NCBI GenBank assembly: GCA_903945175.1
Contig: CAJAUM010000110.1
Span: 101,626-165,625 of the forward strand
Length of the DNA stretch: 64,000 nucleotides
Reading direction: 5' to 3'
Source: an uncultured Bacteroidales bacterium
GTDB taxonomy: Bacteria > Bacteroidota > Bacteroidia > Bacteroidales > FEN-979
A program made the translations under genes and the position numbers. The notes beneath the pieces are model-generated. The model was not told where the DNA came from, ran no database searches, and saw only the letters and a program-made list of their open reading frames with translations. Of this stretch, positions 1 through 64,000 are shown piece after piece (position 1 is the first letter of the stretch; every line of letters starts with the position of its first letter).

Positions 1-489
1 CGTTTACCTATAATTATCGGAGGATTTGAAGCTCAGGCCATCGCAATTGAACTCGAAAAAATCAGAACACCACGCCCATTGACACATGATCTATTTAAAT
101 CATTCGCTGACGTTTATCACATTGAAATATCAGAAGTGGTGATCAACAAATTCAGCGAAGGCGTTTTTTATGCCAAATTAGTTTGTACCGACGGTAAAGA
201 GGAGCAGGAGGTCGATTCCCGTACTTCTGACGCAATCGCATTGGCGCTGCGGTTTAATTGTCCGATATTCACCTATGAAAGTATAATGGTTGCTGCCGGT
301 ATTTTGATGGAAGAAGAGTCTGAATTGTTGAAAACGGAGGAACTAAAACCAGAAAATGAACCTGCAGAAGCGGTTAATTATATTGATGCTGAAACATCCG
401 ACCTTAGGCAAATGCTTCAACAAGCCATTGAAAATGAAGAATATGAAAAAGCATCGAAAATCCGGGACGAATTGAATAAACGCAAATAA
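1..489 (+). CDS. Bifunctional nuclease (BFN/DUF151) domain protein with C-terminal UvrB/UvrC motif, 5' partial
   Basis: Frame 1 is open from base 1 (RLPIIIGGFEAQAIAIELEKIRTPRPLTHDL...); C-terminus LRQMLQQAIENEEYEKASKIRDELNKRK is a UVR motif. Confidence 0.85.
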   Translation, partial: RLPIIIGGFEAQAIAIELEKIRTPRPLTHDLFKSFADVYHIEISEVVINKFSEGVFYAKLVCTDGKEEQEVDSRTSDAIALALRFNCPIFTYESIMVAAGILMEEESELLKTEELKPENEPAEAVNYIDAETSDLRQMLQQAIENEEYEKASKIRDELNKRK

Positions 490-530
490 CCTTTCACATT
501 TCTTATTTCACTTTTCTAAATCAGCTGCTC

Positions 531-1784
531 ATGGCAATTAAGCAACGACTAATTCTCTTGAATTTTTTACAGTTTTTTATTTGGGGATCCTGGCTGCTGA
601 CGGTAGGTAAATACTGCGATAATACGATGCACTGGTCTTATACTGAGTTCGGCGCCATCTTTTCAACCATGGGTATCGCATCCCTGGTTATGCCGGCCAT
701 CGCAGGTATTATTGCCGATCGCTGGATTAACGCAGAACGACTTTATGGGATATTCCACATCATAGCCGCTGTAATCCTTTTTTCGGTTCCTGTCATTAAG
801 GACCCCACCGTCATGTTCTGGGTTATGTTGCTGAACATGATGTTTTACATGCCAACTATTTCGTTGTCAATAACGGTGGCCTATACCTCCCTTGAAGGAA
901 GAAAATTGGATATTATTAAACATTATCCCCCTATTCGAGTTTGGGGAACCATTGGTTTTATTGTTGCACTTTGGATTATTAGCCTTACAGGATTGGGCGC
1001 ATTGGCTTCACAGTTTTATGTTGCCTCCGCAGCATCACTGGTGCTCGGATTATACGCCTTTACCTTACCTAAATGTCCACCCTTGGGAAAAGGCCATAAG
1101 AGCTCGTTCGTTGAATCCCTTGGATTAAATGCCTTTTCCCTTTTTAAAAATTTCAAAATGGCCCTGTTTTTTATTTTTGCAATGCTATTAGGGGCCTCAC
1201 TCCAGCTGACAAATGCATATGGTGCGAATTTCCTCGATGATTTTGCACGCATTGACCTATACAAGGACTTGGTTTCTGTAAAATATCCTGAAATTATTAT
1301 GTCGATCTCCCAAATATCGGAAACCCTGTTTATTTTAACCATTCCATTCTTTATGAAACGATTCGGCATAAAGAAGGTGATGCTCTTCAGTATGATCGCA
1401 TGGGTGCTCAGATTTGGCCTTTTTGCTTTTGGTAATCCTTCTGAGGGACTCTGGATGATCGTGCTTTCATGCATTATCTATGGAATGGCCTTCGATTTCT
1501 TCAATATCTCAGGTTCCCTTTTTGTGGAAACGCAGAGTAAGCCTGAAACCAAAGCCAGCGCCCAGGGGTTGTTTATGATGATGACAAATGGTTTTGGCGC
1601 CATCCTTGGAAGCATTCTCAGCGGAATTATTATCGAAGGATATTTCAGGCATGACGGCATCAGCGACTGGAAAGGAATATGGCTTACATTTGCAATCTAT
1701 TCCTTGGTTGTTGCAGTGGCATTCGCCCTCTTATTCCGACACAAACACGACAAGAACATCGTTGCATCGACGGCCAAACACTGA
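531..1784 (+). CDS. MFS nucleoside permease (NupG/nucleoside:H+ symporter family)
   Basis: 417 aa, multiple TM segments; MAIKQRLILLNFLQFFIWGSWLLTVGKY start typical of the family. Confidence 0.85.
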   Translation: MAIKQRLILLNFLQFFIWGSWLLTVGKYCDNTMHWSYTEFGAIFSTMGIASLVMPAIAGIIADRWINAERLYGIFHIIAAVILFSVPVIKDPTVMFWVMLLNMMFYMPTISLSITVAYTSLEGRKLDIIKHYPPIRVWGTIGFIVALWIISLTGLGALASQFYVASAASLVLGLYAFTLPKCPPLGKGHKSSFVESLGLNAFSLFKNFKMALFFIFAMLLGASLQLTNAYGANFLDDFARIDLYKDLVSVKYPEIIMSISQISETLFILTIPFFMKRFGIKKVMLFSMIAWVLRFGLFAFGNPSEGLWMIVLSCIIYGMAFDFFNISGSLFVETQSKPETKASAQGLFMMMTNGFGAILGSILSGIIIEGYFRHDGISDWKGIWLTFAIYSLVVAVAFALLFRHKHDKNIVASTAKH

Positions 1785-1823
1785 TTTGTTTAATTTCGCT
1801 ATTTCGCCACCTCGCTTTTAAAT

Positions 1824-2618
1824 ATGAAACAATACCTCTCCCTTCTCGAACATGTCCTGGCTACCGGGATTGAAAAACAGGACCGGACTGGTACAGGCAC
1901 ACGAAGCGTTTTTGGATATCAGATGCGGTTTGATTTACGGGAGAATTTTCCATTGATGACTACGAAAAAGCTTCATCTTCGTTCAATTCTGCATGAGTTG
2001 CTTTGGTTTCTCCAGGGTGCCACCAATGTTCAATATCTGACCGAAAACAAGGTGACCATTTGGAATGAATGGGCTGATGCCCAGGGGGATCTTGGTCCGG
2101 TCTATGGTTACCAATGGCGTTCCTGGCCTAAGCCGGATGGCTCTCATGCTGATCAGATCCGCCAGGTTGCTGAATCGATCCGTAACAATCCTGATTCACG
2201 CAGACATATTGTAAGTGCATGGAATGTTGGGTATTTGGACCAAATGGCGTTACCCCCTTGTCATTTACTGTTCCAGTTTTATGTGGCCAATGGGGAACTT
2301 TCGTGCCAGATGTACCAGCGTAGTTGCGATATTTTTCTTGGTGTTCCCTTCAACATTGCATCCTATGCTTTACTCACCATGATGATGGCCCAGGCTACAG
2401 GACTGAAACCCGGCGAATTCATTCATACCCTTGGAGATGCCCATATTTATCTGAATCATTTGGATCAGGTAAAGCTGCAGCTGACCCGTGAACCTTTGCC
2501 TCCGCCTCAAATGGTTATCAATCCTGAAGTGAATGACATCGATGGATTCCGGTTTGAAGATTTTCAATTGATCAATTACCAATCACACCCGCACATCAAA
2601 GGGGATATCGCAGTTTAA
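1824..2618 (+). CDS. thyA: Thymidylate synthase
   Basis: 264 aa; DRTGTGT..., [12 protein letters not shown] and [19 protein letters not shown] motifs. Confidence 0.97.
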
Positions 2619-2628
2619 AATACAGAGG

Positions 2629-3117
2629 ATGATTTCAATCATTGTCGCCATAGCCGAAAACAGGGGCATTGGCAAAAATAATGACCTGCTCTGGCACATT
2701 GCAGAGGATTTGAAAAGATTCAAACGCATAACCAGTGGACATCCCGTGATCATGGGAAAACGCACCTTTGAGTCTCTGCCGCGTCGGCCCTTACCCAACC
2801 GCAGAAATATTGTGATTACCGATATTCCGGGTGAACAAATTGATGGTTGCGAAATGGCCTATTCAATCGAAGGGGCCGTTGCAAAATGCAATCCTGCAGA
2901 AGAAAATTTCATCATCGGTGGCGCCTCGGTCTACCGTCAATTCCTGCCCATCGCCGATCGGCTTTATCTTACGATGGTGCATAAGTCATTCGACGCCGAT
3001 GTCTTTTTTCCCGACATCGATTTTTCTTTATGGAGCCTTACCACCAGGGAAGATTTTCCAGCGGATGAACTCAATGATTTCTCCTACTCCAATGAAATTT
3101 ATGACAGAAAGCAATAG
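2629..3117 (+). CDS. folA: Dihydrofolate reductase
   Basis: 162 aa; MISIIVAIAENRGIGKNNDLLWHIAEDLKRFKRITSGHPVIMGKRTFESLP; directly follows thyA. Confidence 0.96.
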   Translation: MISIIVAIAENRGIGKNNDLLWHIAEDLKRFKRITSGHPVIMGKRTFESLPRRPLPNRRNIVITDIPGEQIDGCEMAYSIEGAVAKCNPAEENFIIGGASVYRQFLPIADRLYLTMVHKSFDADVFFPDIDFSLWSLTTREDFPADELNDFSYSNEIYDRKQ

Positions 3118-3134
3118 TCCTTGCTATTATTAGC

Positions 3135-4430
3135 CTAAGTTTTTCGCTTTTCCTTTTTTGCAGCCGGAAATAGAATGTTATTCAGAATAAGTCTGTATCC
3201 CGGAGAATTTGGATGAAGATTCAGGTTGGTCGGCGGATCCCCGACAAGATGCTGATAATCTTCTGGGTCATGGCCCCCAAGGAAAGTCCAGGTTCCCTTG
3301 CCAAAATCTCCGTGAATGTACCGTGCCTCATTTAAAGATTTGGTCTCCCCCAGCAGAATCACGTTTGATTTGATGAATTTTTTATTGAAAGCAGTGGTTT
3401 GCCCCATGAAACCGCGAATAAGCGCAACATGATCCTGGCATAACATGCTGGGCACCGGATCCCATTTGGCAGAGAAGTCGAACAGGGTGAAAAAATCGGT
3501 CTCCTTCGTCATGCTCTTTGGCCTTGTTTCTGTCACATCAATGGATGAAATTTCATACTCGTATGGATTTGTCGACAGTGTGAATTTTTCAAAAGCAAAA
3601 CAATTATCATAATTCAGTTTTGCCTGTGCATCGGAATCCGGCCCATCGCCATCAAACATAACATCACAGATATCTATCCCGGCTGCCGACAATGCGACAT
3701 CGTAACTGTCAGGTGCCGAGCACATTGAAAACAAATATCCGCCTCCCGCAACAAAATCGCGTATGTTCTTGACAACAGCCAGTTTCATTTGCGAAACTTT
3801 ACTGAATCCAAGTTTTTGTGCACTCTGTTCCTGTGCACTTACATCTTCATGATACCAGGGGAAATTTTTATATGCTGCCCAGAACTTCCCATACTGGCCT
3901 GTGAAATCCTCATGATGAAGGTGCAGCCAGTCATACATTGGAAGCACTCCTCCAACGACCTCCTCGTCATATACAATATCAAATGGTATTTCAGCATAGG
4001 TAAGAACCAAGGTCACCGCATCGTCCCAGGGGAGTTTGTTTTTGGGTGAGTAAACGGCTATTCTTGGCACTTTATGAAGCTTGATATTTTCCATGTTCAC
4101 CTGCGGGTCAGAAATCTCAAGGAGAATTGCAGATGCCTGCGCATCGGCAATGATCTGATAACTAATTCCGCGGATCGCGCATTCCGATTCAAATTCCTTG
4201 AGATAAGGAAACATAAAACTTCCTCCCCGGTAATTTAACAACCAACTCACCTCCACATCTTTTTGCAATACCCAAAAAGCCAATCCATATGCCTTCAGAT
4301 GGTTTTTCTGTGTCTCGTCCATTGTGACAAGCAAAAATGCTGCACGGGCCGGGTAACCAATTAAAAGAAATAGGAAAATGAGAAATCCCAACTTCAGATC
4401 AAAATGGTGTCTCATGCGATTCATCGTCAT
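3135..4430 (-). CDS. Conserved Bacteroidota secreted protein often labelled asparagine synthetase B; looks GATase1-like
   Basis: N-terminal hydrophobic segment; FVAGGGYLFSMCSAPDSYD resembles a class-I GATase-like elbow; overlaps dnaB 3' end by about 32 bp if the first ATG is used (a later ATG at 4415 is possible). Confidence 0.6.
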   Translation of the reverse strand: MTMNRMRHHFDLKLGFLIFLFLLIGYPARAAFLLVTMDETQKNHLKAYGLAFWVLQKDVEVSWLLNYRGGSFMFPYLKEFESECAIRGISYQIIADAQASAILLEISDPQVNMENIKLHKVPRIAVYSPKNKLPWDDAVTLVLTYAEIPFDIVYDEEVVGGVLPMYDWLHLHHEDFTGQYGKFWAAYKNFPWYHEDVSAQEQSAQKLGFSKVSQMKLAVVKNIRDFVAGGGYLFSMCSAPDSYDVALSAAGIDICDVMFDGDGPDSDAQAKLNYDNCFAFEKFTLSTNPYEYEISSIDVTETRPKSMTKETDFFTLFDFSAKWDPVPSMLCQDHVALIRGFMGQTTAFNKKFIKSNVILLGETKSLNEARYIHGDFGKGTWTFLGGHDPEDYQHLVGDPPTNLNLHPNSPGYRLILNNILFPAAKKEKRKT

Positions 4431-5907
4431 TCATTTTCGACATCACGGTGCGTGTTCTTGCTGAACCATCAAACGATGTATTCGAAGGAATCGTGTTAAT
4501 CGGGGTATAGTCCATCTCCGCATCAACAAATTTTGCATACTTGGATACAAACCTGATCCGGACATCCTTCAGCGGACCATTCCTGTTTTTGGCAATGATG
4601 ATTTCAGCAACGCCTGAGGTTGAATCACCACTTTCATCCACGTCAATCTTATAATATTCAGGGCGATAGATAAACAACACCATATCGGCATCCTGCTCAA
4701 TTGAACCGGATTCACGTAAATCGGAAAGAATCGGTTTGGCAGCCAATGATCGTTTCTCTGATGCACGGCTTAACTGCGACAATGCGATTACCGGCAGATC
4801 CAGCTCCTTCGCAAGGGTCTTTAACGCCCTGGAAATGCTGCTGATCTCCTGCTCGCGGTTTCCTCTGGTATCCTGGCTCCCCTGCATCAATTGAAGGTAG
4901 TCGACAATGACCATCTGTATGTCGTGATGCGCTTTTAAACGGCGGCATTTCGCACGCAGGTCAAAAACGGACAGAGCCGCCGTATCATCGATATAAAGAG
5001 GGGCATCAATGAGTGGCGTGATCTTGGTATTCAATTGGGCCCATTCATGATCTTCCATTGAACCCTTGCGCAGTTTTTCCTGCGGAATTTCAGTTTCACT
5101 TGACATAAGCCTGGTGACCAGCTGAACCGAAGACATTTCAAGTGAAAATACCGCAACCGGTTTTTTGAAATCTATCGCAGCATTGCGCGCCATGGTTAGC
5201 GCGAAGGCACTTTTGCCCATACCGGGGCGCGATGCAATGATCACCAGATCTGATTTCTGCCAGCCTGAGGTAATTCTGTCCAATTCGGTGAATCCGGATC
5301 CGACCCCACGTAATTTTCCCTCCTGGTTTCTTCCTGCAGCAATCTCCTTGATGGCCTCCTTGATGATGGATTGCATATCCATGTATGATTTGCCAATGCT
5401 GCTTTCACTGATGGAAAAAAGACCTGTTTCAGCCTTATCCAGGAGATCGAATACATCTGTGGTATCCTCATAAGCATCTTTTATGATCTCAGAAGAGACC
5501 CTGATCAACTCGCGCTGAATGAATTTTTGTAAAATAATCCGGGAATGAAATTCAATATTCGCAGCTGAAGCAACGCGATTGGTAAGCATGGTGATAAAGT
5601 AGGGGCCACCTGCAATATCAAGCTCCCCGCACTTTCGCAACTCTTCTGTAACCGTAAGAATATCAACAGGTTCATTTTGTCCAAACAACCGCTGGATCGC
5701 AGAGAATATAATCTGGTGACTTTCTTTATAGAACACCTCTGGCTTAAGTACTTCGATGACTTCTGCCAGGCGGTCATTTTCAAGCATCATGGCTCCAAGA
5801 ACAGCCGCCTCCAGGTCCAAGGCCTGTGGTGGTATCTTCCCATGTTCAAAAACTATTTCATTTACCCCTGTTGCGCGGGTACGCTTTCTGGTATTCTTTT
5901 CTTCCAT
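4399..5907 (-). CDS. dnaB: Replicative DNA helicase
   Basis: 502 aa; DLVIIASRPGMGKSAFALTMARNAA Walker A, MVIVDYLQLM Walker B, QDADMVLFIYRPEYY. Confidence 0.97.
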   Translation of the reverse strand: MEEKNTRKRTRATGVNEIVFEHGKIPPQALDLEAAVLGAMMLENDRLAEVIEVLKPEVFYKESHQIIFSAIQRLFGQNEPVDILTVTEELRKCGELDIAGGPYFITMLTNRVASAANIEFHSRIILQKFIQRELIRVSSEIIKDAYEDTTDVFDLLDKAETGLFSISESSIGKSYMDMQSIIKEAIKEIAAGRNQEGKLRGVGSGFTELDRITSGWQKSDLVIIASRPGMGKSAFALTMARNAAIDFKKPVAVFSLEMSSVQLVTRLMSSETEIPQEKLRKGSMEDHEWAQLNTKITPLIDAPLYIDDTAALSVFDLRAKCRRLKAHHDIQMVIVDYLQLMQGSQDTRGNREQEISSISRALKTLAKELDLPVIALSQLSRASEKRSLAAKPILSDLRESGSIEQDADMVLFIYRPEYYKIDVDESGDSTSGVAEIIIAKNRNGPLKDVRIRFVSKYAKFVDAEMDYTPINTIPSNTSFDGSARTRTVMSKMNDDESHETPF

Positions 5908-5970
5908 GCGTCAAAAATAGGTCTAATCCGGTTTGAATATTCGGCGCGCCCGAATTTTATTTATCAACAA

Positions 5971-7293
5971 CTACAAGCAACAGGTAAGTGATACATGAAC
6001 CCATTTATGCCACCAGCCGTCATGAAAATCAGGACTTAATAAAAATTGCTCCACGTCCAGACGAAATCCGCCAGAGGAGATTGAGATACCCCCGCTCCCC
6101 TGAAAAACCACCCTGGATATTTCACCGGCAGGAATCGTATATACACTGGATCTGTTCAATAAGCCACCCTCCAGCGTGGCATCATAACCAACCAGTTTTC
6201 CGGCCATTTTGATGAAAAAAAGGCATTGGAACTTTCTGAGACCTTGCTCCTGAAGCAGCGTCCTTTTAGCCACACCCAGATTGGCAAAATAGGGATTCAT
6301 CCACCCGGTTCTTAACTGAATTCCCCCGCTAAAGTTTGTATACAGTGTTCCAATGTTACCCACAGAGGAAATGACAAGATCAATGTTCCTTTTCATAAAC
6401 ATGCCTTTTTCATAAGCAATGGAGTAATTTAATACCAGATCATTCTTGATCTGATACTCCCATCCCAGCGGTTCATTATTCGTTGGAACAGTGTTATGAA
6501 ATGCCTGCTGAACCCATTCACCATATGAATTTGGACCCATGATTCCCAGGTCAAGTTCGCTTGTCTGCCTGAAGTGCTTCACAGGATCATTGGTGATCTT
6601 AAAACTTCCCACGTACAGGTAGGCAGCATAGGGCCGGTCACCGTACAAAATTCCTCCCGTTTTTGTGGTGGAGGGGGTGAACATGTTTTGAACCAATGTT
6701 AGGCCATGATAATTTTTTCCAGAGCCCCAATAAGGGACCATCAGTTTGGCCAGCGGATTCATCTGTAACCCAGGTGAAATCAGATCTACCTTGATCCCAT
6801 TGGTGTAAAAACGGTCGGTATAGTCCAGTATGTCGTTATCAAAGTTTATTCTGAGGATGGATTCACGACTCAGGGTGATCATGGACTGAAATGGTTGGTT
6901 TTCAACCGGAGAGATCAGAAATTGTTTATTTACAGGTTCATTGAAATCAAGTTCGATTTTCCCCGACCTTAAATAATTCAATCGTCTGATAAATGTCGAG
7001 TCGGAGGATGCGCGGTAGATTCTCTTTTGAGATGTTTCTGCTGATTTTATCCTGATTTTTTTTCTTTTTTTAGGATATTCGAGCAAACTGAATGTTTTTT
7101 TTTCTGAAAATGTATCTTTTTCGCTCGCATGCTTATTTATCTGCGGCTTTTGTTTGGCAGGAACTGAGCTATGTGGCTTTTGTTCAAGGGCGAAAGAGGG
7201 AGGTGCTTCTTCAACTTCGCTACATCGACTGAAAACCAGTATAAAGAATAATAATCCAATGCAATGTTTCATTATGGTCACAAAGGTAATCAA
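5971..7293 (-). CDS. LpxR-like lipid A deacylase (DUF2219)
   Basis: LRINFDNDILDYTDRFYTNGIKVDLISP...GDRPYAAYLYVG...ELDLGIMGPNSYGEWVQQAFH. Confidence 0.85.
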   Translation of the reverse strand: MITFVTIMKHCIGLLFFILVFSRCSEVEEAPPSFALEQKPHSSVPAKQKPQINKHASEKDTFSEKKTFSLLEYPKKRKKIRIKSAETSQKRIYRASSDSTFIRRLNYLRSGKIELDFNEPVNKQFLISPVENQPFQSMITLSRESILRINFDNDILDYTDRFYTNGIKVDLISPGLQMNPLAKLMVPYWGSGKNYHGLTLVQNMFTPSTTKTGGILYGDRPYAAYLYVGSFKITNDPVKHFRQTSELDLGIMGPNSYGEWVQQAFHNTVPTNNEPLGWEYQIKNDLVLNYSIAYEKGMFMKRNIDLVISSVGNIGTLYTNFSGGIQLRTGWMNPYFANLGVAKRTLLQEQGLRKFQCLFFIKMAGKLVGYDATLEGGLLNRSSVYTIPAGEISRVVFQGSGGISISSGGFRLDVEQFLLSPDFHDGWWHKWVHVSLTCCL

Positions 7294-7321
7294 ATACTAT
7301 TTTTATTAAATTTACACTGCC

Positions 7322-7819
7322 ATGATGGATAGGAAAAGGTTTTTTGCCTCTCTTCTCTTATTTTTTATTTTGAGCCATCTTTATTCTCAAAAGACGATGA
7401 TGGTAGAGAAGATTGGCACGTCAAGAAAATATTTTTACCATACCGGCGACTATTTGAAACTGAGGGTATCCAAAGAAGACACCTTGTTAAAGGGAAAACT
7501 TTGGTCAATCCACGACTCGGTCATATCTGTCGCCGAACTTCGACCATTTGATGTTCGCATCGCAGATATTCATGCTGTTTATAAGCAGTTTGCGTATCCT
7601 AAAAAGTTTGCAAAGATCGTGGGAATCGGCAGTGTCGGTATTTTTGCAATCATTGCGCTCAATCATCTTATAAACAATGAACCGGTATTCACGCCTGACA
7701 TGTTCATCATATCAGGCTCCTTATTGGGAGCAAGCTTGATATCGTTTTCCCTCAGTGAGAAAAAGTGTAAAATAGATGGTCGGTGGAAGGTGAAAATCCT
7801 GGATATTGAATTAAATTGA
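7322..7819 (+). CDS. Hypothetical protein with signal peptide and TM segment
   Basis: 165 aa ORF in a gap between divergent/convergent genes; hydrophobic N-terminus. Confidence 0.6.
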   Translation: MMDRKRFFASLLLFFILSHLYSQKTMMVEKIGTSRKYFYHTGDYLKLRVSKEDTLLKGKLWSIHDSVISVAELRPFDVRIADIHAVYKQFAYPKKFAKIVGIGSVGIFAIIALNHLINNEPVFTPDMFIISGSLLGASLISFSLSEKKCKIDGRWKVKILDIELN

Positions 7820-7827
7820 CAACAGGA

Positions 7828-8643
7828 TTACCTTCCTATCAATTCCTTGATGAGGTTCGTCATGATGGGTTCAGCGGCACTGGCTGCATTGATGACATGC
7901 TTGTGGGTTATTTCAACAATCTTTCCTGGTACACCCAAATCCGAAATAATAGAAATAGCAAAGCATTTCAGCCCCATATGCCGGGCGGCGATCACTTCAG
8001 GTACTGTGGACATGCCCACCGCATCTGCTCCAATGGTACGGATATAATGATATTCTGCCGGTGTTTCATAGGTAGGTCCTGAAACGGCTGCATACACCCC
8101 CCTTTGAAGCTTTATCTTATTCTTATCAGCAATGGTAAAGGCCAGCTTGATCATATCAAGGTCATAGGCATGCCCCATATCCGGGAACCGGGTGCCGACT
8201 TCATTCTCATTTTGGCCAATCAATGGATTGTCTTTCATGAGATTTAGATGATCCTCAATAACCATGATATCACCAACTTCAAAGTCCGGATTTACACCGC
8301 CACTTGCATTCGACAGAATGAGCAGCTCAATTCCTAAAAACTTCATGACCCTCACAGGGAAGGTGATTTCCTGCATGGTATAACCTTCATAATAATGAAA
8401 CCGGCCTTGCATGGCAACGATATTTCTGCCATTCATCGTTCCAAAAATCAATTGCCCGTGATGTCCGTCTACGGTCGAAACAGGGAAGTTGGGAATAAAC
8501 TCATAGGGGAAGGTTTGCTGGATATCTATCTCATTCACCAACCTGCCCAATCCGGTTCCCAAAATGATTCCGATTTCTGGTTTGAATGAAATCCGGCTTT
8601 CAAGATATTCAGTTGTTTCCTTAATTTTTTTTAACATATTCAA
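7828..8643 (-). CDS. Purine nucleoside phosphorylase
   Basis: 271 aa; PEIGIILGTGLGRLVNEI, SNASGGVNPDFEVGDIMVIEDHLNL, GVYAAVSGPTYETPAEYHYIRTIGADAVGMSTVPEVIAA. Confidence 0.95.
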   Translation of the reverse strand: MNMLKKIKETTEYLESRISFKPEIGIILGTGLGRLVNEIDIQQTFPYEFIPNFPVSTVDGHHGQLIFGTMNGRNIVAMQGRFHYYEGYTMQEITFPVRVMKFLGIELLILSNASGGVNPDFEVGDIMVIEDHLNLMKDNPLIGQNENEVGTRFPDMGHAYDLDMIKLAFTIADKNKIKLQRGVYAAVSGPTYETPAEYHYIRTIGADAVGMSTVPEVIAARHMGLKCFAISIISDLGVPGKIVEITHKHVINAASAAEPIMTNLIKELIGR

Positions 8644-9676
8644 TTATCTCTTTATCAAATTTTTCTTTGTCTGTTCCATGAAAATCCACCTCAATCGGCA
8701 CGTAATAGACTGGCAGATTTTTTAAAATCGCACTGATCTCAGGTGATTTCAGCCTCACCATATCTTTTTCTGTGGTTACGATCACTTTTTTGAGGGTGGG
8801 AAGATCATGGTACTTCTTTAGCACCTCCTCAATGTCATGCGTTTTATAAGAATGATGGTCTGCAAAATGAACTACAACCAGCTCGCTACACAAACGCGCG
8901 AGGTGTTCTCTCAGGGGATAATCGTTTGCAATACCTGTGAATAAAAGGATATTGGTAACTTTAGCTGGAAATGGCTGACTGGTCGTTTCGAAAACCGGCC
9001 TGGGATCATCGTACTTGATAAAGGAAAAATATACCCGTTGATGAGGTGCCGGTCGAAGATCTTCCAGGATTCTTCGCCTTGTGATCGGGGAGAAAATTTT
9101 TGGTGTTTTCGTCACAACAATAATATCAGCCCGGGAGGCCCCGGATTTGAATTCCCTCAGCGTTCCTGATGGTAACACATAATCATCCGGGTAAAGCAGG
9201 CCATAATCGGTCATTAGGATTGAAATACCAGGTTTTACATACCGATGCTGAAATGCATCATCCAGGAGAACCACATCCAGATCTGGAAATTTTTTTAATA
9301 AGTTGAAGATCCCCCGCTGGCGTTTTTCATCTACTGCAACTTTTATTTTTTCAAATTTTTTCAGGACCTGCATGGGCTCATCCCCGATATATTTAACATT
9401 TGAACGTTTTGATGCCACAATAAACCCATTGCTTTTACGGCCATATCCGCGGCTAAGTGTCGCCACGAAATAGGGAGGATGCAAAAGTTTGATCAGATAT
9501 TCAATCTGTGGTGTCTTTCCTGTTCCGCCATAACTCAGGTTTCCTACGGAAATAACGGGTGTTTTGAATTGGATCGAAGGCAGGATCCGCAGGTCAAATA
9601 ACAGATTTCTGATCTGCATGACAAGACCATAAAGAAGGGAAACAGGATATAAAATAATTTGAAGGACCTTTGTCAT
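8621..9676 (-). CDS. lpxK: Tetraacyldisaccharide 4'-kinase
   Basis: VISVGNLSYGGTGKTPQIEYLI and LLDDAFQHRYVKPGISILMTDY. Confidence 0.95.
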   Translation of the reverse strand: MTKVLQIILYPVSLLYGLVMQIRNLLFDLRILPSIQFKTPVISVGNLSYGGTGKTPQIEYLIKLLHPPYFVATLSRGYGRKSNGFIVASKRSNVKYIGDEPMQVLKKFEKIKVAVDEKRQRGIFNLLKKFPDLDVVLLDDAFQHRYVKPGISILMTDYGLLYPDDYVLPSGTLREFKSGASRADIIVVTKTPKIFSPITRRRILEDLRPAPHQRVYFSFIKYDDPRPVFETTSQPFPAKVTNILLFTGIANDYPLREHLARLCSELVVVHFADHHSYKTHDIEEVLKKYHDLPTLKKVIVTTEKDMVRLKSPEISAILKNLPVYYVPIEVDFHGTDKEKFDKEIIEYVKKN

Positions 9677-9772
9677 AATTGAACCTCCGAAATTATTAAA
9701 AAAAACGACCTGACAATAGGGCCCGGGAAAATTTCACAACGAAAAGGACGAAATGATTTGAATTACCATGTA

Positions 9773-10168
9773 TCAGGAAAGTGCGTTCTCTTTGATCAGG
9801 TAGTTCATATTCTTAATCAATTCTGTAAGGCCAAAGTCCAGATTGCCCGTTTTGACTATAAAATCCGAAACACCGGCATCAATCAGTTTCATCGCTATAA
9901 TGGGGTCATCCATGGTGGAAAAAACAATGATCTGAATGGAGTCAGAAATTTCTTTTACAGTTTGTAAAAAGCCAAATCCGATATGATTCTCGGGATTATA
10001 ATCAGTAATTAAAAAATCAGGAATCATGTTTTTTTGCATGCGATATAAACACTCGTCACTTGTCTGGAATGCATGAACATTGACAAATTTGTTCATGTTC
10101 AAATGATATTTGGCCAGGTTCCGGTGTAATGGGTTTTTATCTACTATAAAAATAATCGGTGATTTCAT
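9773..10168 (-). CDS. Stand-alone response regulator receiver domain protein
   Basis: 131 aa; IIFIVDKN...PDFLITDYNP...IIVFSTMDD...GVSDFIVKTG. Confidence 0.8.
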   Translation of the reverse strand: MKSPIIFIVDKNPLHRNLAKYHLNMNKFVNVHAFQTSDECLYRMQKNMIPDFLITDYNPENHIGFGFLQTVKEISDSIQIIVFSTMDDPIIAMKLIDAGVSDFIVKTGNLDFGLTELIKNMNYLIKENALS

Positions 10169-10325
10169 GAAACAATTTTAACTTTGAATTTGATACATCA
10201 AAATTTGGAATTTCTCTCGCGTAAAAGGATGCGCCAGATTTAAACTTCTCAAGAAGTTATGAACAAGCAAAAACTGCTTTATGTGCTGAAAATGTGTATC
10301 TTTGACTGCTGAAAAATTCGATTTG

Positions 10326-11168
10326 ATGACAATTTCCGAAATAACATCCTATCTTGAAACAATTTCGCCATTATCCCTTCAGGAGGATTATGATAATTGC
10401 GGGCTTTTGGTGGGAGATTCCTCTTTGGTATTCGAAAAGGCACTTCTTTGCCTCGATATTACTGAAAAGGTTATGGAGGAGGCGATCCTATGTCATTGTA
10501 ATTTGATTATATCGCACCATCCGTTGATCTTTAAAGGACTTAAGAAGCTTACTTCAGAAATCTCAGAAACTGCAATAATTAAATTGGCCTTCATCAATGA
10601 TATTGCAATATATGCGATACATACCAACCTTGACAATACGCTGAATGGGTTGAATTCTTATCTCTTCACTAAACTGGGTATCACGAAGTTTAAGATCTTA
10701 AGCCCTAAACCGGGATTACTTGCAAAGTCTGCTGGGTTTTTCCCGAATGATTCTGCCGAAAAGGGGCGAAACGATTTATTTGATTCAGGTGCAGGGATAA
10801 TCGGGGAATTTGACTTTCCTTTAGGCGAATTGGATTTCCTTCAATTGGTAAAAACCAGACTTGGCCTGTCCGTGATCAGACATTCAGCACTTCGATCGGC
10901 TGTTATCAGCAAAGTTGCACTTTGTAGCGGATCTGGAAGCTTCCTGCTCAATGAAGCGGCCAGGTCAGGGGCAGACGCTTACCTGACGGCGGATCTTAAA
11001 TATCATGATTTTTTTTCAGCTGAAAGAAAGCTCCTTCTGCTTGATATTGGCCATTACGAGAGTGAACACGGTGTAAAAGAATGGCTTTATGCTGCGCTTA
11101 TTGAAAAATTCCCTACTTTTGCATTCCTTATTTCTGAAGTAAATACCAATCCGGTTCATTATTTTTAA
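10326..11168 (+). CDS. Nif3-like dinuclear metal center hexameric protein, short form
   Basis: MTISEITSYLETISPLSLQEDYDNCGLLVGD, LIISHHPLIFKGLKKL, IHTNLDNTLNGLN, LDIGHYESE; likely ATG at 10326 (track ORF starts 10302). Confidence 0.9.
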   Translation: MTISEITSYLETISPLSLQEDYDNCGLLVGDSSLVFEKALLCLDITEKVMEEAILCHCNLIISHHPLIFKGLKKLTSEISETAIIKLAFINDIAIYAIHTNLDNTLNGLNSYLFTKLGITKFKILSPKPGLLAKSAGFFPNDSAEKGRNDLFDSGAGIIGEFDFPLGELDFLQLVKTRLGLSVIRHSALRSAVISKVALCSGSGSFLLNEAARSGADAYLTADLKYHDFFSAERKLLLLDIGHYESEHGVKEWLYAALIEKFPTFAFLISEVNTNPVHYF

Positions 11169-11178
11169 AACTGAGTTT

Positions 11179-12099
11179 ATGGCAAAAACAACAAGCACGC
11201 CAATCGCCACTTCCAAACCATCGAAATTGGCTAAAAAACCTGCCTCCAAGAGCGCTGCTGCATCAAAGAAAAACATCACAAAAGTTGAAGAGGTTGTTGA
11301 AGAGGAAGCCCAGGTTGTGGTTGCTCCGAAGGTTAAATCAGAGATTTCTGATGATAAAAGTGAAATTACCATTGAAAAAAAACTTATTGCATTATATAGT
11401 CTTCAGCAGGTTGATTCTCAAGTAGATAAAATCCGTATTATCCGCGGCGAGCTTCCCTTGGAGGTTCAGGATCTGGAGGATGAAATTGCCGGACTTGAAA
11501 CCCGCGTGGATAATTATATCCAGGAAACCCTGGCTATGGAAAAATCCATAACGGATAAAAAGAATGCTGAAAGAGATGCATTGGCCTTGATAAAAAAATA
11601 TGAAGACCAGCAGATGAATGTGCGCAATAACAGGGAATATGATTCATTGACCAAGGAAATTGAATATCAAAATCTTGAAATTCAGCTTTCTGAGAAAAGA
11701 ATTAAAGAGTATCAAATTGGGCTGGAACTCAAGAGGACCGAGATTGATACCTTTCAGAAACTTTTGCAGGATCGGAAAAATGACCTTGAAATTAAACGCA
11801 ACGAACTGGATGATATCATTGCCGAAACTGAGAAAGAGGAATTGGATTTGATAAAAAACTCAGAAGAAAACAGGCAGTACATCGAAGACCGGCTTCTGAC
11901 AGCTTATACACGTATACGGAAAAATGCCCGCAATGGACTCGCTGTTGTCCAGATTGAGCGTGATGCATGTGGCGGATGCTTCAATAAAATCCCACCGCAG
12001 CACCAGTTGGACATCAGAATGCACAAGAAAATTATCGTTTGTGAATATTGTGGACGGATCCTCGTTGATGATGGGATCGTAAACGCCGTGCATCTATAA
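11179..12099 (+). CDS. C4 zinc-ribbon/coiled-coil domain protein with low-complexity N-terminus
   Basis: CGGCFNKIPPQHQLDIRMHKKIIVCEYCGRILV C-terminal zinc ribbon; long coiled coil. Confidence 0.85.
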   Translation: MAKTTSTPIATSKPSKLAKKPASKSAAASKKNITKVEEVVEEEAQVVVAPKVKSEISDDKSEITIEKKLIALYSLQQVDSQVDKIRIIRGELPLEVQDLEDEIAGLETRVDNYIQETLAMEKSITDKKNAERDALALIKKYEDQQMNVRNNREYDSLTKEIEYQNLEIQLSEKRIKEYQIGLELKRTEIDTFQKLLQDRKNDLEIKRNELDDIIAETEKEELDLIKNSEENRQYIEDRLLTAYTRIRKNARNGLAVVQIERDACGGCFNKIPPQHQLDIRMHKKIIVCEYCGRILVDDGIVNAVHL

Positions 12100-12101
12100 T
12101 C

Positions 12102-13565
12102 TTAAAACCTTATTCCAACCGTAGTAAATACTGTGTTTGTATTATAAGTAATTGAGGCGGGATTGACCATGGCCGGGTCATACAGGTAGTAATCCTGGTT
12201 CATTTTCGTCCATACATAGGATACATCAGCGAAAAAACGCTTTCCACGGTATCCGAATCCCCCTGAAACCTGAAATCGTTCACCATTGTTAATTCCACTG
12301 GTGTAGGGATTGCTGAAATAGGCAAATCCGCCCCTCAGACGGAAGTTTAACACCCGCCACTCAGTCCCAAGACGGATATTTCCCCATGATTGGTATGTTG
12401 ATTTAATTGTGTTGTTAACATCTGTAAAACTGTCAAAATCAGAGTTTAATCGGGCTTGTGAGTAATTTACGTACTCATAATCCGCACTAATCAATCCATA
12501 CTGGCCAATGATAAAGGCTAAACTTCCCATTGCCCTGAATGGCGTTGTAAGCCAATAATCATAATAACCCACAGGTGAACTTTGTGATTCATTCCAATAG
12601 GTAGAATCGAAATTAGAACGCATATTGCTAAACCATTCATCGCGCATACTTGGATACCATGTTGGTGTATGAATGCTTGCTCCGATTCTGACCCATTCCA
12701 CTGGTTTATAAATCATTCCAAACTTAACATTGACACCTGTTCCCTTTGTATGAATATTGTACTGGTAGTTCATGGAGATGAAGGTTGGAATAGTATCTCT
12801 GGTCCTGGCTTCGTCATAAGAACTGCTCTCATAATAGCTGATTGAGGGAACTCCAAGGGTAAGACCGATGAAAAATTTATCACTGAAATTTGCTCCGACG
12901 GAGAAGTCCAGTTCGTTCATTGATCCATACGTCTGGATGATTTTATTCTGAATAACACCACCAAATCGGGCATCACACTCATATTGTTGCGTGGTTTTAT
13001 TATAATATACCAGATTTGTTCCGTAGGCAAGGCCCATATCAAACGGATAGGTATCTTGCACAGTGGCTGGTGGGATTTGCTCTGCATTCAATGTGTTGGC
13101 ATAACTTTGCATCAGGGAGTTTTTGGCATTGACCCCTGTGATCACAGTTCGGTTATTAAAATCATTTTGCCGGTTAAATCCAAATCCCACATTGATACTT
13201 TTCAGGATGCCGCTATTACTTTTCTTTTGGGGATTGATGTTGAAAATGAATCCAAAATTGCCCAATCCGAAGTTAACCCGGCTATCACTAGCTACCGTGC
13301 CATTGTATATTGAAGATGAACTGCCAACCGTGGGAGCTATGGTTAATGTCATTTCAGATCCTTTATAAAGGCCGATTCCGGCGGGATTGGTTGAAAGCGT
13401 TGAAAAATCAGCGCCAACAGCGCCGAATGCACCACTCATCCCGTTGAATCTGGCTGTGCCACTGTAAAAAACACGGGAATAGCGTAAGGCATCTTCAGCC
13501 GTCTGGGCAAAGATGAGGGAGCAGGACTGGGCGAAAAGCCACATTATAATGAATAATTTTTTCAT
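12102..13565 (-). CDS. Outer-membrane beta-barrel protein (FadL/OmpP1/TodX-like)
   Basis: Signal peptide; DALRYSRVFYSGTARFNGMSGAFGAVGADFSTLSTNPAGIGLYKGSEMTLT. Confidence 0.8.
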   Translation of the reverse strand: MKKLFIIMWLFAQSCSLIFAQTAEDALRYSRVFYSGTARFNGMSGAFGAVGADFSTLSTNPAGIGLYKGSEMTLTIAPTVGSSSSIYNGTVASDSRVNFGLGNFGFIFNINPQKKSNSGILKSINVGFGFNRQNDFNNRTVITGVNAKNSLMQSYANTLNAEQIPPATVQDTYPFDMGLAYGTNLVYYNKTTQQYECDARFGGVIQNKIIQTYGSMNELDFSVGANFSDKFFIGLTLGVPSISYYESSSYDEARTRDTIPTFISMNYQYNIHTKGTGVNVKFGMIYKPVEWVRIGASIHTPTWYPSMRDEWFSNMRSNFDSTYWNESQSSPVGYYDYWLTTPFRAMGSLAFIIGQYGLISADYEYVNYSQARLNSDFDSFTDVNNTIKSTYQSWGNIRLGTEWRVLNFRLRGGFAYFSNPYTSGINNGERFQVSGGFGYRGKRFFADVSYVWTKMNQDYYLYDPAMVNPASITYNTNTVFTTVGIRF

Positions 13566-13593
13566 TACAGTAAGATTTTAGAATTTTTAAAGT

Positions 13594-14970
13594 TTACCTG
13601 CGTCTTCCACCACCACCACTGCTGCCACTGCCGCCTGATGGAGCCGAGCCCCCACTTCCCCCTGATCTGGAAGGAGCAGAGTAACTTCCGCTTCCGCTTG
13701 AACGAGTTGGAGCAGAATAGGAACCACTACTTTCTGAGCGCACAGGTGCAGTGTATGAACCACTGCTGCCCGAACGCGTCGGTGAAGAATAGCTGGGGTT
13801 TGAGCGTGCGGGAGAGGAGCTCCTTGTTGAGCCGGATCTGGTTGGTGTGGAATATACCCTGTTGTCAGATGCCCCTGTGTTGTTCCTGTTGACGGCATTT
13901 TGATTTGAGATGCTTGATGAGCGCGGATTTTGCGACCGTGGAGTCAGATATTCCTGGCTTGATTTGGGTTGCCTGTATGCTGGGGATGAATAGCTTTGTG
14001 CAGATCCTGAACGTTGTGAAGAACTGACATTTTCTGGCCTGGTATATCGTGGCGCTGGTTGCTGGGTACGAGGCTGGACCTGGGTCTTTGTGTTTGTTCG
14101 CTGGTAGGTTCCCTGTTTGTTGGTTGTTGTCCGTGTGTATTTATATTGTTCCTGGCTGGATGGAACACTCCTGGTCGAGGTTTGCACATTTCTTGATGAA
14201 GGTGCAACGTTGGTCCTTGAATAGGTTGGTGTAACTTCATTTCTGCTGCCGGGATTTGACTTGGTCCCTGAAACATTCGCTGTATTACGCGAATTTGGCG
14301 TATTTCCTCCTCCATCTGAACTGTAAATTGATCTTCTGGAGCCATAGTAGGAGTTGGTTGCATAGGAACCTCCATAATACCAATCATTGTAACCATAGCA
14401 ATAACAGCATGGGTTATACCATGGATTATACCAGGAATTATATCCATAATAGTAGGGATAGCCCCAGCCATAATTCCATCCCCAGGGTGAATAGGGATAG
14501 CCCCAGCCATAATCCCATCCCCAACTTGAATAGGGAGAACCCCATCCCATTCCAAATCCCATCGAGGAGCCGTAATAGCCGCCGTATCCTCCCCCAATGC
14601 CAAAGGAGATGTTCACATTGGGATCGTTGCTGCCTGCGTTGGCATTGGCAGAACCAGCAGCATAGGAGTCATCAAAATATCCTTTGGTGGTGTCTTTGCT
14701 GTTAAACCGGTTTAAGCGGCTGGAATAGGAGTAGTCGTTGTAATCATCCTCGAAAGTTGAGGCGCCTGGTTTTTGAATTGTTGATTTATCAGGAGATGTA
14801 ATGACTTGAGCCCCGCTCGCAGTTTGTTGGGAAGAAACAGGGCGTGACTGCTCAATTTTGGAAGCCGAATTATAAACTTCATCATTGACATAGGAGGTTG
14901 CTTGTTTTTGGGTGGTACAAGCACTGATTGCCAGACTGATGATTGCGAGAACACATGCTGAATTTTTCAT
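13594..14970 (-). CDS. Low-complexity lipoprotein-like protein rich in Tyr/Trp/Gly and Ser/Pro/Arg
   Basis: Lipobox-like SLAISACTT; repeated WGWDYGWGYPYSPWGWNYGWGYPYYYGY and (S)GSYSAPxRSGG blocks. Confidence 0.65.
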   Translation of the reverse strand: MKNSACVLAIISLAISACTTQKQATSYVNDEVYNSASKIEQSRPVSSQQTASGAQVITSPDKSTIQKPGASTFEDDYNDYSYSSRLNRFNSKDTTKGYFDDSYAAGSANANAGSNDPNVNISFGIGGGYGGYYGSSMGFGMGWGSPYSSWGWDYGWGYPYSPWGWNYGWGYPYYYGYNSWYNPWYNPCCYCYGYNDWYYGGSYATNSYYGSRRSIYSSDGGGNTPNSRNTANVSGTKSNPGSRNEVTPTYSRTNVAPSSRNVQTSTRSVPSSQEQYKYTRTTTNKQGTYQRTNTKTQVQPRTQQPAPRYTRPENVSSSQRSGSAQSYSSPAYRQPKSSQEYLTPRSQNPRSSSISNQNAVNRNNTGASDNRVYSTPTRSGSTRSSSPARSNPSYSSPTRSGSSGSYTAPVRSESSGSYSAPTRSSGSGSYSAPSRSGGSGGSAPSGGSGSSGGGGRRR

Positions 14971-15090
14971 AGGACGTTAACTTTAAAATACCGGGGTGGG
15001 CAGTGGGTTCATTAAAATTGGGATTATTTTCGTATTTTTACAACCGAATAATCCGACTAAAATTAACAAATCTCATACCAAACTACAAAA

Positions 15091-16566
15091 ATGGCAAAAG
15101 ATTTTCCTTCAAGGGCAGAAAATTACGCGCAGTGGTATAACGATCTGGTTATCAAGGCTGATCTGGCTGAAAATTCTGCTGTGCGTGGATGTATGGTTAT
15201 AAAACCCTATGGTTATGCTATTTGGGAAAAAATACAGGCCGTTTTGGACAAGAAGTTCAAGGATACCGGCCATTCAAATGCCTACTTTCCCATCTTTATT
15301 CCGAAATCATTTTTCAGCAAGGAGGCAAGTCATGTCGAAGGTTTTGCAAAGGAATGTGCAGTTGTAACGCATTACAGGCTAAAAAGTTCTCCGGACGGGA
15401 AGGGGGTTGTAATTGATGAAGATGCTAAACTTGAAGAGGAACTTATTGTAAGGCCCACATCAGAAACCATTATTTGGGATACCTATAAAAACTGGATCAA
15501 GTCATACCGCGATTTGCCAATTCTTATCAATCAATGGGCCAATGTGGTAAGGTGGGAGATGCGTACGCGTCTCTTCCTTCGTACTACTGAATTCTTATGG
15601 CAGGAGGGGCACACGGCGCATGCGACCAGGGAGGAGGCCGTCCTGGAAGCCGAAACCATGCTGCATGTTTATGCCGATTTTGCTGAAAACTGGATGGCCA
15701 TTCCGGTGCTCAAAGGCACAAAATCACCGGCGGAGCGGTTTGCGGGGGCCATTGACACTTATGCCATCGAAGCAATGATGCAGGATGGTAAAGCTTTGCA
15801 GACAGGGACCTCGCATTTCTTGGGACAAAATTTCGCAAAGGCATTTGATGTGAAATATTTGAACAAGGAAAATCAACTCGATTATGTATGGGCTACATCA
15901 TGGGGTGTTTCCACCCGGCTGATGGGGGCCTTGATCATGTCGCACTCTGATGATCATGGGTTGGTACTTCCTCCCAAACTGGCGCCCATCCAGGTTGCCA
16001 TTGTCCCGGTGTTCAAAAATGCAGAACAACTTGCCCAGATCTCGGAGATTGTAATTCCCATAAAAAAATCGCTGGAGGCAAAGGGGATCACGGTCAAATA
16101 TGATGACAGGGATACCTACAAGCCGGGATGGAAATTCACTGAATATGAATTCAAAGGAGTTCCGGTACGACTCACAATCGGCCCAAGGGATATAGAGCAG
16201 GGTACCGTTGAAGTCGCCCGCCGGGATACCCTGGAAAAGGAGGTATTTCAGCTTACCGATATCGAGAATAAGGTGGTTCATTTGCTTGACCAGATTCAGA
16301 AAAACCTGTATGATCGTGCCATGTCGTTCAGAGAGGAGAATACTTTCCGTGTGGATTCGTATGATGAATTCAAGCGAATTCTTGATGACCGGGGTGGTTT
16401 TATCTCTGCCCACTGGGATGGTACTGCGGAAACCGAAGAAAAGATCAAGGAGGAGACGAAAGCCACCATTAGGGTCATTCCCCTTCATAATCCCGGAGAA
16501 AAAGGAATATGTATCTATTCAGGGAAACCCTCGGAACAGCGTGTGATTTTTGCCCGGGCGTATTGA
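15091..16566 (+). CDS. proS: Proline--tRNA ligase (short archaeal/eukaryal-type)
   Basis: 491 aa; [59 protein letters not shown]. Confidence 0.97.
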
Positions 16567-16569
16567 TGC

Positions 16570-17340
16570 TTAAAAAGGCAGAACCTCTCCTGATCCAAAA
16601 ATCTGGGCATTCAGTGACTTTATAGAATCATTTCTGTAATAAATATTTCCTATAGATCTGATGGTTGCATCGAGGTATTTTGCATTTACATAACAATTGT
16701 TTGTTCCCTTATTGGTAATGCCTGTATACCAGGTACTCAGATCCCTTGCATCGTATGATCCGTAACTTCCGGAATAGACCGTTGTCCATCCGCATTTTCC
16801 GCGAAGAATGATGTTTCCCGTACCCATGTTCAGGCTGAAATTGCCTTTCATCAGTGAATCGAACGCAAGATCAATGGTCCCACATCCGCCCCATAACTCG
16901 ACATTTATTGAATCCAGTTGAAGTTTTCCTGCTGTCCAGATATCACCGGAGGAGTTGTAGCTGATTTTCCAGAGGGCACTGCTTGAAATGTGGACATTGA
17001 TGGGGCTGTCGTAGCTACGCAACCAATTGCATGTGTTTTTATTATTGATGATTAATTGACGATCAACGACTTCTGTTGTGATGCCCTGAATTATATTTCG
17101 GCCAGCTTCAACCTGGACACTGTTTCCCAGGTCACTTCTAAGAATGAGATTTACATTGTCGTTGAGGCTGATGCTGTCAAAATCACCGAGAGATCTCTCC
17201 TGAAAGATGATGGCGCCGGTATTTGTGACACAAACTCCTTTATCTTTGGAACATCCTGGAGCGAGGATCATGGATATAAACGTTGCCAGAACAAGGGAGG
17301 CACTTGCCAAACGTATATTATTTAACAGTTTTTTTTCCAT
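16570..17340 (-). CDS. Head-GIN domain (DUF2807) protein
   Basis: Likely start MEKKLLNNIRLAS at 17340; RSLGDFDSISLNDNVNLILR...VQVEAGRNI...LIINNKNTCNWLRSYDSPINVHIS. Confidence 0.8.
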   Translation of the reverse strand: MEKKLLNNIRLASASLVLATFISMILAPGCSKDKGVCVTNTGAIIFQERSLGDFDSISLNDNVNLILRSDLGNSVQVEAGRNIIQGITTEVVDRQLIINNKNTCNWLRSYDSPINVHISSSALWKISYNSSGDIWTAGKLQLDSINVELWGGCGTIDLAFDSLMKGNFSLNMGTGNIILRGKCGWTTVYSGSYGSYDARDLSTWYTGITNKGTNNCYVNAKYLDATIRSIGNIYYRNDSIKSLNAQIFGSGEVLPF

Positions 17341-18496
17341 ATTTTTTATTGAATTGATATCCCAGGCCCCATCCGATATAATCGGCGCGGCCCCAGTGGA
17401 CTTTGAGCATAACGGTGGCAAAGAAATCTTTTGTAAAGGCAAATTGAAATGCTAATTTTTGATAAAACGGACCATTGCTTTTTTCCATTCCGCCAAGGTA
17501 GTAGCCAAGGTTAAAAACAAATCCGATACGCGACATAATCAACTGGTAAGCTCCATTGATGCCGGGCCGGATTATTTTCAACGTATTATCGACCTCCATT
17601 CCGCTCTGTTCAAGTGTCTTTATTTGAGACGGGTCGTATGAAAAATCGAAACCAAAACCAAATTTGCTCTTTTTGCTGACTTGAAAGAAGGTGTTTTCAA
17701 AGAGATGATAAACCAGGAAGTTCTGACCGAAAACCGCCTGCATATTCTTGTATCCAACCATTCCGCCTACATTGAATTCAATGGTATGCCTGATAATCGC
17801 ATCAAATGGTTTTGTTGGTGCAATGAACCGGTCGGTGATGTTTTTATTTTCCTTGAACGGACGCAAGGCTACTCCAACATTGAACAATGGGGCATTGAGG
17901 CCATAGTTTGGAAGTTTCAGTGATCCATTGGATAGATGTTGAAGGCTGATTCCGGCGCTGAGTGCAAGGTAGTAGTTTACCTGATATCTTGCTTCAAGCA
18001 TCAGATTCACAGCGGCATTCAGATTTGACCCGATGGCCAGGTTTTTATAATTGGTAATGCGGTCAAAGGGTTTTGTAACATATCCGATTCCGAGGGCGAA
18101 GCGAAAGCCGAACATGAAATTCTTGTGCCTGTAAAGCGGGAAATTAATGAAGGGCATCAAGGCGTAAATATTTCCAAGTGAGGGGTTATTCCCCATAGGG
18201 GTATAAAGGAAGGTGAGCCCTATCAATGGATAGTTGTAATCCCTTTCCCATTTGTGTTTTCCATAGGTAATTTGCTGGATGCTGATTTCAAAAGCAGGGA
18301 AATGGGCGTTGAATATCTCCATCTCAAGATGCTGCGGATACAGAAATCCATAGTGAATCTTCCCTTCGATGATCATGTTTGAAGAAAAAAGCTTATGCTG
18401 AAACTGAGCAGATCCCTTTGCTGCAGGCCATAAGAATAAAAGCGCGATGGCTATGCAGCGGAGAGGAAAAATGGAAAGTTTAAACATTCTGCTCAA
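17318..18496 (-). CDS. Acyloxyacyl hydrolase / PagL-like lipid A 3-O-deacylase family protein
   Basis: Signal peptide; LSAGISLQHLSNGSLKLPNYGLNAPLFNVGVAL contains the H-x-SNGS motif typical of PagL-like proteins. Confidence 0.75.
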   Translation of the reverse strand: MSRMFKLSIFPLRCIAIALLFLWPAAKGSAQFQHKLFSSNMIIEGKIHYGFLYPQHLEMEIFNAHFPAFEISIQQITYGKHKWERDYNYPLIGLTFLYTPMGNNPSLGNIYALMPFINFPLYRHKNFMFGFRFALGIGYVTKPFDRITNYKNLAIGSNLNAAVNLMLEARYQVNYYLALSAGISLQHLSNGSLKLPNYGLNAPLFNVGVALRPFKENKNITDRFIAPTKPFDAIIRHTIEFNVGGMVGYKNMQAVFGQNFLVYHLFENTFFQVSKKSKFGFGFDFSYDPSQIKTLEQSGMEVDNTLKIIRPGINGAYQLIMSRIGFVFNLGYYLGGMEKSNGPFYQKLAFQFAFTKDFFATVMLKVHWGRADYIGWGLGYQFNKKYGKKTVK

Positions 18497-18625
18497 AGGT
18501 GAAGCGTTTGGTGCCAGATAACAAATTTATGATGAATTGTTCATCCATTGTCGCCATCATGCATAAATCTGGTAATTAATAACGCATCAAAAACGAAATG
18601 CTTACTTTTGCTCAAAATAATAAAA

Positions 18626-19411
18626 ATGGATGAGAAAGTTGCAGCATTCAAAAGGCTGCTGGAGATTATGGATGAGCTCAGGGCCAAATGTCCGTGGGAT
18701 ATGAAACAAACCATTGAATCGCTGCGATACCTGACGATTGAAGAGACGTATGAGCTATCAGAGTCAATTTTGCAAAAGGACATGGAATCGATTAAGAAGG
18801 AGCTGGGCGACCTTATGCTTCATCTCGTGTTTTATTCAAAAATTGCATCAGAGACCAATACGTTTGATATCAAGGATGTTATCGAAAATATCATAGCAAA
18901 ATTAATTCACCGTCATCCCCATATTTTTGGCGATGTTCAGGTGAAAGATGCCAAAGAAGTTCATGATAACTGGGAGCGAATCAAGTTGTTGGAAAAGGGG
19001 AATAAGTCAGTGCTTTCAGGGGTGCCTGCCGGATTACCGGCCATGGTGAAGGCTTTTCGCATCCAGGAGAAGGCCAGTGGCGTTGGGTTTGACTGGGAAA
19101 AGCCTGAGCAGGTTTGGGAAAAGGTCCTTGAGGAGTTGAATGAGCTGAAGGAGATGGTTGAACAGGGTGCAGGTCAAAAAAGAAAAGAGGATGAGCTGGG
19201 TGATCTCATCTTTGCCATTGTCAATTATGCGCGATTTATTGATGTAAACCCCGAAGATGCGCTGGAGCACACAAACCGTAAGTTCATAAAGCGGTTTAAT
19301 CACCTCGAGATAAAAGCGAAGGAGTTATGCAAGCCGCTGCATGAAATGACTCTGGCAGAGATGGATGTGCATTGGAATGAAGCGAAAAAAAGTGAGGCTG
19401 CCTCAGATTAA
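18626..19411 (+). CDS. mazG: Nucleoside triphosphate pyrophosphohydrolase
   Basis: LRAKCPWDMKQTIESLRYLTIEETYELSE...KELGDLMLHLVFYSKIA; internal ATG at 18626 chosen over upstream 18548. Confidence 0.95.
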   Translation: MDEKVAAFKRLLEIMDELRAKCPWDMKQTIESLRYLTIEETYELSESILQKDMESIKKELGDLMLHLVFYSKIASETNTFDIKDVIENIIAKLIHRHPHIFGDVQVKDAKEVHDNWERIKLLEKGNKSVLSGVPAGLPAMVKAFRIQEKASGVGFDWEKPEQVWEKVLEELNELKEMVEQGAGQKRKEDELGDLIFAIVNYARFIDVNPEDALEHTNRKFIKRFNHLEIKAKELCKPLHEMTLAEMDVHWNEAKKSEAASD

Positions 19412-19423
19412 TGAGACAGCCTC
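19384..19423 (-). terminator. Intrinsic terminator for the peroxiredoxin gene, overlapping mazG 3' end
   Basis: Minus strand reads GAGGCTGTCTCATTAATCTGAGGCAGCCTCACTTTTTTT: hairpin GAGGCTG/CAGCCTC plus T7. Confidence 0.7.
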
Positions 19424-19453
19424 TGTGGTTCAAGGATTAACTTTTTGTTTGGG

Positions 19454-20086
19454 TCAGTGGTTGCTGAGGTAATCTGCAACACCTTCTGCGGTAGCCTTCA
19501 TGCCTGCATCCCCTTTGTGCCAGTTTGCAGGGCAAACTTCACCATTTTCTTCAAAAAACTGAAGTGCATCCACCATGCGGAGCGCTTCGTCGACGCTTCT
19601 TCCCAAAGGAAGATCATTGACCAACTGGTGACGGACAATACCCTGTTTGTCAATCAGGAAAAGGCCGCGATAAGCAACAGGGCCTCCTTCAAACTCCATA
19701 ATACCCTCTTCGGTGTAAGCATATTCCCCTGCAAGGACATCGAAGTTTGCGGCAATGGTCTTGGACAGATCGGAGACAATGGGAAATTTCACCCCTTTGA
19801 TACCACCATTTTTCAGTTCAGTATTGAGCCAGGCCCAATGTGAAAATTTAGAGTCGACCGAGCATCCAACCACAGCTACATTTCTTGCTTCAAATTCTGC
19901 GATTTTATCCTGGAAGGCAATAATTTCCGTCGGACACACAAATGTAAAATCAAGCGGATAGAAGAAGAAAACCACATGTTTTTTCCCAATATACTGGGCG
20001 AGAGAGAATTTGTCAACAAATTCGCCCCCGTTGATAACTGCTTCAGCTTCGAATAACGGAGCTTTTTTTCCAACTAATACGGCCAT
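19454..20086 (-). CDS. Peroxiredoxin (AhpC/typical 2-Cys)
   Basis: FFYPLDFTFVCPTEIIAFQDK and GEVCPANWHKGDAGMKAT. Confidence 0.95.
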   Translation of the reverse strand: MAVLVGKKAPLFEAEAVINGGEFVDKFSLAQYIGKKHVVFFFYPLDFTFVCPTEIIAFQDKIAEFEARNVAVVGCSVDSKFSHWAWLNTELKNGGIKGVKFPIVSDLSKTIAANFDVLAGEYAYTEEGIMEFEGGPVAYRGLFLIDKQGIVRHQLVNDLPLGRSVDEALRMVDALQFFEENGEVCPANWHKGDAGMKATAEGVADYLSNH

Positions 20087-20165
20087 AGTTTAAAAGTTTA
20101 GGTTAATATTTTCTTTGTTGCAAAGATAGGTATTATTTAGAAACAGTTTTAATAGGTTGAAAAAA

Positions 20166-21689
20166 TTATTTAAAATCACGGAGATCAAATGGCAGCGGCG
20201 TGCTGGTAAGGAAGTCAAACAGGGTCATTTTCCTGATTTCGTAATAGCTTCTCCAGAAGGTCTGGAGTGCGTAATAGTAATTTTTTTGTGAGTTGTCTGT
20301 TTCAATCTGGGCATTATTAAGGTCAAGGATGCTGTTGATTTTCCCGATCAGATATCTTCCCTTGGTTACTTCATAGCTTTTGCGGGCGACGGTATCCGAT
20401 TTTGCAGCAATTTTAAGTTGATTTTGCTGCATGTTAAATTCAATCACCTTGAGATAAACATTGCGCTGAAAATCGATGATCTCCTGTTCAACAGAATTTT
20501 TCACAATCTCTTCCTGCGATTGAGCCACTTTGATCTGCCCGCGGGCAACTCCCCAGTCGACGATTGGAATGGTAAGTCCAACAGAGATCTGGCGCTGATC
20601 CAGCGGATTGAGATAGGCATCCGGAAGCGTCGGACCGGATTGCTGAAGTCCGATCAATGCGTGGATCTGTGCGTCGAACCGGCCGGTCAGTTTGGCGTAG
20701 TTCACCGCACTGGCAGCTTCGAGCAAACGACGCTTAAAGTCAAGCGTGTTCGAAGAATTTTCATTTGCCAGGGAGACGGCATTATCCGGGTTAATTTTAA
20801 AAAAATGAATATTGCCAGGGGGCAGCAATACAATGGGTACGCTATCCTGGATACGGAGGAATGATTTAAAGCGGAATTGGGCATTGTCAAGGGCCAGTTC
20901 TGCATTTTCAACCGCAGCCTGGGCTTTCAGGAAATTTAACTCCAGTTGAAGGAGGTCATTTTCAGCGATTTTGCCAAGCTGGTACCTGCCTTTGGCAATC
21001 CGGTAAAGGGTATCATAATTTGAGAGGTTTGTCAGGGCGATTTTTTTTTCAACCTGGGCCTGTAGTAAAGTGAAGAAATGGTTTGTGGTTGTGATGCAGA
21101 TTTGTTCAATGTCTTCGATGTATTTGCGTTTGGCAAGAGAAAATTTGAGCGGCTTGATCTTTTTGTCCCAGCGGTAGGGATTATAGGTGAAAATGGGTTG
21201 GTATAATTCAACGTTAACCGGATAGCTGAGGAAAGACTTCGGATTTTCCATATTGGCATTGTTCACTCCACTCAAATATGAATTGACAGATATGGTTCCG
21301 CCTGTAATTCCAATTTTTTGAGTCAGTGCGAGATTCGCCTGTGCGCTGATATATTTTGAACTTACATAACCCTGGGAACCATCTGGGTTGAGATAGGGGG
21401 AGATGCTCTGTGTAATGTTGGGCAGCGTTGAGGTGAGTCCCAATGAAGGCAGATTTGATGCCTTGTATGACCTGAACTCCCAGTAGCTTTTGCGAAAAGT
21501 TTGCTTGGCATTCAGCGCATCAGGCGATTGGGCCTTTGAAATTTCAATGGACTCCAACAGTGTTAACTTGCGCATTTGGTATTGCCCCCAGGCGCACTGA
21601 AAGCTTGTGAAAAGCGTAATAAAAAACACCAGTGAGGCATGTTTTACAAATAACTTCATTTGGTTGTTATTCATGTCTGAGTGATTCAA
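20166..21689 (-). CDS. TolC family outer-membrane efflux protein
   Basis: 507 aa; adjacent to MacB-like permease and HlyD-like adaptor; YLIGKINSILDLNNAQIETDNSQKNYYYALQTFWRSYYEIRKMTLFDF. Confidence 0.85.
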   Translation of the reverse strand: MNHSDMNNNQMKLFVKHASLVFFITLFTSFQCAWGQYQMRKLTLLESIEISKAQSPDALNAKQTFRKSYWEFRSYKASNLPSLGLTSTLPNITQSISPYLNPDGSQGYVSSKYISAQANLALTQKIGITGGTISVNSYLSGVNNANMENPKSFLSYPVNVELYQPIFTYNPYRWDKKIKPLKFSLAKRKYIEDIEQICITTTNHFFTLLQAQVEKKIALTNLSNYDTLYRIAKGRYQLGKIAENDLLQLELNFLKAQAAVENAELALDNAQFRFKSFLRIQDSVPIVLLPPGNIHFFKINPDNAVSLANENSSNTLDFKRRLLEAASAVNYAKLTGRFDAQIHALIGLQQSGPTLPDAYLNPLDQRQISVGLTIPIVDWGVARGQIKVAQSQEEIVKNSVEQEIIDFQRNVYLKVIEFNMQQNQLKIAAKSDTVARKSYEVTKGRYLIGKINSILDLNNAQIETDNSQKNYYYALQTFWRSYYEIRKMTLFDFLTSTPLPFDLRDFK

Positions 21690-23046
21690 CAGGATCTTGT
21701 TTAGCAGCGCGCTGTGAGGGCATATACCCGAAAATTATCCCCACAGAAGCGGAAACGCCGAAGGAGATAAAGATGGAGACAGGAGAAACAATGGTGAGTA
21801 TTCCGGTGAGTTCCATGATGATTTTAGAAAGTGCCAGTCCGAGAATAATTCCGATCAATCCACCGCTAATGCTAAGCAAGGTGGCTTCCATCAGGAATTG
21901 GAGGATAATATCGCGCTTGGTTGCTCCAATGGCCTGGCGGATTCCAATTTCCTTTATGCGTTCCATGACCGATGCCAGCATGATATTCATGATACCAATT
22001 CCTCCGACCAGGAGTGAGATACTGGCGATGGCACCCAACACGATATTGAAAATATCTTTGGTACGTTGTTCCTGTTTGAGCAGTAATTCCGGGACTTTGA
22101 TCTCCACATCCTCGACACCGGCATGGCGGCGGATCATCATCTTCTTCAGAATTTCAACGGTCGGTCCAATCTGTGAACTTTCCTTAACCTGGACAACGAT
22201 TTTATCAATCTGGTTTGTGCCTTTATCGCCTGAGGCTGCATTATCCATATACATGGTACTCATGCCATCGGAATAAACGGTACCCCCGTGAAGTGAACTT
22301 GCTGTAATCATCGACCGATCCTTGAAACGGCGCAACAAGGTCTGGATGGGGGCATAGATCGAATTATTATAATCAGATACCCCCAGGTTATCGATACTTG
22401 ACTGGCTTATTTCCCTTTTTTTCAGTACACCAATGATATGAAGCCAAATGGGACCGCATTTTATATCTTTTCCAACGGCATTTTCTGTGGGAAAGAATTT
22501 AGACTTAAGCGAAGGACCGATGATGCAAACGGATTTCCCATCCTTGAGTTGTTCGTCATTAAACATTTCACCTTCCTGAAGTTGAAGGGCGAAAACCCTG
22601 AAAAAATCAGGAGTGACTCCTGTAAATTTTGCCGATGTCTTGATGCCATCTTTGACGATATCGGTTTCGTAAATGACCTCAGGGCTGACTGTTGAAACTG
22701 TTGGAATGATGGATTTGATCGCTTGGGCATCTTTCAGGCTGAGTCCGGGGGAGAATTTTCCTTTATTCTTATCTGTACCTTGCTCTTGTGAATCACTGTT
22801 CTGGTCACTGCTCTGGGATGAACTTGCTTTGGGCTTCTCAGGTTTTGGGGCGATGATGATGTTGTTAACTCCAACCAGTTTCATCTGGTCCAGGATTTCC
22901 TTTTTAGCCCCATTCCCGATGGCCATCATGGTTATGACAGCAGCGACGCCGAAGATGATCCCCAATGCTGTTAGAACAGACCTGAATTTATTGATGAAGA
23001 CAGCTTCGAGGGCTATATTGAAGATGTATTTGTAACGTTCCAGCAT
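21667..23046 (-). CDS. MacB-like ABC transporter permease
   Basis: Likely start MLERYKYIFNIALEAVFINKFRSVLTALGIIFGVAAVITMMAIGNGAKKEI; the track start at 23118 adds repeat-encoded residues. Confidence 0.9.
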   Translation of the reverse strand: MLERYKYIFNIALEAVFINKFRSVLTALGIIFGVAAVITMMAIGNGAKKEILDQMKLVGVNNIIIAPKPEKPKASSSQSSDQNSDSQEQGTDKNKGKFSPGLSLKDAQAIKSIIPTVSTVSPEVIYETDIVKDGIKTSAKFTGVTPDFFRVFALQLQEGEMFNDEQLKDGKSVCIIGPSLKSKFFPTENAVGKDIKCGPIWLHIIGVLKKREISQSSIDNLGVSDYNNSIYAPIQTLLRRFKDRSMITASSLHGGTVYSDGMSTMYMDNAASGDKGTNQIDKIVVQVKESSQIGPTVEILKKMMIRRHAGVEDVEIKVPELLLKQEQRTKDIFNIVLGAIASISLLVGGIGIMNIMLASVMERIKEIGIRQAIGATKRDIILQFLMEATLLSISGGLIGIILGLALSKIIMELTGILTIVSPVSIFISFGVSASVGIIFGYMPSQRAAKQDPVESLRHE

Positions 23047-23054
23047 GCGGGGTA

Positions 23055-23109
23055 ATGACGAATGACGAATGACGAATGACGAATGACGAATGACGAATGA
23101 CGAATGACC
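23055..23109. repeat. Heptamer tandem array, locus 1: (ATGACGA)x7 then ATGACC
   Basis: Direct reading: seven perfect ATGACGA copies 23055-23103 plus a partial. Confidence 0.98.
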
Positions 23110-23126
23110 GGATATCACATGTGTGT

Positions 23127-24482
23127 TTATTTTTTGAAAATAACGGTTGGCGGGCTTTGAGATTTGCCTGAATCTTTAACTGCTGGTTTTCTTGGTTTTA
23201 CAACAGGTGGTTTTTCTTTATATTTTGCGATGATCTCCTTGGATAGCATCTCGATAGCCAGTTTGTCTGATTTCTCGGGTGGTACCAGCAATACCTCGTC
23301 TTCCTGTTGAAGTCCTGCCCGGATAATGATTTCATTGTCATTGGATTGTCCTACAATCACGTGTTGCTTTACAACGGAGCCCCCATCTTTTTTGTAGACA
23401 AATGCAACAGAATCATTGTTAAAGATGGCTTCAATGGGGATGAAGAGGACGCTGTCGACAATGCTGGTGAGGATCTTGTTTTTGGTGGTCATTGCAGGGC
23501 GCAGAATTGAATCAAATTCATTGACGACAATTCTGACCTCGTAAACCTTGGCATTTGAGTTTTGGAGTTGTTCCCCGATGTTGGCGACTTCAATGACTTT
23601 ACCGGTGAATTTTTTCTCAGGGAAGGCATCGATGCCAATCTGTACCTGCTGGCCGGTTTTCACTTTACTGATATCGATTTCGTTGATGTATGTTTTTGAA
23701 ATCATTTCGGACAGGTCAGGAAGTTCGGCAACCACGTTATCCCATGCATTCACGGTGGCCCCAACCCCCATTTTGTTGCCATCCCAGTTTCGCTTGTAGA
23801 TTACCATTCCTGCTTTTGGGGCAAGTACGTTAAATTGTTTCAGCACGTCGGTCATTTGTTCCAGCTTTCGTTGAGCCTGGTTGTAGGAGGCAGATACCTC
23901 CTGCATGTTAGCAACGGCTTTCTGGTAGCGCAGTTTGTAATTTTTTTCGGCCTGTTCGAATGCACGCTGTCCTTTTTCAAGGTCGATTTGCACCTGCCTG
24001 ATGGTTGCAGGAGGTTCATATTTCGATTGGTCTAACGTGATCTTCTTTTCTTCAAGGGCATACTGCAGATTAATCAGTTCATCGCGGGCGCTGCGGAGTT
24101 CCAGGGAGGTATCCAGCCGTGTTTTGGTCATCTGTGATTCCAGTTTTTCCAGGTTGGTTTCTTCGTCCTTGATTTTATTTGAAATCTCAGTCCGGTCGAG
24201 AGAGGCAACATACTGCCCCGAATCGACCACCGTTCCATCAGGGATGATATCCTGGATTTTTACCTGCCAGATCTGAATTTGCCGAAGCCCCTGGGGGCCA
24301 TATATTTTTTCAGAGCTTTTAGCAATTAATTCGCCCGTAGTGGTCACCTCGATCGGGAAATTCCCGTGTTTAACTTTAGCCGTGACCTGTTCTCCTTTGT
24401 TATTCTTTGAAAAGAAGAAATAGGCAATGATGGCCAGGACAATTACTCCGGCGATTAGGTAAATATAATTTTTTCGGGTCAT
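23127..24482 (-). CDS. HlyD/RND-type periplasmic adaptor subunit
   Basis: N-terminal TM; GQYVASLDRTEISNKIKDEETNLEKLE...FNVLAPKAGMVIYKRNWDGNKMGVGATV. Confidence 0.9.
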   Translation of the reverse strand: MTRKNYIYLIAGVIVLAIIAYFFFSKNNKGEQVTAKVKHGNFPIEVTTTGELIAKSSEKIYGPQGLRQIQIWQVKIQDIIPDGTVVDSGQYVASLDRTEISNKIKDEETNLEKLESQMTKTRLDTSLELRSARDELINLQYALEEKKITLDQSKYEPPATIRQVQIDLEKGQRAFEQAEKNYKLRYQKAVANMQEVSASYNQAQRKLEQMTDVLKQFNVLAPKAGMVIYKRNWDGNKMGVGATVNAWDNVVAELPDLSEMISKTYINEIDISKVKTGQQVQIGIDAFPEKKFTGKVIEVANIGEQLQNSNAKVYEVRIVVNEFDSILRPAMTTKNKILTSIVDSVLFIPIEAIFNNDSVAFVYKKDGGSVVKQHVIVGQSNDNEIIIRAGLQQEDEVLLVPPEKSDKLAIEMLSKEIIAKYKEKPPVVKPRKPAVKDSGKSQSPPTVIFKK

Positions 24483-24508
24483 GAAGAGGGCGGGTTGAAG
24501 AAGCTTAA

Positions 24509-26473
<1,965 letters not shown>

Positions 26474-26575
26474 TTAGTTGTAATAAATAAACTACAAAGC
26501 AAAGGTACGATTTTTTTTGTTACCTTAATCTAAGAAAACCTCAGGAAAATCAATGATTTTATTAACAATTTGCGG

Positions 26576-27631
26576 TTAAAAACCCAGCAGCTTTTCCATG
26601 ATAATGGTGGCTGACTTTCCAGTGCCAAATCCCGGTCGTTGGGCGGCAGTTGGGAGGTCAGTTTTGGCGGCCTTTTCAATGAGAATTGGATCGCTTCCTG
26701 TGACGATATTCCATTGATCATGGAGTGTCTCGATCCATTCCGTTTCGGTGCGCAGGGTGATGCATTGTTTTTTCAGGAAGTATGCCTCCTTCTGGAGTCC
26801 GCCGGAATCGGTCATCACCTTGGTTGAATCGATGGTGAGTTTCATCATCTGGAGGTACCCGACAGGGTCGATGATATGTACATTTGCAGGGATGGTAAAA
26901 GCAGACTGGAGGATTTTCCGGGTTCTCGGGTGGATAGGCAAAACAATGGAATGGTTCAACCTGGAGAAGGCCTGGAAAATGTTTTTTAGATTTTCGGGGT
27001 TGTCCGTATTTTCGGCACGATGAATTGTCGCAAGAAGGTATTCAGGAGGAATTCCAGGTGTTTTATATTTTGAAGCATCTCGTTGAATCTGATCCTTATA
27101 GTACAAAACAGAGTCATACATCACATCACCGGAGAAGCAGGTGACATCGGCAAGTCCTTCGTGGGAGAGGTTGTCAATGGCTGTTTGGGTTGGGGCAAAG
27201 AGGATATCAGCGATGTGGTCGGTGACAATCCTGTTGAGTTCTTCGGGCATGGCACGGTTGAAACTGCGCAGTCCGGCCTCAACGTGGGCAACAGGGATAT
27301 GCAGTTTGGCAGCGGCCAGCGCTCCTGCCAGTGTCGAGTTGGTATCCCCATATACCAGGGTGCAATCCGGTTTTTCTTTTATCAGGATATCCTCAATGCC
27401 CCTGAGCATGATCCCTGTTTGTGTGGCATGGCTTCCTGAGCCCACTTCAAGGTTGTAGTCGGGCAAAGGAATGTTCAACTCCCGGAAGAAGATATCGGAC
27501 ATATTCTCATCATAATGCTGCCCTGTATGCAGCAGTATTTCATGGATGGCTGCATTGGCGCGGAGCACCCTGGATACGGTTGCTGCTTTAATAAATTGGG
27601 GGCGGGCGCCTACAATGGATACGATCTTCAT
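26576..27631 (-). CDS. wecB: UDP-N-acetylglucosamine 2-epimerase (non-hydrolysing)
   Basis: KIVSIVGARPQFIKAA, HVEAGLRSFNRAMPEELNRIVTDHIADILFAPT, TDSGGLQKEAYFLKKQCITLRTETEWIET. Confidence 0.93.
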   Translation of the reverse strand: MKIVSIVGARPQFIKAATVSRVLRANAAIHEILLHTGQHYDENMSDIFFRELNIPLPDYNLEVGSGSHATQTGIMLRGIEDILIKEKPDCTLVYGDTNSTLAGALAAAKLHIPVAHVEAGLRSFNRAMPEELNRIVTDHIADILFAPTQTAIDNLSHEGLADVTCFSGDVMYDSVLYYKDQIQRDASKYKTPGIPPEYLLATIHRAENTDNPENLKNIFQAFSRLNHSIVLPIHPRTRKILQSAFTIPANVHIIDPVGYLQMMKLTIDSTKVMTDSGGLQKEAYFLKKQCITLRTETEWIETLHDQWNIVTGSDPILIEKAAKTDLPTAAQRPGFGTGKSATIIMEKLLGF

Positions 27632-27682
27632 GGCATCAATTTGAGAAAAAAAGAAACAACAGTTCCGTAAGCAGGATTTTGT

Positions 27683-28080
27683 TTTAATCTGTCATTTATC
27701 TGAGCCTGCCGTCGCCGACAGGCTTTAGCGACCTACCCTCCAGCATTGGGCGAGCAACCCTTGACAGCTGGTATACTTGGTCTTTCAACCCATGAGGTTT
27801 ACCCATCCGGATGATCACCCACCCGGATCGTGGTCTCTTACACCGCATTTTCACCCTTACCCCGGATAACAGCGAACCTGTTTCCCTTTAGAAACAAGTT
27901 CGCTGCAACCCGGGGCGGTCATTTTCTGTGGCACTTTCTGTCTCCCGGGCCTTTTTATCCCTGGATCCTTCCCGTTAGGAAGCATGGTGCTCTGTGTTGT
28001 CCCGACTTTCCTCTGTGATTGATGTGTGGCTATCACACGTGATAACCGGTTGTCAGTCACAGCGACAGAACGAACTGTTG
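27683..28080 (-). ncRNA. rnpB: RNase P RNA
   Basis: Minus strand contains GAGGAAAGTCGGGACA, ACAGAAA...ACCGC, GGGTAAGGGTGAAAATGCGGTGTAAGAG and terminal AGATAAATGACAG, the conserved P RNA blocks; boundaries approximate. Confidence 0.93.
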
Positions 28081-28086
28081 TTGCCG

Positions 28087-28094
28087 CAAAGATA
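28087..28094 (-). promoter_or_regulatory. Bacteroidota -7 box (TATCTTTG) for rnpB
   Basis: CAAAGATA on plus strand, about 7 nt before the inferred rnpB 5' end. Confidence 0.6.
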
Positions 28095-28116
28095 CGAATT
28101 ATCCGTGAATTGTGGC

Positions 28117-28124
28117 TATCTTTG
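28117..28124 (+). promoter_or_regulatory. Bacteroidota -7 box (TATCTTTG) for the MATE gene
   Basis: TATCTTTG 5 nt upstream of ATG at 28130; no clear -33 TTG. Confidence 0.5.
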
Positions 28125-28129
28125 CACCC

Positions 28130-29494
28130 ATGAAAGATCTCAGTTATGGCAATGAGGGCAGGCTGATTCTGAAGTTTGCCATTCCCATGTTACTTGGAAA
28201 TGTTTTTCAGCAGATGTACAATATCGTCGACAGTGTTGTGGTCGGGAAATACATCGGCAAGGGAGCGTTGGCAGCTGTGGGGACATCGGGGCCCATTATT
28301 TTTCTCCTTGTATCATTTATCATTGGCATAACGATGGGGTTCACCGTTGTCGTATCCCAGTATTTTGGAGCCAAGCAGCTCGACAATGTTAAGAAGGCCA
28401 TCAATACGCTGTACGTCTTCACTTTTTTTACCTCGATCGTAGTAAGTGTGGGCGGAATCATGCTGAGCAGCTGGATTTTCAAGATCATCGATCTTGACCC
28501 GGCCATCGTTCCTGACGCCAAGTTGTTTTTATCCATATTTCTTGCGGGTTTGATCTTTCTTTTTGGATATAACGGGACCAGTGCGATCTTGCGTGGGCTT
28601 GGCGATTCAAAGACACCGCTGTACTTTTTGATAGGGTCTGTGGGGTTAAACATCATTCTCGATTTAATCTTTGTTCCTATATTCCACTGGGGTGTTGCCG
28701 GTGTGGCCATTGCTACGGTTATTTCTGAAGCCTGCGCATTTATTGCCCAGATCGTTTATCTGAACCGCTACCACAAGGTGGTAAAGTTCTCCTTCAAGGA
28801 TTTGACGTTTGACCGTGAGATCTTTAAAAAGAGCATGAGGATCGGACTGCCTACAGGATTCCAGCAAACATTTGTTGCTGCGGGTATGGTTGCGTTATAC
28901 TGGATTGTAAACAAGTTCGGTATTGATGCCAATGCGGCATACAGTGCAGCAGGAAGGATTGACAGTTTCGCGTCCATGCCGGCCATGAGTTTCGCTGTTG
29001 CGCTCTCAACTTTTGTGGGGCAGAACATGGGGGCCAATCGTCCCGACCGTGTCAAAGCAGGATTACGGGCAACCCTGATCATGACCAGTTTCATCTCTCT
29101 CATCGTCTCCCTGGTCACTGTTCTATTTGGAAGATTTCTCATGCGGATGTTCACCAACGACCCTGTTGTGATTGCAATGGGAGGGGACTATTTACGCATC
29201 ATTGGTTCATTTTACATCCTGTTTTCACTCATGTTCGTCATCAATGGTGTGTTACGCGGCGCAGGCGACACCTTGATCCCAATGTTTATAAGCCTCTTCT
29301 CCTTGTGGCTGGTCCGCATCCCGGTGGCGTACTTTCTTGCCAATAATCCTGCAATCGGCGTACACGGGATATGGTGGTCGATCCCTATCGGCTGGTTTTC
29401 GGGAGTCGTTTTATATTTTGGATATTACCGAATGGGATACTGGAAGAAGAAGGCTGTTGTAAAATATGGTTCCGGACAGGCTAAAGAGACTTAG
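28130..29494 (+). CDS. MATE family efflux transporter
   Basis: MKDLSYGNEGRLILKFAIPMLLGNVFQQMYNIVDSVVVGKYIGKGALAAVG; ATG at 28130 preferred over 28112. Confidence 0.93.
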   Translation: MKDLSYGNEGRLILKFAIPMLLGNVFQQMYNIVDSVVVGKYIGKGALAAVGTSGPIIFLLVSFIIGITMGFTVVVSQYFGAKQLDNVKKAINTLYVFTFFTSIVVSVGGIMLSSWIFKIIDLDPAIVPDAKLFLSIFLAGLIFLFGYNGTSAILRGLGDSKTPLYFLIGSVGLNIILDLIFVPIFHWGVAGVAIATVISEACAFIAQIVYLNRYHKVVKFSFKDLTFDREIFKKSMRIGLPTGFQQTFVAAGMVALYWIVNKFGIDANAAYSAAGRIDSFASMPAMSFAVALSTFVGQNMGANRPDRVKAGLRATLIMTSFISLIVSLVTVLFGRFLMRMFTNDPVVIAMGGDYLRIIGSFYILFSLMFVINGVLRGAGDTLIPMFISLFSLWLVRIPVAYFLANNPAIGVHGIWWSIPIGWFSGVVLYFGYYRMGYWKKKAVVKYGSGQAKET

Positions 29495-29499
29495 CGCGT

Positions 29500-30798
29500 T
29501 CATGCCGAAATATCATCCAGTGTTTTGGATAACTGTCGTGTGAGTTCCCTTCTTGAAAATTTTTCAATTTCCTGGCTTTGGATGGTAAGTGTTCCTCTTT
29601 TATATCCTTCATAGAGGTGAAGTATATGTTGTTTCATTTTTTCAACATCGCCAAAACCGGCAAGCAGTCCGGCCTTTGTTTCATTCAGAATTCTGGCAGC
29701 ATCACCATCTTCGGGCCCGAGGCATAAAACAGGCCGTCGGGCTGCGAGGTATTCAAAAAATTTACCTGTTAGGATCATCCTGGAATTCGGGGTGTTGTTG
29801 ATGATCAGGAGCAGCACCTGTGACTGCCGCTGGCATGTAACCACTTCGTCATGCGGCATGTAGTCAACTTTCTTAACAAACCGCGACAAACCTGATTCTT
29901 CAATTGCGGAGGTGACTGTAAAATCAACCTTACCCACCAATTTAATCTCCAGGTCGTCGGCCAGGCCGGCATGGCTGGCTACCAGACTTTTCAAGGCATC
30001 CCAGAGTGTAACAGGGTTTCGCGAACTGACCAGTGTCCCGATGTGCGCGATGGAAAATTTTTGATCAGCTTCAGGAGGCAACTGAGCCACATCGTCCGTG
30101 TCGTATCCATTTGTAATCACAATGTATCGCCGGTGCAGGATCTTATCGAAATCGTCGGCCATGGTATTGCTGATTACGGTGACCGCATTTGCATTTCGGA
30201 GAACTTTTTTCTCCAGGTTCCGGTGTTTTTTATCTGCCAGGCAGGTCAGCTTAAGGTCTTTGTAAAAATCGATGTTTGTCCAGGGATCACGGAAGTCGGC
30301 AAGCCAGGGGATTATGAATTTCGAAGCCAGCTGCATGGCAATCATGTGGGTACTGTGTGGCGGTCCGGTTGAAATAATCACATCAACAGGATGGTTCGCC
30401 AGGTACTTGATCAAAAATCGGGTGGATGGCCCGATCCAGAATTTCCGGGCATCGGGGATGAAAAAGTTGCCTCTGACCCATATGGAGAAGTCTTCGAGGG
30501 TTTTATTCTTTTTTTTCTCTGAGAGGAAGGCTGCATTGATTTTATCCTCTTTTTTCTGACCAAGCAATTTCTTGTATGCCAGATAGGGTTCCCATATGGG
30601 AAATTTCAACACTTCAATCCCTGGCGGTATATCTTTGAAGAGGGAGGTGTCCGTTTCAGGATATTCAGGGTTTTCAGGACAAAACACCACAGGTTCCCAT
30701 CCGAATTCGCGAAGGTATTTAACAAATTTCAACCATCGCTGTACACCGGCACCGCCGCTGGGAGGCCAGTAATAGGTGATGATCAGCGCTTTTTTCAT
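29500..30798 (-). CDS. Glycosyltransferase (GT4-like)
   Basis: ALIITYYWPPSGGAGVQRWLKFVKYLREFGWEPVVFCPEN...GKFFEYLAARRPVLCLGPEDGDA. Confidence 0.85.
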   Translation of the reverse strand: MKKALIITYYWPPSGGAGVQRWLKFVKYLREFGWEPVVFCPENPEYPETDTSLFKDIPPGIEVLKFPIWEPYLAYKKLLGQKKEDKINAAFLSEKKKNKTLEDFSIWVRGNFFIPDARKFWIGPSTRFLIKYLANHPVDVIISTGPPHSTHMIAMQLASKFIIPWLADFRDPWTNIDFYKDLKLTCLADKKHRNLEKKVLRNANAVTVISNTMADDFDKILHRRYIVITNGYDTDDVAQLPPEADQKFSIAHIGTLVSSRNPVTLWDALKSLVASHAGLADDLEIKLVGKVDFTVTSAIEESGLSRFVKKVDYMPHDEVVTCQRQSQVLLLIINNTPNSRMILTGKFFEYLAARRPVLCLGPEDGDAARILNETKAGLLAGFGDVEKMKQHILHLYEGYKRGTLTIQSQEIEKFSRRELTRQLSKTLDDISA

Positions 30799-33275
30799 GC
30801 TGCGGCTTTCCTTGGTTTTCTCAACTCCAGGGCAGCCAGAATGATTACGAATGCAATAAGAATGATGGAGGAGATGAGCGAAATTTTTTCACCGACCACA
30901 TAAACGGTGGGTTCAAATTTGAACTGGAGTTTATGTTCCCCAGCAGGAAGTATCATGGCGCGCAACACATAATCGGCGCGGAAGTGGGGGGTGAGTTGCC
31001 CGTCAACGTAGGCATTCCATCCTTTTGGATAATAAATCTCAGAAAAAACGGCGAATCCGGCATTCTTTGAGCGGTAATGATATGACAATGCATTCGCAGC
31101 ATAGTCATCCAATGCGATAAAATCGGCAGAATCCTTTGCTGGTGTGAATGAATTAAGATTTTCAGAGAACGATTTATCCACGATTGCCAATGTGCCGGGG
31201 CTGAAATTATTCAATGCTTTGATTTCGGCATCGGCATTGTCAACCAACTGAACGGAGCTCACAAACCAGGCATTTCCGAGGGCCTTTGGATTTGGAAAGG
31301 CCATGGGTCGTTTGTCGTTGTTCGGAACGATAAAGTACTTCGTATTCAGCATGTTTAGTACAGGGGTACTGTCAGTACGCATGCTTTTTGCAAATGTCTG
31401 AATATCCTTCGTGATGCCATGGTCAATGAGTTCCTGGTACCGGCGTAATTTGGCGCCATGATAACCCCCGATCGATTTGTGGAAGTAGGATGTTCCTGCA
31501 TCATTGAAAACATCACCAGTCAGGTTCAATACCCTGAAATCGGGATCTTTATCCAGCAATATCTGGTTGTCGGCAGCGGATGGTTGATAAGGATTTTCGA
31601 CACGTGATTTTGAAGTAAAACTGTCGTTATTCGTGTAACGTTTGTTTACAGGGTACATATCAGCCAGGATAAGGATGGTAAGGACCAAATAGGCATATTC
31701 TTTTTTTAATTTATTATAGAGCACGGCCCATGTGATTCCTCCTGCGAGGAGGATAAAAACAAAGGCGCGAATGGCATCCATCCTGAGGATCCGCAGCCGT
31801 TCATCGCGGATGGACTGCATCAGCCATTCGGGGAACTGATATTGCTGCTGCATATATTTGTCACCTGCGCCAACGAAATCAAGAAACATTCCCGGAACCA
31901 GTGCGAAGAACAATGCAACGCCACCGGTGATGGCGAAGGCGATCTGAAGAGCATTAAAAAGTGTTTTCCGCGCTTGTCTTTTTTCGCATATCTCCCTCAT
32001 GGCTAAAATGCCAAGCAATGGAATGGTGAATTCAGCAATCACAAGGATCATGGAGACGGCCCGGAATTTATTGTATCCCGGAAGATAGTTCAGGAAAAGC
32101 TCGGTAAGCCACATGAAATTATGGCCCCAGGCCAGGAGGATGGACAATAATGTTGCGGCCAGCAGCCACCACTTAACCGGCCCTTTCACGATGATCAATC
32201 CAAGCACAAACAGAAACATGAGGATGGCCCCCACGTAAACCGGGCCGGAGGTAAAGGGTTGAGCGCCCCAGTAGAGGAACGGCAGCGGCTGGCTTATAAA
32301 CTGCCTGATTGACTCATCGGGGATCCCATTGGTTTTCATGGCCTCGGCGATCTTTGAATTTTCACTGACCTTCACGCTGGATGACCCTCCGTAAAAATCG
32401 GGAATGAGCAGCGTCATGGTTTCTCCGACTCCGTAACTCCATTGTGTTGCATAATCTTTGTCGAGTCCGGAGGTTCTGTTCTCCTTTTCGGATGTCAGTT
32501 CAGACTTGCCCCTGATGGTATATTTTCCATACTCCCACGTTGCCCACAGGCTGGTAAGGTTTGTAAGGACGGCAAAAACCAGTGCGATTAAAAGAATTGC
32601 AACTGCTTTTGCAAAGGGGATATATTCCTTAAAGCGAATCGCATGAATAAGCTTGAACAATCCCAGCAGGAGGGCAATCATCGCCAGGTAATAGGTAATC
32701 TGCGGGTGGTTTGCTTTTACTTCAAGAGAAAGGAATACGGCAGTCATCAATCCTCCCCAAAGGTACTTTCGGTTCATGGTTAGGATGATCCCGGCAATAA
32801 CCGGCGCCATGTAAGCGATGGCATGGGCTTTGGAATTGTGACCAGCTTCGAGGATGATGAAAAAATAGGAGGACATGGCAAAGGCTGCTGCACCTGCAAT
32901 TGAAAGCCAGGGATCAACGCCCATGGCCAAAAGGAGGATGAAAAATCCAAGGAAATAGAGAAAAACCAGGTTGGCAGGATGGGGTAGTCCGAGCGTGAGT
33001 ATTTTGTCGAGATAACCTAAAAGGTTCGAAGTGTATTTTGTGGAGATTTGGTATGCCGGCATCCCGCCGAACATCGAATTGGTCCAAAGCGGTTCCTGTC
33101 CTGATTTTGCCCGAAAGTCAACAATTTCCTTTGACATTCCTTTGAAATGGACGATATCACTCTGAAACATTTTTTTTCCTTCAAGCAGGGGGCTGAAATA
33201 GGCCAGGGTTATGATGACAAAGACTACGATGGCTGCAAGATAGGGGAGAAGCTTCTTAAATTCGATCTTTTTCAT
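30795..33275 (-). CDS. YfhO family membrane protein
   Basis: 826 aa, many TM; SEIYYPKGWNAYVDGQLTPHFRADYVLRAMILPAGEHKLQFKFEP C-terminal YfhO signature. Confidence 0.88.
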   Translation of the reverse strand: MKKIEFKKLLPYLAAIVVFVIITLAYFSPLLEGKKMFQSDIVHFKGMSKEIVDFRAKSGQEPLWTNSMFGGMPAYQISTKYTSNLLGYLDKILTLGLPHPANLVFLYFLGFFILLLAMGVDPWLSIAGAAAFAMSSYFFIILEAGHNSKAHAIAYMAPVIAGIILTMNRKYLWGGLMTAVFLSLEVKANHPQITYYLAMIALLLGLFKLIHAIRFKEYIPFAKAVAILLIALVFAVLTNLTSLWATWEYGKYTIRGKSELTSEKENRTSGLDKDYATQWSYGVGETMTLLIPDFYGGSSSVKVSENSKIAEAMKTNGIPDESIRQFISQPLPFLYWGAQPFTSGPVYVGAILMFLFVLGLIIVKGPVKWWLLAATLLSILLAWGHNFMWLTELFLNYLPGYNKFRAVSMILVIAEFTIPLLGILAMREICEKRQARKTLFNALQIAFAITGGVALFFALVPGMFLDFVGAGDKYMQQQYQFPEWLMQSIRDERLRILRMDAIRAFVFILLAGGITWAVLYNKLKKEYAYLVLTILILADMYPVNKRYTNNDSFTSKSRVENPYQPSAADNQILLDKDPDFRVLNLTGDVFNDAGTSYFHKSIGGYHGAKLRRYQELIDHGITKDIQTFAKSMRTDSTPVLNMLNTKYFIVPNNDKRPMAFPNPKALGNAWFVSSVQLVDNADAEIKALNNFSPGTLAIVDKSFSENLNSFTPAKDSADFIALDDYAANALSYHYRSKNAGFAVFSEIYYPKGWNAYVDGQLTPHFRADYVLRAMILPAGEHKLQFKFEPTVYVVGEKISLISSIILIAFVIILAALELRKPRKAAA

Positions 33276-33395
33276 TGGGATTGATTATTTAAGGCACGAA
33301 TGAAAAATAAAAAAAGAAGATAATCTAACGATATCTTCTTTCTGTACAAAATTGCGTAAAATTCGGATTGATCCTGTCAATCAAGAAAAGAATTA

Positions 33396-33557
33396 TTATT
33401 CTTTATCTAATTTTTCGTCGGAAACTGTCAGTTTTTTTCTTCCTTTAGCCCTTCTGGAAGCCAGTACTTTACGACCGTTGGCCGTGGCCATGCGTTCGCG
33501 GAAACCATGTTTATTTTTTCTTTTCCTATTCGAGGGCTGGTACGTTCTCTTTGTCAT
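33396..33557 (-). CDS. rpmH: 50S ribosomal protein L34
   Basis: Not in the ORF track (53 aa): [53 protein letters not shown]. Confidence 0.97.
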
Positions 33558-33622
33558 CTCACATATTTTTTTGGGATTGCAAAAGTAGACAAATAAAAGT
33601 TTATAACCAAAATTATTTTATA

Positions 33623-35467
33623 TCAATTTTTCAGAAAGGTTGATTTATAGATAATCCGGTTATTCCGGATCAGCACGATACAATATAAACCATGAGGCAG
33701 ATGGCCTACTTTGAATTGATTGACACTTTCAGACACCGGCAAGTCAAGGAGACTCCTGGAATGGATATCGTACATGACAAGTTGAATGATGTTTTTATCA
33801 GCCAGGAGCGATGGGTCAAGTTTTACGATAAGATTTTCGGTAACCGGGTTGGGAGAGCAGGAGACCAGTGGATTTTTGGGATTGTAGTGTTGCTGCAATG
33901 AATCATCAATGGCAAAGGGCCATGTACACCCAGGCGAAGGCTGTGGGATCGTGCGTGAGGAATAACGAAGCGGAGAGTATCCGCATCCATTCAATTCACG
34001 GTAGACAAACTGAACCACCTCCCCGGGTTTAAAATTTCCAAACAGACAGCTCCTGATTCCCAGGAGATCGCGTATTGTTCCCCTGGTCCAGGATAACCCG
34101 TTATCGGTGCTGAATTCACCGCCAGCCACATTTGGCTGCAGGTGGGCTGAAAGCGAGAAATAGCACAAACTGTCGATTGGAACAGGAAGAAATTCATCAG
34201 GAGGCAGCAAAGGAGGACCCTGGGCAATGTACAGCCAGGCCGTGTCTGATTCGGTGTATCCTTCCGGGAACAGGACTTGGAGATATACAGGATAGGATTG
34301 ACCTGGCTGGGTACCTTGTTTGATCCACAGGCGAAATTTTTCGGGAGGCTGGGGAATCGGACTTTGTTCTGCGGCCATTGCAAAGGCAGGAGAGTCCCAT
34401 ATATATGTAGCACCCGGATAGTAAGGCGACCGGATAATTTTAGCTGAGGAGGCGAACGATGTATCAGTAGCACACATCTGGCAGAGATTATCCTGAATGA
34501 TAACCGGTGTTACTTTTTCACCCTTTTTTTTGTAGGCCCGCACATAATCGATCAGCATGGATTGTGGAAAGTTGGCCGGGTCGGGCACTACAGACTGATT
34601 CCCAACAGTGTTCGGCCCGGTACTCAGGCGGATGCAGAAGGGCGCGAGGGGTTGGTTATACTGTGGTGCAGAAACACAATAGGGCGGAATGACGTGCAGA
34701 TCGAGTTCTTTAACCAGCAGATTGTTCACATACCATTTTATGGAGGCGGTATCCCATTCAAGTCCAAAGGTAGTCCAGTTTGACGAGAGGTCATACAATT
34801 GTGCAGAATCGGTTAAATAGATGCTGTGGCTTTGTGAAACATGTGTTCCGTTATGGGTCCAGTGATAGGCTCCATTAAAGATGTTGCTGTTAACTCCGTT
34901 GAGTTCAAAAAGATCAATTTCGTTCCAAGCTCCCGGAGTTCCGGGATTTTCGGGTGTTCCTACCCCCCAGAGCCAGCATGCAGCGCCTTGCCCTGCTTTG
35001 TTGAAGAGTTTCACCCTTGTTTCAAGATATCCCGGGGCATAAAAATAGAAGCTCCTGAAGGCAGTATCGGCTACACTCATGGTTTTGATTTCGCCTCCAG
35101 AATAGGGGCAGTCGGGTATAATCGAAACGAGGGTATTTGAAATACGGGCTATTTCCGGTTCAACTGCCGGATTGATTGGATTGGTAGCAAAACCACGTGA
35201 ACAACTGCCATTTCCGTCATCCCATGGGCTGCTGCGATTCCATTTATCGGGGTTGAGACTGTCGGACCGGAACTCGTCATTAAAAATCAGGTTCCACCCT
35301 GGTTTTTCCAATGGATTCGGACCGGCCAGTTTTGAAATTCCCACCGATTTATTCTCACCCCCGTTCAGACAGTAAATGATATCCCACGGTGTGAATTGCG
35401 CCAACAGGGGAGCTGAATTCAGCCAAAATGCGGAAAACAGAAAGATGATCCGGGTCCTCATTTCCAC
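33623..35467 (-). CDS. Secreted GH16-family glycoside hydrolase-like protein with C-terminal T9SS sorting domain
   Basis: WNLIFNDEFRSDSLNPDKWNRSS, catalytic-type motif NEIDLFELNG (ExDxxE), and C-terminal SCSPNPVTENLIVKL...LPHGLYCIVLIRNNRIIYKSTFLKN. Confidence 0.8.
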   Translation of the reverse strand: MEMRTRIIFLFSAFWLNSAPLLAQFTPWDIIYCLNGGENKSVGISKLAGPNPLEKPGWNLIFNDEFRSDSLNPDKWNRSSPWDDGNGSCSRGFATNPINPAVEPEIARISNTLVSIIPDCPYSGGEIKTMSVADTAFRSFYFYAPGYLETRVKLFNKAGQGAACWLWGVGTPENPGTPGAWNEIDLFELNGVNSNIFNGAYHWTHNGTHVSQSHSIYLTDSAQLYDLSSNWTTFGLEWDTASIKWYVNNLLVKELDLHVIPPYCVSAPQYNQPLAPFCIRLSTGPNTVGNQSVVPDPANFPQSMLIDYVRAYKKKGEKVTPVIIQDNLCQMCATDTSFASSAKIIRSPYYPGATYIWDSPAFAMAAEQSPIPQPPEKFRLWIKQGTQPGQSYPVYLQVLFPEGYTESDTAWLYIAQGPPLLPPDEFLPVPIDSLCYFSLSAHLQPNVAGGEFSTDNGLSWTRGTIRDLLGIRSCLFGNFKPGEVVQFVYRELNGCGYSPLRYSSRTIPQPSPGCTWPFAIDDSLQQHYNPKNPLVSCSPNPVTENLIVKLDPSLLADKNIIQLVMYDIHSRSLLDLPVSESVNQFKVGHLPHGLYCIVLIRNNRIIYKSTFLKN

Positions 35468-35486
35468 AAAGATATCAACTACCCGT

Positions 35487-36947
35487 TTATTTCACCGGAA
35501 TATTCTTAAGTGTTTCGATAAGGAAATCATAAAATTTCTGAACTGTGGCGATGTTGACCTTTTCATCAGGAGAGTGCGGGAAGCGGATGGTAGGGCCAAA
35601 GGAGATCATGTCCCAGCTGGGGTAGGCACCGCCTAAAATACCGCATTCCAGACCAGCATGGATGGCCTTGATTTCGGGAATGTTGCCATATTTCCTGTTA
35701 TATACATCCTGCATGGTTTTGAGGATGGGGGAATTGGGGTTTGGTTTCCAGCCCGGGTAGCTCCCATCAAACACTGATTCGGCGCCAGCCAGGTCAAACA
35801 CACTCTGCATCATTTGCTGGAGATCATCTTTGGCTGAGTCAACAGAACTGCGCATCAGGTTGCAGATTTTAATGGTTCCTTTTTCAGCCTTCACGATGGC
35901 CAGGTTGTTTGATGTTTCGACAAGGCCAGCCATTTCGTTGCTCATGCGCATTACGCCGTTCGGGCAGGCATATACTGCATTCATGCATTTGACAAGAACG
36001 GCCTGGTTTATCACTGATTTGGGCGTTTCAGCCGGAATGGCTTCGATCTTCAGGGTAGGTTCCACGGCTGAGAGTTCATGCTTGATTTTATCGGCTACCC
36101 TGCCAAGACAAGCCAGGAAAGCCTCTGTTTTGGCTGACGGAACGGCTACAATGGCAAATGATTCGCGCGGAATGGCATTGCGAAGGCTGCCACCGTCGAT
36201 TGTTGCAACCTGCAATCCATGTTTCTTATGCGCATGGTAAAGTACCCTGTTCATGATTTTGTTGGCGTTGCCGCGTCCAAGATGGATATCCACACCACTG
36301 TGGCCGCCCTTCAACCCGGTCACATTGATCTTATATCCGGTAAAATCGCCCGTTAATGGCTGATCATCATAGGTAAATTTTATGTTTCCGTTGGTTCCGC
36401 CGGCGCATCCGATATAGAGTTCACCTTCATCTTCGGAATCCATATTCACGAGGATGTCCCCTTTGAGCACGCCGGGTTTCAGTCCGATGGCCCCGGTCAT
36501 TCCGGTCTCCTCATCTGTTGTGAAAAGGGCTTCGATGGGTCCATGCTGCAGATCGGTTGCCTCGAGGATGGCCATGGTTGCTGCCACACCCATTCCATTG
36601 TCGGCACCGAGTGTTGTTCCGTTGGCGCGAACCCATTCACCATCAATGATGGTTTCGATGGGATCCTTTTCAAAGTCATGCACCTTGTCGCTGTTTTTCT
36701 GCGGAACCATGTCTAAGTGTCCTTGCAGGATAACGCCTTGGCGATTTTCCATTCCCGGAGTGGCTGGTTTCCGGATGATCACGTTTCCGACCTCATCCTG
36801 GATTGTTTCAAGGCCGAGGTTCTTGCCAAAATTGTAGATAAATTCCCTGATCTGATCTTCTTTTTTCGAAGGCCGGGGTATCTGGGTCAGGCTGTAAAAA
36901 TTTCTCCACAGCGCTTTGGGGTTGAGGTTTAAAATTTCTTTATTCAT
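35487..36947 (-). CDS. pepD: Aminoacyl-histidine dipeptidase (PepD, M20)
   Basis: LQGHLDMVPQKN, TTLGADNGMGVAATMAI, DEETGMTGAIGL, GGHSGVDIHLGRGNANKIM. Confidence 0.95.
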   Translation of the reverse strand: MNKEILNLNPKALWRNFYSLTQIPRPSKKEDQIREFIYNFGKNLGLETIQDEVGNVIIRKPATPGMENRQGVILQGHLDMVPQKNSDKVHDFEKDPIETIIDGEWVRANGTTLGADNGMGVAATMAILEATDLQHGPIEALFTTDEETGMTGAIGLKPGVLKGDILVNMDSEDEGELYIGCAGGTNGNIKFTYDDQPLTGDFTGYKINVTGLKGGHSGVDIHLGRGNANKIMNRVLYHAHKKHGLQVATIDGGSLRNAIPRESFAIVAVPSAKTEAFLACLGRVADKIKHELSAVEPTLKIEAIPAETPKSVINQAVLVKCMNAVYACPNGVMRMSNEMAGLVETSNNLAIVKAEKGTIKICNLMRSSVDSAKDDLQQMMQSVFDLAGAESVFDGSYPGWKPNPNSPILKTMQDVYNRKYGNIPEIKAIHAGLECGILGGAYPSWDMISFGPTIRFPHSPDEKVNIATVQKFYDFLIETLKNIPVK

Positions 36948-37012
36948 GTCAGATTGCTTTAAGAATAAATATAGTATAGGTTTTTGTTTAGTTCAACGTC
37001 AAAATTAGTAAA

Positions 37013-37417
37013 TTATTTGGCTTTGTAAGTTGTTCCGACCTGAATTTCACGGAAAGTTATATACCGTTGCTGATACAACATGGAAAGGAATTTGGTGACC
37101 CTGATTTCAGTCTCTTCCACAGGTTTGAGTTCTTCAGGGAATTGCTCTTTAAGCCTGTCACAGATCTTTGCAACGGATGATTGGCCATCAATGAAAAGCC
37201 ATGTATGGCCACCAAAACGGTCGAGTTTAATGTAGATAAACCTTTCCTTTGAAGCCGGCTGAAAAAGGACTGCGTTGATCCTGTTTTTGAACCTGGGCAT
37301 CAGCAATGTGATTCCGCCATCTTCTCTCACTTCATGCCCAAGCACCCTCACCGGCCTGAGGTCAAGAAAATTGGCCTTTTTTAAAATCCGGCGGCGACTG
37401 AAAAAATTCACGGTCAC
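37013..37417 (-). CDS. PqqD-like (RRE) small protein
   Basis: IKLDRFGGHTWLFIDGQSSVAKICDRLKEQFPEELKPVEETEIRVTKFLSMLYQQRYITF. Confidence 0.75.
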   Translation of the reverse strand: MTVNFFSRRRILKKANFLDLRPVRVLGHEVREDGGITLLMPRFKNRINAVLFQPASKERFIYIKLDRFGGHTWLFIDGQSSVAKICDRLKEQFPEELKPVEETEIRVTKFLSMLYQQRYITFREIQVGTTYKAK

Positions 37418-39489
37418 ATTCCAGATGCAGGGGGAGCAGGATCATCTGGTTTTCCTGCATTCTTCAACGGAATCTGAATGAAGACATAGGCAATGATGGC
37501 CAGGATGACGAAGCTGATATAAAACTTCGGGTTATCAAAAAACACAAAGTATTTGTAGAGGAATACGTTGAATACCGCCAGGATCGCTATGACGAGACCC
37601 ATGAGCGCCTCTCCGGCAATCATACCGGATGCAAGCAGGACGCCGGTATTTTCGACCCTGACTTTCTGTGCCTCATTGTGTTTTCGTTTTTCTGAATAAA
37701 GATCTACGGCTCCCTTGATCAAACCGCCGACAAAAATTGCGAAGGTCGTTTCAATCGGCAGGTACATTCCCACGCTGACCAGCATCGGGCTTTTTACCTG
37801 CATGAGGATAAAGGCAACACCCATCAGCATTCCTGCAATGATAAGCGGCCAGGCCATTTGCCCCTGGACGATGCCGCGGGAAAGGATGGCCATCAGGCTG
37901 GCCTGGGGAGCCGACAGGTTCTTGCTGCCGAAACCTCCCTGGTAGCCCAGGTTCTTTCCACTGGCAATATCTCCGTCGTTGAGGAAGGCGAGGACGACAA
38001 ACATGACGGAACCTGCGAGGATTACACCCAGGATATCACCGACCTGCATTCTCCATGGCGTACCGCCCAGGATGTGGCCGGCCTTCAGGTCCTGGAGCAT
38101 TTCACCTGCAACAGCTGCCGAAACGCAGACGATCGCAGCCACACCCAATACGGTGGCAACACCAGAATCGCCCTGCACACCGAGTGCAACCAGGATAAGT
38201 GCGGTAACCACAAGGGCTGTGAGGGTCAATCCACTGATCGGGTTGTTGCTGGAGCCCATGATGCCGACGAGATATCCGGATACAGAGGCAAAAAAGAATG
38301 CCAGGATGATCATGACCGTAGAGGCGACTATGGCGATCAGGAGATTGGTCTCAAAAATAAAATAGGTAATGCCGAAGGTGAGAACAGCAACAGCGGCGAT
38401 GCCAACCATGATCCAGCCAAAACTGATGTCTTTTTCATTTCTTGGTACGTGGTGGTCAATGCCTGTTGCGGCCTTTTTGACATCCTTTACCGATCTTGCA
38501 ATACCTGTTGAGAGGCTTTTTCTCATTTTAAACAGGGTGAAACCGGCGCTCACGAGCATGCCCCCGATGGCAATCGGCCGGACGATGAATTTCCAGATCT
38601 GGTTAATCTGGTATGTGGGATCAGAAACTTTTTGCATCGCGCCATCCAGGGTGAGGGTTGGGTCGCTGCCCATCAGAAAGGCTGCCCATTCCTGGAAATT
38701 GATACTTGGAATAAGGAAGTACATGATCATGGGAGCCATCAGTCCCCAGGCGAGAATACCCCCGCTGAAATTCAAGGCGCCCAATTTCGGTCCAATGATA
38801 TAGCCAACACCCATGTATGCAGGGCTTACGCCCGGAGAGCTGAGGAGCATTCCTCCTTCACCTTTGAACACAGTACCGGTGATGACCTGGTTTCCGAAGG
38901 TGACGAATTTTTCCCACAGGTACTGGAAGAGTTTCAGTTCGCCGAGTATCTTGATGAGAGCGCCAAGTCCCATGGCCCAAAATAAAAATTTTGATCCGCC
39001 TGAACTGCCCTGTCCTGCTTTATGAATTTCTGCCGCAGCGGTCGATTCAGGGAAAGGCAGTTCTGCATCCTCCACCATCACACGGCGAAGCAATGCCACG
39101 AACATGATTCCGAGGATACCACCTGCGATAAGGATTAGCGAGGATGTGATATAATGACCGGCAGTGAAAAATTCGGACCAGATGCCTGATACGAAGAAGG
39201 CGGGCAGTGTGAAGATGGCGCCGGCGGCAACGGATTCGCCGATGGAGCCCACTGTACGTGTAAAATTTTCTTCAAGGATGGAGCCCTTCATCAGTCGCAA
39301 AATGGCCATACCGAGCACGGCGGCGGGGTAGGTAGCGGCGATGGTCATCCCTGCTTTGAGTCCGAGGTATGCATTGGCGGCGCCCAGGATGACGGCAAAG
39401 AAAAGGCCGATGATCAATGCGCGGACGGTAAATTCTTTCATGTTTGTCTCAGCAGAGACGAAAGGAATGAACTTTTTGTGTTCAGCCAT
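37414..39489 (-). CDS. OPT family oligopeptide transporter
   Basis: 691 aa; EFTVRALIIGLFFAVILGAANAYLGLKAGMTIAATYPAAVLGMAIL; ...AAGEMLQDLKAGHILGGTPWRMQ. Confidence 0.95.
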   Translation of the reverse strand: MAEHKKFIPFVSAETNMKEFTVRALIIGLFFAVILGAANAYLGLKAGMTIAATYPAAVLGMAILRLMKGSILEENFTRTVGSIGESVAAGAIFTLPAFFVSGIWSEFFTAGHYITSSLILIAGGILGIMFVALLRRVMVEDAELPFPESTAAAEIHKAGQGSSGGSKFLFWAMGLGALIKILGELKLFQYLWEKFVTFGNQVITGTVFKGEGGMLLSSPGVSPAYMGVGYIIGPKLGALNFSGGILAWGLMAPMIMYFLIPSINFQEWAAFLMGSDPTLTLDGAMQKVSDPTYQINQIWKFIVRPIAIGGMLVSAGFTLFKMRKSLSTGIARSVKDVKKAATGIDHHVPRNEKDISFGWIMVGIAAVAVLTFGITYFIFETNLLIAIVASTVMIILAFFFASVSGYLVGIMGSSNNPISGLTLTALVVTALILVALGVQGDSGVATVLGVAAIVCVSAAVAGEMLQDLKAGHILGGTPWRMQVGDILGVILAGSVMFVVLAFLNDGDIASGKNLGYQGGFGSKNLSAPQASLMAILSRGIVQGQMAWPLIIAGMLMGVAFILMQVKSPMLVSVGMYLPIETTFAIFVGGLIKGAVDLYSEKRKHNEAQKVRVENTGVLLASGMIAGEALMGLVIAILAVFNVFLYKYFVFFDNPKFYISFVILAIIAYVFIQIPLKNAGKPDDPAPPASGM

Positions 39490-39621
39490 AATTCCTGATT
39501 TTTTGGTTAGCGTATTTTGGAGAATAAGAGGCTAAATAAAGAAAATCCTGCGATATGGACAAGGACTATTTCCATGTTAGGATAGAAAATTCTTTATTAT
39601 GTTGATAATGATACTTGTAAC

Positions 39622-40251
39622 TTATGAAAAGTTATAAAGATGCACAAGCTTCTTTGTTGAAAAATAATCCTCATCAAAAAAGGAAGAAAGTTGCCATGCA
39701 GCCGATTTAGCCCTGATTTGTGTCACATCCTGTTCAACTTCGCCGCCGGTCAGGTACAGAACGCCATTTGGGATGGCATTGCATCCCTGTTTTTTTACAC
39801 AATGTTTGACCATGGAGCAGAAGCGTGGCAGGTTGGAAACAGCCCGGCCCGTAACGAAATCGAAAGACTGTCTTACGGTTTCAAAGCGGGCATTCAGCGT
39901 GGTGACATTGTCTAAATTCAGATCAGCTTTGATACTGTCGATCACCTTAATTTTTTTTCCAATGGAGTCGACCAGGGTAAAATGCGATTCGGGAAACATG
40001 ATGGCCAGCGGAATTCCCGGGAATCCCCCGCCGGTTCCCGCATCCATGATGGATGAACCTGGTTTGAACCTGATGGCCTTTGCAATAGCCAGAGAATGTA
40101 ATATATGGTGAATGCCGAGCTGGTCAATGTCCTTACGGGAGATCACATTGATCAAGGCATTCCATTTCTGATACTGGCCTGCGAGTTCCTTAAACCGTTC
40201 AAGTTGCAATGGATTGAGATCGGGGAAATATTTTTCTATCAGGTTCATCAT
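39622..40251 (-). CDS. rsmG: 16S rRNA (guanine527-N7)-methyltransferase
   Basis: NVISRKDIDQLGIHHILHSLAIAK, IMDAGTGGGFPGIPLAIMFPESHFTLVDSIGKKIKV. Confidence 0.95.
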   Translation of the reverse strand: MMNLIEKYFPDLNPLQLERFKELAGQYQKWNALINVISRKDIDQLGIHHILHSLAIAKAIRFKPGSSIMDAGTGGGFPGIPLAIMFPESHFTLVDSIGKKIKVIDSIKADLNLDNVTTLNARFETVRQSFDFVTGRAVSNLPRFCSMVKHCVKKQGCNAIPNGVLYLTGGEVEQDVTQIRAKSAAWQLSSFFDEDYFSTKKLVHLYNFS

Positions 40252-40320
40252 AAAACAAAATCGTCCGGATGAGCCTGTGCTGATCCGGACGTCCGTTATA
40301 AAATTCGGTTGAATGAAAAG

Positions 40321-40620
40321 TTAATCCTGCTTGGGTTCCACGGCAACTGGTTCTGCCTCGTCTGTAGCAACTTTTTTCTTAGTTTTTGTTGCTTTGGGCT
40401 TTAAATCAGCTCCTTCTTCATGTTCCACTGCCTTTTTAGCTGATTTCTTTGGTGCAGCTTTGGCAACGGGAACAACGATTTCTTCCACCTCCTTTTTCGG
40501 CTTTGGTTCTGCTTTAGCAACAGGGGCGGTCATACTGCTTTTCTTTTTACGTGACCTTTTTACGCCAGATGAACCAATGATAATCTTGCCACGCTTCGTT
40601 TTTTTATCTCCTTTTCCCAT
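40321..40620 (-). CDS. THX-family 30S ribosomal protein with long Lys/Ala/Glu-rich C-terminal tail
   Basis: MGKGDKKTKRGKIIIGSSGVKRSRKKK core then about 70 aa low-complexity tail. Confidence 0.8.
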   Translation of the reverse strand: MGKGDKKTKRGKIIIGSSGVKRSRKKKSSMTAPVAKAEPKPKKEVEEIVVPVAKAAPKKSAKKAVEHEEGADLKPKATKTKKKVATDEAEPVAVEPKQD

Positions 40621-40698
40621 AATATAATGTATTTAAAAAATTTCTCTTGAATAGCAAATGTATAAAAAATGATCGGTTCTGACAAACATTTAGACAAA

Positions 40699-41409
40699 TT
40701 AGATCATGCCGGAACTCTTTTTTTGATAAAAGTCCCTGATTAATCCCTCTGAAAGCTTAATCGAATTATTAAGCCAATCGAGCATGATTTCAGCTTGTTC
40801 ATCTTGTGACAAGTGCCATTGTATGGTTGATGACCTGAGCCGGCTGGTGAGGCTTTGAATTAAGATGGCTGCCGAGACGCTGATGTTGAGGCTTTCGGTA
40901 AATCCTACCATGGGTATTTTAACAAAATCATCGGCCATTTGCAGGGCTACGGGTGACAATCCAGCCAATTCAGTTCCGAAAATGAGCGCTGTTTTCTGAT
41001 CAAGCGGAAGTGTTTCGGGGGTGAAATCATTTTTATGTGGTGTAGTGGCTACCAGCCTGTACCCCTTTTCTTTCAGTTTTTTCAGACAGGCAACGGTATT
41101 ATTTTCAGGTTGGTCATAATGGATCAGGTTCAGCCATTTTGAAGAGCCCAGTGCCACATCGGGATTCACCTCATATTTATTCCTGTTTTCGATGATGTGC
41201 ACATCCTGGATTCCAAAGCAGTCGCATGTACGGAGCACGGCGCTGGCATTGTGTGACTGATAAATATCTTCGAGTGCGATGGTAATATGGCGGGTGCGTT
41301 GCAACAGGGCCGCCTGAAATTTATTAAAGCGCTCTGCTGTAATAAAATTCCTTAAATATTCAATTAATTCCAGGCTGAAAGGAGCCTTGGGAACATCGAC
41401 CGGGTGCAT
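40699..41409 (-). CDS. TrmH/SpoU family RNA 2'-O-methyltransferase
   Basis: ALEDIYQSHNASAVLRTCDCFGIQDVHIIE...ALIFGTELAGLSPVALQMADDFVKIPMVGFTESLNISVSAAIL. Confidence 0.92.
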   Translation of the reverse strand: MHPVDVPKAPFSLELIEYLRNFITAERFNKFQAALLQRTRHITIALEDIYQSHNASAVLRTCDCFGIQDVHIIENRNKYEVNPDVALGSSKWLNLIHYDQPENNTVACLKKLKEKGYRLVATTPHKNDFTPETLPLDQKTALIFGTELAGLSPVALQMADDFVKIPMVGFTESLNISVSAAILIQSLTSRLRSSTIQWHLSQDEQAEIMLDWLNNSIKLSEGLIRDFYQKKSSGMI

Positions 41410-41509
41410 ATTCCTACATTTTCAAAATCATACAAAAGTAAAAAAAATGGCCAACCATGCCGTTAATTCGGGAAAAAATGTAATTTTGCACCTCCAAATT
41501 TCAGATAAC

Positions 41510-42211
41510 ATGGCAAGTAAGCAGGATAAAAAAATTGACAAGACAGAAGAACGTATTGTTGCAGTAGAAGAGGCATTCGGCAGAACAGAACAATTCATAG
41601 AAAAATATCAGATGACGATCCTGATCGTTTTGGGTGTAATCATTGTGATTGTGCTGGGTTTCTTCGGATTCAAACGTTTTTACCTCAGCCCCAAGGAAAA
41701 GGAGGCACAGAGCCAGATGTTCATGGCTGAAAAATACTTTGAGCAGGATTCTCTGAAGAAGGCGTTGAATGGCGACGGTCAGTATCTCGGCTTTTTAGCG
41801 ATTATTGATGAGTATGGCCTTACGAGCTCGGCAAACCTTGCGCACTATTATTCCGGAATTTGTTACCTGAAACTTGGTCAGTATGACCTGGCCCTGGAGC
41901 AGCTGGATAAATTCAGCAGCGATGACCAGATGGTTGGGCCGATGGCCAAAGGCGCCATGGGTGATGCCAACATGGAGTTGAAGCAGGTGGAAAAAGCTGC
42001 AGTATTATATCAGGATGCTGCAGAGATGAAGAAGAATGAATTCACATCCCCCATGTTATTTATGAAATCGGCTATGGCGTATGAGGAGCTTGGGAAATTT
42101 GACAAGGCACTCACGCTGTATAAACGTATTAAAGAGGAGTTTCCCCGGTCGAAAGAGGGCAGGGAGATTGATAAGTATATCTCGTATGCGGAGGGAATGA
42201 GTAAGAAATAA
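41510..42211 (+). CDS. Tetratricopeptide repeat membrane-anchored protein
   Basis: MASKQDKKIDKTEERIVAVEEAFGRTEQFIEKYQMTILIVLGVIIVIVLGFFGFKRFY; preceded by TAATTTTG at 41481; start trimmed from 41387. Confidence 0.85.
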   Translation: MASKQDKKIDKTEERIVAVEEAFGRTEQFIEKYQMTILIVLGVIIVIVLGFFGFKRFYLSPKEKEAQSQMFMAEKYFEQDSLKKALNGDGQYLGFLAIIDEYGLTSSANLAHYYSGICYLKLGQYDLALEQLDKFSSDDQMVGPMAKGAMGDANMELKQVEKAAVLYQDAAEMKKNEFTSPMLFMKSAMAYEELGKFDKALTLYKRIKEEFPRSKEGREIDKYISYAEGMSKK

Positions 42212-42231
42212 TGACGAATGACGAGTGACGA
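42211..42231. repeat. Heptamer array, locus 2: ATGACGA ATGACGA GTGACGA
   Basis: Direct reading; the first A is the last base of the upstream TAA stop. Confidence 0.9.
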
Positions 42232-42290
42232 ATTTTGATTTAAAATTGTAATTCTTATTTTTACAGCCTGTTTGCGCAGGCTTTTTTTTT

Positions 42291-43262
42291 ATGAAAAAAT
42301 TACCCAGGATCGTTTTCTATGGCACACCAGATTTCGCAGTGGCTTCCCTGAAGCGGCTGGTGAGTGGAGGCTTTGCTGTGGTGGCTGTGGTAACGGCTCC
42401 CGATAAACCCGCAGGCCGTGGATTGAAGGAAAAAGCTTCGCAGGTGAAGGAATTTGCCCTTTTGCATGGTATCCCGGTCTTACAACCGGTGAATATGAAG
42501 GATCCTGCATTCCTGGATCAACTGTCGATGTTCAAGCCCGATCTGCAGATCGTGATTGCATTCAGGATGATGCCGAAGCAAATATGGTCATTGCCACCGC
42601 TGGGAACGTTTAACCTGCATGCCTCTCTGTTGCCCCAATACAGGGGTGCTGCCCCGATCAACCGGGCGATCATCAACGGGGAGCGTGAAACAGGTGTCAC
42701 CACCTTTTTTCTGAATGAGCAGATTGATGCGGGCAAGATTCTTTTATCTGAAACAGTCCCCATCCATCCGGATGAATCGGCAGGGGAGCTTCATGACCGA
42801 CTGATGGAAATCGGGTCGGAGGTTGTAATACGGACTATTGAGGCCATTGTTTCAGGGATGATCATTGAAACCAGTCAGGAGACGATGGCTGGTACTGCGG
42901 TATCCTTAAAGACTGCTCCAAAGATTTTCAGAGAGGATTGCCTGATCAACTGGAATCAGGAGGTGGCTGTGATTCATAATTTCATTCGCGGGCTCAGTCC
43001 GCATCCCGGGGCCTTTATGCTATTGAATATGCCTGAAGGAATCAGTCAGGTTTTGAAAATTCTCAAGGCACAAGCAGAACCTTCGGCAGAGGAGGTTGTT
43101 CCCGGCAATTTTTTTACGGATGGAAAAACCTTCCTCAAGGTTGGCTGCAAGAATGGATTTATCCAAATAAAGGAGCTGCAGTTATCGGGTCGAAAAGCCA
43201 TGAACAGCGTGGATTTCCTCAGAGGGTTCCATCGTATTTTTTCTGAAACCCGTGCTAAATAG
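42291..43262 (+). CDS. fmt: Methionyl-tRNA formyltransferase
   Basis: RIVFYGTPDFAVASLKRL, VAFRMMPKQIWSLPPLGTFNLHASLLPQYRGAAPINRAIINGERETGVTTFFL. Confidence 0.96.
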   Translation: MKKLPRIVFYGTPDFAVASLKRLVSGGFAVVAVVTAPDKPAGRGLKEKASQVKEFALLHGIPVLQPVNMKDPAFLDQLSMFKPDLQIVIAFRMMPKQIWSLPPLGTFNLHASLLPQYRGAAPINRAIINGERETGVTTFFLNEQIDAGKILLSETVPIHPDESAGELHDRLMEIGSEVVIRTIEAIVSGMIIETSQETMAGTAVSLKTAPKIFREDCLINWNQEVAVIHNFIRGLSPHPGAFMLLNMPEGISQVLKILKAQAEPSAEEVVPGNFFTDGKTFLKVGCKNGFIQIKELQLSGRKAMNSVDFLRGFHRIFSETRAK

Positions 43263-43335
43263 CACTTTTGAAGTCTGAGATATTAACAAAACTTTCATTT
43301 TATCAACATTTTCGGTGGTTTTAGTGCGAAAGCAC

Positions 43336-43365
43336 TTGACTTTTTTTTCTGATGTCTTATATTTG
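43336..43365 (+). promoter_or_regulatory. Bacteroidota-type promoter (TTG-N19-TATATTTG) for HU
   Basis: TTG 43336-43338 and TATATTTG 43358-43365, 42 nt before the HU ATG. Confidence 0.75.
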
Positions 43366-43406
43366 CAGCCATAATTTAATCTGGTATTAATTTAAAATCA
43401 CGAAAA

Positions 43407-43679
43407 ATGAACAAGGCTCAATTAATTGAAGCAGTTGCCAACGAAGCAAAAATGACCAAAGCAGAAGCCAAAAGGGCTCTGGAAGCTGTTATTACTGCTG
43501 CCACCAAGGCGCTGGGCAAAGGTGAAAGAGTTGCCTTAGTAGGTTTTGGTTCTTTCTCCGTTTCTAAGAGAGCTGCCCGCAAGGGACGCAATCCACAGAA
43601 TGGTAAAGAGATCAAGATCCCGGCCAAGAAAGTTGTAAAATTCAAAGCAGGTGCAGAACTTGGCAAAAAAGTAAAGTAG
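43407..43679 (+). CDS. HU family DNA-binding protein
   Basis: MNKAQLIEAVANEAKMTKAEAKRALEAVITAATKALGKGERVALVGFGSFSVSKRAARKGRNPQNGKEIKIPAKKVVKFKAG. Confidence 0.97.
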   Translation: MNKAQLIEAVANEAKMTKAEAKRALEAVITAATKALGKGERVALVGFGSFSVSKRAARKGRNPQNGKEIKIPAKKVVKFKAGAELGKKVK

Positions 43680-43698
43680 GACTTTACTGTTTCAAAAG

Positions 43699-43735
43699 AA
43701 TAGCCGTTCCGATATTCAGGGGCGGCTATTTTTTT
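43699..43735 (+). terminator. Intrinsic terminator downstream of HU
   Basis: AATAGCCG ... CGGCTATT followed by a T run. Confidence 0.75.
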
Positions 43736-43810
43736 ACATTGGATTATCATATATCATCGTCGCCTTAAAAAAAATATTTACAAATTCTGCTTAAGCAAAC
43801 TCACAAAACC

Positions 43811-44128
43811 ATGAACTGTCCGATATGTAACATAACCCTCCTGATGGCTGACCGTCAGGGAATAGAGATAGATTATTGTCCGACATGCCGCGGCATATGG
43901 CTTGACCGCGGTGAACTGGAAAAGATCATTGATCGGTCGGCGGGATTGAATCCTGCCATGGATCCGGGAATGGGATCTCCGCCGATGGGGTCTCCGCCGA
44001 TGGGGTCACCCGATGGCTATAATTACAGGCGTGATGGCCATGACGGCCACGACGACCATCATGGATCGTATGATCAGTATGGCCGCCGCCGGAAGAAGGG
44101 GCTGCTCGGAGAGTTGTTCGATTTCTAA
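43811..44128 (+). CDS. zf-TFIIB domain protein
   Basis: MNCPICNITLLMADRQGIEIDYCPTCRGIWLDRGELEKII; followed by GMGSPPMGSPPMGSP and His/Asp-rich tail. Confidence 0.85.
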   Translation: MNCPICNITLLMADRQGIEIDYCPTCRGIWLDRGELEKIIDRSAGLNPAMDPGMGSPPMGSPPMGSPDGYNYRRDGHDGHDDHHGSYDQYGRRRKKGLLGELFDF

Positions 44129-44195
44129 GGAAGATTCGTTCCGGCGGATGGATTATGGGTGTTTCCTACAAGCAATAACATCAAATATATAACAC

Positions 44196-45494
44196 ATGAA
44201 AAAATCAGCGATTCTCCTTATCCTGACTGTGTTGTTTTCCTGCAGGAATATGAATGAAGGTTTTTACATGCCGGCTGAATGGGAGGGGCATGATGCTGTG
44301 TGGTTCGGCTGGGAGCAGGATGAAATATTTTTCTATCCCGTTGTTTCAGACATGATCAAGACCCTTACGCCGCATGTACGGGTGAACATTGCAGTTCGGT
44401 CCGACAGCCTGATGATCATTGCCAAACAATATCTAATCAGCCAGGGGGTAGATACAACCAGGGTCAAATTTTACCTTGTACCGGGCGACAGGTATTGGAT
44501 CCGCGATCATGGCGCCACCTTTCTGGTGAATGGGAGAGGGGAGTTGGGTGTTGCACAGTTTGGCTGGAATTTATATGGATATCCGGAATTCCTGAAAGAG
44601 AAATTCGGGGAAAACAGGGACAGCATCACCAGATACATGGCTTTGACGATCGATCCGAAAACAAAGGGTGTCGACAGCACGATGGCCTCCATAACAGGAG
44701 CAAAACTGGTGAAAACGGAGGTATGTCATGAAGGGGGTGCGACGGAGGTAAACGGAAAGGGAACCCTGATCCTGTGTGAAGCAACCGTTTTCCAGAGAAA
44801 CCCGGGATGGAGCAGGGAAGACCTTGAAAAGGAATTCAAAAGAGTACTTGGGGTTACCAGGATCATCTGGATGAAAAAGGGGTTGGCCGATGATCCACAG
44901 TGGTTGCTCAGAAGAATAACTGGAAATTATATCGGAGGGGGTACCGGAGGTCATACCGATGAGTTTGTGCGCTTCGCAGGTCCGAACACGATTTTATTAG
45001 CCTGGGTCGACGAAAAGGATAAAGATCTGAATCCGGTGAACAGGATGAATTATGAACGGTTGTCAGAAAATCTTAAAATTTTAGAACAATCCTCCGACCA
45101 GGATGGCAAACCCTTCACCGTCATCAAGGTTCCGCTCCCTGACATCATTCCGCTGAAGGTGGTTGCAAAAACCACGTTGACCTTGCCCCTGGCATTGCCA
45201 CCTGCTGAAGTGCCAATTGCCGCTTTTATTCCATCGGAAGCGCCGAAAGAGGGAGATACCCTTTTATGGCTCCCGGCTGCCACCTATCTCAATTACCTTG
45301 TCACCAACGGGGTGGTGTTGTTACCCACTTATGCAGGTATTGGCACATCAAAGGAGAGGGAAGATGCAGTGAAGCGGATCTTCGCCGAACAATTCCCAAA
45401 CAGGGAGATCCTCTTTTTTGATGTACTGGGTCAGAATTTTTCGGGCGGAGGAATTCATTGTTCAACACAGCAACAGCCCTCGGTAAAAAAATAA
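44196..45494 (+). CDS. Agmatine deiminase / peptidyl-arginine deiminase family protein
   Basis: Lipoprotein-like N-terminus; PAEWEGHDAVWFGWEQ, DRYWIRDHGATFLVNG, GGTGGHTDEFVRFAGPNTILLAWV, GGGIHCSTQQQP. Confidence 0.9.
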   Translation: MKKSAILLILTVLFSCRNMNEGFYMPAEWEGHDAVWFGWEQDEIFFYPVVSDMIKTLTPHVRVNIAVRSDSLMIIAKQYLISQGVDTTRVKFYLVPGDRYWIRDHGATFLVNGRGELGVAQFGWNLYGYPEFLKEKFGENRDSITRYMALTIDPKTKGVDSTMASITGAKLVKTEVCHEGGATEVNGKGTLILCEATVFQRNPGWSREDLEKEFKRVLGVTRIIWMKKGLADDPQWLLRRITGNYIGGGTGGHTDEFVRFAGPNTILLAWVDEKDKDLNPVNRMNYERLSENLKILEQSSDQDGKPFTVIKVPLPDIIPLKVVAKTTLTLPLALPPAEVPIAAFIPSEAPKEGDTLLWLPAATYLNYLVTNGVVLLPTYAGIGTSKEREDAVKRIFAEQFPNREILFFDVLGQNFSGGGIHCSTQQQPSVKK

Positions 45495-45649
45495 CCAGGG
45501 ATAGAGTCATTAAGATTTCAATTCCACTTTGGGGCGATTGATATAAAGTGCTGTTGGCCTCGAGTGATCCAAAAACAAACAGATCTTCCGTGGCTTCCAC
45601 GCAGCCATAGCGGGATGATGTTGTTGACCAGTTGCGATATTTCTCCGAC

Positions 45650-45813
45650 CGCTGCGGGTGGCTGGTTTCATGGATCAGTTTATCTTCGTAAACGTGATCG
45701 GAGTTGTGTTCCATGTTTATGCCATTGGCAAACAACCAGAGTTTCCTGTGGCAGAGGAAATAGTAATTGATATGGGTTCCGGTGATCGCGGGTGCCATTG
45801 GTTGCATACCCAA
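45650..45813 (-). pseudogene. Truncated cas4 relic (N-terminal part only)
   Basis: Minus frame MGMQPMAPAITGTHINYYFLCHRKLWLFANGINMEHNSDHVYEDKLIHETSHPQRSEKYRNW matches the Cas4 N-terminal pattern; the following frame (STTSSRYGCVEATED...) does not look like Cas4. Confidence 0.75.
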
Positions 45814-46235
45814 TGTTTGAATAATAAATCGGTTACACTGTGAAAAGATTGTCCGTCAGGAGTTATAAAATGTAAGTTATAAAAACAAGTTTGAAGAGAT
45901 GGGAGTTGTTTCAATTCCTTCTCCTCCGTGCTTTGAAAATTTTTATTTGTTTCAACGCGACAGGCTTCTTTACGAGGATTGTTTTCCGTTTAACTTTCCC
46001 CTCGGGGAAATAGGTATAGAAGGAATCCCCAAGAGATTCATTGAACCCATAACAGCGGAGCGGGGTATAATCCTGTTACCGCAGTTGTGGTTTCTATTTC
46101 AAAGATACAATCTAAGGACCGTTTAAGTAAAAGAATACAAGAAGCAGCTATGCAATCTGATATCGTTTTGTTGTGGGGAGATTACGCGCGAATCGGGCTA
46201 ATATTTCCTACATTTGCGACTGAACTCTTTCAATA

Positions 46236-46670
46236 ATGACAAAAATCTATTTCGCCGGTTCCATCCGCGGGGGCAGAAGCGACCTGGACCTGTACAGGAA
46301 AATCATCAGTTATCTGCAGCTATACGGGGAGGTGCTTACCGAGCATATTGGGGACAGCAACCTTACGCCGCTGGGCGAGACTGGTATGACCGACCGTGAA
46401 ATTTACGACCGCGACATGGCTTGGCTCTCCTCCTGCGACATCCTGGTGGCCGAATTGACGGTTCCCAGTCTGGGAGTCGGGTTCGAAGTTGCCAGCGCCA
46501 TCAGGATGGAGAAAAAGGCGCTTTGCCTCTATCGTGTTCAGGATGGCCGGAAACTTTCGGCCATGATTGCGGGCTGCCCGGGTGTGTTGGTCAGAGAATA
46601 CAAAGATTTCAACGACGTCATGCGCATAATTGATGATTTTCAGGCCATTGATCAGTCAAGCCAGTATTAA
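46236..46670 (+). CDS. Nucleoside 2-deoxyribosyltransferase-like (DNPH1/RCL-like)
   Basis: KIYFAGSIRGGRSDLDLYRKIISYLQ...GEVLTEHIG...DRDMAWLSSCDILVAELTVPSLGVGFEVASAI. Confidence 0.88.
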   Translation: MTKIYFAGSIRGGRSDLDLYRKIISYLQLYGEVLTEHIGDSNLTPLGETGMTDREIYDRDMAWLSSCDILVAELTVPSLGVGFEVASAIRMEKKALCLYRVQDGRKLSAMIAGCPGVLVREYKDFNDVMRIIDDFQAIDQSSQY

Positions 46671-46700
46671 ACACAAACAAGAGGTTTGGTATGGTGCTGA

Positions 46701-47471
46701 TCAATCGCCATCCCTGCATAACCTGAATCCTATGTAGCCATACCGAAAGGATGGGTTTGCACTCTCCCTGTCGGTTACGCGGAGGCCGGCATAGTCATAA
46801 AACCAGCTTCCGCCGCGGATCACGCGAAATGTTCCTTCTGACGGTCCTAAAGGGTTTTCATTGGGCGAAATTTTGTACCATGCCGGCGAATACCAGTCGG
46901 CACACCATTCAAACACATTGCCGCTCATATCGTGGATGCCCAGTTCATTCGGCTTTTTGCGGCCGACCGGATGGGTCATCGCATTCGAAATCCCCACCTT
47001 CCAGGCAACAGAGATATCTGCGTTGCTGCCGCTGTATTTATAACCCTTTGATTGGGGGCCCCCGCTGGCTGCATATTCCCATTCCGCCTCAGTCGGGAGC
47101 CTGTACTTCAGGTTCGAGATCTTATTCAGCTTCTCAATAAATTCCTGCACGTTATACCAGCTGACACGCTCAACGGGACAGCTGTCACACCCTTCGAAAT
47201 AGCGCTTGTTGGTATCCTGATCCATGATCAATCGCCACTCCAACTGGGTTACTTCATATCTTCCGATATAAAAATCAGACAACACCACTTCATGGATTGG
47301 CCGCTCATCCTCCCCGCCAAAGTTGGACCCCATCTTAAATTTTCCACCCCCGACAAAAACCATATCGGGATGTATCAATGCAGGAGTCATCTCCTGAGCA
47401 AAAACCTGATGCCCCAGCAGGAACAAAATTGATATGTGGATGATAACCCTATGCAATTCGTGCCTCATCAC
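46701..47471 (-). CDS. Formylglycine-generating enzyme (SUMF1/PvdO) family protein
   Basis: MVFVGGGKFKMGSNFGGEDERPIHEVVLSDFYIGRYEVTQLEW...YRLPTEAEWEYAASGG...GNVFEWCADWYSP...RVIRGGSW. Confidence 0.92.
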   Translation of the reverse strand: MMRHELHRVIIHISILFLLGHQVFAQEMTPALIHPDMVFVGGGKFKMGSNFGGEDERPIHEVVLSDFYIGRYEVTQLEWRLIMDQDTNKRYFEGCDSCPVERVSWYNVQEFIEKLNKISNLKYRLPTEAEWEYAASGGPQSKGYKYSGSNADISVAWKVGISNAMTHPVGRKKPNELGIHDMSGNVFEWCADWYSPAWYKISPNENPLGPSEGTFRVIRGGSWFYDYAGLRVTDRESANPSFRYGYIGFRLCRDGD

Positions 47472-47640
47472 CTTTTTGAATTACATCTTTATGCAAAATA
47501 CCGCATACAATGGGATCATTTTTTCGATCAAAAGTGTTTAAAAATACTTATATACTATGAAATAATCAAATAAATATGATTTATTCCCACTGTTTAATCA
47601 ACTTGTAACTTGGTGTTTTTTGAAAATTGTAGGCCTTGGG

Positions 47641-48228
47641 TCATATCATGAAACGGTAGGGCAGTGCGGCATCTTCGCCGGCATAATTCACACCGATGCG
47701 AGGCCCTGCAATGATATCCGCAGGATTGACGCTAATACTGCGGTCTTCAACCCAAATAGCTGCCTGTGCGTTTTCATTCGTGCTTGTCAGATCAAGTCCG
47801 GAATGTGAATAATGAATTCCCAGGATCTTCGCGACCTTCCCCGGACCGATTCCGAAATCCTTTGTAATTTTTACCTTTCCCGCACGCTCCAGCATGGTTT
47901 CGTTCCCTTCGGCCGGGATGATTCCACGGATCAAAACAGCATGGGGAATGTGCTGGTCGTTGGTGACAATATTGAATAACGAATGAATTCCATAGCACAG
48001 ATAAACATAAGCCGTCCCGCCGCGGGCATACATCACCTCGGTGCGTGCGGATCTCCGGCCTCCGAACGCATGAGAAGCCCGGTCGGTCACGCCTGCATAG
48101 GCCTCGGTTTCACAAATCATACCAGAGGTAATCACTCCATTGATCCGGGTAACGATGTGTTTGCCCAGCAGGTCTCGTGCTATCTGAACAACGCTGGGGC
48201 GGAGGAAGAAGGAGCGGGGGAGAAGCAT
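47641..48228 (-). CDS. DNA-3-methyladenine glycosylase (AAG/MPG family)
   Basis: VVQIARDLLGKHIVTRINGVITSGMICETEAYAGVTDRASHAFGGRRSARTEVMYARGGTAYVYLCYGIHSLFNIVT. Confidence 0.95.
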   Translation of the reverse strand: MLLPRSFFLRPSVVQIARDLLGKHIVTRINGVITSGMICETEAYAGVTDRASHAFGGRRSARTEVMYARGGTAYVYLCYGIHSLFNIVTNDQHIPHAVLIRGIIPAEGNETMLERAGKVKITKDFGIGPGKVAKILGIHYSHSGLDLTSTNENAQAAIWVEDRSISVNPADIIAGPRIGVNYAGEDAALPYRFMI

Positions 48229-48296
48229 GACGAATTACCAATTACCAATGACCAATTACCAATGACCAATTACCAATGACCAATTTCGAATTACGA
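48227..48296. repeat. Heptamer array, locus 3: ATGACGA (ATTACCA)x2 then (ATGACCA ATTACCA)-type alternation, ending ATTTCGA ATTACGA
   Basis: Ten consecutive heptamers read directly; overlaps the 5' end of the AAG start codon and the stop codon of the next gene. Confidence 0.95.
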
Positions 48297-49082
48297 TTTG
48301 ATGCAGTCGAAGCAGACGTAAGGGATTGAGATGACGAGTTCGCCTTTTTCTTTTGCGATGGCATTCAGTTTTTGTTCAATGATTTGGAAGACAGGTTCGA
48401 CCGACTTATCAGGCAGCAGCGCTTTCCAGGATCCCAGGAAATAGTTGCGGATGAAGGAGTGGTTCAAAAAGGCTGATCCGTCACAGTACTTCATTTTGAA
48501 TCCATCCACATTGATGGTTTTGATATCGAAACCTGCGCCCAGGATCAATTCTTTCAGGTATTCAACCGGTTGGCGTTTTTCCCCGATGTGTCCGTGCATT
48601 TTAACAATTTCTTGCTTCAAGTCCAATTCCAGAAGGGTCTCTTCAAACACATCGTAGAATTCGACCATGGTGTGGGGGAGGTTCATGGTCAGCACCATCT
48701 GGGCACCCGCATCGGCAACCCGATAGCATTCGGCCAATGATGCTGCCTGATCATTAACGTTGTTCAACCCGTTGTTTGAAACAATGAGTCCGAAGTAGCC
48801 ATCGGGAAAGGGAATCTCTTCGGCCACGCCCTTTACAATCTTTGCAAACACAATATCCTTGACCCGCTTTTTTTCGGTAATCATCTCCATGGATTCAGCC
48901 GAAGGATCCAAACCATAAACCATGCAGGCTTTTCCCATCCTCTCAGCAAGTTCAAGCATGGGGAACCCGCCCCCGCTGCCGATGTCGAGCACATTGATAT
49001 GGGATCTCATCCTGATTGTATCCAGCAGTGTTAATCCAAATGGGGCCGACCAGAGGGGAAGATCGTCGTAGGAGAGGGACAT
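48291..49082 (-). CDS. Class I SAM-dependent methyltransferase
   Basis: INVLDIGSGGGFPMLELAERMGKACMVYGLDPSAESMEMI; bracketed by heptamer arrays. Confidence 0.88.
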   Translation of the reverse strand: MSLSYDDLPLWSAPFGLTLLDTIRMRSHINVLDIGSGGGFPMLELAERMGKACMVYGLDPSAESMEMITEKKRVKDIVFAKIVKGVAEEIPFPDGYFGLIVSNNGLNNVNDQAASLAECYRVADAGAQMVLTMNLPHTMVEFYDVFEETLLELDLKQEIVKMHGHIGEKRQPVEYLKELILGAGFDIKTINVDGFKMKYCDGSAFLNHSFIRNYFLGSWKALLPDKSVEPVFQIIEQKLNAIAKEKGELVISIPYVCFDCIKS

Positions 49083-49086
49083 GTTA

Positions 49087-49163
49087 TTTACGAATTACGA
49101 GTGACGAATGACGAATGACGAATGACGAGTGACGAATGACGAATGACGAATGACAAATTACAG
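49087..49163. repeat. Heptamer array, locus 4: TTTACGA ATTACGA GTGACGA (ATGACGA)x3 GTGACGA (ATGACGA)x2 ATGACAA ATTACAG
   Basis: Eleven consecutive heptamers, beginning 4 nt upstream of the methyltransferase start codon. Confidence 0.95.
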
Positions 49164-49252
49164 ACAAATGTATGGATTTTCGAGTAAAATCAGTTCTTTG
49201 TTCTTTCGCTCATACCTCGTCTTTCGAACTTCGCACAACGTACTTCTTTTCC

Positions 49253-51160
49253 CTATCTCCACCTGAGTCTCCTCTCCTTATCCAAGGTGATTTTTTCGTT
49301 ATCGAGCAGCCATTGAACAGCGCGGATGATCTTGTCTTCATTGATGGGATCCGCAGCAACGACAAGATCTTCCATGGAACAGGGTTTGGTTTTAAGCACC
49401 GGTTTGATCATCTCAAGAATGCTGTTGAATTCCATTTCGTTGAGGCTGATTTTGTTTCGATTGATGCATACGTCACATTTTCCGCATCGTTTGGTATTGC
49501 ATTCACCAAAGTAGGCGAGCAGGGTCTGGCTGCGGCATTTGTTGTTTGTTTCAGCGTACCCGATCATCTTTTCCAGCCGCTTTTCACCATCCTTCAGCCG
49601 GTCGCGGTAATTTTCGGGGGAGATGGAGAGATCGTTCGTATCCAGCCTTGCCTGCATGAATATGATTTGCGGTTTATCGGTTTGGGGAATATAATCGAGT
49701 ATCTGCAATTTGGCCAGGTGCTGCAGGCTAGAGATCACCTTGTCGATACTGAGGTTGCTTCTGCGTGCCAGTTCCGGTTCGCTGAAAATGGTAAAATCGG
49801 AGAGGATTCCGCTGTATGACCGCAACATGGTTTTGATGAGGTGGTCGAAGGGCTCATGTTCCACCTGGAAGCGATAGAGTTCCTCCTTGCCGGCCTTGAT
49901 GAATACTTTTGAAGGATGATGAATCCCATCGGTGAGCATGACAAAGCCCTCTTTTTCGAGAAATTTGAGGCAGTTGAATACAATGACCGGCTGAAAATTG
50001 AATTGTTCTGCAAAGGCTGACAGATCGAAATCAAATTGCTGGTCTTTCCCCATTCCGACAGGTAGCTGGAAATAATTTCCAAGGGCCTGGTATACATCAC
50101 GAATCATCTGAAGTTCAGGGAATGAGAGCGAAAGATTATGCCGTGAATTAAGAATATCGGCCGTTTCGTAAAGCAGCACCGCATAAGATCGCTTTTCATC
50201 ACGGCCTCCGCGTCCCGCCTCCTGGAAATAGGCTTCGATGCTGTCGGGGAGATCAAGATGCACGACGATCCTGACATTCGACTTGTCGATGCCCATTCCG
50301 AATGCATTGGTTGAGACGATGATCCGGTTTTCTTCATTGATCCATGCCGACTGCCGCTGGTCTCTTATTTTGCTATCGAGACCTGCGTGGTAGAAGTCGG
50401 CGCTGATCTTGTTTTTCTGCAGAAACTCCGCGATTTCTTTGGTGTGACGGCGGTTGCGCACATACACAATCCCGGGACCTTTTACTTTGCTGACGATCTT
50501 TACAAGTCGTTTCAGTTTATCCTCCTCCTTTAACACCAGGTAGGTCAGGTTTTTTCGCTCAAAACTTTTCTGAAAAACATGCTCCTCTTTAAACTCCAGT
50601 CTCTTTTGGATATCCTTTACCACTTTGGATGTGGCTGTAGCCGTGAGCGCCAAAACCGGGGTCCCGGGGATGATGGACCGGATACCGGCGATCTGGAGGT
50701 AGGGTGGCCTGAAATCATAGCCCCACTGGGAAACACAATGGGCTTCATCAACGGCCAGCAGGTTGACCTTCATCCGTTTCAGCGATTCACGCATCTTCTC
50801 CGTAGTGAGCCGCTCGGGGGAAACATAGAGCAGCTTGATATTTCCGAACCGGCAATTTCCAAGGATGATATCAATCTCATCGGCATGCATGCCCGAATGA
50901 ATCGCAGCTGCAGGAATACCGCGCTTTTTCAGATTGTCCACCTGGTCCTTCATCAGTGCAATCAGCGGGGAGATGACCAGGCAGATGCCATCACGGGCCA
51001 GCGCCGGGACCTGAAAGCAGAGCGATTTCCCGCCTCCGGTAGGCAAAAGGGCAAGGGTGTCTTTCCCCTCAAGCACCGATTGGATGATCTCTTCCTGTAG
51101 CGGGCGGAAGGAGGAGTAGCCCCAGTGTTTTAATAGTATTTGATGCGGAGATAGGACCAT
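49253..51160 (-). CDS. recQ: ATP-dependent DNA helicase RecQ
   Basis: LLPTGGGKSLCFQVPAL, LAVDEAHCVSQWGYDFRPPY, NAFGMGIDKSNVRIVVH, QEAGRGGRDEKRSYAVLLY, CGKCDVC. Confidence 0.95.
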   Translation of the reverse strand: MVLSPHQILLKHWGYSSFRPLQEEIIQSVLEGKDTLALLPTGGGKSLCFQVPALARDGICLVISPLIALMKDQVDNLKKRGIPAAAIHSGMHADEIDIILGNCRFGNIKLLYVSPERLTTEKMRESLKRMKVNLLAVDEAHCVSQWGYDFRPPYLQIAGIRSIIPGTPVLALTATATSKVVKDIQKRLEFKEEHVFQKSFERKNLTYLVLKEEDKLKRLVKIVSKVKGPGIVYVRNRRHTKEIAEFLQKNKISADFYHAGLDSKIRDQRQSAWINEENRIIVSTNAFGMGIDKSNVRIVVHLDLPDSIEAYFQEAGRGGRDEKRSYAVLLYETADILNSRHNLSLSFPELQMIRDVYQALGNYFQLPVGMGKDQQFDFDLSAFAEQFNFQPVIVFNCLKFLEKEGFVMLTDGIHHPSKVFIKAGKEELYRFQVEHEPFDHLIKTMLRSYSGILSDFTIFSEPELARRSNLSIDKVISSLQHLAKLQILDYIPQTDKPQIIFMQARLDTNDLSISPENYRDRLKDGEKRLEKMIGYAETNNKCRSQTLLAYFGECNTKRCGKCDVCINRNKISLNEMEFNSILEMIKPVLKTKPCSMEDLVVAADPINEDKIIRAVQWLLDNEKITLDKERRLRWR

Positions 51161-51166
51161 TTAGGA

Positions 51167-51222
51167 ATTACCAATTACCAATTACCAATGACCAATGACC
51201 AATGACCAATGAAAAATTACCA
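51167..51222. repeat. Heptamer array, locus 5: (ATTACCA)x3 (ATGACCA)x3 ATGAAAA ATTACCA
   Basis: Eight consecutive heptamers between recQ and the divergent four-helix-bundle gene. Confidence 0.95.
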
Positions 51223-51287
51223 ATTTGATAAAGTTATAAACAAACCTATGACTTTTTGGCGGATTATCGGATTAAGTAATAAAAAGT

Positions 51288-51698
51288 ATGGCAAATAAAA
51301 GTTTAAATCAAAGAACAAAACAATTTGCATTGAGAATCATCAGGATGGTTGATAATTTTCCTGTGACCAGATCATCAAAAATAATAGGGGACCAGATACT
51401 TCGGTCAGCTACATCGTTAGCTGCCAATTATAGGGCGAGTTGCCTGGCAAAATCAAAGAGAGACTTCATCAACAAGCTAAAAACTGTAGAGGAGGAAACC
51501 GATGAAACTATTTTCTGGCTGGAGCTAATTGAAGAATCCAAAATTTTTGCAACAGCTAAAATCCTTCCGGTTAAAACAGAAGCTCATGAAATCCTGAAAA
51601 TTATTATTGCCAGTATCAAAACAACCCGAAAAAACCAAATCGATTACCAGTCAAAAACCAAGACCAATAAAGAACAGCAAATTGGACCAAGTAATTAG
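51288..51698 (+). CDS. Four-helix-bundle protein (S23 / 23S rRNA intervening-sequence / Avd-like family)
   Basis: MANKSLNQRTKQFALRIIRMVDNFPVTRSSKIIGDQILRSATSLAANYRASCLAKSKRDFINKLKTVEEETDETIFWLELI. Confidence 0.92.
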   Translation: MANKSLNQRTKQFALRIIRMVDNFPVTRSSKIIGDQILRSATSLAANYRASCLAKSKRDFINKLKTVEEETDETIFWLELIEESKIFATAKILPVKTEAHEILKIIIASIKTTRKNQIDYQSKTKTNKEQQIGPSN

Positions 51699-51740
51699 TA
51701 AATAGTCATTGGTAATTGGTCATTGGTCACCTGTCACTTG
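51692..51740. repeat. Heptamer array, locus 6 (inverted): TAATTAG TAAATAG TCATTGG TAATTGG TCATTGG TCACCTG TCACTTG
   Basis: Seven heptamers in the opposite orientation to locus 5; supplies the four-helix stop codon and the citF 3' end. Confidence 0.92.
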
Positions 51741-53294
51741 TACTTTCCAAATAGCGTCCAGCACCGTTCCATCCACCCACTTCACGACGGCCACGACCTC
51801 ATCGGTAAATTTGGGTTTGGCTGGCACACCGCAGATTTTCTCGGCTTCGGCTTTCAACTCGTGGATGGTTTTAATCGGAAGGGATGAGTTCTTCATCTTT
51901 TCGATCAGGTCGGTGCGGAGTGGGTTGATGGCAATGCCGCGCTCGGTTACGATTACGTCGATCAGTTCGCCGGGTCCGCAGATGGTGGTCACTTCGTCGC
52001 GAATCACCGGCATCCGGTCGCGGAAGAGGGGAACGGGCAGGATGACGCATTTCCCGAAGAGGGTGTTTTGCCACCCCCCGATTCCGTGCAGCAGGTAGCC
52101 ATCGGAATGGGTTACCACGTTGGCATTGAAATTTACATCCACTTCGGTGGCGCCCAGAATTACGATATCCACCATGGATGAGAAATTCCCTTTGCCATGG
52201 TAGTTGTAGCTTGTAAATGGGCTTGTATGTGTGTGATGCGGGTTTTCGCGCATGGAGCGCACACCGTCAAGGTCGAAGGTTTGCCCGTCGAGGATGTATT
52301 CAACAAGACCCTCTTCGAGCATCTTCACCAGGTATTTGTTGCTCCCACCACGGGCGAAACGGGCTTTCCATTTACGTTCCCGCAGAATTTCCGAGAAATA
52401 GATTCCGATAGAAAGGGCCGTTCCGCCGGCTCCGGCCTGGAAAGAGAAGCCATCGTAGATCAATCCTGCTTCATCACAGAATTTCGCAGACCATTCGGCT
52501 AACAACAGCCGGTCCGGACTTTTGGTGATTTCAGTTGTTCCGCTGACGATCTTCTCGGGAATCCCGATTTTATCCAGCACAACCACATAATCCACATAAT
52601 TTCCATTGATCTGCCATGGCAGACAGGGAAATGGAATGAGATTGTCAGTAACGATGATCACTTTGTCAGCATACTGAGCATCTGCCAGTGCAAAACCAAG
52701 CGGGCCGCATGCGGCAGGACCATTCACCCCATTTGCATCGCCAAAGGGGTCGGCTGTGGGTGCGGCGATCACCGCGATATCAATGTGCACTTCGCCATCC
52801 TGCACGGCCTGGTATCGGCCGCCATGGGAGCGCAAAACGCCAAGGCCTTTCATCTTCCCTTCGGATGTAAACCGTCCGAGGGCGCCATTCATACTGCCTT
52901 CGATATGGTGGATGGTGCCATCTTCGAGGTATTTTGTCATGGGTTCATGGCATGGGAAGGATGCCGAGGGATACCACATCAGATCCCTGATCCCCAGTTC
53001 ATGGGCAATATCAAATATCTGTGTGGCCACCATATCGCCATTGCGGAAATGATGGTGGGTGGAAATGGTGATCCCATCGCGTAATCCGGCCTTCAGCAAT
53101 GCCTCTTTCAGGCTGGGCAAAACTTTATTTCCATCGGCAGGATAATCGATACAGCTGGCAATTTTTGGTGCGGCACGGTAGCCGTCAGGTTTATATTTTC
53201 CAACGCCCATGTAAGGAATGGCAGGTTTTCCATTGATCACCGTGGGCACGATCCGTCCCGCCGCATTTTTTACAAGTTTATCAGATTTGCTCAT
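51720..53294 (-). CDS. citF: Citrate lyase alpha subunit
   Basis: 524 aa; GISTHHHFRNGD-type motif (GITISTHHHFRNGDMVATQIFDIAHELGI), SMNGALGRFTSEGKMKGLGVLRSHGGRYQAVQDGEVHIDIAVIAAPTADPFGDANG. Confidence 0.95.
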   Translation of the reverse strand: MSKSDKLVKNAAGRIVPTVINGKPAIPYMGVGKYKPDGYRAAPKIASCIDYPADGNKVLPSLKEALLKAGLRDGITISTHHHFRNGDMVATQIFDIAHELGIRDLMWYPSASFPCHEPMTKYLEDGTIHHIEGSMNGALGRFTSEGKMKGLGVLRSHGGRYQAVQDGEVHIDIAVIAAPTADPFGDANGVNGPAACGPLGFALADAQYADKVIIVTDNLIPFPCLPWQINGNYVDYVVVLDKIGIPEKIVSGTTEITKSPDRLLLAEWSAKFCDEAGLIYDGFSFQAGAGGTALSIGIYFSEILRERKWKARFARGGSNKYLVKMLEEGLVEYILDGQTFDLDGVRSMRENPHHTHTSPFTSYNYHGKGNFSSMVDIVILGATEVDVNFNANVVTHSDGYLLHGIGGWQNTLFGKCVILPVPLFRDRMPVIRDEVTTICGPGELIDVIVTERGIAINPLRTDLIEKMKNSSLPIKTIHELKAEAEKICGVPAKPKFTDEVVAVVKWVDGTVLDAIWKVQVTGDQ

Positions 53295-54519
53295 ACGATT
53301 CCCTCCAGTTTTCAGCGAGTTTGTTCATTTTTAGTGCAAGCGTAATGGTGTTTAACGCCCTTTTTACCACTGGCGGATCGATCATCTTGGTGCCAAGGGC
53401 AACCACGCCAAGTCCCAATTCGTGTGCTTTATGGAACGCAAAAACGATTTTTTTGGCTTTTTCGATTTCCTCGGATGTGGGAGCAAAGGTTTCATGGATC
53501 ACCACGATCTGGCGGGGATGGATGCAGCCCATGCCATCGAAGCCGAGCGCTTTCGACCGGATCACATTCTGACGCAGCCCCTCCATGTCGCCCACGTCGG
53601 AGAACACCGAGTCGATGGGCTGAATTCCCGCGGCGCGTGCGGCATTGACGACCATGCTGCGGGCAAAGAAGGATTCGGTGCCTTCGGCCGTGCGCCTTGT
53701 TCCTAAATCGGCCGTGTAATCTTCAAGTCCGATGGCCAGGGCCACGATGTTCGGGGAAGCGCTGGCGATGGCGTATGCATTGATTACTCCCAGAGCGCTT
53801 TCGATGATGGGCATAATCCAAATGACCAATGACGAATGACCAGTGACCAATGATGATTGACGATTTAGGATTTCCTGGATTTTATCGTTGACGGCGTGGA
53901 TCTGATCGGGGGTTTCGCATTTGGGAAGCAGGATCAGGTTGACGTTGTAAGGGATGATGTATTCGAGATCTTCGAGCCCGCGTTCGCCCTGGTTGATACG
54001 GACCATCCGCTCGGCGCCATAGAAATCGATGCCGCAGAGGGCATTGCGAACCAGAAACCTCGCTTCATCCTTTTTTTCGGGGGCTACGGCATCCTCCAGA
54101 TCCAGGATGATGCCATCGGGTTTGTGGATGCCGGCATTGATCATCAGGCTGGGAGAATTTCCCGGAAGATAAAGCCGTGAAAAGCGGTTCCGGTCTTTGG
54201 CCGTGACATAATGATTTTCGTTAAGCATGTCCGGATGCCGGTTTTTATCGGTGGTGATAAGCTTTTTAATGGCGGCTTCCAATCGTGCAGCTATGACCAG
54301 CGAAATGGCACCTGAATCCTCAATCTTCAGGCTTGCATGTTTAATTCCGAAGAAATCCAGGATGTCAAGCGCCTCTTTCCGGATTTCATCGCCATACATC
54401 ACGGCTACTTTGGATTCGACCTGAAGCTGAATTCCTCCCTGGTCAGTAAGTTCGAGGGTCACAAAGCAGTCGGAGCGGACCCCTTTACCTTTGTTACCTG
54501 TTGTTGCAATTGATCCCAT
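53281..54519 (-). CDS. Fused citrate lyase acyl-carrier (CitD) plus beta subunit (CitE)
   Basis: N-terminal GVRSDCFVTLELTDQGGIQLQVESKVAVMYGDEIRKEALDILDFFGI (CitD-like) then RLYLPGNSPSLMINAGIHKPDGIILDLEDAVAPEKKDEAR (CitE). Confidence 0.9.
   Translation of the reverse strand: MGSIATTGNKGKGVRSDCFVTLELTDQGGIQLQVESKVAVMYGDEIRKEALDILDFFGIKHASLKIEDSGAISLVIAARLEAAIKKLITTDKNRHPDMLNENHYVTAKDRNRFSRLYLPGNSPSLMINAGIHKPDGIILDLEDAVAPEKKDEARFLVRNALCGIDFYGAERMVRINQGERGLEDLEYIIPYNVNLILLPKCETPDQIHAVNDKIQEILNRQSSLVTGHSSLVIWIMPIIESALGVINAYAIASASPNIVALAIGLEDYTADLGTRRTAEGTESFFARSMVVNAARAAGIQPIDSVFSDVGDMEGLRQNVIRSKALGFDGMGCIHPRQIVVIHETFAPTSEEIEKAKKIVFAFHKAHELGLGVVALGTKMIDPPVVKRALNTITLALKMNKLAENWRESYEQI
53822..53870. 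repeat. Heptamer array, locus 7, inside the citE coding sequence
   Basis: ATGACCA ATGACGA ATGACCA GTGACCA ATGATGA TTGACGA TTTAGGA; translated in frame as RQSSLVTGHSSLVIW. Confidence 0.9.
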
Positions 54520-54688
54520 AAATACTGGTGTATCTTGTTAAATTTTAAACAGTCAAAAATATAAAATTTTCATGTATAATCTGCCTGGTTGTCTGCTATG
54601 TTTTATGATTAATCGGATTTTATATGATAATGCATGAAAATTGTTGGATGATTGGATTATTTTTGCAGTAACCTTAATAGGAAAAACC

Positions 54689-56704
54689 ATGCGGAGAAAA
54701 TCAGGAGCCCATTCAAAATCCGGTCTGTCTAAAAGTTCTGGAAAGAGTAGGGGGAAGTCTTCAGGCAAGGGCAGGAAATGGCTCCACGGCAACATCATCC
54801 TGGTTATGTTGTTGAAGTTGTTCCTGGTGCTGGTACTCTTTTTTTTATCGCGCATTCTTTTTTATGCCTTCAACCTCGGATATTTTTCGAATCTGAGCCT
54901 GCCTGAAGCCATGCGCATTTTTATCATCGGGCTCCGCTTCGATCTTTCGGCGCTGCTTATCATCAATGCTCCCTTTATCCTGATGAATTCGATCCCTTTC
55001 AAATTCAGATTCAACAAGGCCTGGCAGGGTTTTGCCAGTGGGTACTTCTATTTTATGAATTCATTAGCGTTAATGACAAATTTCGGAGATTCCATTTATT
55101 TCAGGTTTACACTGAAGCGGTTGACCGGTGATTTTTTCAAATATATGGGGGTGGGAGGTGACTGGGATAAGTTGGTTCCCCAGTTTTTGCATGATTTCTG
55201 GTATATTGCGTTGATCTGGATCCTGTTTGTTGTCATCTTAATCTACATTGGCACGCGCTTTATTATCGCGTCACCAGGCTCAGGAAAGAAAGGGTTCGAC
55301 TTTCAGTTTTACTTTCTGAATACTATTTTATTTTGTTTAATAATGGCACTGTCGGTCGTCGGCATCCGGGGTGGATTGCAGCTTCGTCCCATCGGGTTGG
55401 TTACTGCGGGTAATTATACGTCGGCGAAAAATCTTCCATTGATGTTGAATACCCCATTTTCAATCGCCAAAACGCTCAACAAGGAGAGTCTGAGAACCAT
55501 GACCGTTTATAAGAAAGAGGGTGATCTGGCCAAAGTTTATACACCGGTACATCGTGGTAAAACCGGTGAGTTTAAGCGCTACAATGTAATGATTATCATC
55601 CTGGAGAGTTTTTCACGTGAACATATAGGGGCCTTGAACCATTCCCTCGAAAATGGCCGATACCAAGGCTTTACCCCGTTCATGGATTCATTGCTGAGGC
55701 ATGGTTACTATTTTGATGCATTTGCGAACGGAAAGACCTCAATCCAGGGGATTCCTGCTGTTTTATCAGGAATTCCGTCTCTGATGAATGAATCATTCAT
55801 CCAATCGAGTTATGCTGCCGGAAAATTTTCGAGCATTGCCGGACTCCTGAAACCAAAAGGTTACACCACTGCGTTTTTCCACGGAGGTACGAATGGGACG
55901 ATGGGATTTGATTCCTACAGCAAGCTGGTTGGGTTTGATCATTATTTCGGACGCATCGAATACAATAACGAAAAGGATTATGACGGGAAATGGGGCATCC
56001 GGGACGAGGAGTTCCTTCAGTTTACTGCAAAAAAAATCAATGGGATGAAACAGCCCTTTGCTGTTTCATTTTTTTCACTTTCATCTCATCATCCCTATTA
56101 CGTTCCCGGAAAGTACATCAACATTTTCCGCAAAGGCAAGTTGCCTATCCAGCAAAGTGTCATGTACGCCGATCATGCATTGGGTGAATTTTTTCACACG
56201 GTCAAACACATGCCATGGTATAAAAACACCCTGTTTGTCATCACGGCCGATCACACTTCCGAAGGGTATTATCCGTATTACCAGTCTGATGTAGGACAGT
56301 ATGCCATCCCCCTGCTTTTCTTCAAACCAGGCGACATCCTTGAGGGAAAATCTGAAGTAATTGCCCAACAGACCGATGTAATGCCAACCATACTGAACTA
56401 TCTTGGTTACGATAAAAGCTATGTGGCTTTCGGGGCCGACCTTTTCGACAGCACTTCCAGCCAGGCGCATTTTTCAATTCATTACATTACCGGCTTGTAT
56501 GGCCTGATAAAAGACGGGTATTGCCTTGAATTCAACGGGATAAAAAGCACGGCGCTGTTCAATCTCACCAAGGATCCTTTACAATCAGAGAACTTGGTTG
56601 GCAGGGAAAATGAGGTGCGAGCCAGGATGGAATTGTTCATCAAGGCGTATATTCAGCAGTATAATAACAGGTTGATTGAGAATAGAATGACGAGTGACGA
56701 GTGA
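54689..56704 (+). CDS. LTA synthase family / alkaline-phosphatase superfamily sulfatase membrane protein
   Basis: N-terminal TM helices; VMIIILESFSREHIGALN, TTAFFHGGTNGTMGFDSYSKLVGFDHYFG, FVITADHTSE; start trimmed to MRRKSGAH. Confidence 0.9.
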   Translation: MRRKSGAHSKSGLSKSSGKSRGKSSGKGRKWLHGNIILVMLLKLFLVLVLFFLSRILFYAFNLGYFSNLSLPEAMRIFIIGLRFDLSALLIINAPFILMNSIPFKFRFNKAWQGFASGYFYFMNSLALMTNFGDSIYFRFTLKRLTGDFFKYMGVGGDWDKLVPQFLHDFWYIALIWILFVVILIYIGTRFIIASPGSGKKGFDFQFYFLNTILFCLIMALSVVGIRGGLQLRPIGLVTAGNYTSAKNLPLMLNTPFSIAKTLNKESLRTMTVYKKEGDLAKVYTPVHRGKTGEFKRYNVMIIILESFSREHIGALNHSLENGRYQGFTPFMDSLLRHGYYFDAFANGKTSIQGIPAVLSGIPSLMNESFIQSSYAAGKFSSIAGLLKPKGYTTAFFHGGTNGTMGFDSYSKLVGFDHYFGRIEYNNEKDYDGKWGIRDEEFLQFTAKKINGMKQPFAVSFFSLSSHHPYYVPGKYINIFRKGKLPIQQSVMYADHALGEFFHTVKHMPWYKNTLFVITADHTSEGYYPYYQSDVGQYAIPLLFFKPGDILEGKSEVIAQQTDVMPTILNYLGYDKSYVAFGADLFDSTSSQAHFSIHYITGLYGLIKDGYCLEFNGIKSTALFNLTKDPLQSENLVGRENEVRARMELFIKAYIQQYNNRLIENRMTSDE

Positions 56705-56847
56705 CCAATGACCAATGACCAATGACCAATGACCAATGACCAATGACCAATGAACAATGACCAATGACCAATGACCAATGACCAATGACCAATGCCTAAT
56801 GCCTAATGCCTAATGCCTAATGCCTATTGCCTATTGCCTATTGCCTA
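56687..56847. repeat. Heptamer array, locus 8: 23 contiguous heptamers with consensus switching
   Basis: ATGACGA, GTGACGA, GTGACCA, (ATGACCA)x6, ATGAACA, (ATGACCA)x5, (ATGCCTA)x5, (TTGCCTA)x3 = 161 bp, no register slip. Confidence 0.98.
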
Positions 56848-56877
56848 AATTTTTTTACTCATGCTTTAAGTTTTCTT

Positions 56878-57768
56878 ATGTCTGAGGAAAGTTCAAAGAA
56901 GCATATTCTTTTCATCATTAATCCGATTTCGGGGATCGGGAATCATCATGGCGTTGAGCATCTGATAACGGAACGGCTAGATTCAGCCAGGTTCAATTCC
57001 TCAATTATATACACCAATTCTCAGGGCCATGCTTCTGAGATCAGCAGGGAGGCCGCAGCCGACGGCGTGGAGATCATTGTGGCCGTCGGAGGTGACGGAA
57101 CGGTGAATGAGACGGCGGCAGGTCTTATTGGAACGGAATCGGCCCTGGCCATCATTCCTGCAGGATCGGGAAACGGGCTGGCCCGGCATCTTAAAATCCC
57201 GATGAATAAAAAACGTGCCATTGATGTAATCAACCATGGCAAAGTTCAGAAGATTGATACGGCCACCATCAACGATCAGTTGTTTGTCAACCTGGCAGGC
57301 GTCGGCTTTGACGCCTCGGTTGCCAAGAAATTTGCATCGGCAGGCAAGCGCGGGTTTTCGACCTATTTCCGAATCACAACCAATTCCTATAAAAATTACG
57401 AACCCAAGCAATACACGCTGGTTATTGACGGGAAGGTGATTAAACGCCGTGCACTGCTTATCAGTTTCGCCAATTCAAACCAGTTTGGCAACAATACTTC
57501 TATTGATCCGACAGCCAGCATTGATGATGGTTTTATTGATGTGTGTATTGTGGGAAAAATGCCATATTGGAAAGCGCTTTTATTGGCTCCTTTGCTCTTC
57601 CTTAAAAAGTTTGACCAGACAAAATATATCGAAATCATCCGGGCCAAAGAGGTGGTTCTGAAAAGAAAGAAGGGGAAAAGCATTCATCTTGACGGGGACC
57701 CAAAGACGATGGGAAAGGAGCTGACCATGCGGATCAATCCATTGTCGCTGAATGTTATTGTACCATGA
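56878..57768 (+). CDS. Diacylglycerol kinase / lipid kinase family protein
   Basis: ILFIINPISGIGNHHGVEHLI, IVAVGGDGTVNETAAGLIGTESALAIIPAGSGNGLARHLKIP; start trimmed to MSEESSKK. Confidence 0.93.
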   Translation: MSEESSKKHILFIINPISGIGNHHGVEHLITERLDSARFNSSIIYTNSQGHASEISREAAADGVEIIVAVGGDGTVNETAAGLIGTESALAIIPAGSGNGLARHLKIPMNKKRAIDVINHGKVQKIDTATINDQLFVNLAGVGFDASVAKKFASAGKRGFSTYFRITTNSYKNYEPKQYTLVIDGKVIKRRALLISFANSNQFGNNTSIDPTASIDDGFIDVCIVGKMPYWKALLLAPLLFLKKFDQTKYIEIIRAKEVVLKRKKGKSIHLDGDPKTMGKELTMRINPLSLNVIVP

Positions 57769-57792
57769 CTCGTGACGCGTAACGCGTGACAA
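57765..57792. repeat. Short degenerate heptamer array, locus 9: ATGACTC GTGACGC GTAACGC GTGACAA
   Basis: Four heptamers overlapping the lipid kinase stop codon. Confidence 0.7.
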
Positions 57793-57821
57793 AAAAATAT
57801 AAATCGTAAATAGTTTTGCAT

Positions 57822-59039
57822 ATGCAGCAAATAACCACGCACTCTTTGAATCATGGGCTGAAATCAACCCTCACAGAATGGGGTTTCTCTGATACGTTCG
57901 CGGGCTATCTCGCAGATTTTTCATCCCTGATCGTCATTCTGCTCTCTTCAGTCATTGTTTACTATATTGCAAAAGTAGTCATTAACCAAATCCTCAAGCG
58001 ATTGGTTGAAAGATCGTCCAGTAAGTGGGATGATCATTTGTATGAACAAAAGGTATTTACCAGGCTTGCTTTATTGCTGCCTGCACTGGTACTTCAGGTT
58101 TCACTGGCTCATAGCATTTCCAAGTATCCCGAGGCAATTAAATTTATTGAACTTGGCCTGCATCTCTATATGACCTTTATCGTCCTGCTGGTGATTGTCT
58201 CTTTTCTGAATGCAGTATATCACATTTACGGTGAATTTGATATTTCTGATTCAAAGCCTATCAAGGGGTATGTCCAAATCGGCAAGATCGTAACCTATGT
58301 GGTAGGCGGGATTGCCATGATATCGGTACTCATTGGCCAATCGCCGATTGCCCTGTTGGCCGGACTGGGTGCCATGTCGGCGGTGATCATGCTGATTTTT
58401 AAAGACAGCATCCTTGGCTTTGTGGCCGGGGTGCAGCTTTCGAGCAATAAAATGTTGCAGATCGGAGACTGGATCACCATGCCAAAGTACCACACCGATG
58501 GCACGGTGATCGATGTATCCCTGGTAACAGTCAAAGTCAGGAATTTTGATAATTCTGTCAGCTGTATTCCGACCTATACCCTGATATCAGATTCATTCCA
58601 GAACTGGCGCAGCATGGGTGAAGCCGGAGGGCGCCGCATGAAACGCTCCATCCTGATTGATGTCGGAACCATTCGTTTTCTGGATGAGGATATGGTCAAC
58701 AATCTGAAGAGGAAAAAAATCATTTCAGATGAGATAGATACTTCTGTTGAATATGTCTCGAATCTCGGCATTTTCAGGGTTTATATTCTAAATTATCTCA
58801 GGAAGATTCCCAACCTCAACCAGGATGCTTCGCTGATGGTTCGTACCTTGCAACCCACCGAAAACGGTTTGCCCCTTGAGTTGTACGCATTTTACATCCC
58901 GCCCACCTGGTCAGAGTTTGAGGATTTCCAGGCCCAGCTTTTTGAGCATATCCTGTCCGTTCTTCCGGAATTCGGGTTGAAAGCATTCCAGCGGCCATCG
59001 GGAAGGGATGTGCAGATGTCGGGCGTGCTGCCGGAGTAA
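57822..59039 (+). CDS. Mechanosensitive ion channel (MscS) family protein
   Basis: [82 protein letters not shown]. Confidence 0.93.
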
Positions 59040-59043
59040 AGCA

Positions 59044-59064
59044 ATGACGAATGACAAATGACGA
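59044..59064. repeat. Heptamer array, locus 10: ATGACGA ATGACAA ATGACGA
   Basis: Three heptamers just after the MscS gene stop. Confidence 0.9.
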
Positions 59065-59119
59065 AGTTTTTTCCTGTTACTCCATCGTTTGATAATAGTT
59101 GTTTAAAATAGATACTCCC

Positions 59120-59150
59120 TTTGCCGGTTCTGGAGAAATTCCTAATTTTG
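59120..59150 (+). promoter_or_regulatory. Bacteroidota-type promoter TTTG-N19-TAATTTTG upstream of argF
   Basis: TTTG 59120-59123, TAATTTTG 59143-59150; predicted start site just before or within the heptamer array. Confidence 0.65.
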
Positions 59151-59161
59151 CAAAAAAAAAA

Positions 59162-59252
59162 GGCAGTAGGCAATAGGCAGTAGGCAATAGGCAGTAGGCA
59201 ATAGGCAGTAGGCAATAGGCAATAGGCAGTAGGAAATAGGCAATAGGCAGTA
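59162..59252. repeat. Heptamer array, locus 11a: 13 units of GGCAGTA/GGCAATA, largely alternating
   Basis: Direct reading; one GGAAATA variant unit. Confidence 0.97.
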
Positions 59253-59263
59253 GGTATTGCTAA

Positions 59264-59305
59264 TTCGTCATTCGTCATTCGTCATTCGTCATTCGTAAAT
59301 CGTAT
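59264..59305. repeat. Heptamer array, locus 11b: (TTCGTCA)x4 TTCGTAA ATCGTAT
   Basis: Direct reading; reverse-complement phase of ATGACGA, adjacent to 11a. Confidence 0.93.
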
Positions 59306-59328
59306 ATCATAAATCTAAACTCCCTCAT

Positions 59329-60330
59329 ATGTCATTCAACTTACGCAACCGCAACTTTCTCAAGTTGCTCGACTTCACCCCTCAGGAAATCAAATTTTTA
59401 TTGGATCTTTCAATGGATCTGAAAAAGGCCAAATATGCCGGCACCGAACAACCGCGTCTAAAGGGAAAGAATATTGCACTGATCTTTGAAAAGGCCTCTA
59501 CACGTACTCGTTGTGCATTTGAGGTGGCAGCGTTCGACCAGGGTGCGCGCATTACCTATCTTGGACCTGAAGGATCGCATATCGGCAAAAAAGAGACCAT
59601 GAAGGACACCGCCCGCGTGTTGGGCCGGATGTATGATGGAATCGAATACAGGGGATTCGGACAATCCATCGTCGAGGAACTTGGCAAATATGCCGGGGTT
59701 CCTGTATGGAACGGATTGACCAATGAGTTTCATCCAACCCAGATTCTGGCTGATTTTTTGACCATGATCGAACATTCGGATAAGCCTTTGCACCAAGTCT
59801 CTTTTGTCTATTGCGGCGATGCCCGGAATAACATGGGCAACTCGCTGATGGTGGGCGCCTCGAAGATGGGAATGGATTTCCGCGCATGCGCTCCCAAAAA
59901 ATATTGGCCTGAACAGGAACTGGTCGACCAATGCCAGGGAATTGCCAGGGAAACAGGCGCGAGGATCACCCTTACCGAACATGTGGAAGAGGCTGTAAAA
60001 GGGGTTGATTTTATCTATACCGATGTCTGGTTGTCGATGGGCGAAGCCAAAGAACTTTGGGATGAACGCATCAGGGAGATGCTCCCTTACCAGGTAAATG
60101 CAAAAATGATGGCATTGACTGGAAATCCGAAGGTGAAATTCATGCACTGCCTGCCTGCATTTCACAATAAAGACACAGAGGTTGGACTGGATATTTTGAA
60201 GAAATATGGCTTGGATGGCCTGGAGGTGACCGAAGATGTTTTTGAATCACCCTCCTCCATCGTCTTTGATGAGGCGGAGAATCGCCTTCATACGATCAAA
60301 GCAGTAATGGTGGCAACATTGGGAGCCTAA
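59329..60330 (+). CDS. argF: Ornithine carbamoyltransferase
   Basis: [68 protein letters not shown]. Confidence 0.96.
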
Positions 60331-60998
60331 ACGGGGACTACTCTTCCTTTTTCACACATCAGCGTGCGGGCCGGGTACTTGTCGAAAAAGGTATAATTAT
60401 GTGTCGCCATTACAATGGCCCGTCCTGTTTTGGAGATGTCCATCAGCAAACTGATAATTCCTTCTGAGCTTTCCGGATCCAGGTTCCCTGTTGGTTCATC
60501 AGCCAGGATCACCTCAGGGTCGTTTATCAGCGCCCGGGCGATGGCCACGCGCTGCTGTTCGCCGCCCGATAGCTGGTGAGGCATCTTCGCACCTTTATTT
60601 CCAAGGTTTACCTTTGCAAGTACTTCCAAAAGCCGCTTCTGCATCTTTCTTTTATCCTTCCACCCGGTGGCACGCATTACGAAGAAGAGGTTTTCATTAA
60701 CAGACCGGTCCATCAGTAACTGGAAATCCTGAAATACAATGCCCAGTTTCCTGCGAAGAAATGGCACATCTTTCATCCGTAGCATCCGCAGGTCGAATCC
60801 CGCAACCTTTGCTGTTCCAATCCGTACAGGTAATTCGGCGTAAAGAACCTTGAGAAGGCTGCTTTTTCCGCTGCCGGTTTTTCCAATCAGGTAAAGAAAT
60901 TCACCTTTATTTATGCTGAGGGTGACATTGGCCAGGATGAGATTCTCAACCTGGTAAACAGATACTCTATCAAGTTCAATGATTCGTTCGCCCGCCAT
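60327..60998 (-). CDS. ftsE: Cell division ATP-binding protein FtsE
   Basis: [71 protein letters not shown]. Confidence 0.92.
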
Positions 60999-61048
60999 AG
61001 TGGTTAATTCGCTTGCAACAAAAGTAACGAATAGTTCTGATTTAATCT

Positions 61049-61252
61049 TTATTGATCCAGTTTTTGAATTTTTCCATATTCCAGGTTTCTGGCAATCTGA
61101 AGGATCTCATCCAGCCTGTGATAAAGGTTACAGCGGGTCAGCGCCGTTTTTGGGTTATTTATCCTGAAATAGGCGATCAAGGTAAAGTCCTTGTCCCTGA
61201 TCTGAATATAATCCGGGATTTTTCCGGTGCCCTGGATCTTTAGGATATACAT
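61049..61252 (-). CDS. Small conserved Bacteroidota protein of unknown function
   Basis: 67 aa MYILKIQGTGKIPDYIQIRDKDFTLIAYFRINNPKTALTRCNLYHRLDEILQIARNLEYGKIQKLDQ; lies upstream of ftsE on the same strand. Confidence 0.7.
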   Translation of the reverse strand: MYILKIQGTGKIPDYIQIRDKDFTLIAYFRINNPKTALTRCNLYHRLDEILQIARNLEYGKIQKLDQ

Positions 61253-61315
61253 GGGATTAGGGATTAGGGATTAGGGATTAGGGATTAGCCATTAGCCATT
61301 AGACATTAGCCATTA
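61253..61315. repeat. Heptamer array, locus 12: (GGGATTA)x5 (GCCATTA)x2 GACATTA GCCATTA
   Basis: Nine consecutive heptamers; starts immediately next to the small gene's start codon and ends on the next gene's stop codon. Confidence 0.97.
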
Positions 61316-63157
61316 GGGGTTTATTTTTTCAGGAAGGAGGGCTCCTTCAATTTTTCGATACTCAGCTTCATCCTTCAACGAGATAAAATCAATAATAAGA
61401 TCGTCGATGTAGAGTTTGTACAACGGCGATGGATTGTAAAAATAGACCTTGGCTGCACCATCCGGGGGAAGGTTTCGGGGAACATACCAGGCAACTTCGA
61501 TTTTAGTCCATTTATCTTCCGGGACAAATTTTTCAAGGATAAACTGATTGTAGCTCAGGCTTTTTCCTTTTGATTGGTAATCAACAACCAGCGTGGCTTC
61601 AGTAGTCTCTTTGGGGGCAAGGACCCATGCCGAGACCTGGATTATACGGTTGCCCGTTGTGAAGAGGGTGTCGAGCCTGGTTTCCAATCCGACGCTGTAA
61701 GGAATTTTTTTATCTGACTTTGATGACCAGTGTCCCTGGTAAGAAATCGTATCGTTGCGGGTTCCCTGGTTCATCCAAGGACTGCCCTGTAAGCGCTCCA
61801 TATCATTCAACATCGATTTTTTCCCGGCGATGCTTTCAGCAGGAATATAAACCCTTGCTTTTTGCGAAAGGCTGAAAAACGAATCCCAATACATGCCGGC
61901 AGTGATGTTGTAGGGAGGGAAAATCCATTTGGCATGCTGATAAAATTGCAGCAGGTTAAGCGAAATCAGCAGGACTAAAATGGCGGAAAGGATCCTTTTC
62001 AAGACAACAGCCCGAAGAGAATGATAAAAACTGAAAAGCAGGAGCGCCACGGTGACATAAATATCGATAAACACCCGTTGTCCGCATTTTGACGCGTAAT
62101 ACCATACCCACCAGCAAGAGGCAATGTAGGCAAATGACAGCATAAAGCCCATCAGCCAGAAATACCGGAAGCGGTTTTGTTTGAAAATCGGCGTAAAGCC
62201 AAAAAGGGCGATAAAGGCAACCGGTGTATAAAGAAACAATCCACGGTTATAACTGAACAGAATATTCGCCAGGTTGGAGTGAAGGAGATTCAGTTTTTCA
62301 TCTCCGTATGTATAAACGATCAATTTCCCGGTTTGCAGATACCAGAGCGCCACAGGAATGGCAAGTAAAATCAACATTTGGATGATCCCCCTGATAAGGG
62401 CTTTCTTTTCGGACAAAACCTTTCTGAAGGTTTGGGACATGATGTCTGTATCTCCCGCGATAAAGGGCACCAGGAGCAGGATCATCGCATTGGTGGGTCG
62501 GATCAGTAAAATGAGGGTGAACAGCGTCAGAGACCTGACAAACCATTTGGGCTGGTAATCATGAAAAAGCTTATAGGTAGTCAATGCAAATCCTGTGATC
62601 AGCGCAAACGAGTAAACGTGGGTCATTGATGGCTCAACAACCGTGAAGAAGACCAGGTTGGTGCCCAGGGTTACGACGACCGTTATGAAGGCAGCAGTAC
62701 GTTCATCGGATCCAAAAAGCTTCAAGAGTTTCATCAGCCACCGTGCACCCAGCCAAAGAAACAGCAAGGCCGATAAAGCGATTGAATACTGGTAGGGGAG
62801 GGAGTATCCGTCCATCGGAATGACCTCCAGCCAAGCCATGAGATGCCCGAAGAGGAAGAAGGGAAGCCATAAGATGGCCATGCCGGGAAAGTATTTATTT
62901 ACCTTTTGTGTTCCGGCATCATTTCTGAATTCCTTGAACACGGAACGGTTTGCAGGATAGTATTGCGCCTCATACTGTTCTACGAATTTGAATTGCAGGT
63001 CGTGGTAAATAAAAATAGCGGGCAGGTAGGCATAGTAACCCTTTCCATCGCTGTTGATCACCCGGTCCCAGTTTTTCTCAGGGTTTTTGAATCCAATGAA
63101 GATCAGTACATAGACGAACAGGATGATCTCCGGTGTGTGTTTGTAAATGTGCTTCAT
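61313..63157 (-). CDS. Polytopic membrane protein, possible glycosyltransferase-39-like
   Basis: 614 aa, many TM; YFPGMAILWLPFFLFGHLMAWL...VVTLGTNLVFFTVVEPSMTHVYSFALI. Confidence 0.65.
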   Translation of the reverse strand: MKHIYKHTPEIILFVYVLIFIGFKNPEKNWDRVINSDGKGYYAYLPAIFIYHDLQFKFVEQYEAQYYPANRSVFKEFRNDAGTQKVNKYFPGMAILWLPFFLFGHLMAWLEVIPMDGYSLPYQYSIALSALLFLWLGARWLMKLLKLFGSDERTAAFITVVVTLGTNLVFFTVVEPSMTHVYSFALITGFALTTYKLFHDYQPKWFVRSLTLFTLILLIRPTNAMILLLVPFIAGDTDIMSQTFRKVLSEKKALIRGIIQMLILLAIPVALWYLQTGKLIVYTYGDEKLNLLHSNLANILFSYNRGLFLYTPVAFIALFGFTPIFKQNRFRYFWLMGFMLSFAYIASCWWVWYYASKCGQRVFIDIYVTVALLLFSFYHSLRAVVLKRILSAILVLLISLNLLQFYQHAKWIFPPYNITAGMYWDSFFSLSQKARVYIPAESIAGKKSMLNDMERLQGSPWMNQGTRNDTISYQGHWSSKSDKKIPYSVGLETRLDTLFTTGNRIIQVSAWVLAPKETTEATLVVDYQSKGKSLSYNQFILEKFVPEDKWTKIEVAWYVPRNLPPDGAAKVYFYNPSPLYKLYIDDLIIDFISLKDEAEYRKIEGALLPEKINP

Positions 63158-63164
63158 GAAGGTG

Positions 63165-63905
63165 TTATTTTGTATTTCGCTGGCGCAGGGCTTCGAAGAG
63201 AATTACGCCGGAAGCTACGGAAACATTGAGTGATTCGATTTCTCCCACGAGCGGGATGCGTACAACTTCATCAGTGAGTTTCAGGTATTCCTCCGAGATT
63301 CCTTCTCCTTCAGACCCGAGGATGAGCGCCATCGGTTTATTGTAGTCGATGGCAGTATATTCAAGTTCGGTTTTTTCAGTGGCTGCAACGATGGTGAGTC
63401 CGCTGTTTTTCAGAAACTGGATGGTCTCCTTGAGGTTTTGGGCCCTGACCACCGGAAGTTTATACAAAGCGCCGGCCGATGTTTTGATTGCATCGGAATT
63501 GATCTGTGCTGAGCCCCTTGCCGGAAGAATGAGCCCGTCGACGCCTGCACATTCGGCAGTGCGGGCAATCGATCCCACATTGCGCACATCGGTCACCCTG
63601 TCTAGGATCAGGAAGAGCGGCTGCCGGCCCTGTTCAAAAACATAGGGGACGAGGTCTTCAATTTGCTGATAGGTGATTTCTGAAACATAGGAGATAATTC
63701 CCTGGTGATTTTGTCGTGACAGGCGGTTGAGTTTTTCGACCGGGACAAACTGAAACGGGATTTCCAGCTCCTTGATCAGGTTAAAAAGCTCATGGAATCC
63801 ATCACCCCTCAGTCCGTTTTGAAGAAAAATCTTCTCCAGCTCTTTTCCTGATTTAATGGCCTCAATCGTTGGCCTGATGCCGTAAATGTATGTCTCTTTC
63901 TTCAT
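63165..63905 (-). CDS. rlmB: 23S rRNA (guanosine-2'-O)-methyltransferase RlmB
   Basis: YIYGIRPTIEAIKSGKELEKIFLQ, LILDRVTDVRNVGSIARTAECAGVDGLILP, LILGSEGEGISEEYLKLTDEVVRIPLVGEIESLNVSVASGVILFEALRQR. Confidence 0.95.
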   Translation of the reverse strand: MKKETYIYGIRPTIEAIKSGKELEKIFLQNGLRGDGFHELFNLIKELEIPFQFVPVEKLNRLSRQNHQGIISYVSEITYQQIEDLVPYVFEQGRQPLFLILDRVTDVRNVGSIARTAECAGVDGLILPARGSAQINSDAIKTSAGALYKLPVVRAQNLKETIQFLKNSGLTIVAATEKTELEYTAIDYNKPMALILGSEGEGISEEYLKLTDEVVRIPLVGEIESLNVSVASGVILFEALRQRNTK

Positions 63906-63906
63906 A

Positions 63907-64000
63907 GGGATTAGGGGTTAGGGGTTAGGCAATAGGCAATAGGCAATAGGCAATAGGCAATAGGCAATAGGCAATAGGCAATAGGCAATAGGCAATAGGC
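63907..64000. repeat. Heptamer array, locus 13: GGGATTA (GGGGTTA)x2 (GGCAATA)x10 or more, running off the window
   Basis: Direct reading; array is unterminated at 64000. Confidence 0.97.

Follow-up and report, generated by a model that had tools for sequence, protein, structure and literature searches.

The heptamer array at 56687–56847 (plus strand) of the window, by which we mean the whole 64-kb stretch of DNA that was analyzed, is on balance best explained as one of the many 7-bp tandem arrays in this genome that share their units with the inverted arms around genes for the 23S rRNA intervening-sequence protein (IVP), and as a composite, solo representative of that family. Each of its two main blocks repeats the unit found in the arms of a different IVP copy of the same genome (G000): ATGACCA in the element within the window and YTGCCTA in one on contig C115. 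As a kind of sequence the array is known, namely heptameric repeats. We propose more tentatively that IVP (PF05635, S23p/four-helix-bundle) proteins may partner heptamer arrays in several phyla, that each subfamily may recognize its own 7–9 bp unit, that the gene may travel inside a hairpin with inverted-array arms, and that solo arrays such as 56687–56847 may be made or acted on by the same activity, in some cases joining units from two subfamilies.

Composition and block structure of the array

Read unit by unit, the 161 bp split into exactly 23 heptamers that keep one register, as the original prediction stated: ATGACGA, GTGACGA, GTGACCA, six ATGACCA, ATGAACA, five ATGACCA, five ATGCCTA and three TTGCCTA. 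TRF called the same array. All blocks lie on the plus strand. Units 1–3 (56687–56707) encode the tail M-T-S-D-E and the stop TGA of the upstream gene. The ATGACCA block (56708–56791) holds 11 copies and the single ATGAACA variant at 56750–56756, and the window's IVP gene has this unit in its arms. It is followed by five copies of the chimeric junction unit ATG|CCTA (56792–56826) and by three TTGCCTA units (56827–56847), the arm unit of an IVP element at C115:56641 (L207).

The blockwise change claimed for the array is real, with 7 neighbor changes against 16.1 expected after unit shuffling (P = 0.0005), which places it among the blockiest of 52 arrays; the first block, however, is upstream coding sequence and does not represent array growth. 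Block order is general but weak across the 52 arrays, a mean tendency of 257 neighbor changes versus 303 ± 8 in shuffled arrays, and 18 of the 49 mixed arrays alternate more than their shuffled counterparts, as higher-order repeats of 14 or 21 bp. A CRISPR array was ruled out, as the 7-bp tandem is uninterrupted and has no unique spacers.

Heptamer arrays across the genome

The two-unit pattern ATKACSAATKACSA matched 443 times in the 4.41-Mb genome, a draft of 155 contigs from a lake-type Bacteroidales, and once for the reversed control, while the TTGCCTA pattern WTTGCCTAWTGCCTA gave 174 matches versus 1. Because these counts far exceed the reversed controls, the array is not a product of chance. 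About 12 heptamer arrays lie within the window. They include, on the minus strand, a second composite array of matching block order (59158–59315; TTTACGA, ATGACGA, YTGCCTA), an ATCCCTA/ATGGCTA array (61249–61316) and an array of TTGCCTA, ACCCCTA and ATCCCTA that reaches the contig end (63905–64000). With simple ORF calls on draft genomes, and array orientation assigned by motif, 38 arrays were intergenic, 14 lay in called ORFs and 7 at contig edges. One array (53819–53873) is in frame within a citrate-lyase/aldolase-like ORF (53281–54519, minus strand) and encodes SSLVTGHSSLVI. Contigs end inside heptamer arrays at G000:C110:1–167, at C43:1–161 and at window positions 63926–64000, and arrays are under-counted because the assembly breaks at them. 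Short GTGACGC arrays spaced by about 35 bp were also seen (L140, G000:C9:3936–4036); in relatives, GTGACGC is the arm unit of an IVP subfamily. Both ATGACCA and TTGCCTA arrays occur on IMG/VR contigs that differ widely in GC; as these contigs may derive from hosts or from viruses, they were left out of the analysis.

Species explains the array unit better than junction does

Gene order in the window is conserved across the family, and we compared it with uncultured Bacteroidales MAGs, several of them from lakes. Arrays recur at eight window junctions, with constant orientation at three of these (7/7, 7/7 and 7/7 array-bearing species), and vary among relatives in length and unit. The original prediction could have been undermined by random single-unit substitutions in the orthologous arrays; instead, relatives carry different, species-wide units, such as TTTACGA in G001, G012 and G018, GTGACAA in G003 and G014, and ATGACCA in G000. 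The mean Hamming distance between units at orthologous junctions was 1.20 within species versus 2.20 within junction (P = 0.0005). The effect of species on the unit was accordingly clear (P = 0.0005) and that of junction weak (P = 0.09). The dispersed arrays thus evolve in concert, and this concerted evolution is the strongest support for exchange between arrays. The orthologous junctions offer a clean system for studying how short repeats scattered over a bacterial genome evolve in concert.

Slippage, exchange and the chimeric junction unit

It had been assumed that slippage would leave one consensus with scattered errors. This premise failed: in simulations with slippage of one unit per event plus point mutation, equal blocks arose in 3–23% of runs, the fraction varying with the mutation rate. 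Blocks therefore do not exclude slippage, and the presence of 14- and 21-bp higher-order repeats suggests that two or three units slipped at a time. Both mechanisms suggested for the blocks nonetheless have support in other data. Change followed by amplification is supported by the chimeric ATGCCTA, which arises at a junction and then reaches five copies. Template exchange is supported by the units at orthologous junctions, which track species and not junction, and by the small repertoire of only 11 amplified unit types among the arrays sampled. The transition from ATGACCA to TTGCCTA passes through ATG|CCTA with the crossover at the shared TG; this junction was found at four loci, and the equivalent GTG|CCTA at one more.

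These data bear on a neutral microsatellite, in which point mutations spread locally by slippage, units shared between loci reflect common descent, and IVP genes are bystanders. We regard this explanation as rather unlikely, although single-unit slippage matches such blocks in the upper range of the simulations, unit identity is elevated only across the nearest 3 units, the higher-order repeats are present, and it is the account of heptamer arrays given, citing earlier work, in the portion of PMC4692102 consulted. Against it, merely 2 of the 21 one-base neighbors of ATGACCA are amplified, though many kinds of single mutant unit are present; the identical chimeric junction recurs at several loci; species, not site, sets the unit; and it does not account for arms that flank IVP genes in inverted orientation and match each other. 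Under the reading as a composite family member, arrays would expand by slippage of 1–3 units, and exchange, for which we infer template switching, would hold their sequences close to those of other arrays.

Anchoring of arrays at stop codons

The upstream gene (54641–56704, plus strand) encodes a sulfatase-fold, LTA-synthase-like protein (PF00884, E = 1.1e-37); it is called from a TTG, and its true start is probably later. The downstream gene (56878–57768, plus strand, ATG at 56878) belongs to the diacylglycerol kinase family (PF00781, E = 2.2e-30), and its listed TTG start (56827) falls within the array. The sulfatase stop TGA (56702–56704) lies inside array units, and the C-terminus M-T-S-D-E-stop matches the conserved orthologue end ENR[LM]..D. 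From this stop to the ATG at 56878 the spacer is 173 bp, compared with mostly a few bases in the family's other genera. In 7 of 9 species of the genus the array is in register with the sulfatase coding tail (scored by eye; chance 3e-5 if independent), and 25 of 29 sense arrays begin −18 to +10 bp from the stop of the upstream gene.

At eight loci a TGA-bearing block precedes a TGA-free block; six of these begin at or beside a stop codon, and the other two are antisense. The reverse order occurred once only, as a single trailing unit at one of the same eight loci. Because 7 and 3 share no common factor, a run of TGA-bearing units puts a stop in all three frames. Such units can therefore take over the role of a stop codon, unlike TTGCCTA units. 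The TGA-first order would then result from stop-codon retention, which accounts for six of the eight loci, with TGA-bearing units staying gene-proximal because period 7 gives a stop in all frames. Array DNA may have grown from, or been recruited to, a stop-codon seed through in-register template switching.

The leading position of TGA-bearing units, together with the stepwise change between successive units and the two reverse transcriptases in G000, would also suit polar or templated end growth, with units added distally by a reverse transcriptase, telomerase-like or otherwise. We consider such growth very improbable: it is at odds with the 14- and 21-bp higher-order repeats and with arrays of opposite GACC/GACG order, stop retention explains the order where composites begin at a stop codon, and one of the two reverse transcriptases adjoins a DGR-like target. 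Nor is polar growth needed, as the first block is coding and the TGA-first order fits stop-codon retention.

That sense arrays sit on stop codons, and that site and orientation are kept at several junctions, would likewise be expected if the arrays were maintained for a function in cis, as all-frame stop codons, an insulator or a protein-binding site. This is improbable in our view, as many family members have no array at the same junction, the unit sequence varies freely, many arrays are antisense and contain no stop codons, and the solo array at 56687–56847 is not predicted to fold into a hairpin (z +0.71).

Most IVP genes lie between inverted arrays

The window's IVP gene (51288–51698, plus strand; 23S_rRNA_IVP/four-helix bundle, PF05635, E = 7.9e-15), whose nearest solved structure is PDB 2rld (E = 2.3e-16), lies about 5 kb upstream of the array and is flanked by inverted arrays. 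The left arm is an ATTACCA/ATGACCA array on the plus strand (51156–51212), and the right arm is an ATGACCA/ATTACCA array on the minus strand (51690–51729); in the predicted RNA fold the two arms pair. Seven species have the IVP gene and both arms, in the species' own unit. The element is not a 23S rRNA insertion; it sits between two protein-coding genes that mostly abut in outgroups. At the corresponding junction (w43/w45) in G008, a GxxExxY (PF13366) gene with a similar 5′ leader occupies the IVP slot (L150), as if the cargo had been swapped.

The link with IVP emerged while the array was being studied, and the plasmid and GxxExxY sets described below are the nearest to independent tests. Among 96 IVP genes of relatives, those with 7-bp arrays on both flanks comprised 25 inverted, 2 direct and 2 tied pairs. 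Insertion of an IVP gene into a pre-existing array was rejected on this ratio, as it would leave direct halves. By local alignment, which scored 92 of the genes, arms were inverted in 73 and direct in 12 of these Bacteroidales IVP genes, and about one fifth of IVP genes had no detectable arms. The arm period was 7 or 14 in 39 genes, 8 in 24 and 9 in 4. Inverted arms were found at only 10 of 291 ordinary ORFs from the same array-rich stretches, and at 2 of 294 ORFs in outgroups, one of which was itself an IVP gene. None of 29 GxxExxY genes from the same genomes had 7-bp arrays, which ruled them out as array partners. A 40-kb stretch of G026 contains just two 7-bp arrays, and these flank its IVP gene as arms. 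On plasmids of Nostoc, Calothrix, other cyanobacteria, Azospirillum, Riemerella and Gemmatirosa (a mostly cyanobacterial set), 14 of 17 IVP genes had inverted arms, mostly of period 7, versus 8 of 172 random boxes in the same stretches. A search of viral contigs with the window's IVP protein found no relative.

The arms match each other and follow the protein. Mismatch between the two arms of one element was 0.86 of 7 bases versus 3.27 for mismatched pairs from the same genome. Arm period showed strong clustering along the IVP tree (10 changes versus 24 when shuffled; 0 of 200 shuffles), and the distance between arm units grew as IVP protein similarity dropped (0.67, 1.35, 2.56 and 3.26; Mantel-type P = 0.001). 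This correlation held for pairs with unrelated outer flanks, for example the TAAGTTT elements in G003, G013 and G019. Solo units most resembled the arms of IVP genes from the genome in which they occur (P = 0.0002), a match that rests largely on species with the window's element (w44) and fails in G004, G010, G021 and G022. The number of IVP genes correlated with array density (rho 0.63, confounded by kinship).

From these associations we infer that IVP proteins may make or spread arrays. IVP elements would then be the likely reservoir of array units, and the protein perhaps binds its own repeat as an RNA hairpin or as single-stranded DNA. The unit shared by solo arrays and IVP arms could also reflect a single array pool without a donor. 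Few inverted pairs lack an IVP gene, and these are mixed, so decayed IVP elements are unsupported as an origin for the bulk of solo arrays.

Relation to known systems

The arrangement resembles REP/RAYT (the REPtron), in which a gene is bracketed by inverted copies of a genome-dispersed repeat. There the protein is a Y1 transposase and the repeat a single palindrome, whereas the IVP protein is a four-helix bundle and the repeat a tandem array. The Y1 transposase family PF01797 had 0 matches in G000, which ruled out a RAYT as the driver of the arrays.

Heptameric SSRs or STRRs include GGGAATC in Xanthomonas and GGGGA(C/T)T in Nostoc (PMC4692102) and TAACTGA in Beggiatoaceae (PMC4679880). As described in the excerpts consulted of these two papers, they share with the present arrays the period of 7, a mostly intergenic location at very many loci, heterogeneous units, and placement at the same gene junctions in related species, among which length and sequence vary. 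In comparison with these descriptions, the units here are NTKACNA and YTGCCTA, two unit families are fused in register, units are replaced species-wide across several junctions, and there is an associated protein family. For heptamer arrays of cyanobacteria, Xanthomonas, Beggiatoaceae and Bacteroidota, the same excerpts offer only a guess at polymerase slippage (PMC4692102, PMC4679880). The IVP family is the first concrete candidate partner for such arrays known to us. The link between IVP/S23p and heptamers was not found in the open-licence literature searched; an earlier report may exist outside it.

In Coxiella, the 23S rRNA IVS contains an S23p/IVP ORF (PMC4990558). It shares with the elements described here an IVP ORF between complementary ends able to form a stem (predicted here). 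The window element differs in lying between protein-coding genes and not in 23S rRNA, in having many copies per genome, and in its arms, which are tandem arrays of period 7–9 whose unit tracks the IVP subfamily. Homology between PF05635 and Avd of diversity-generating retroelements has been reported (PMC10053308); unlike Avd, the IVP elements examined had no adjacent reverse transcriptase or template/variable repeat, on a non-systematic look. A reverse transcriptase of G000 (L370, G000:C133:43248–43850) adjoins a C-type-lectin-like ORF and apparently forms a diversity-generating retroelement.

The association with arms points to a testable function for S23p/IVP proteins. IVP genes were also observed within CRISPR operons (L353, L357, L359), inserted between cas6 and cas4 in Anabaena sp. 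90 and Pseudanabaena galeata and between cas10 and cmr3 in Picosynechococcus.
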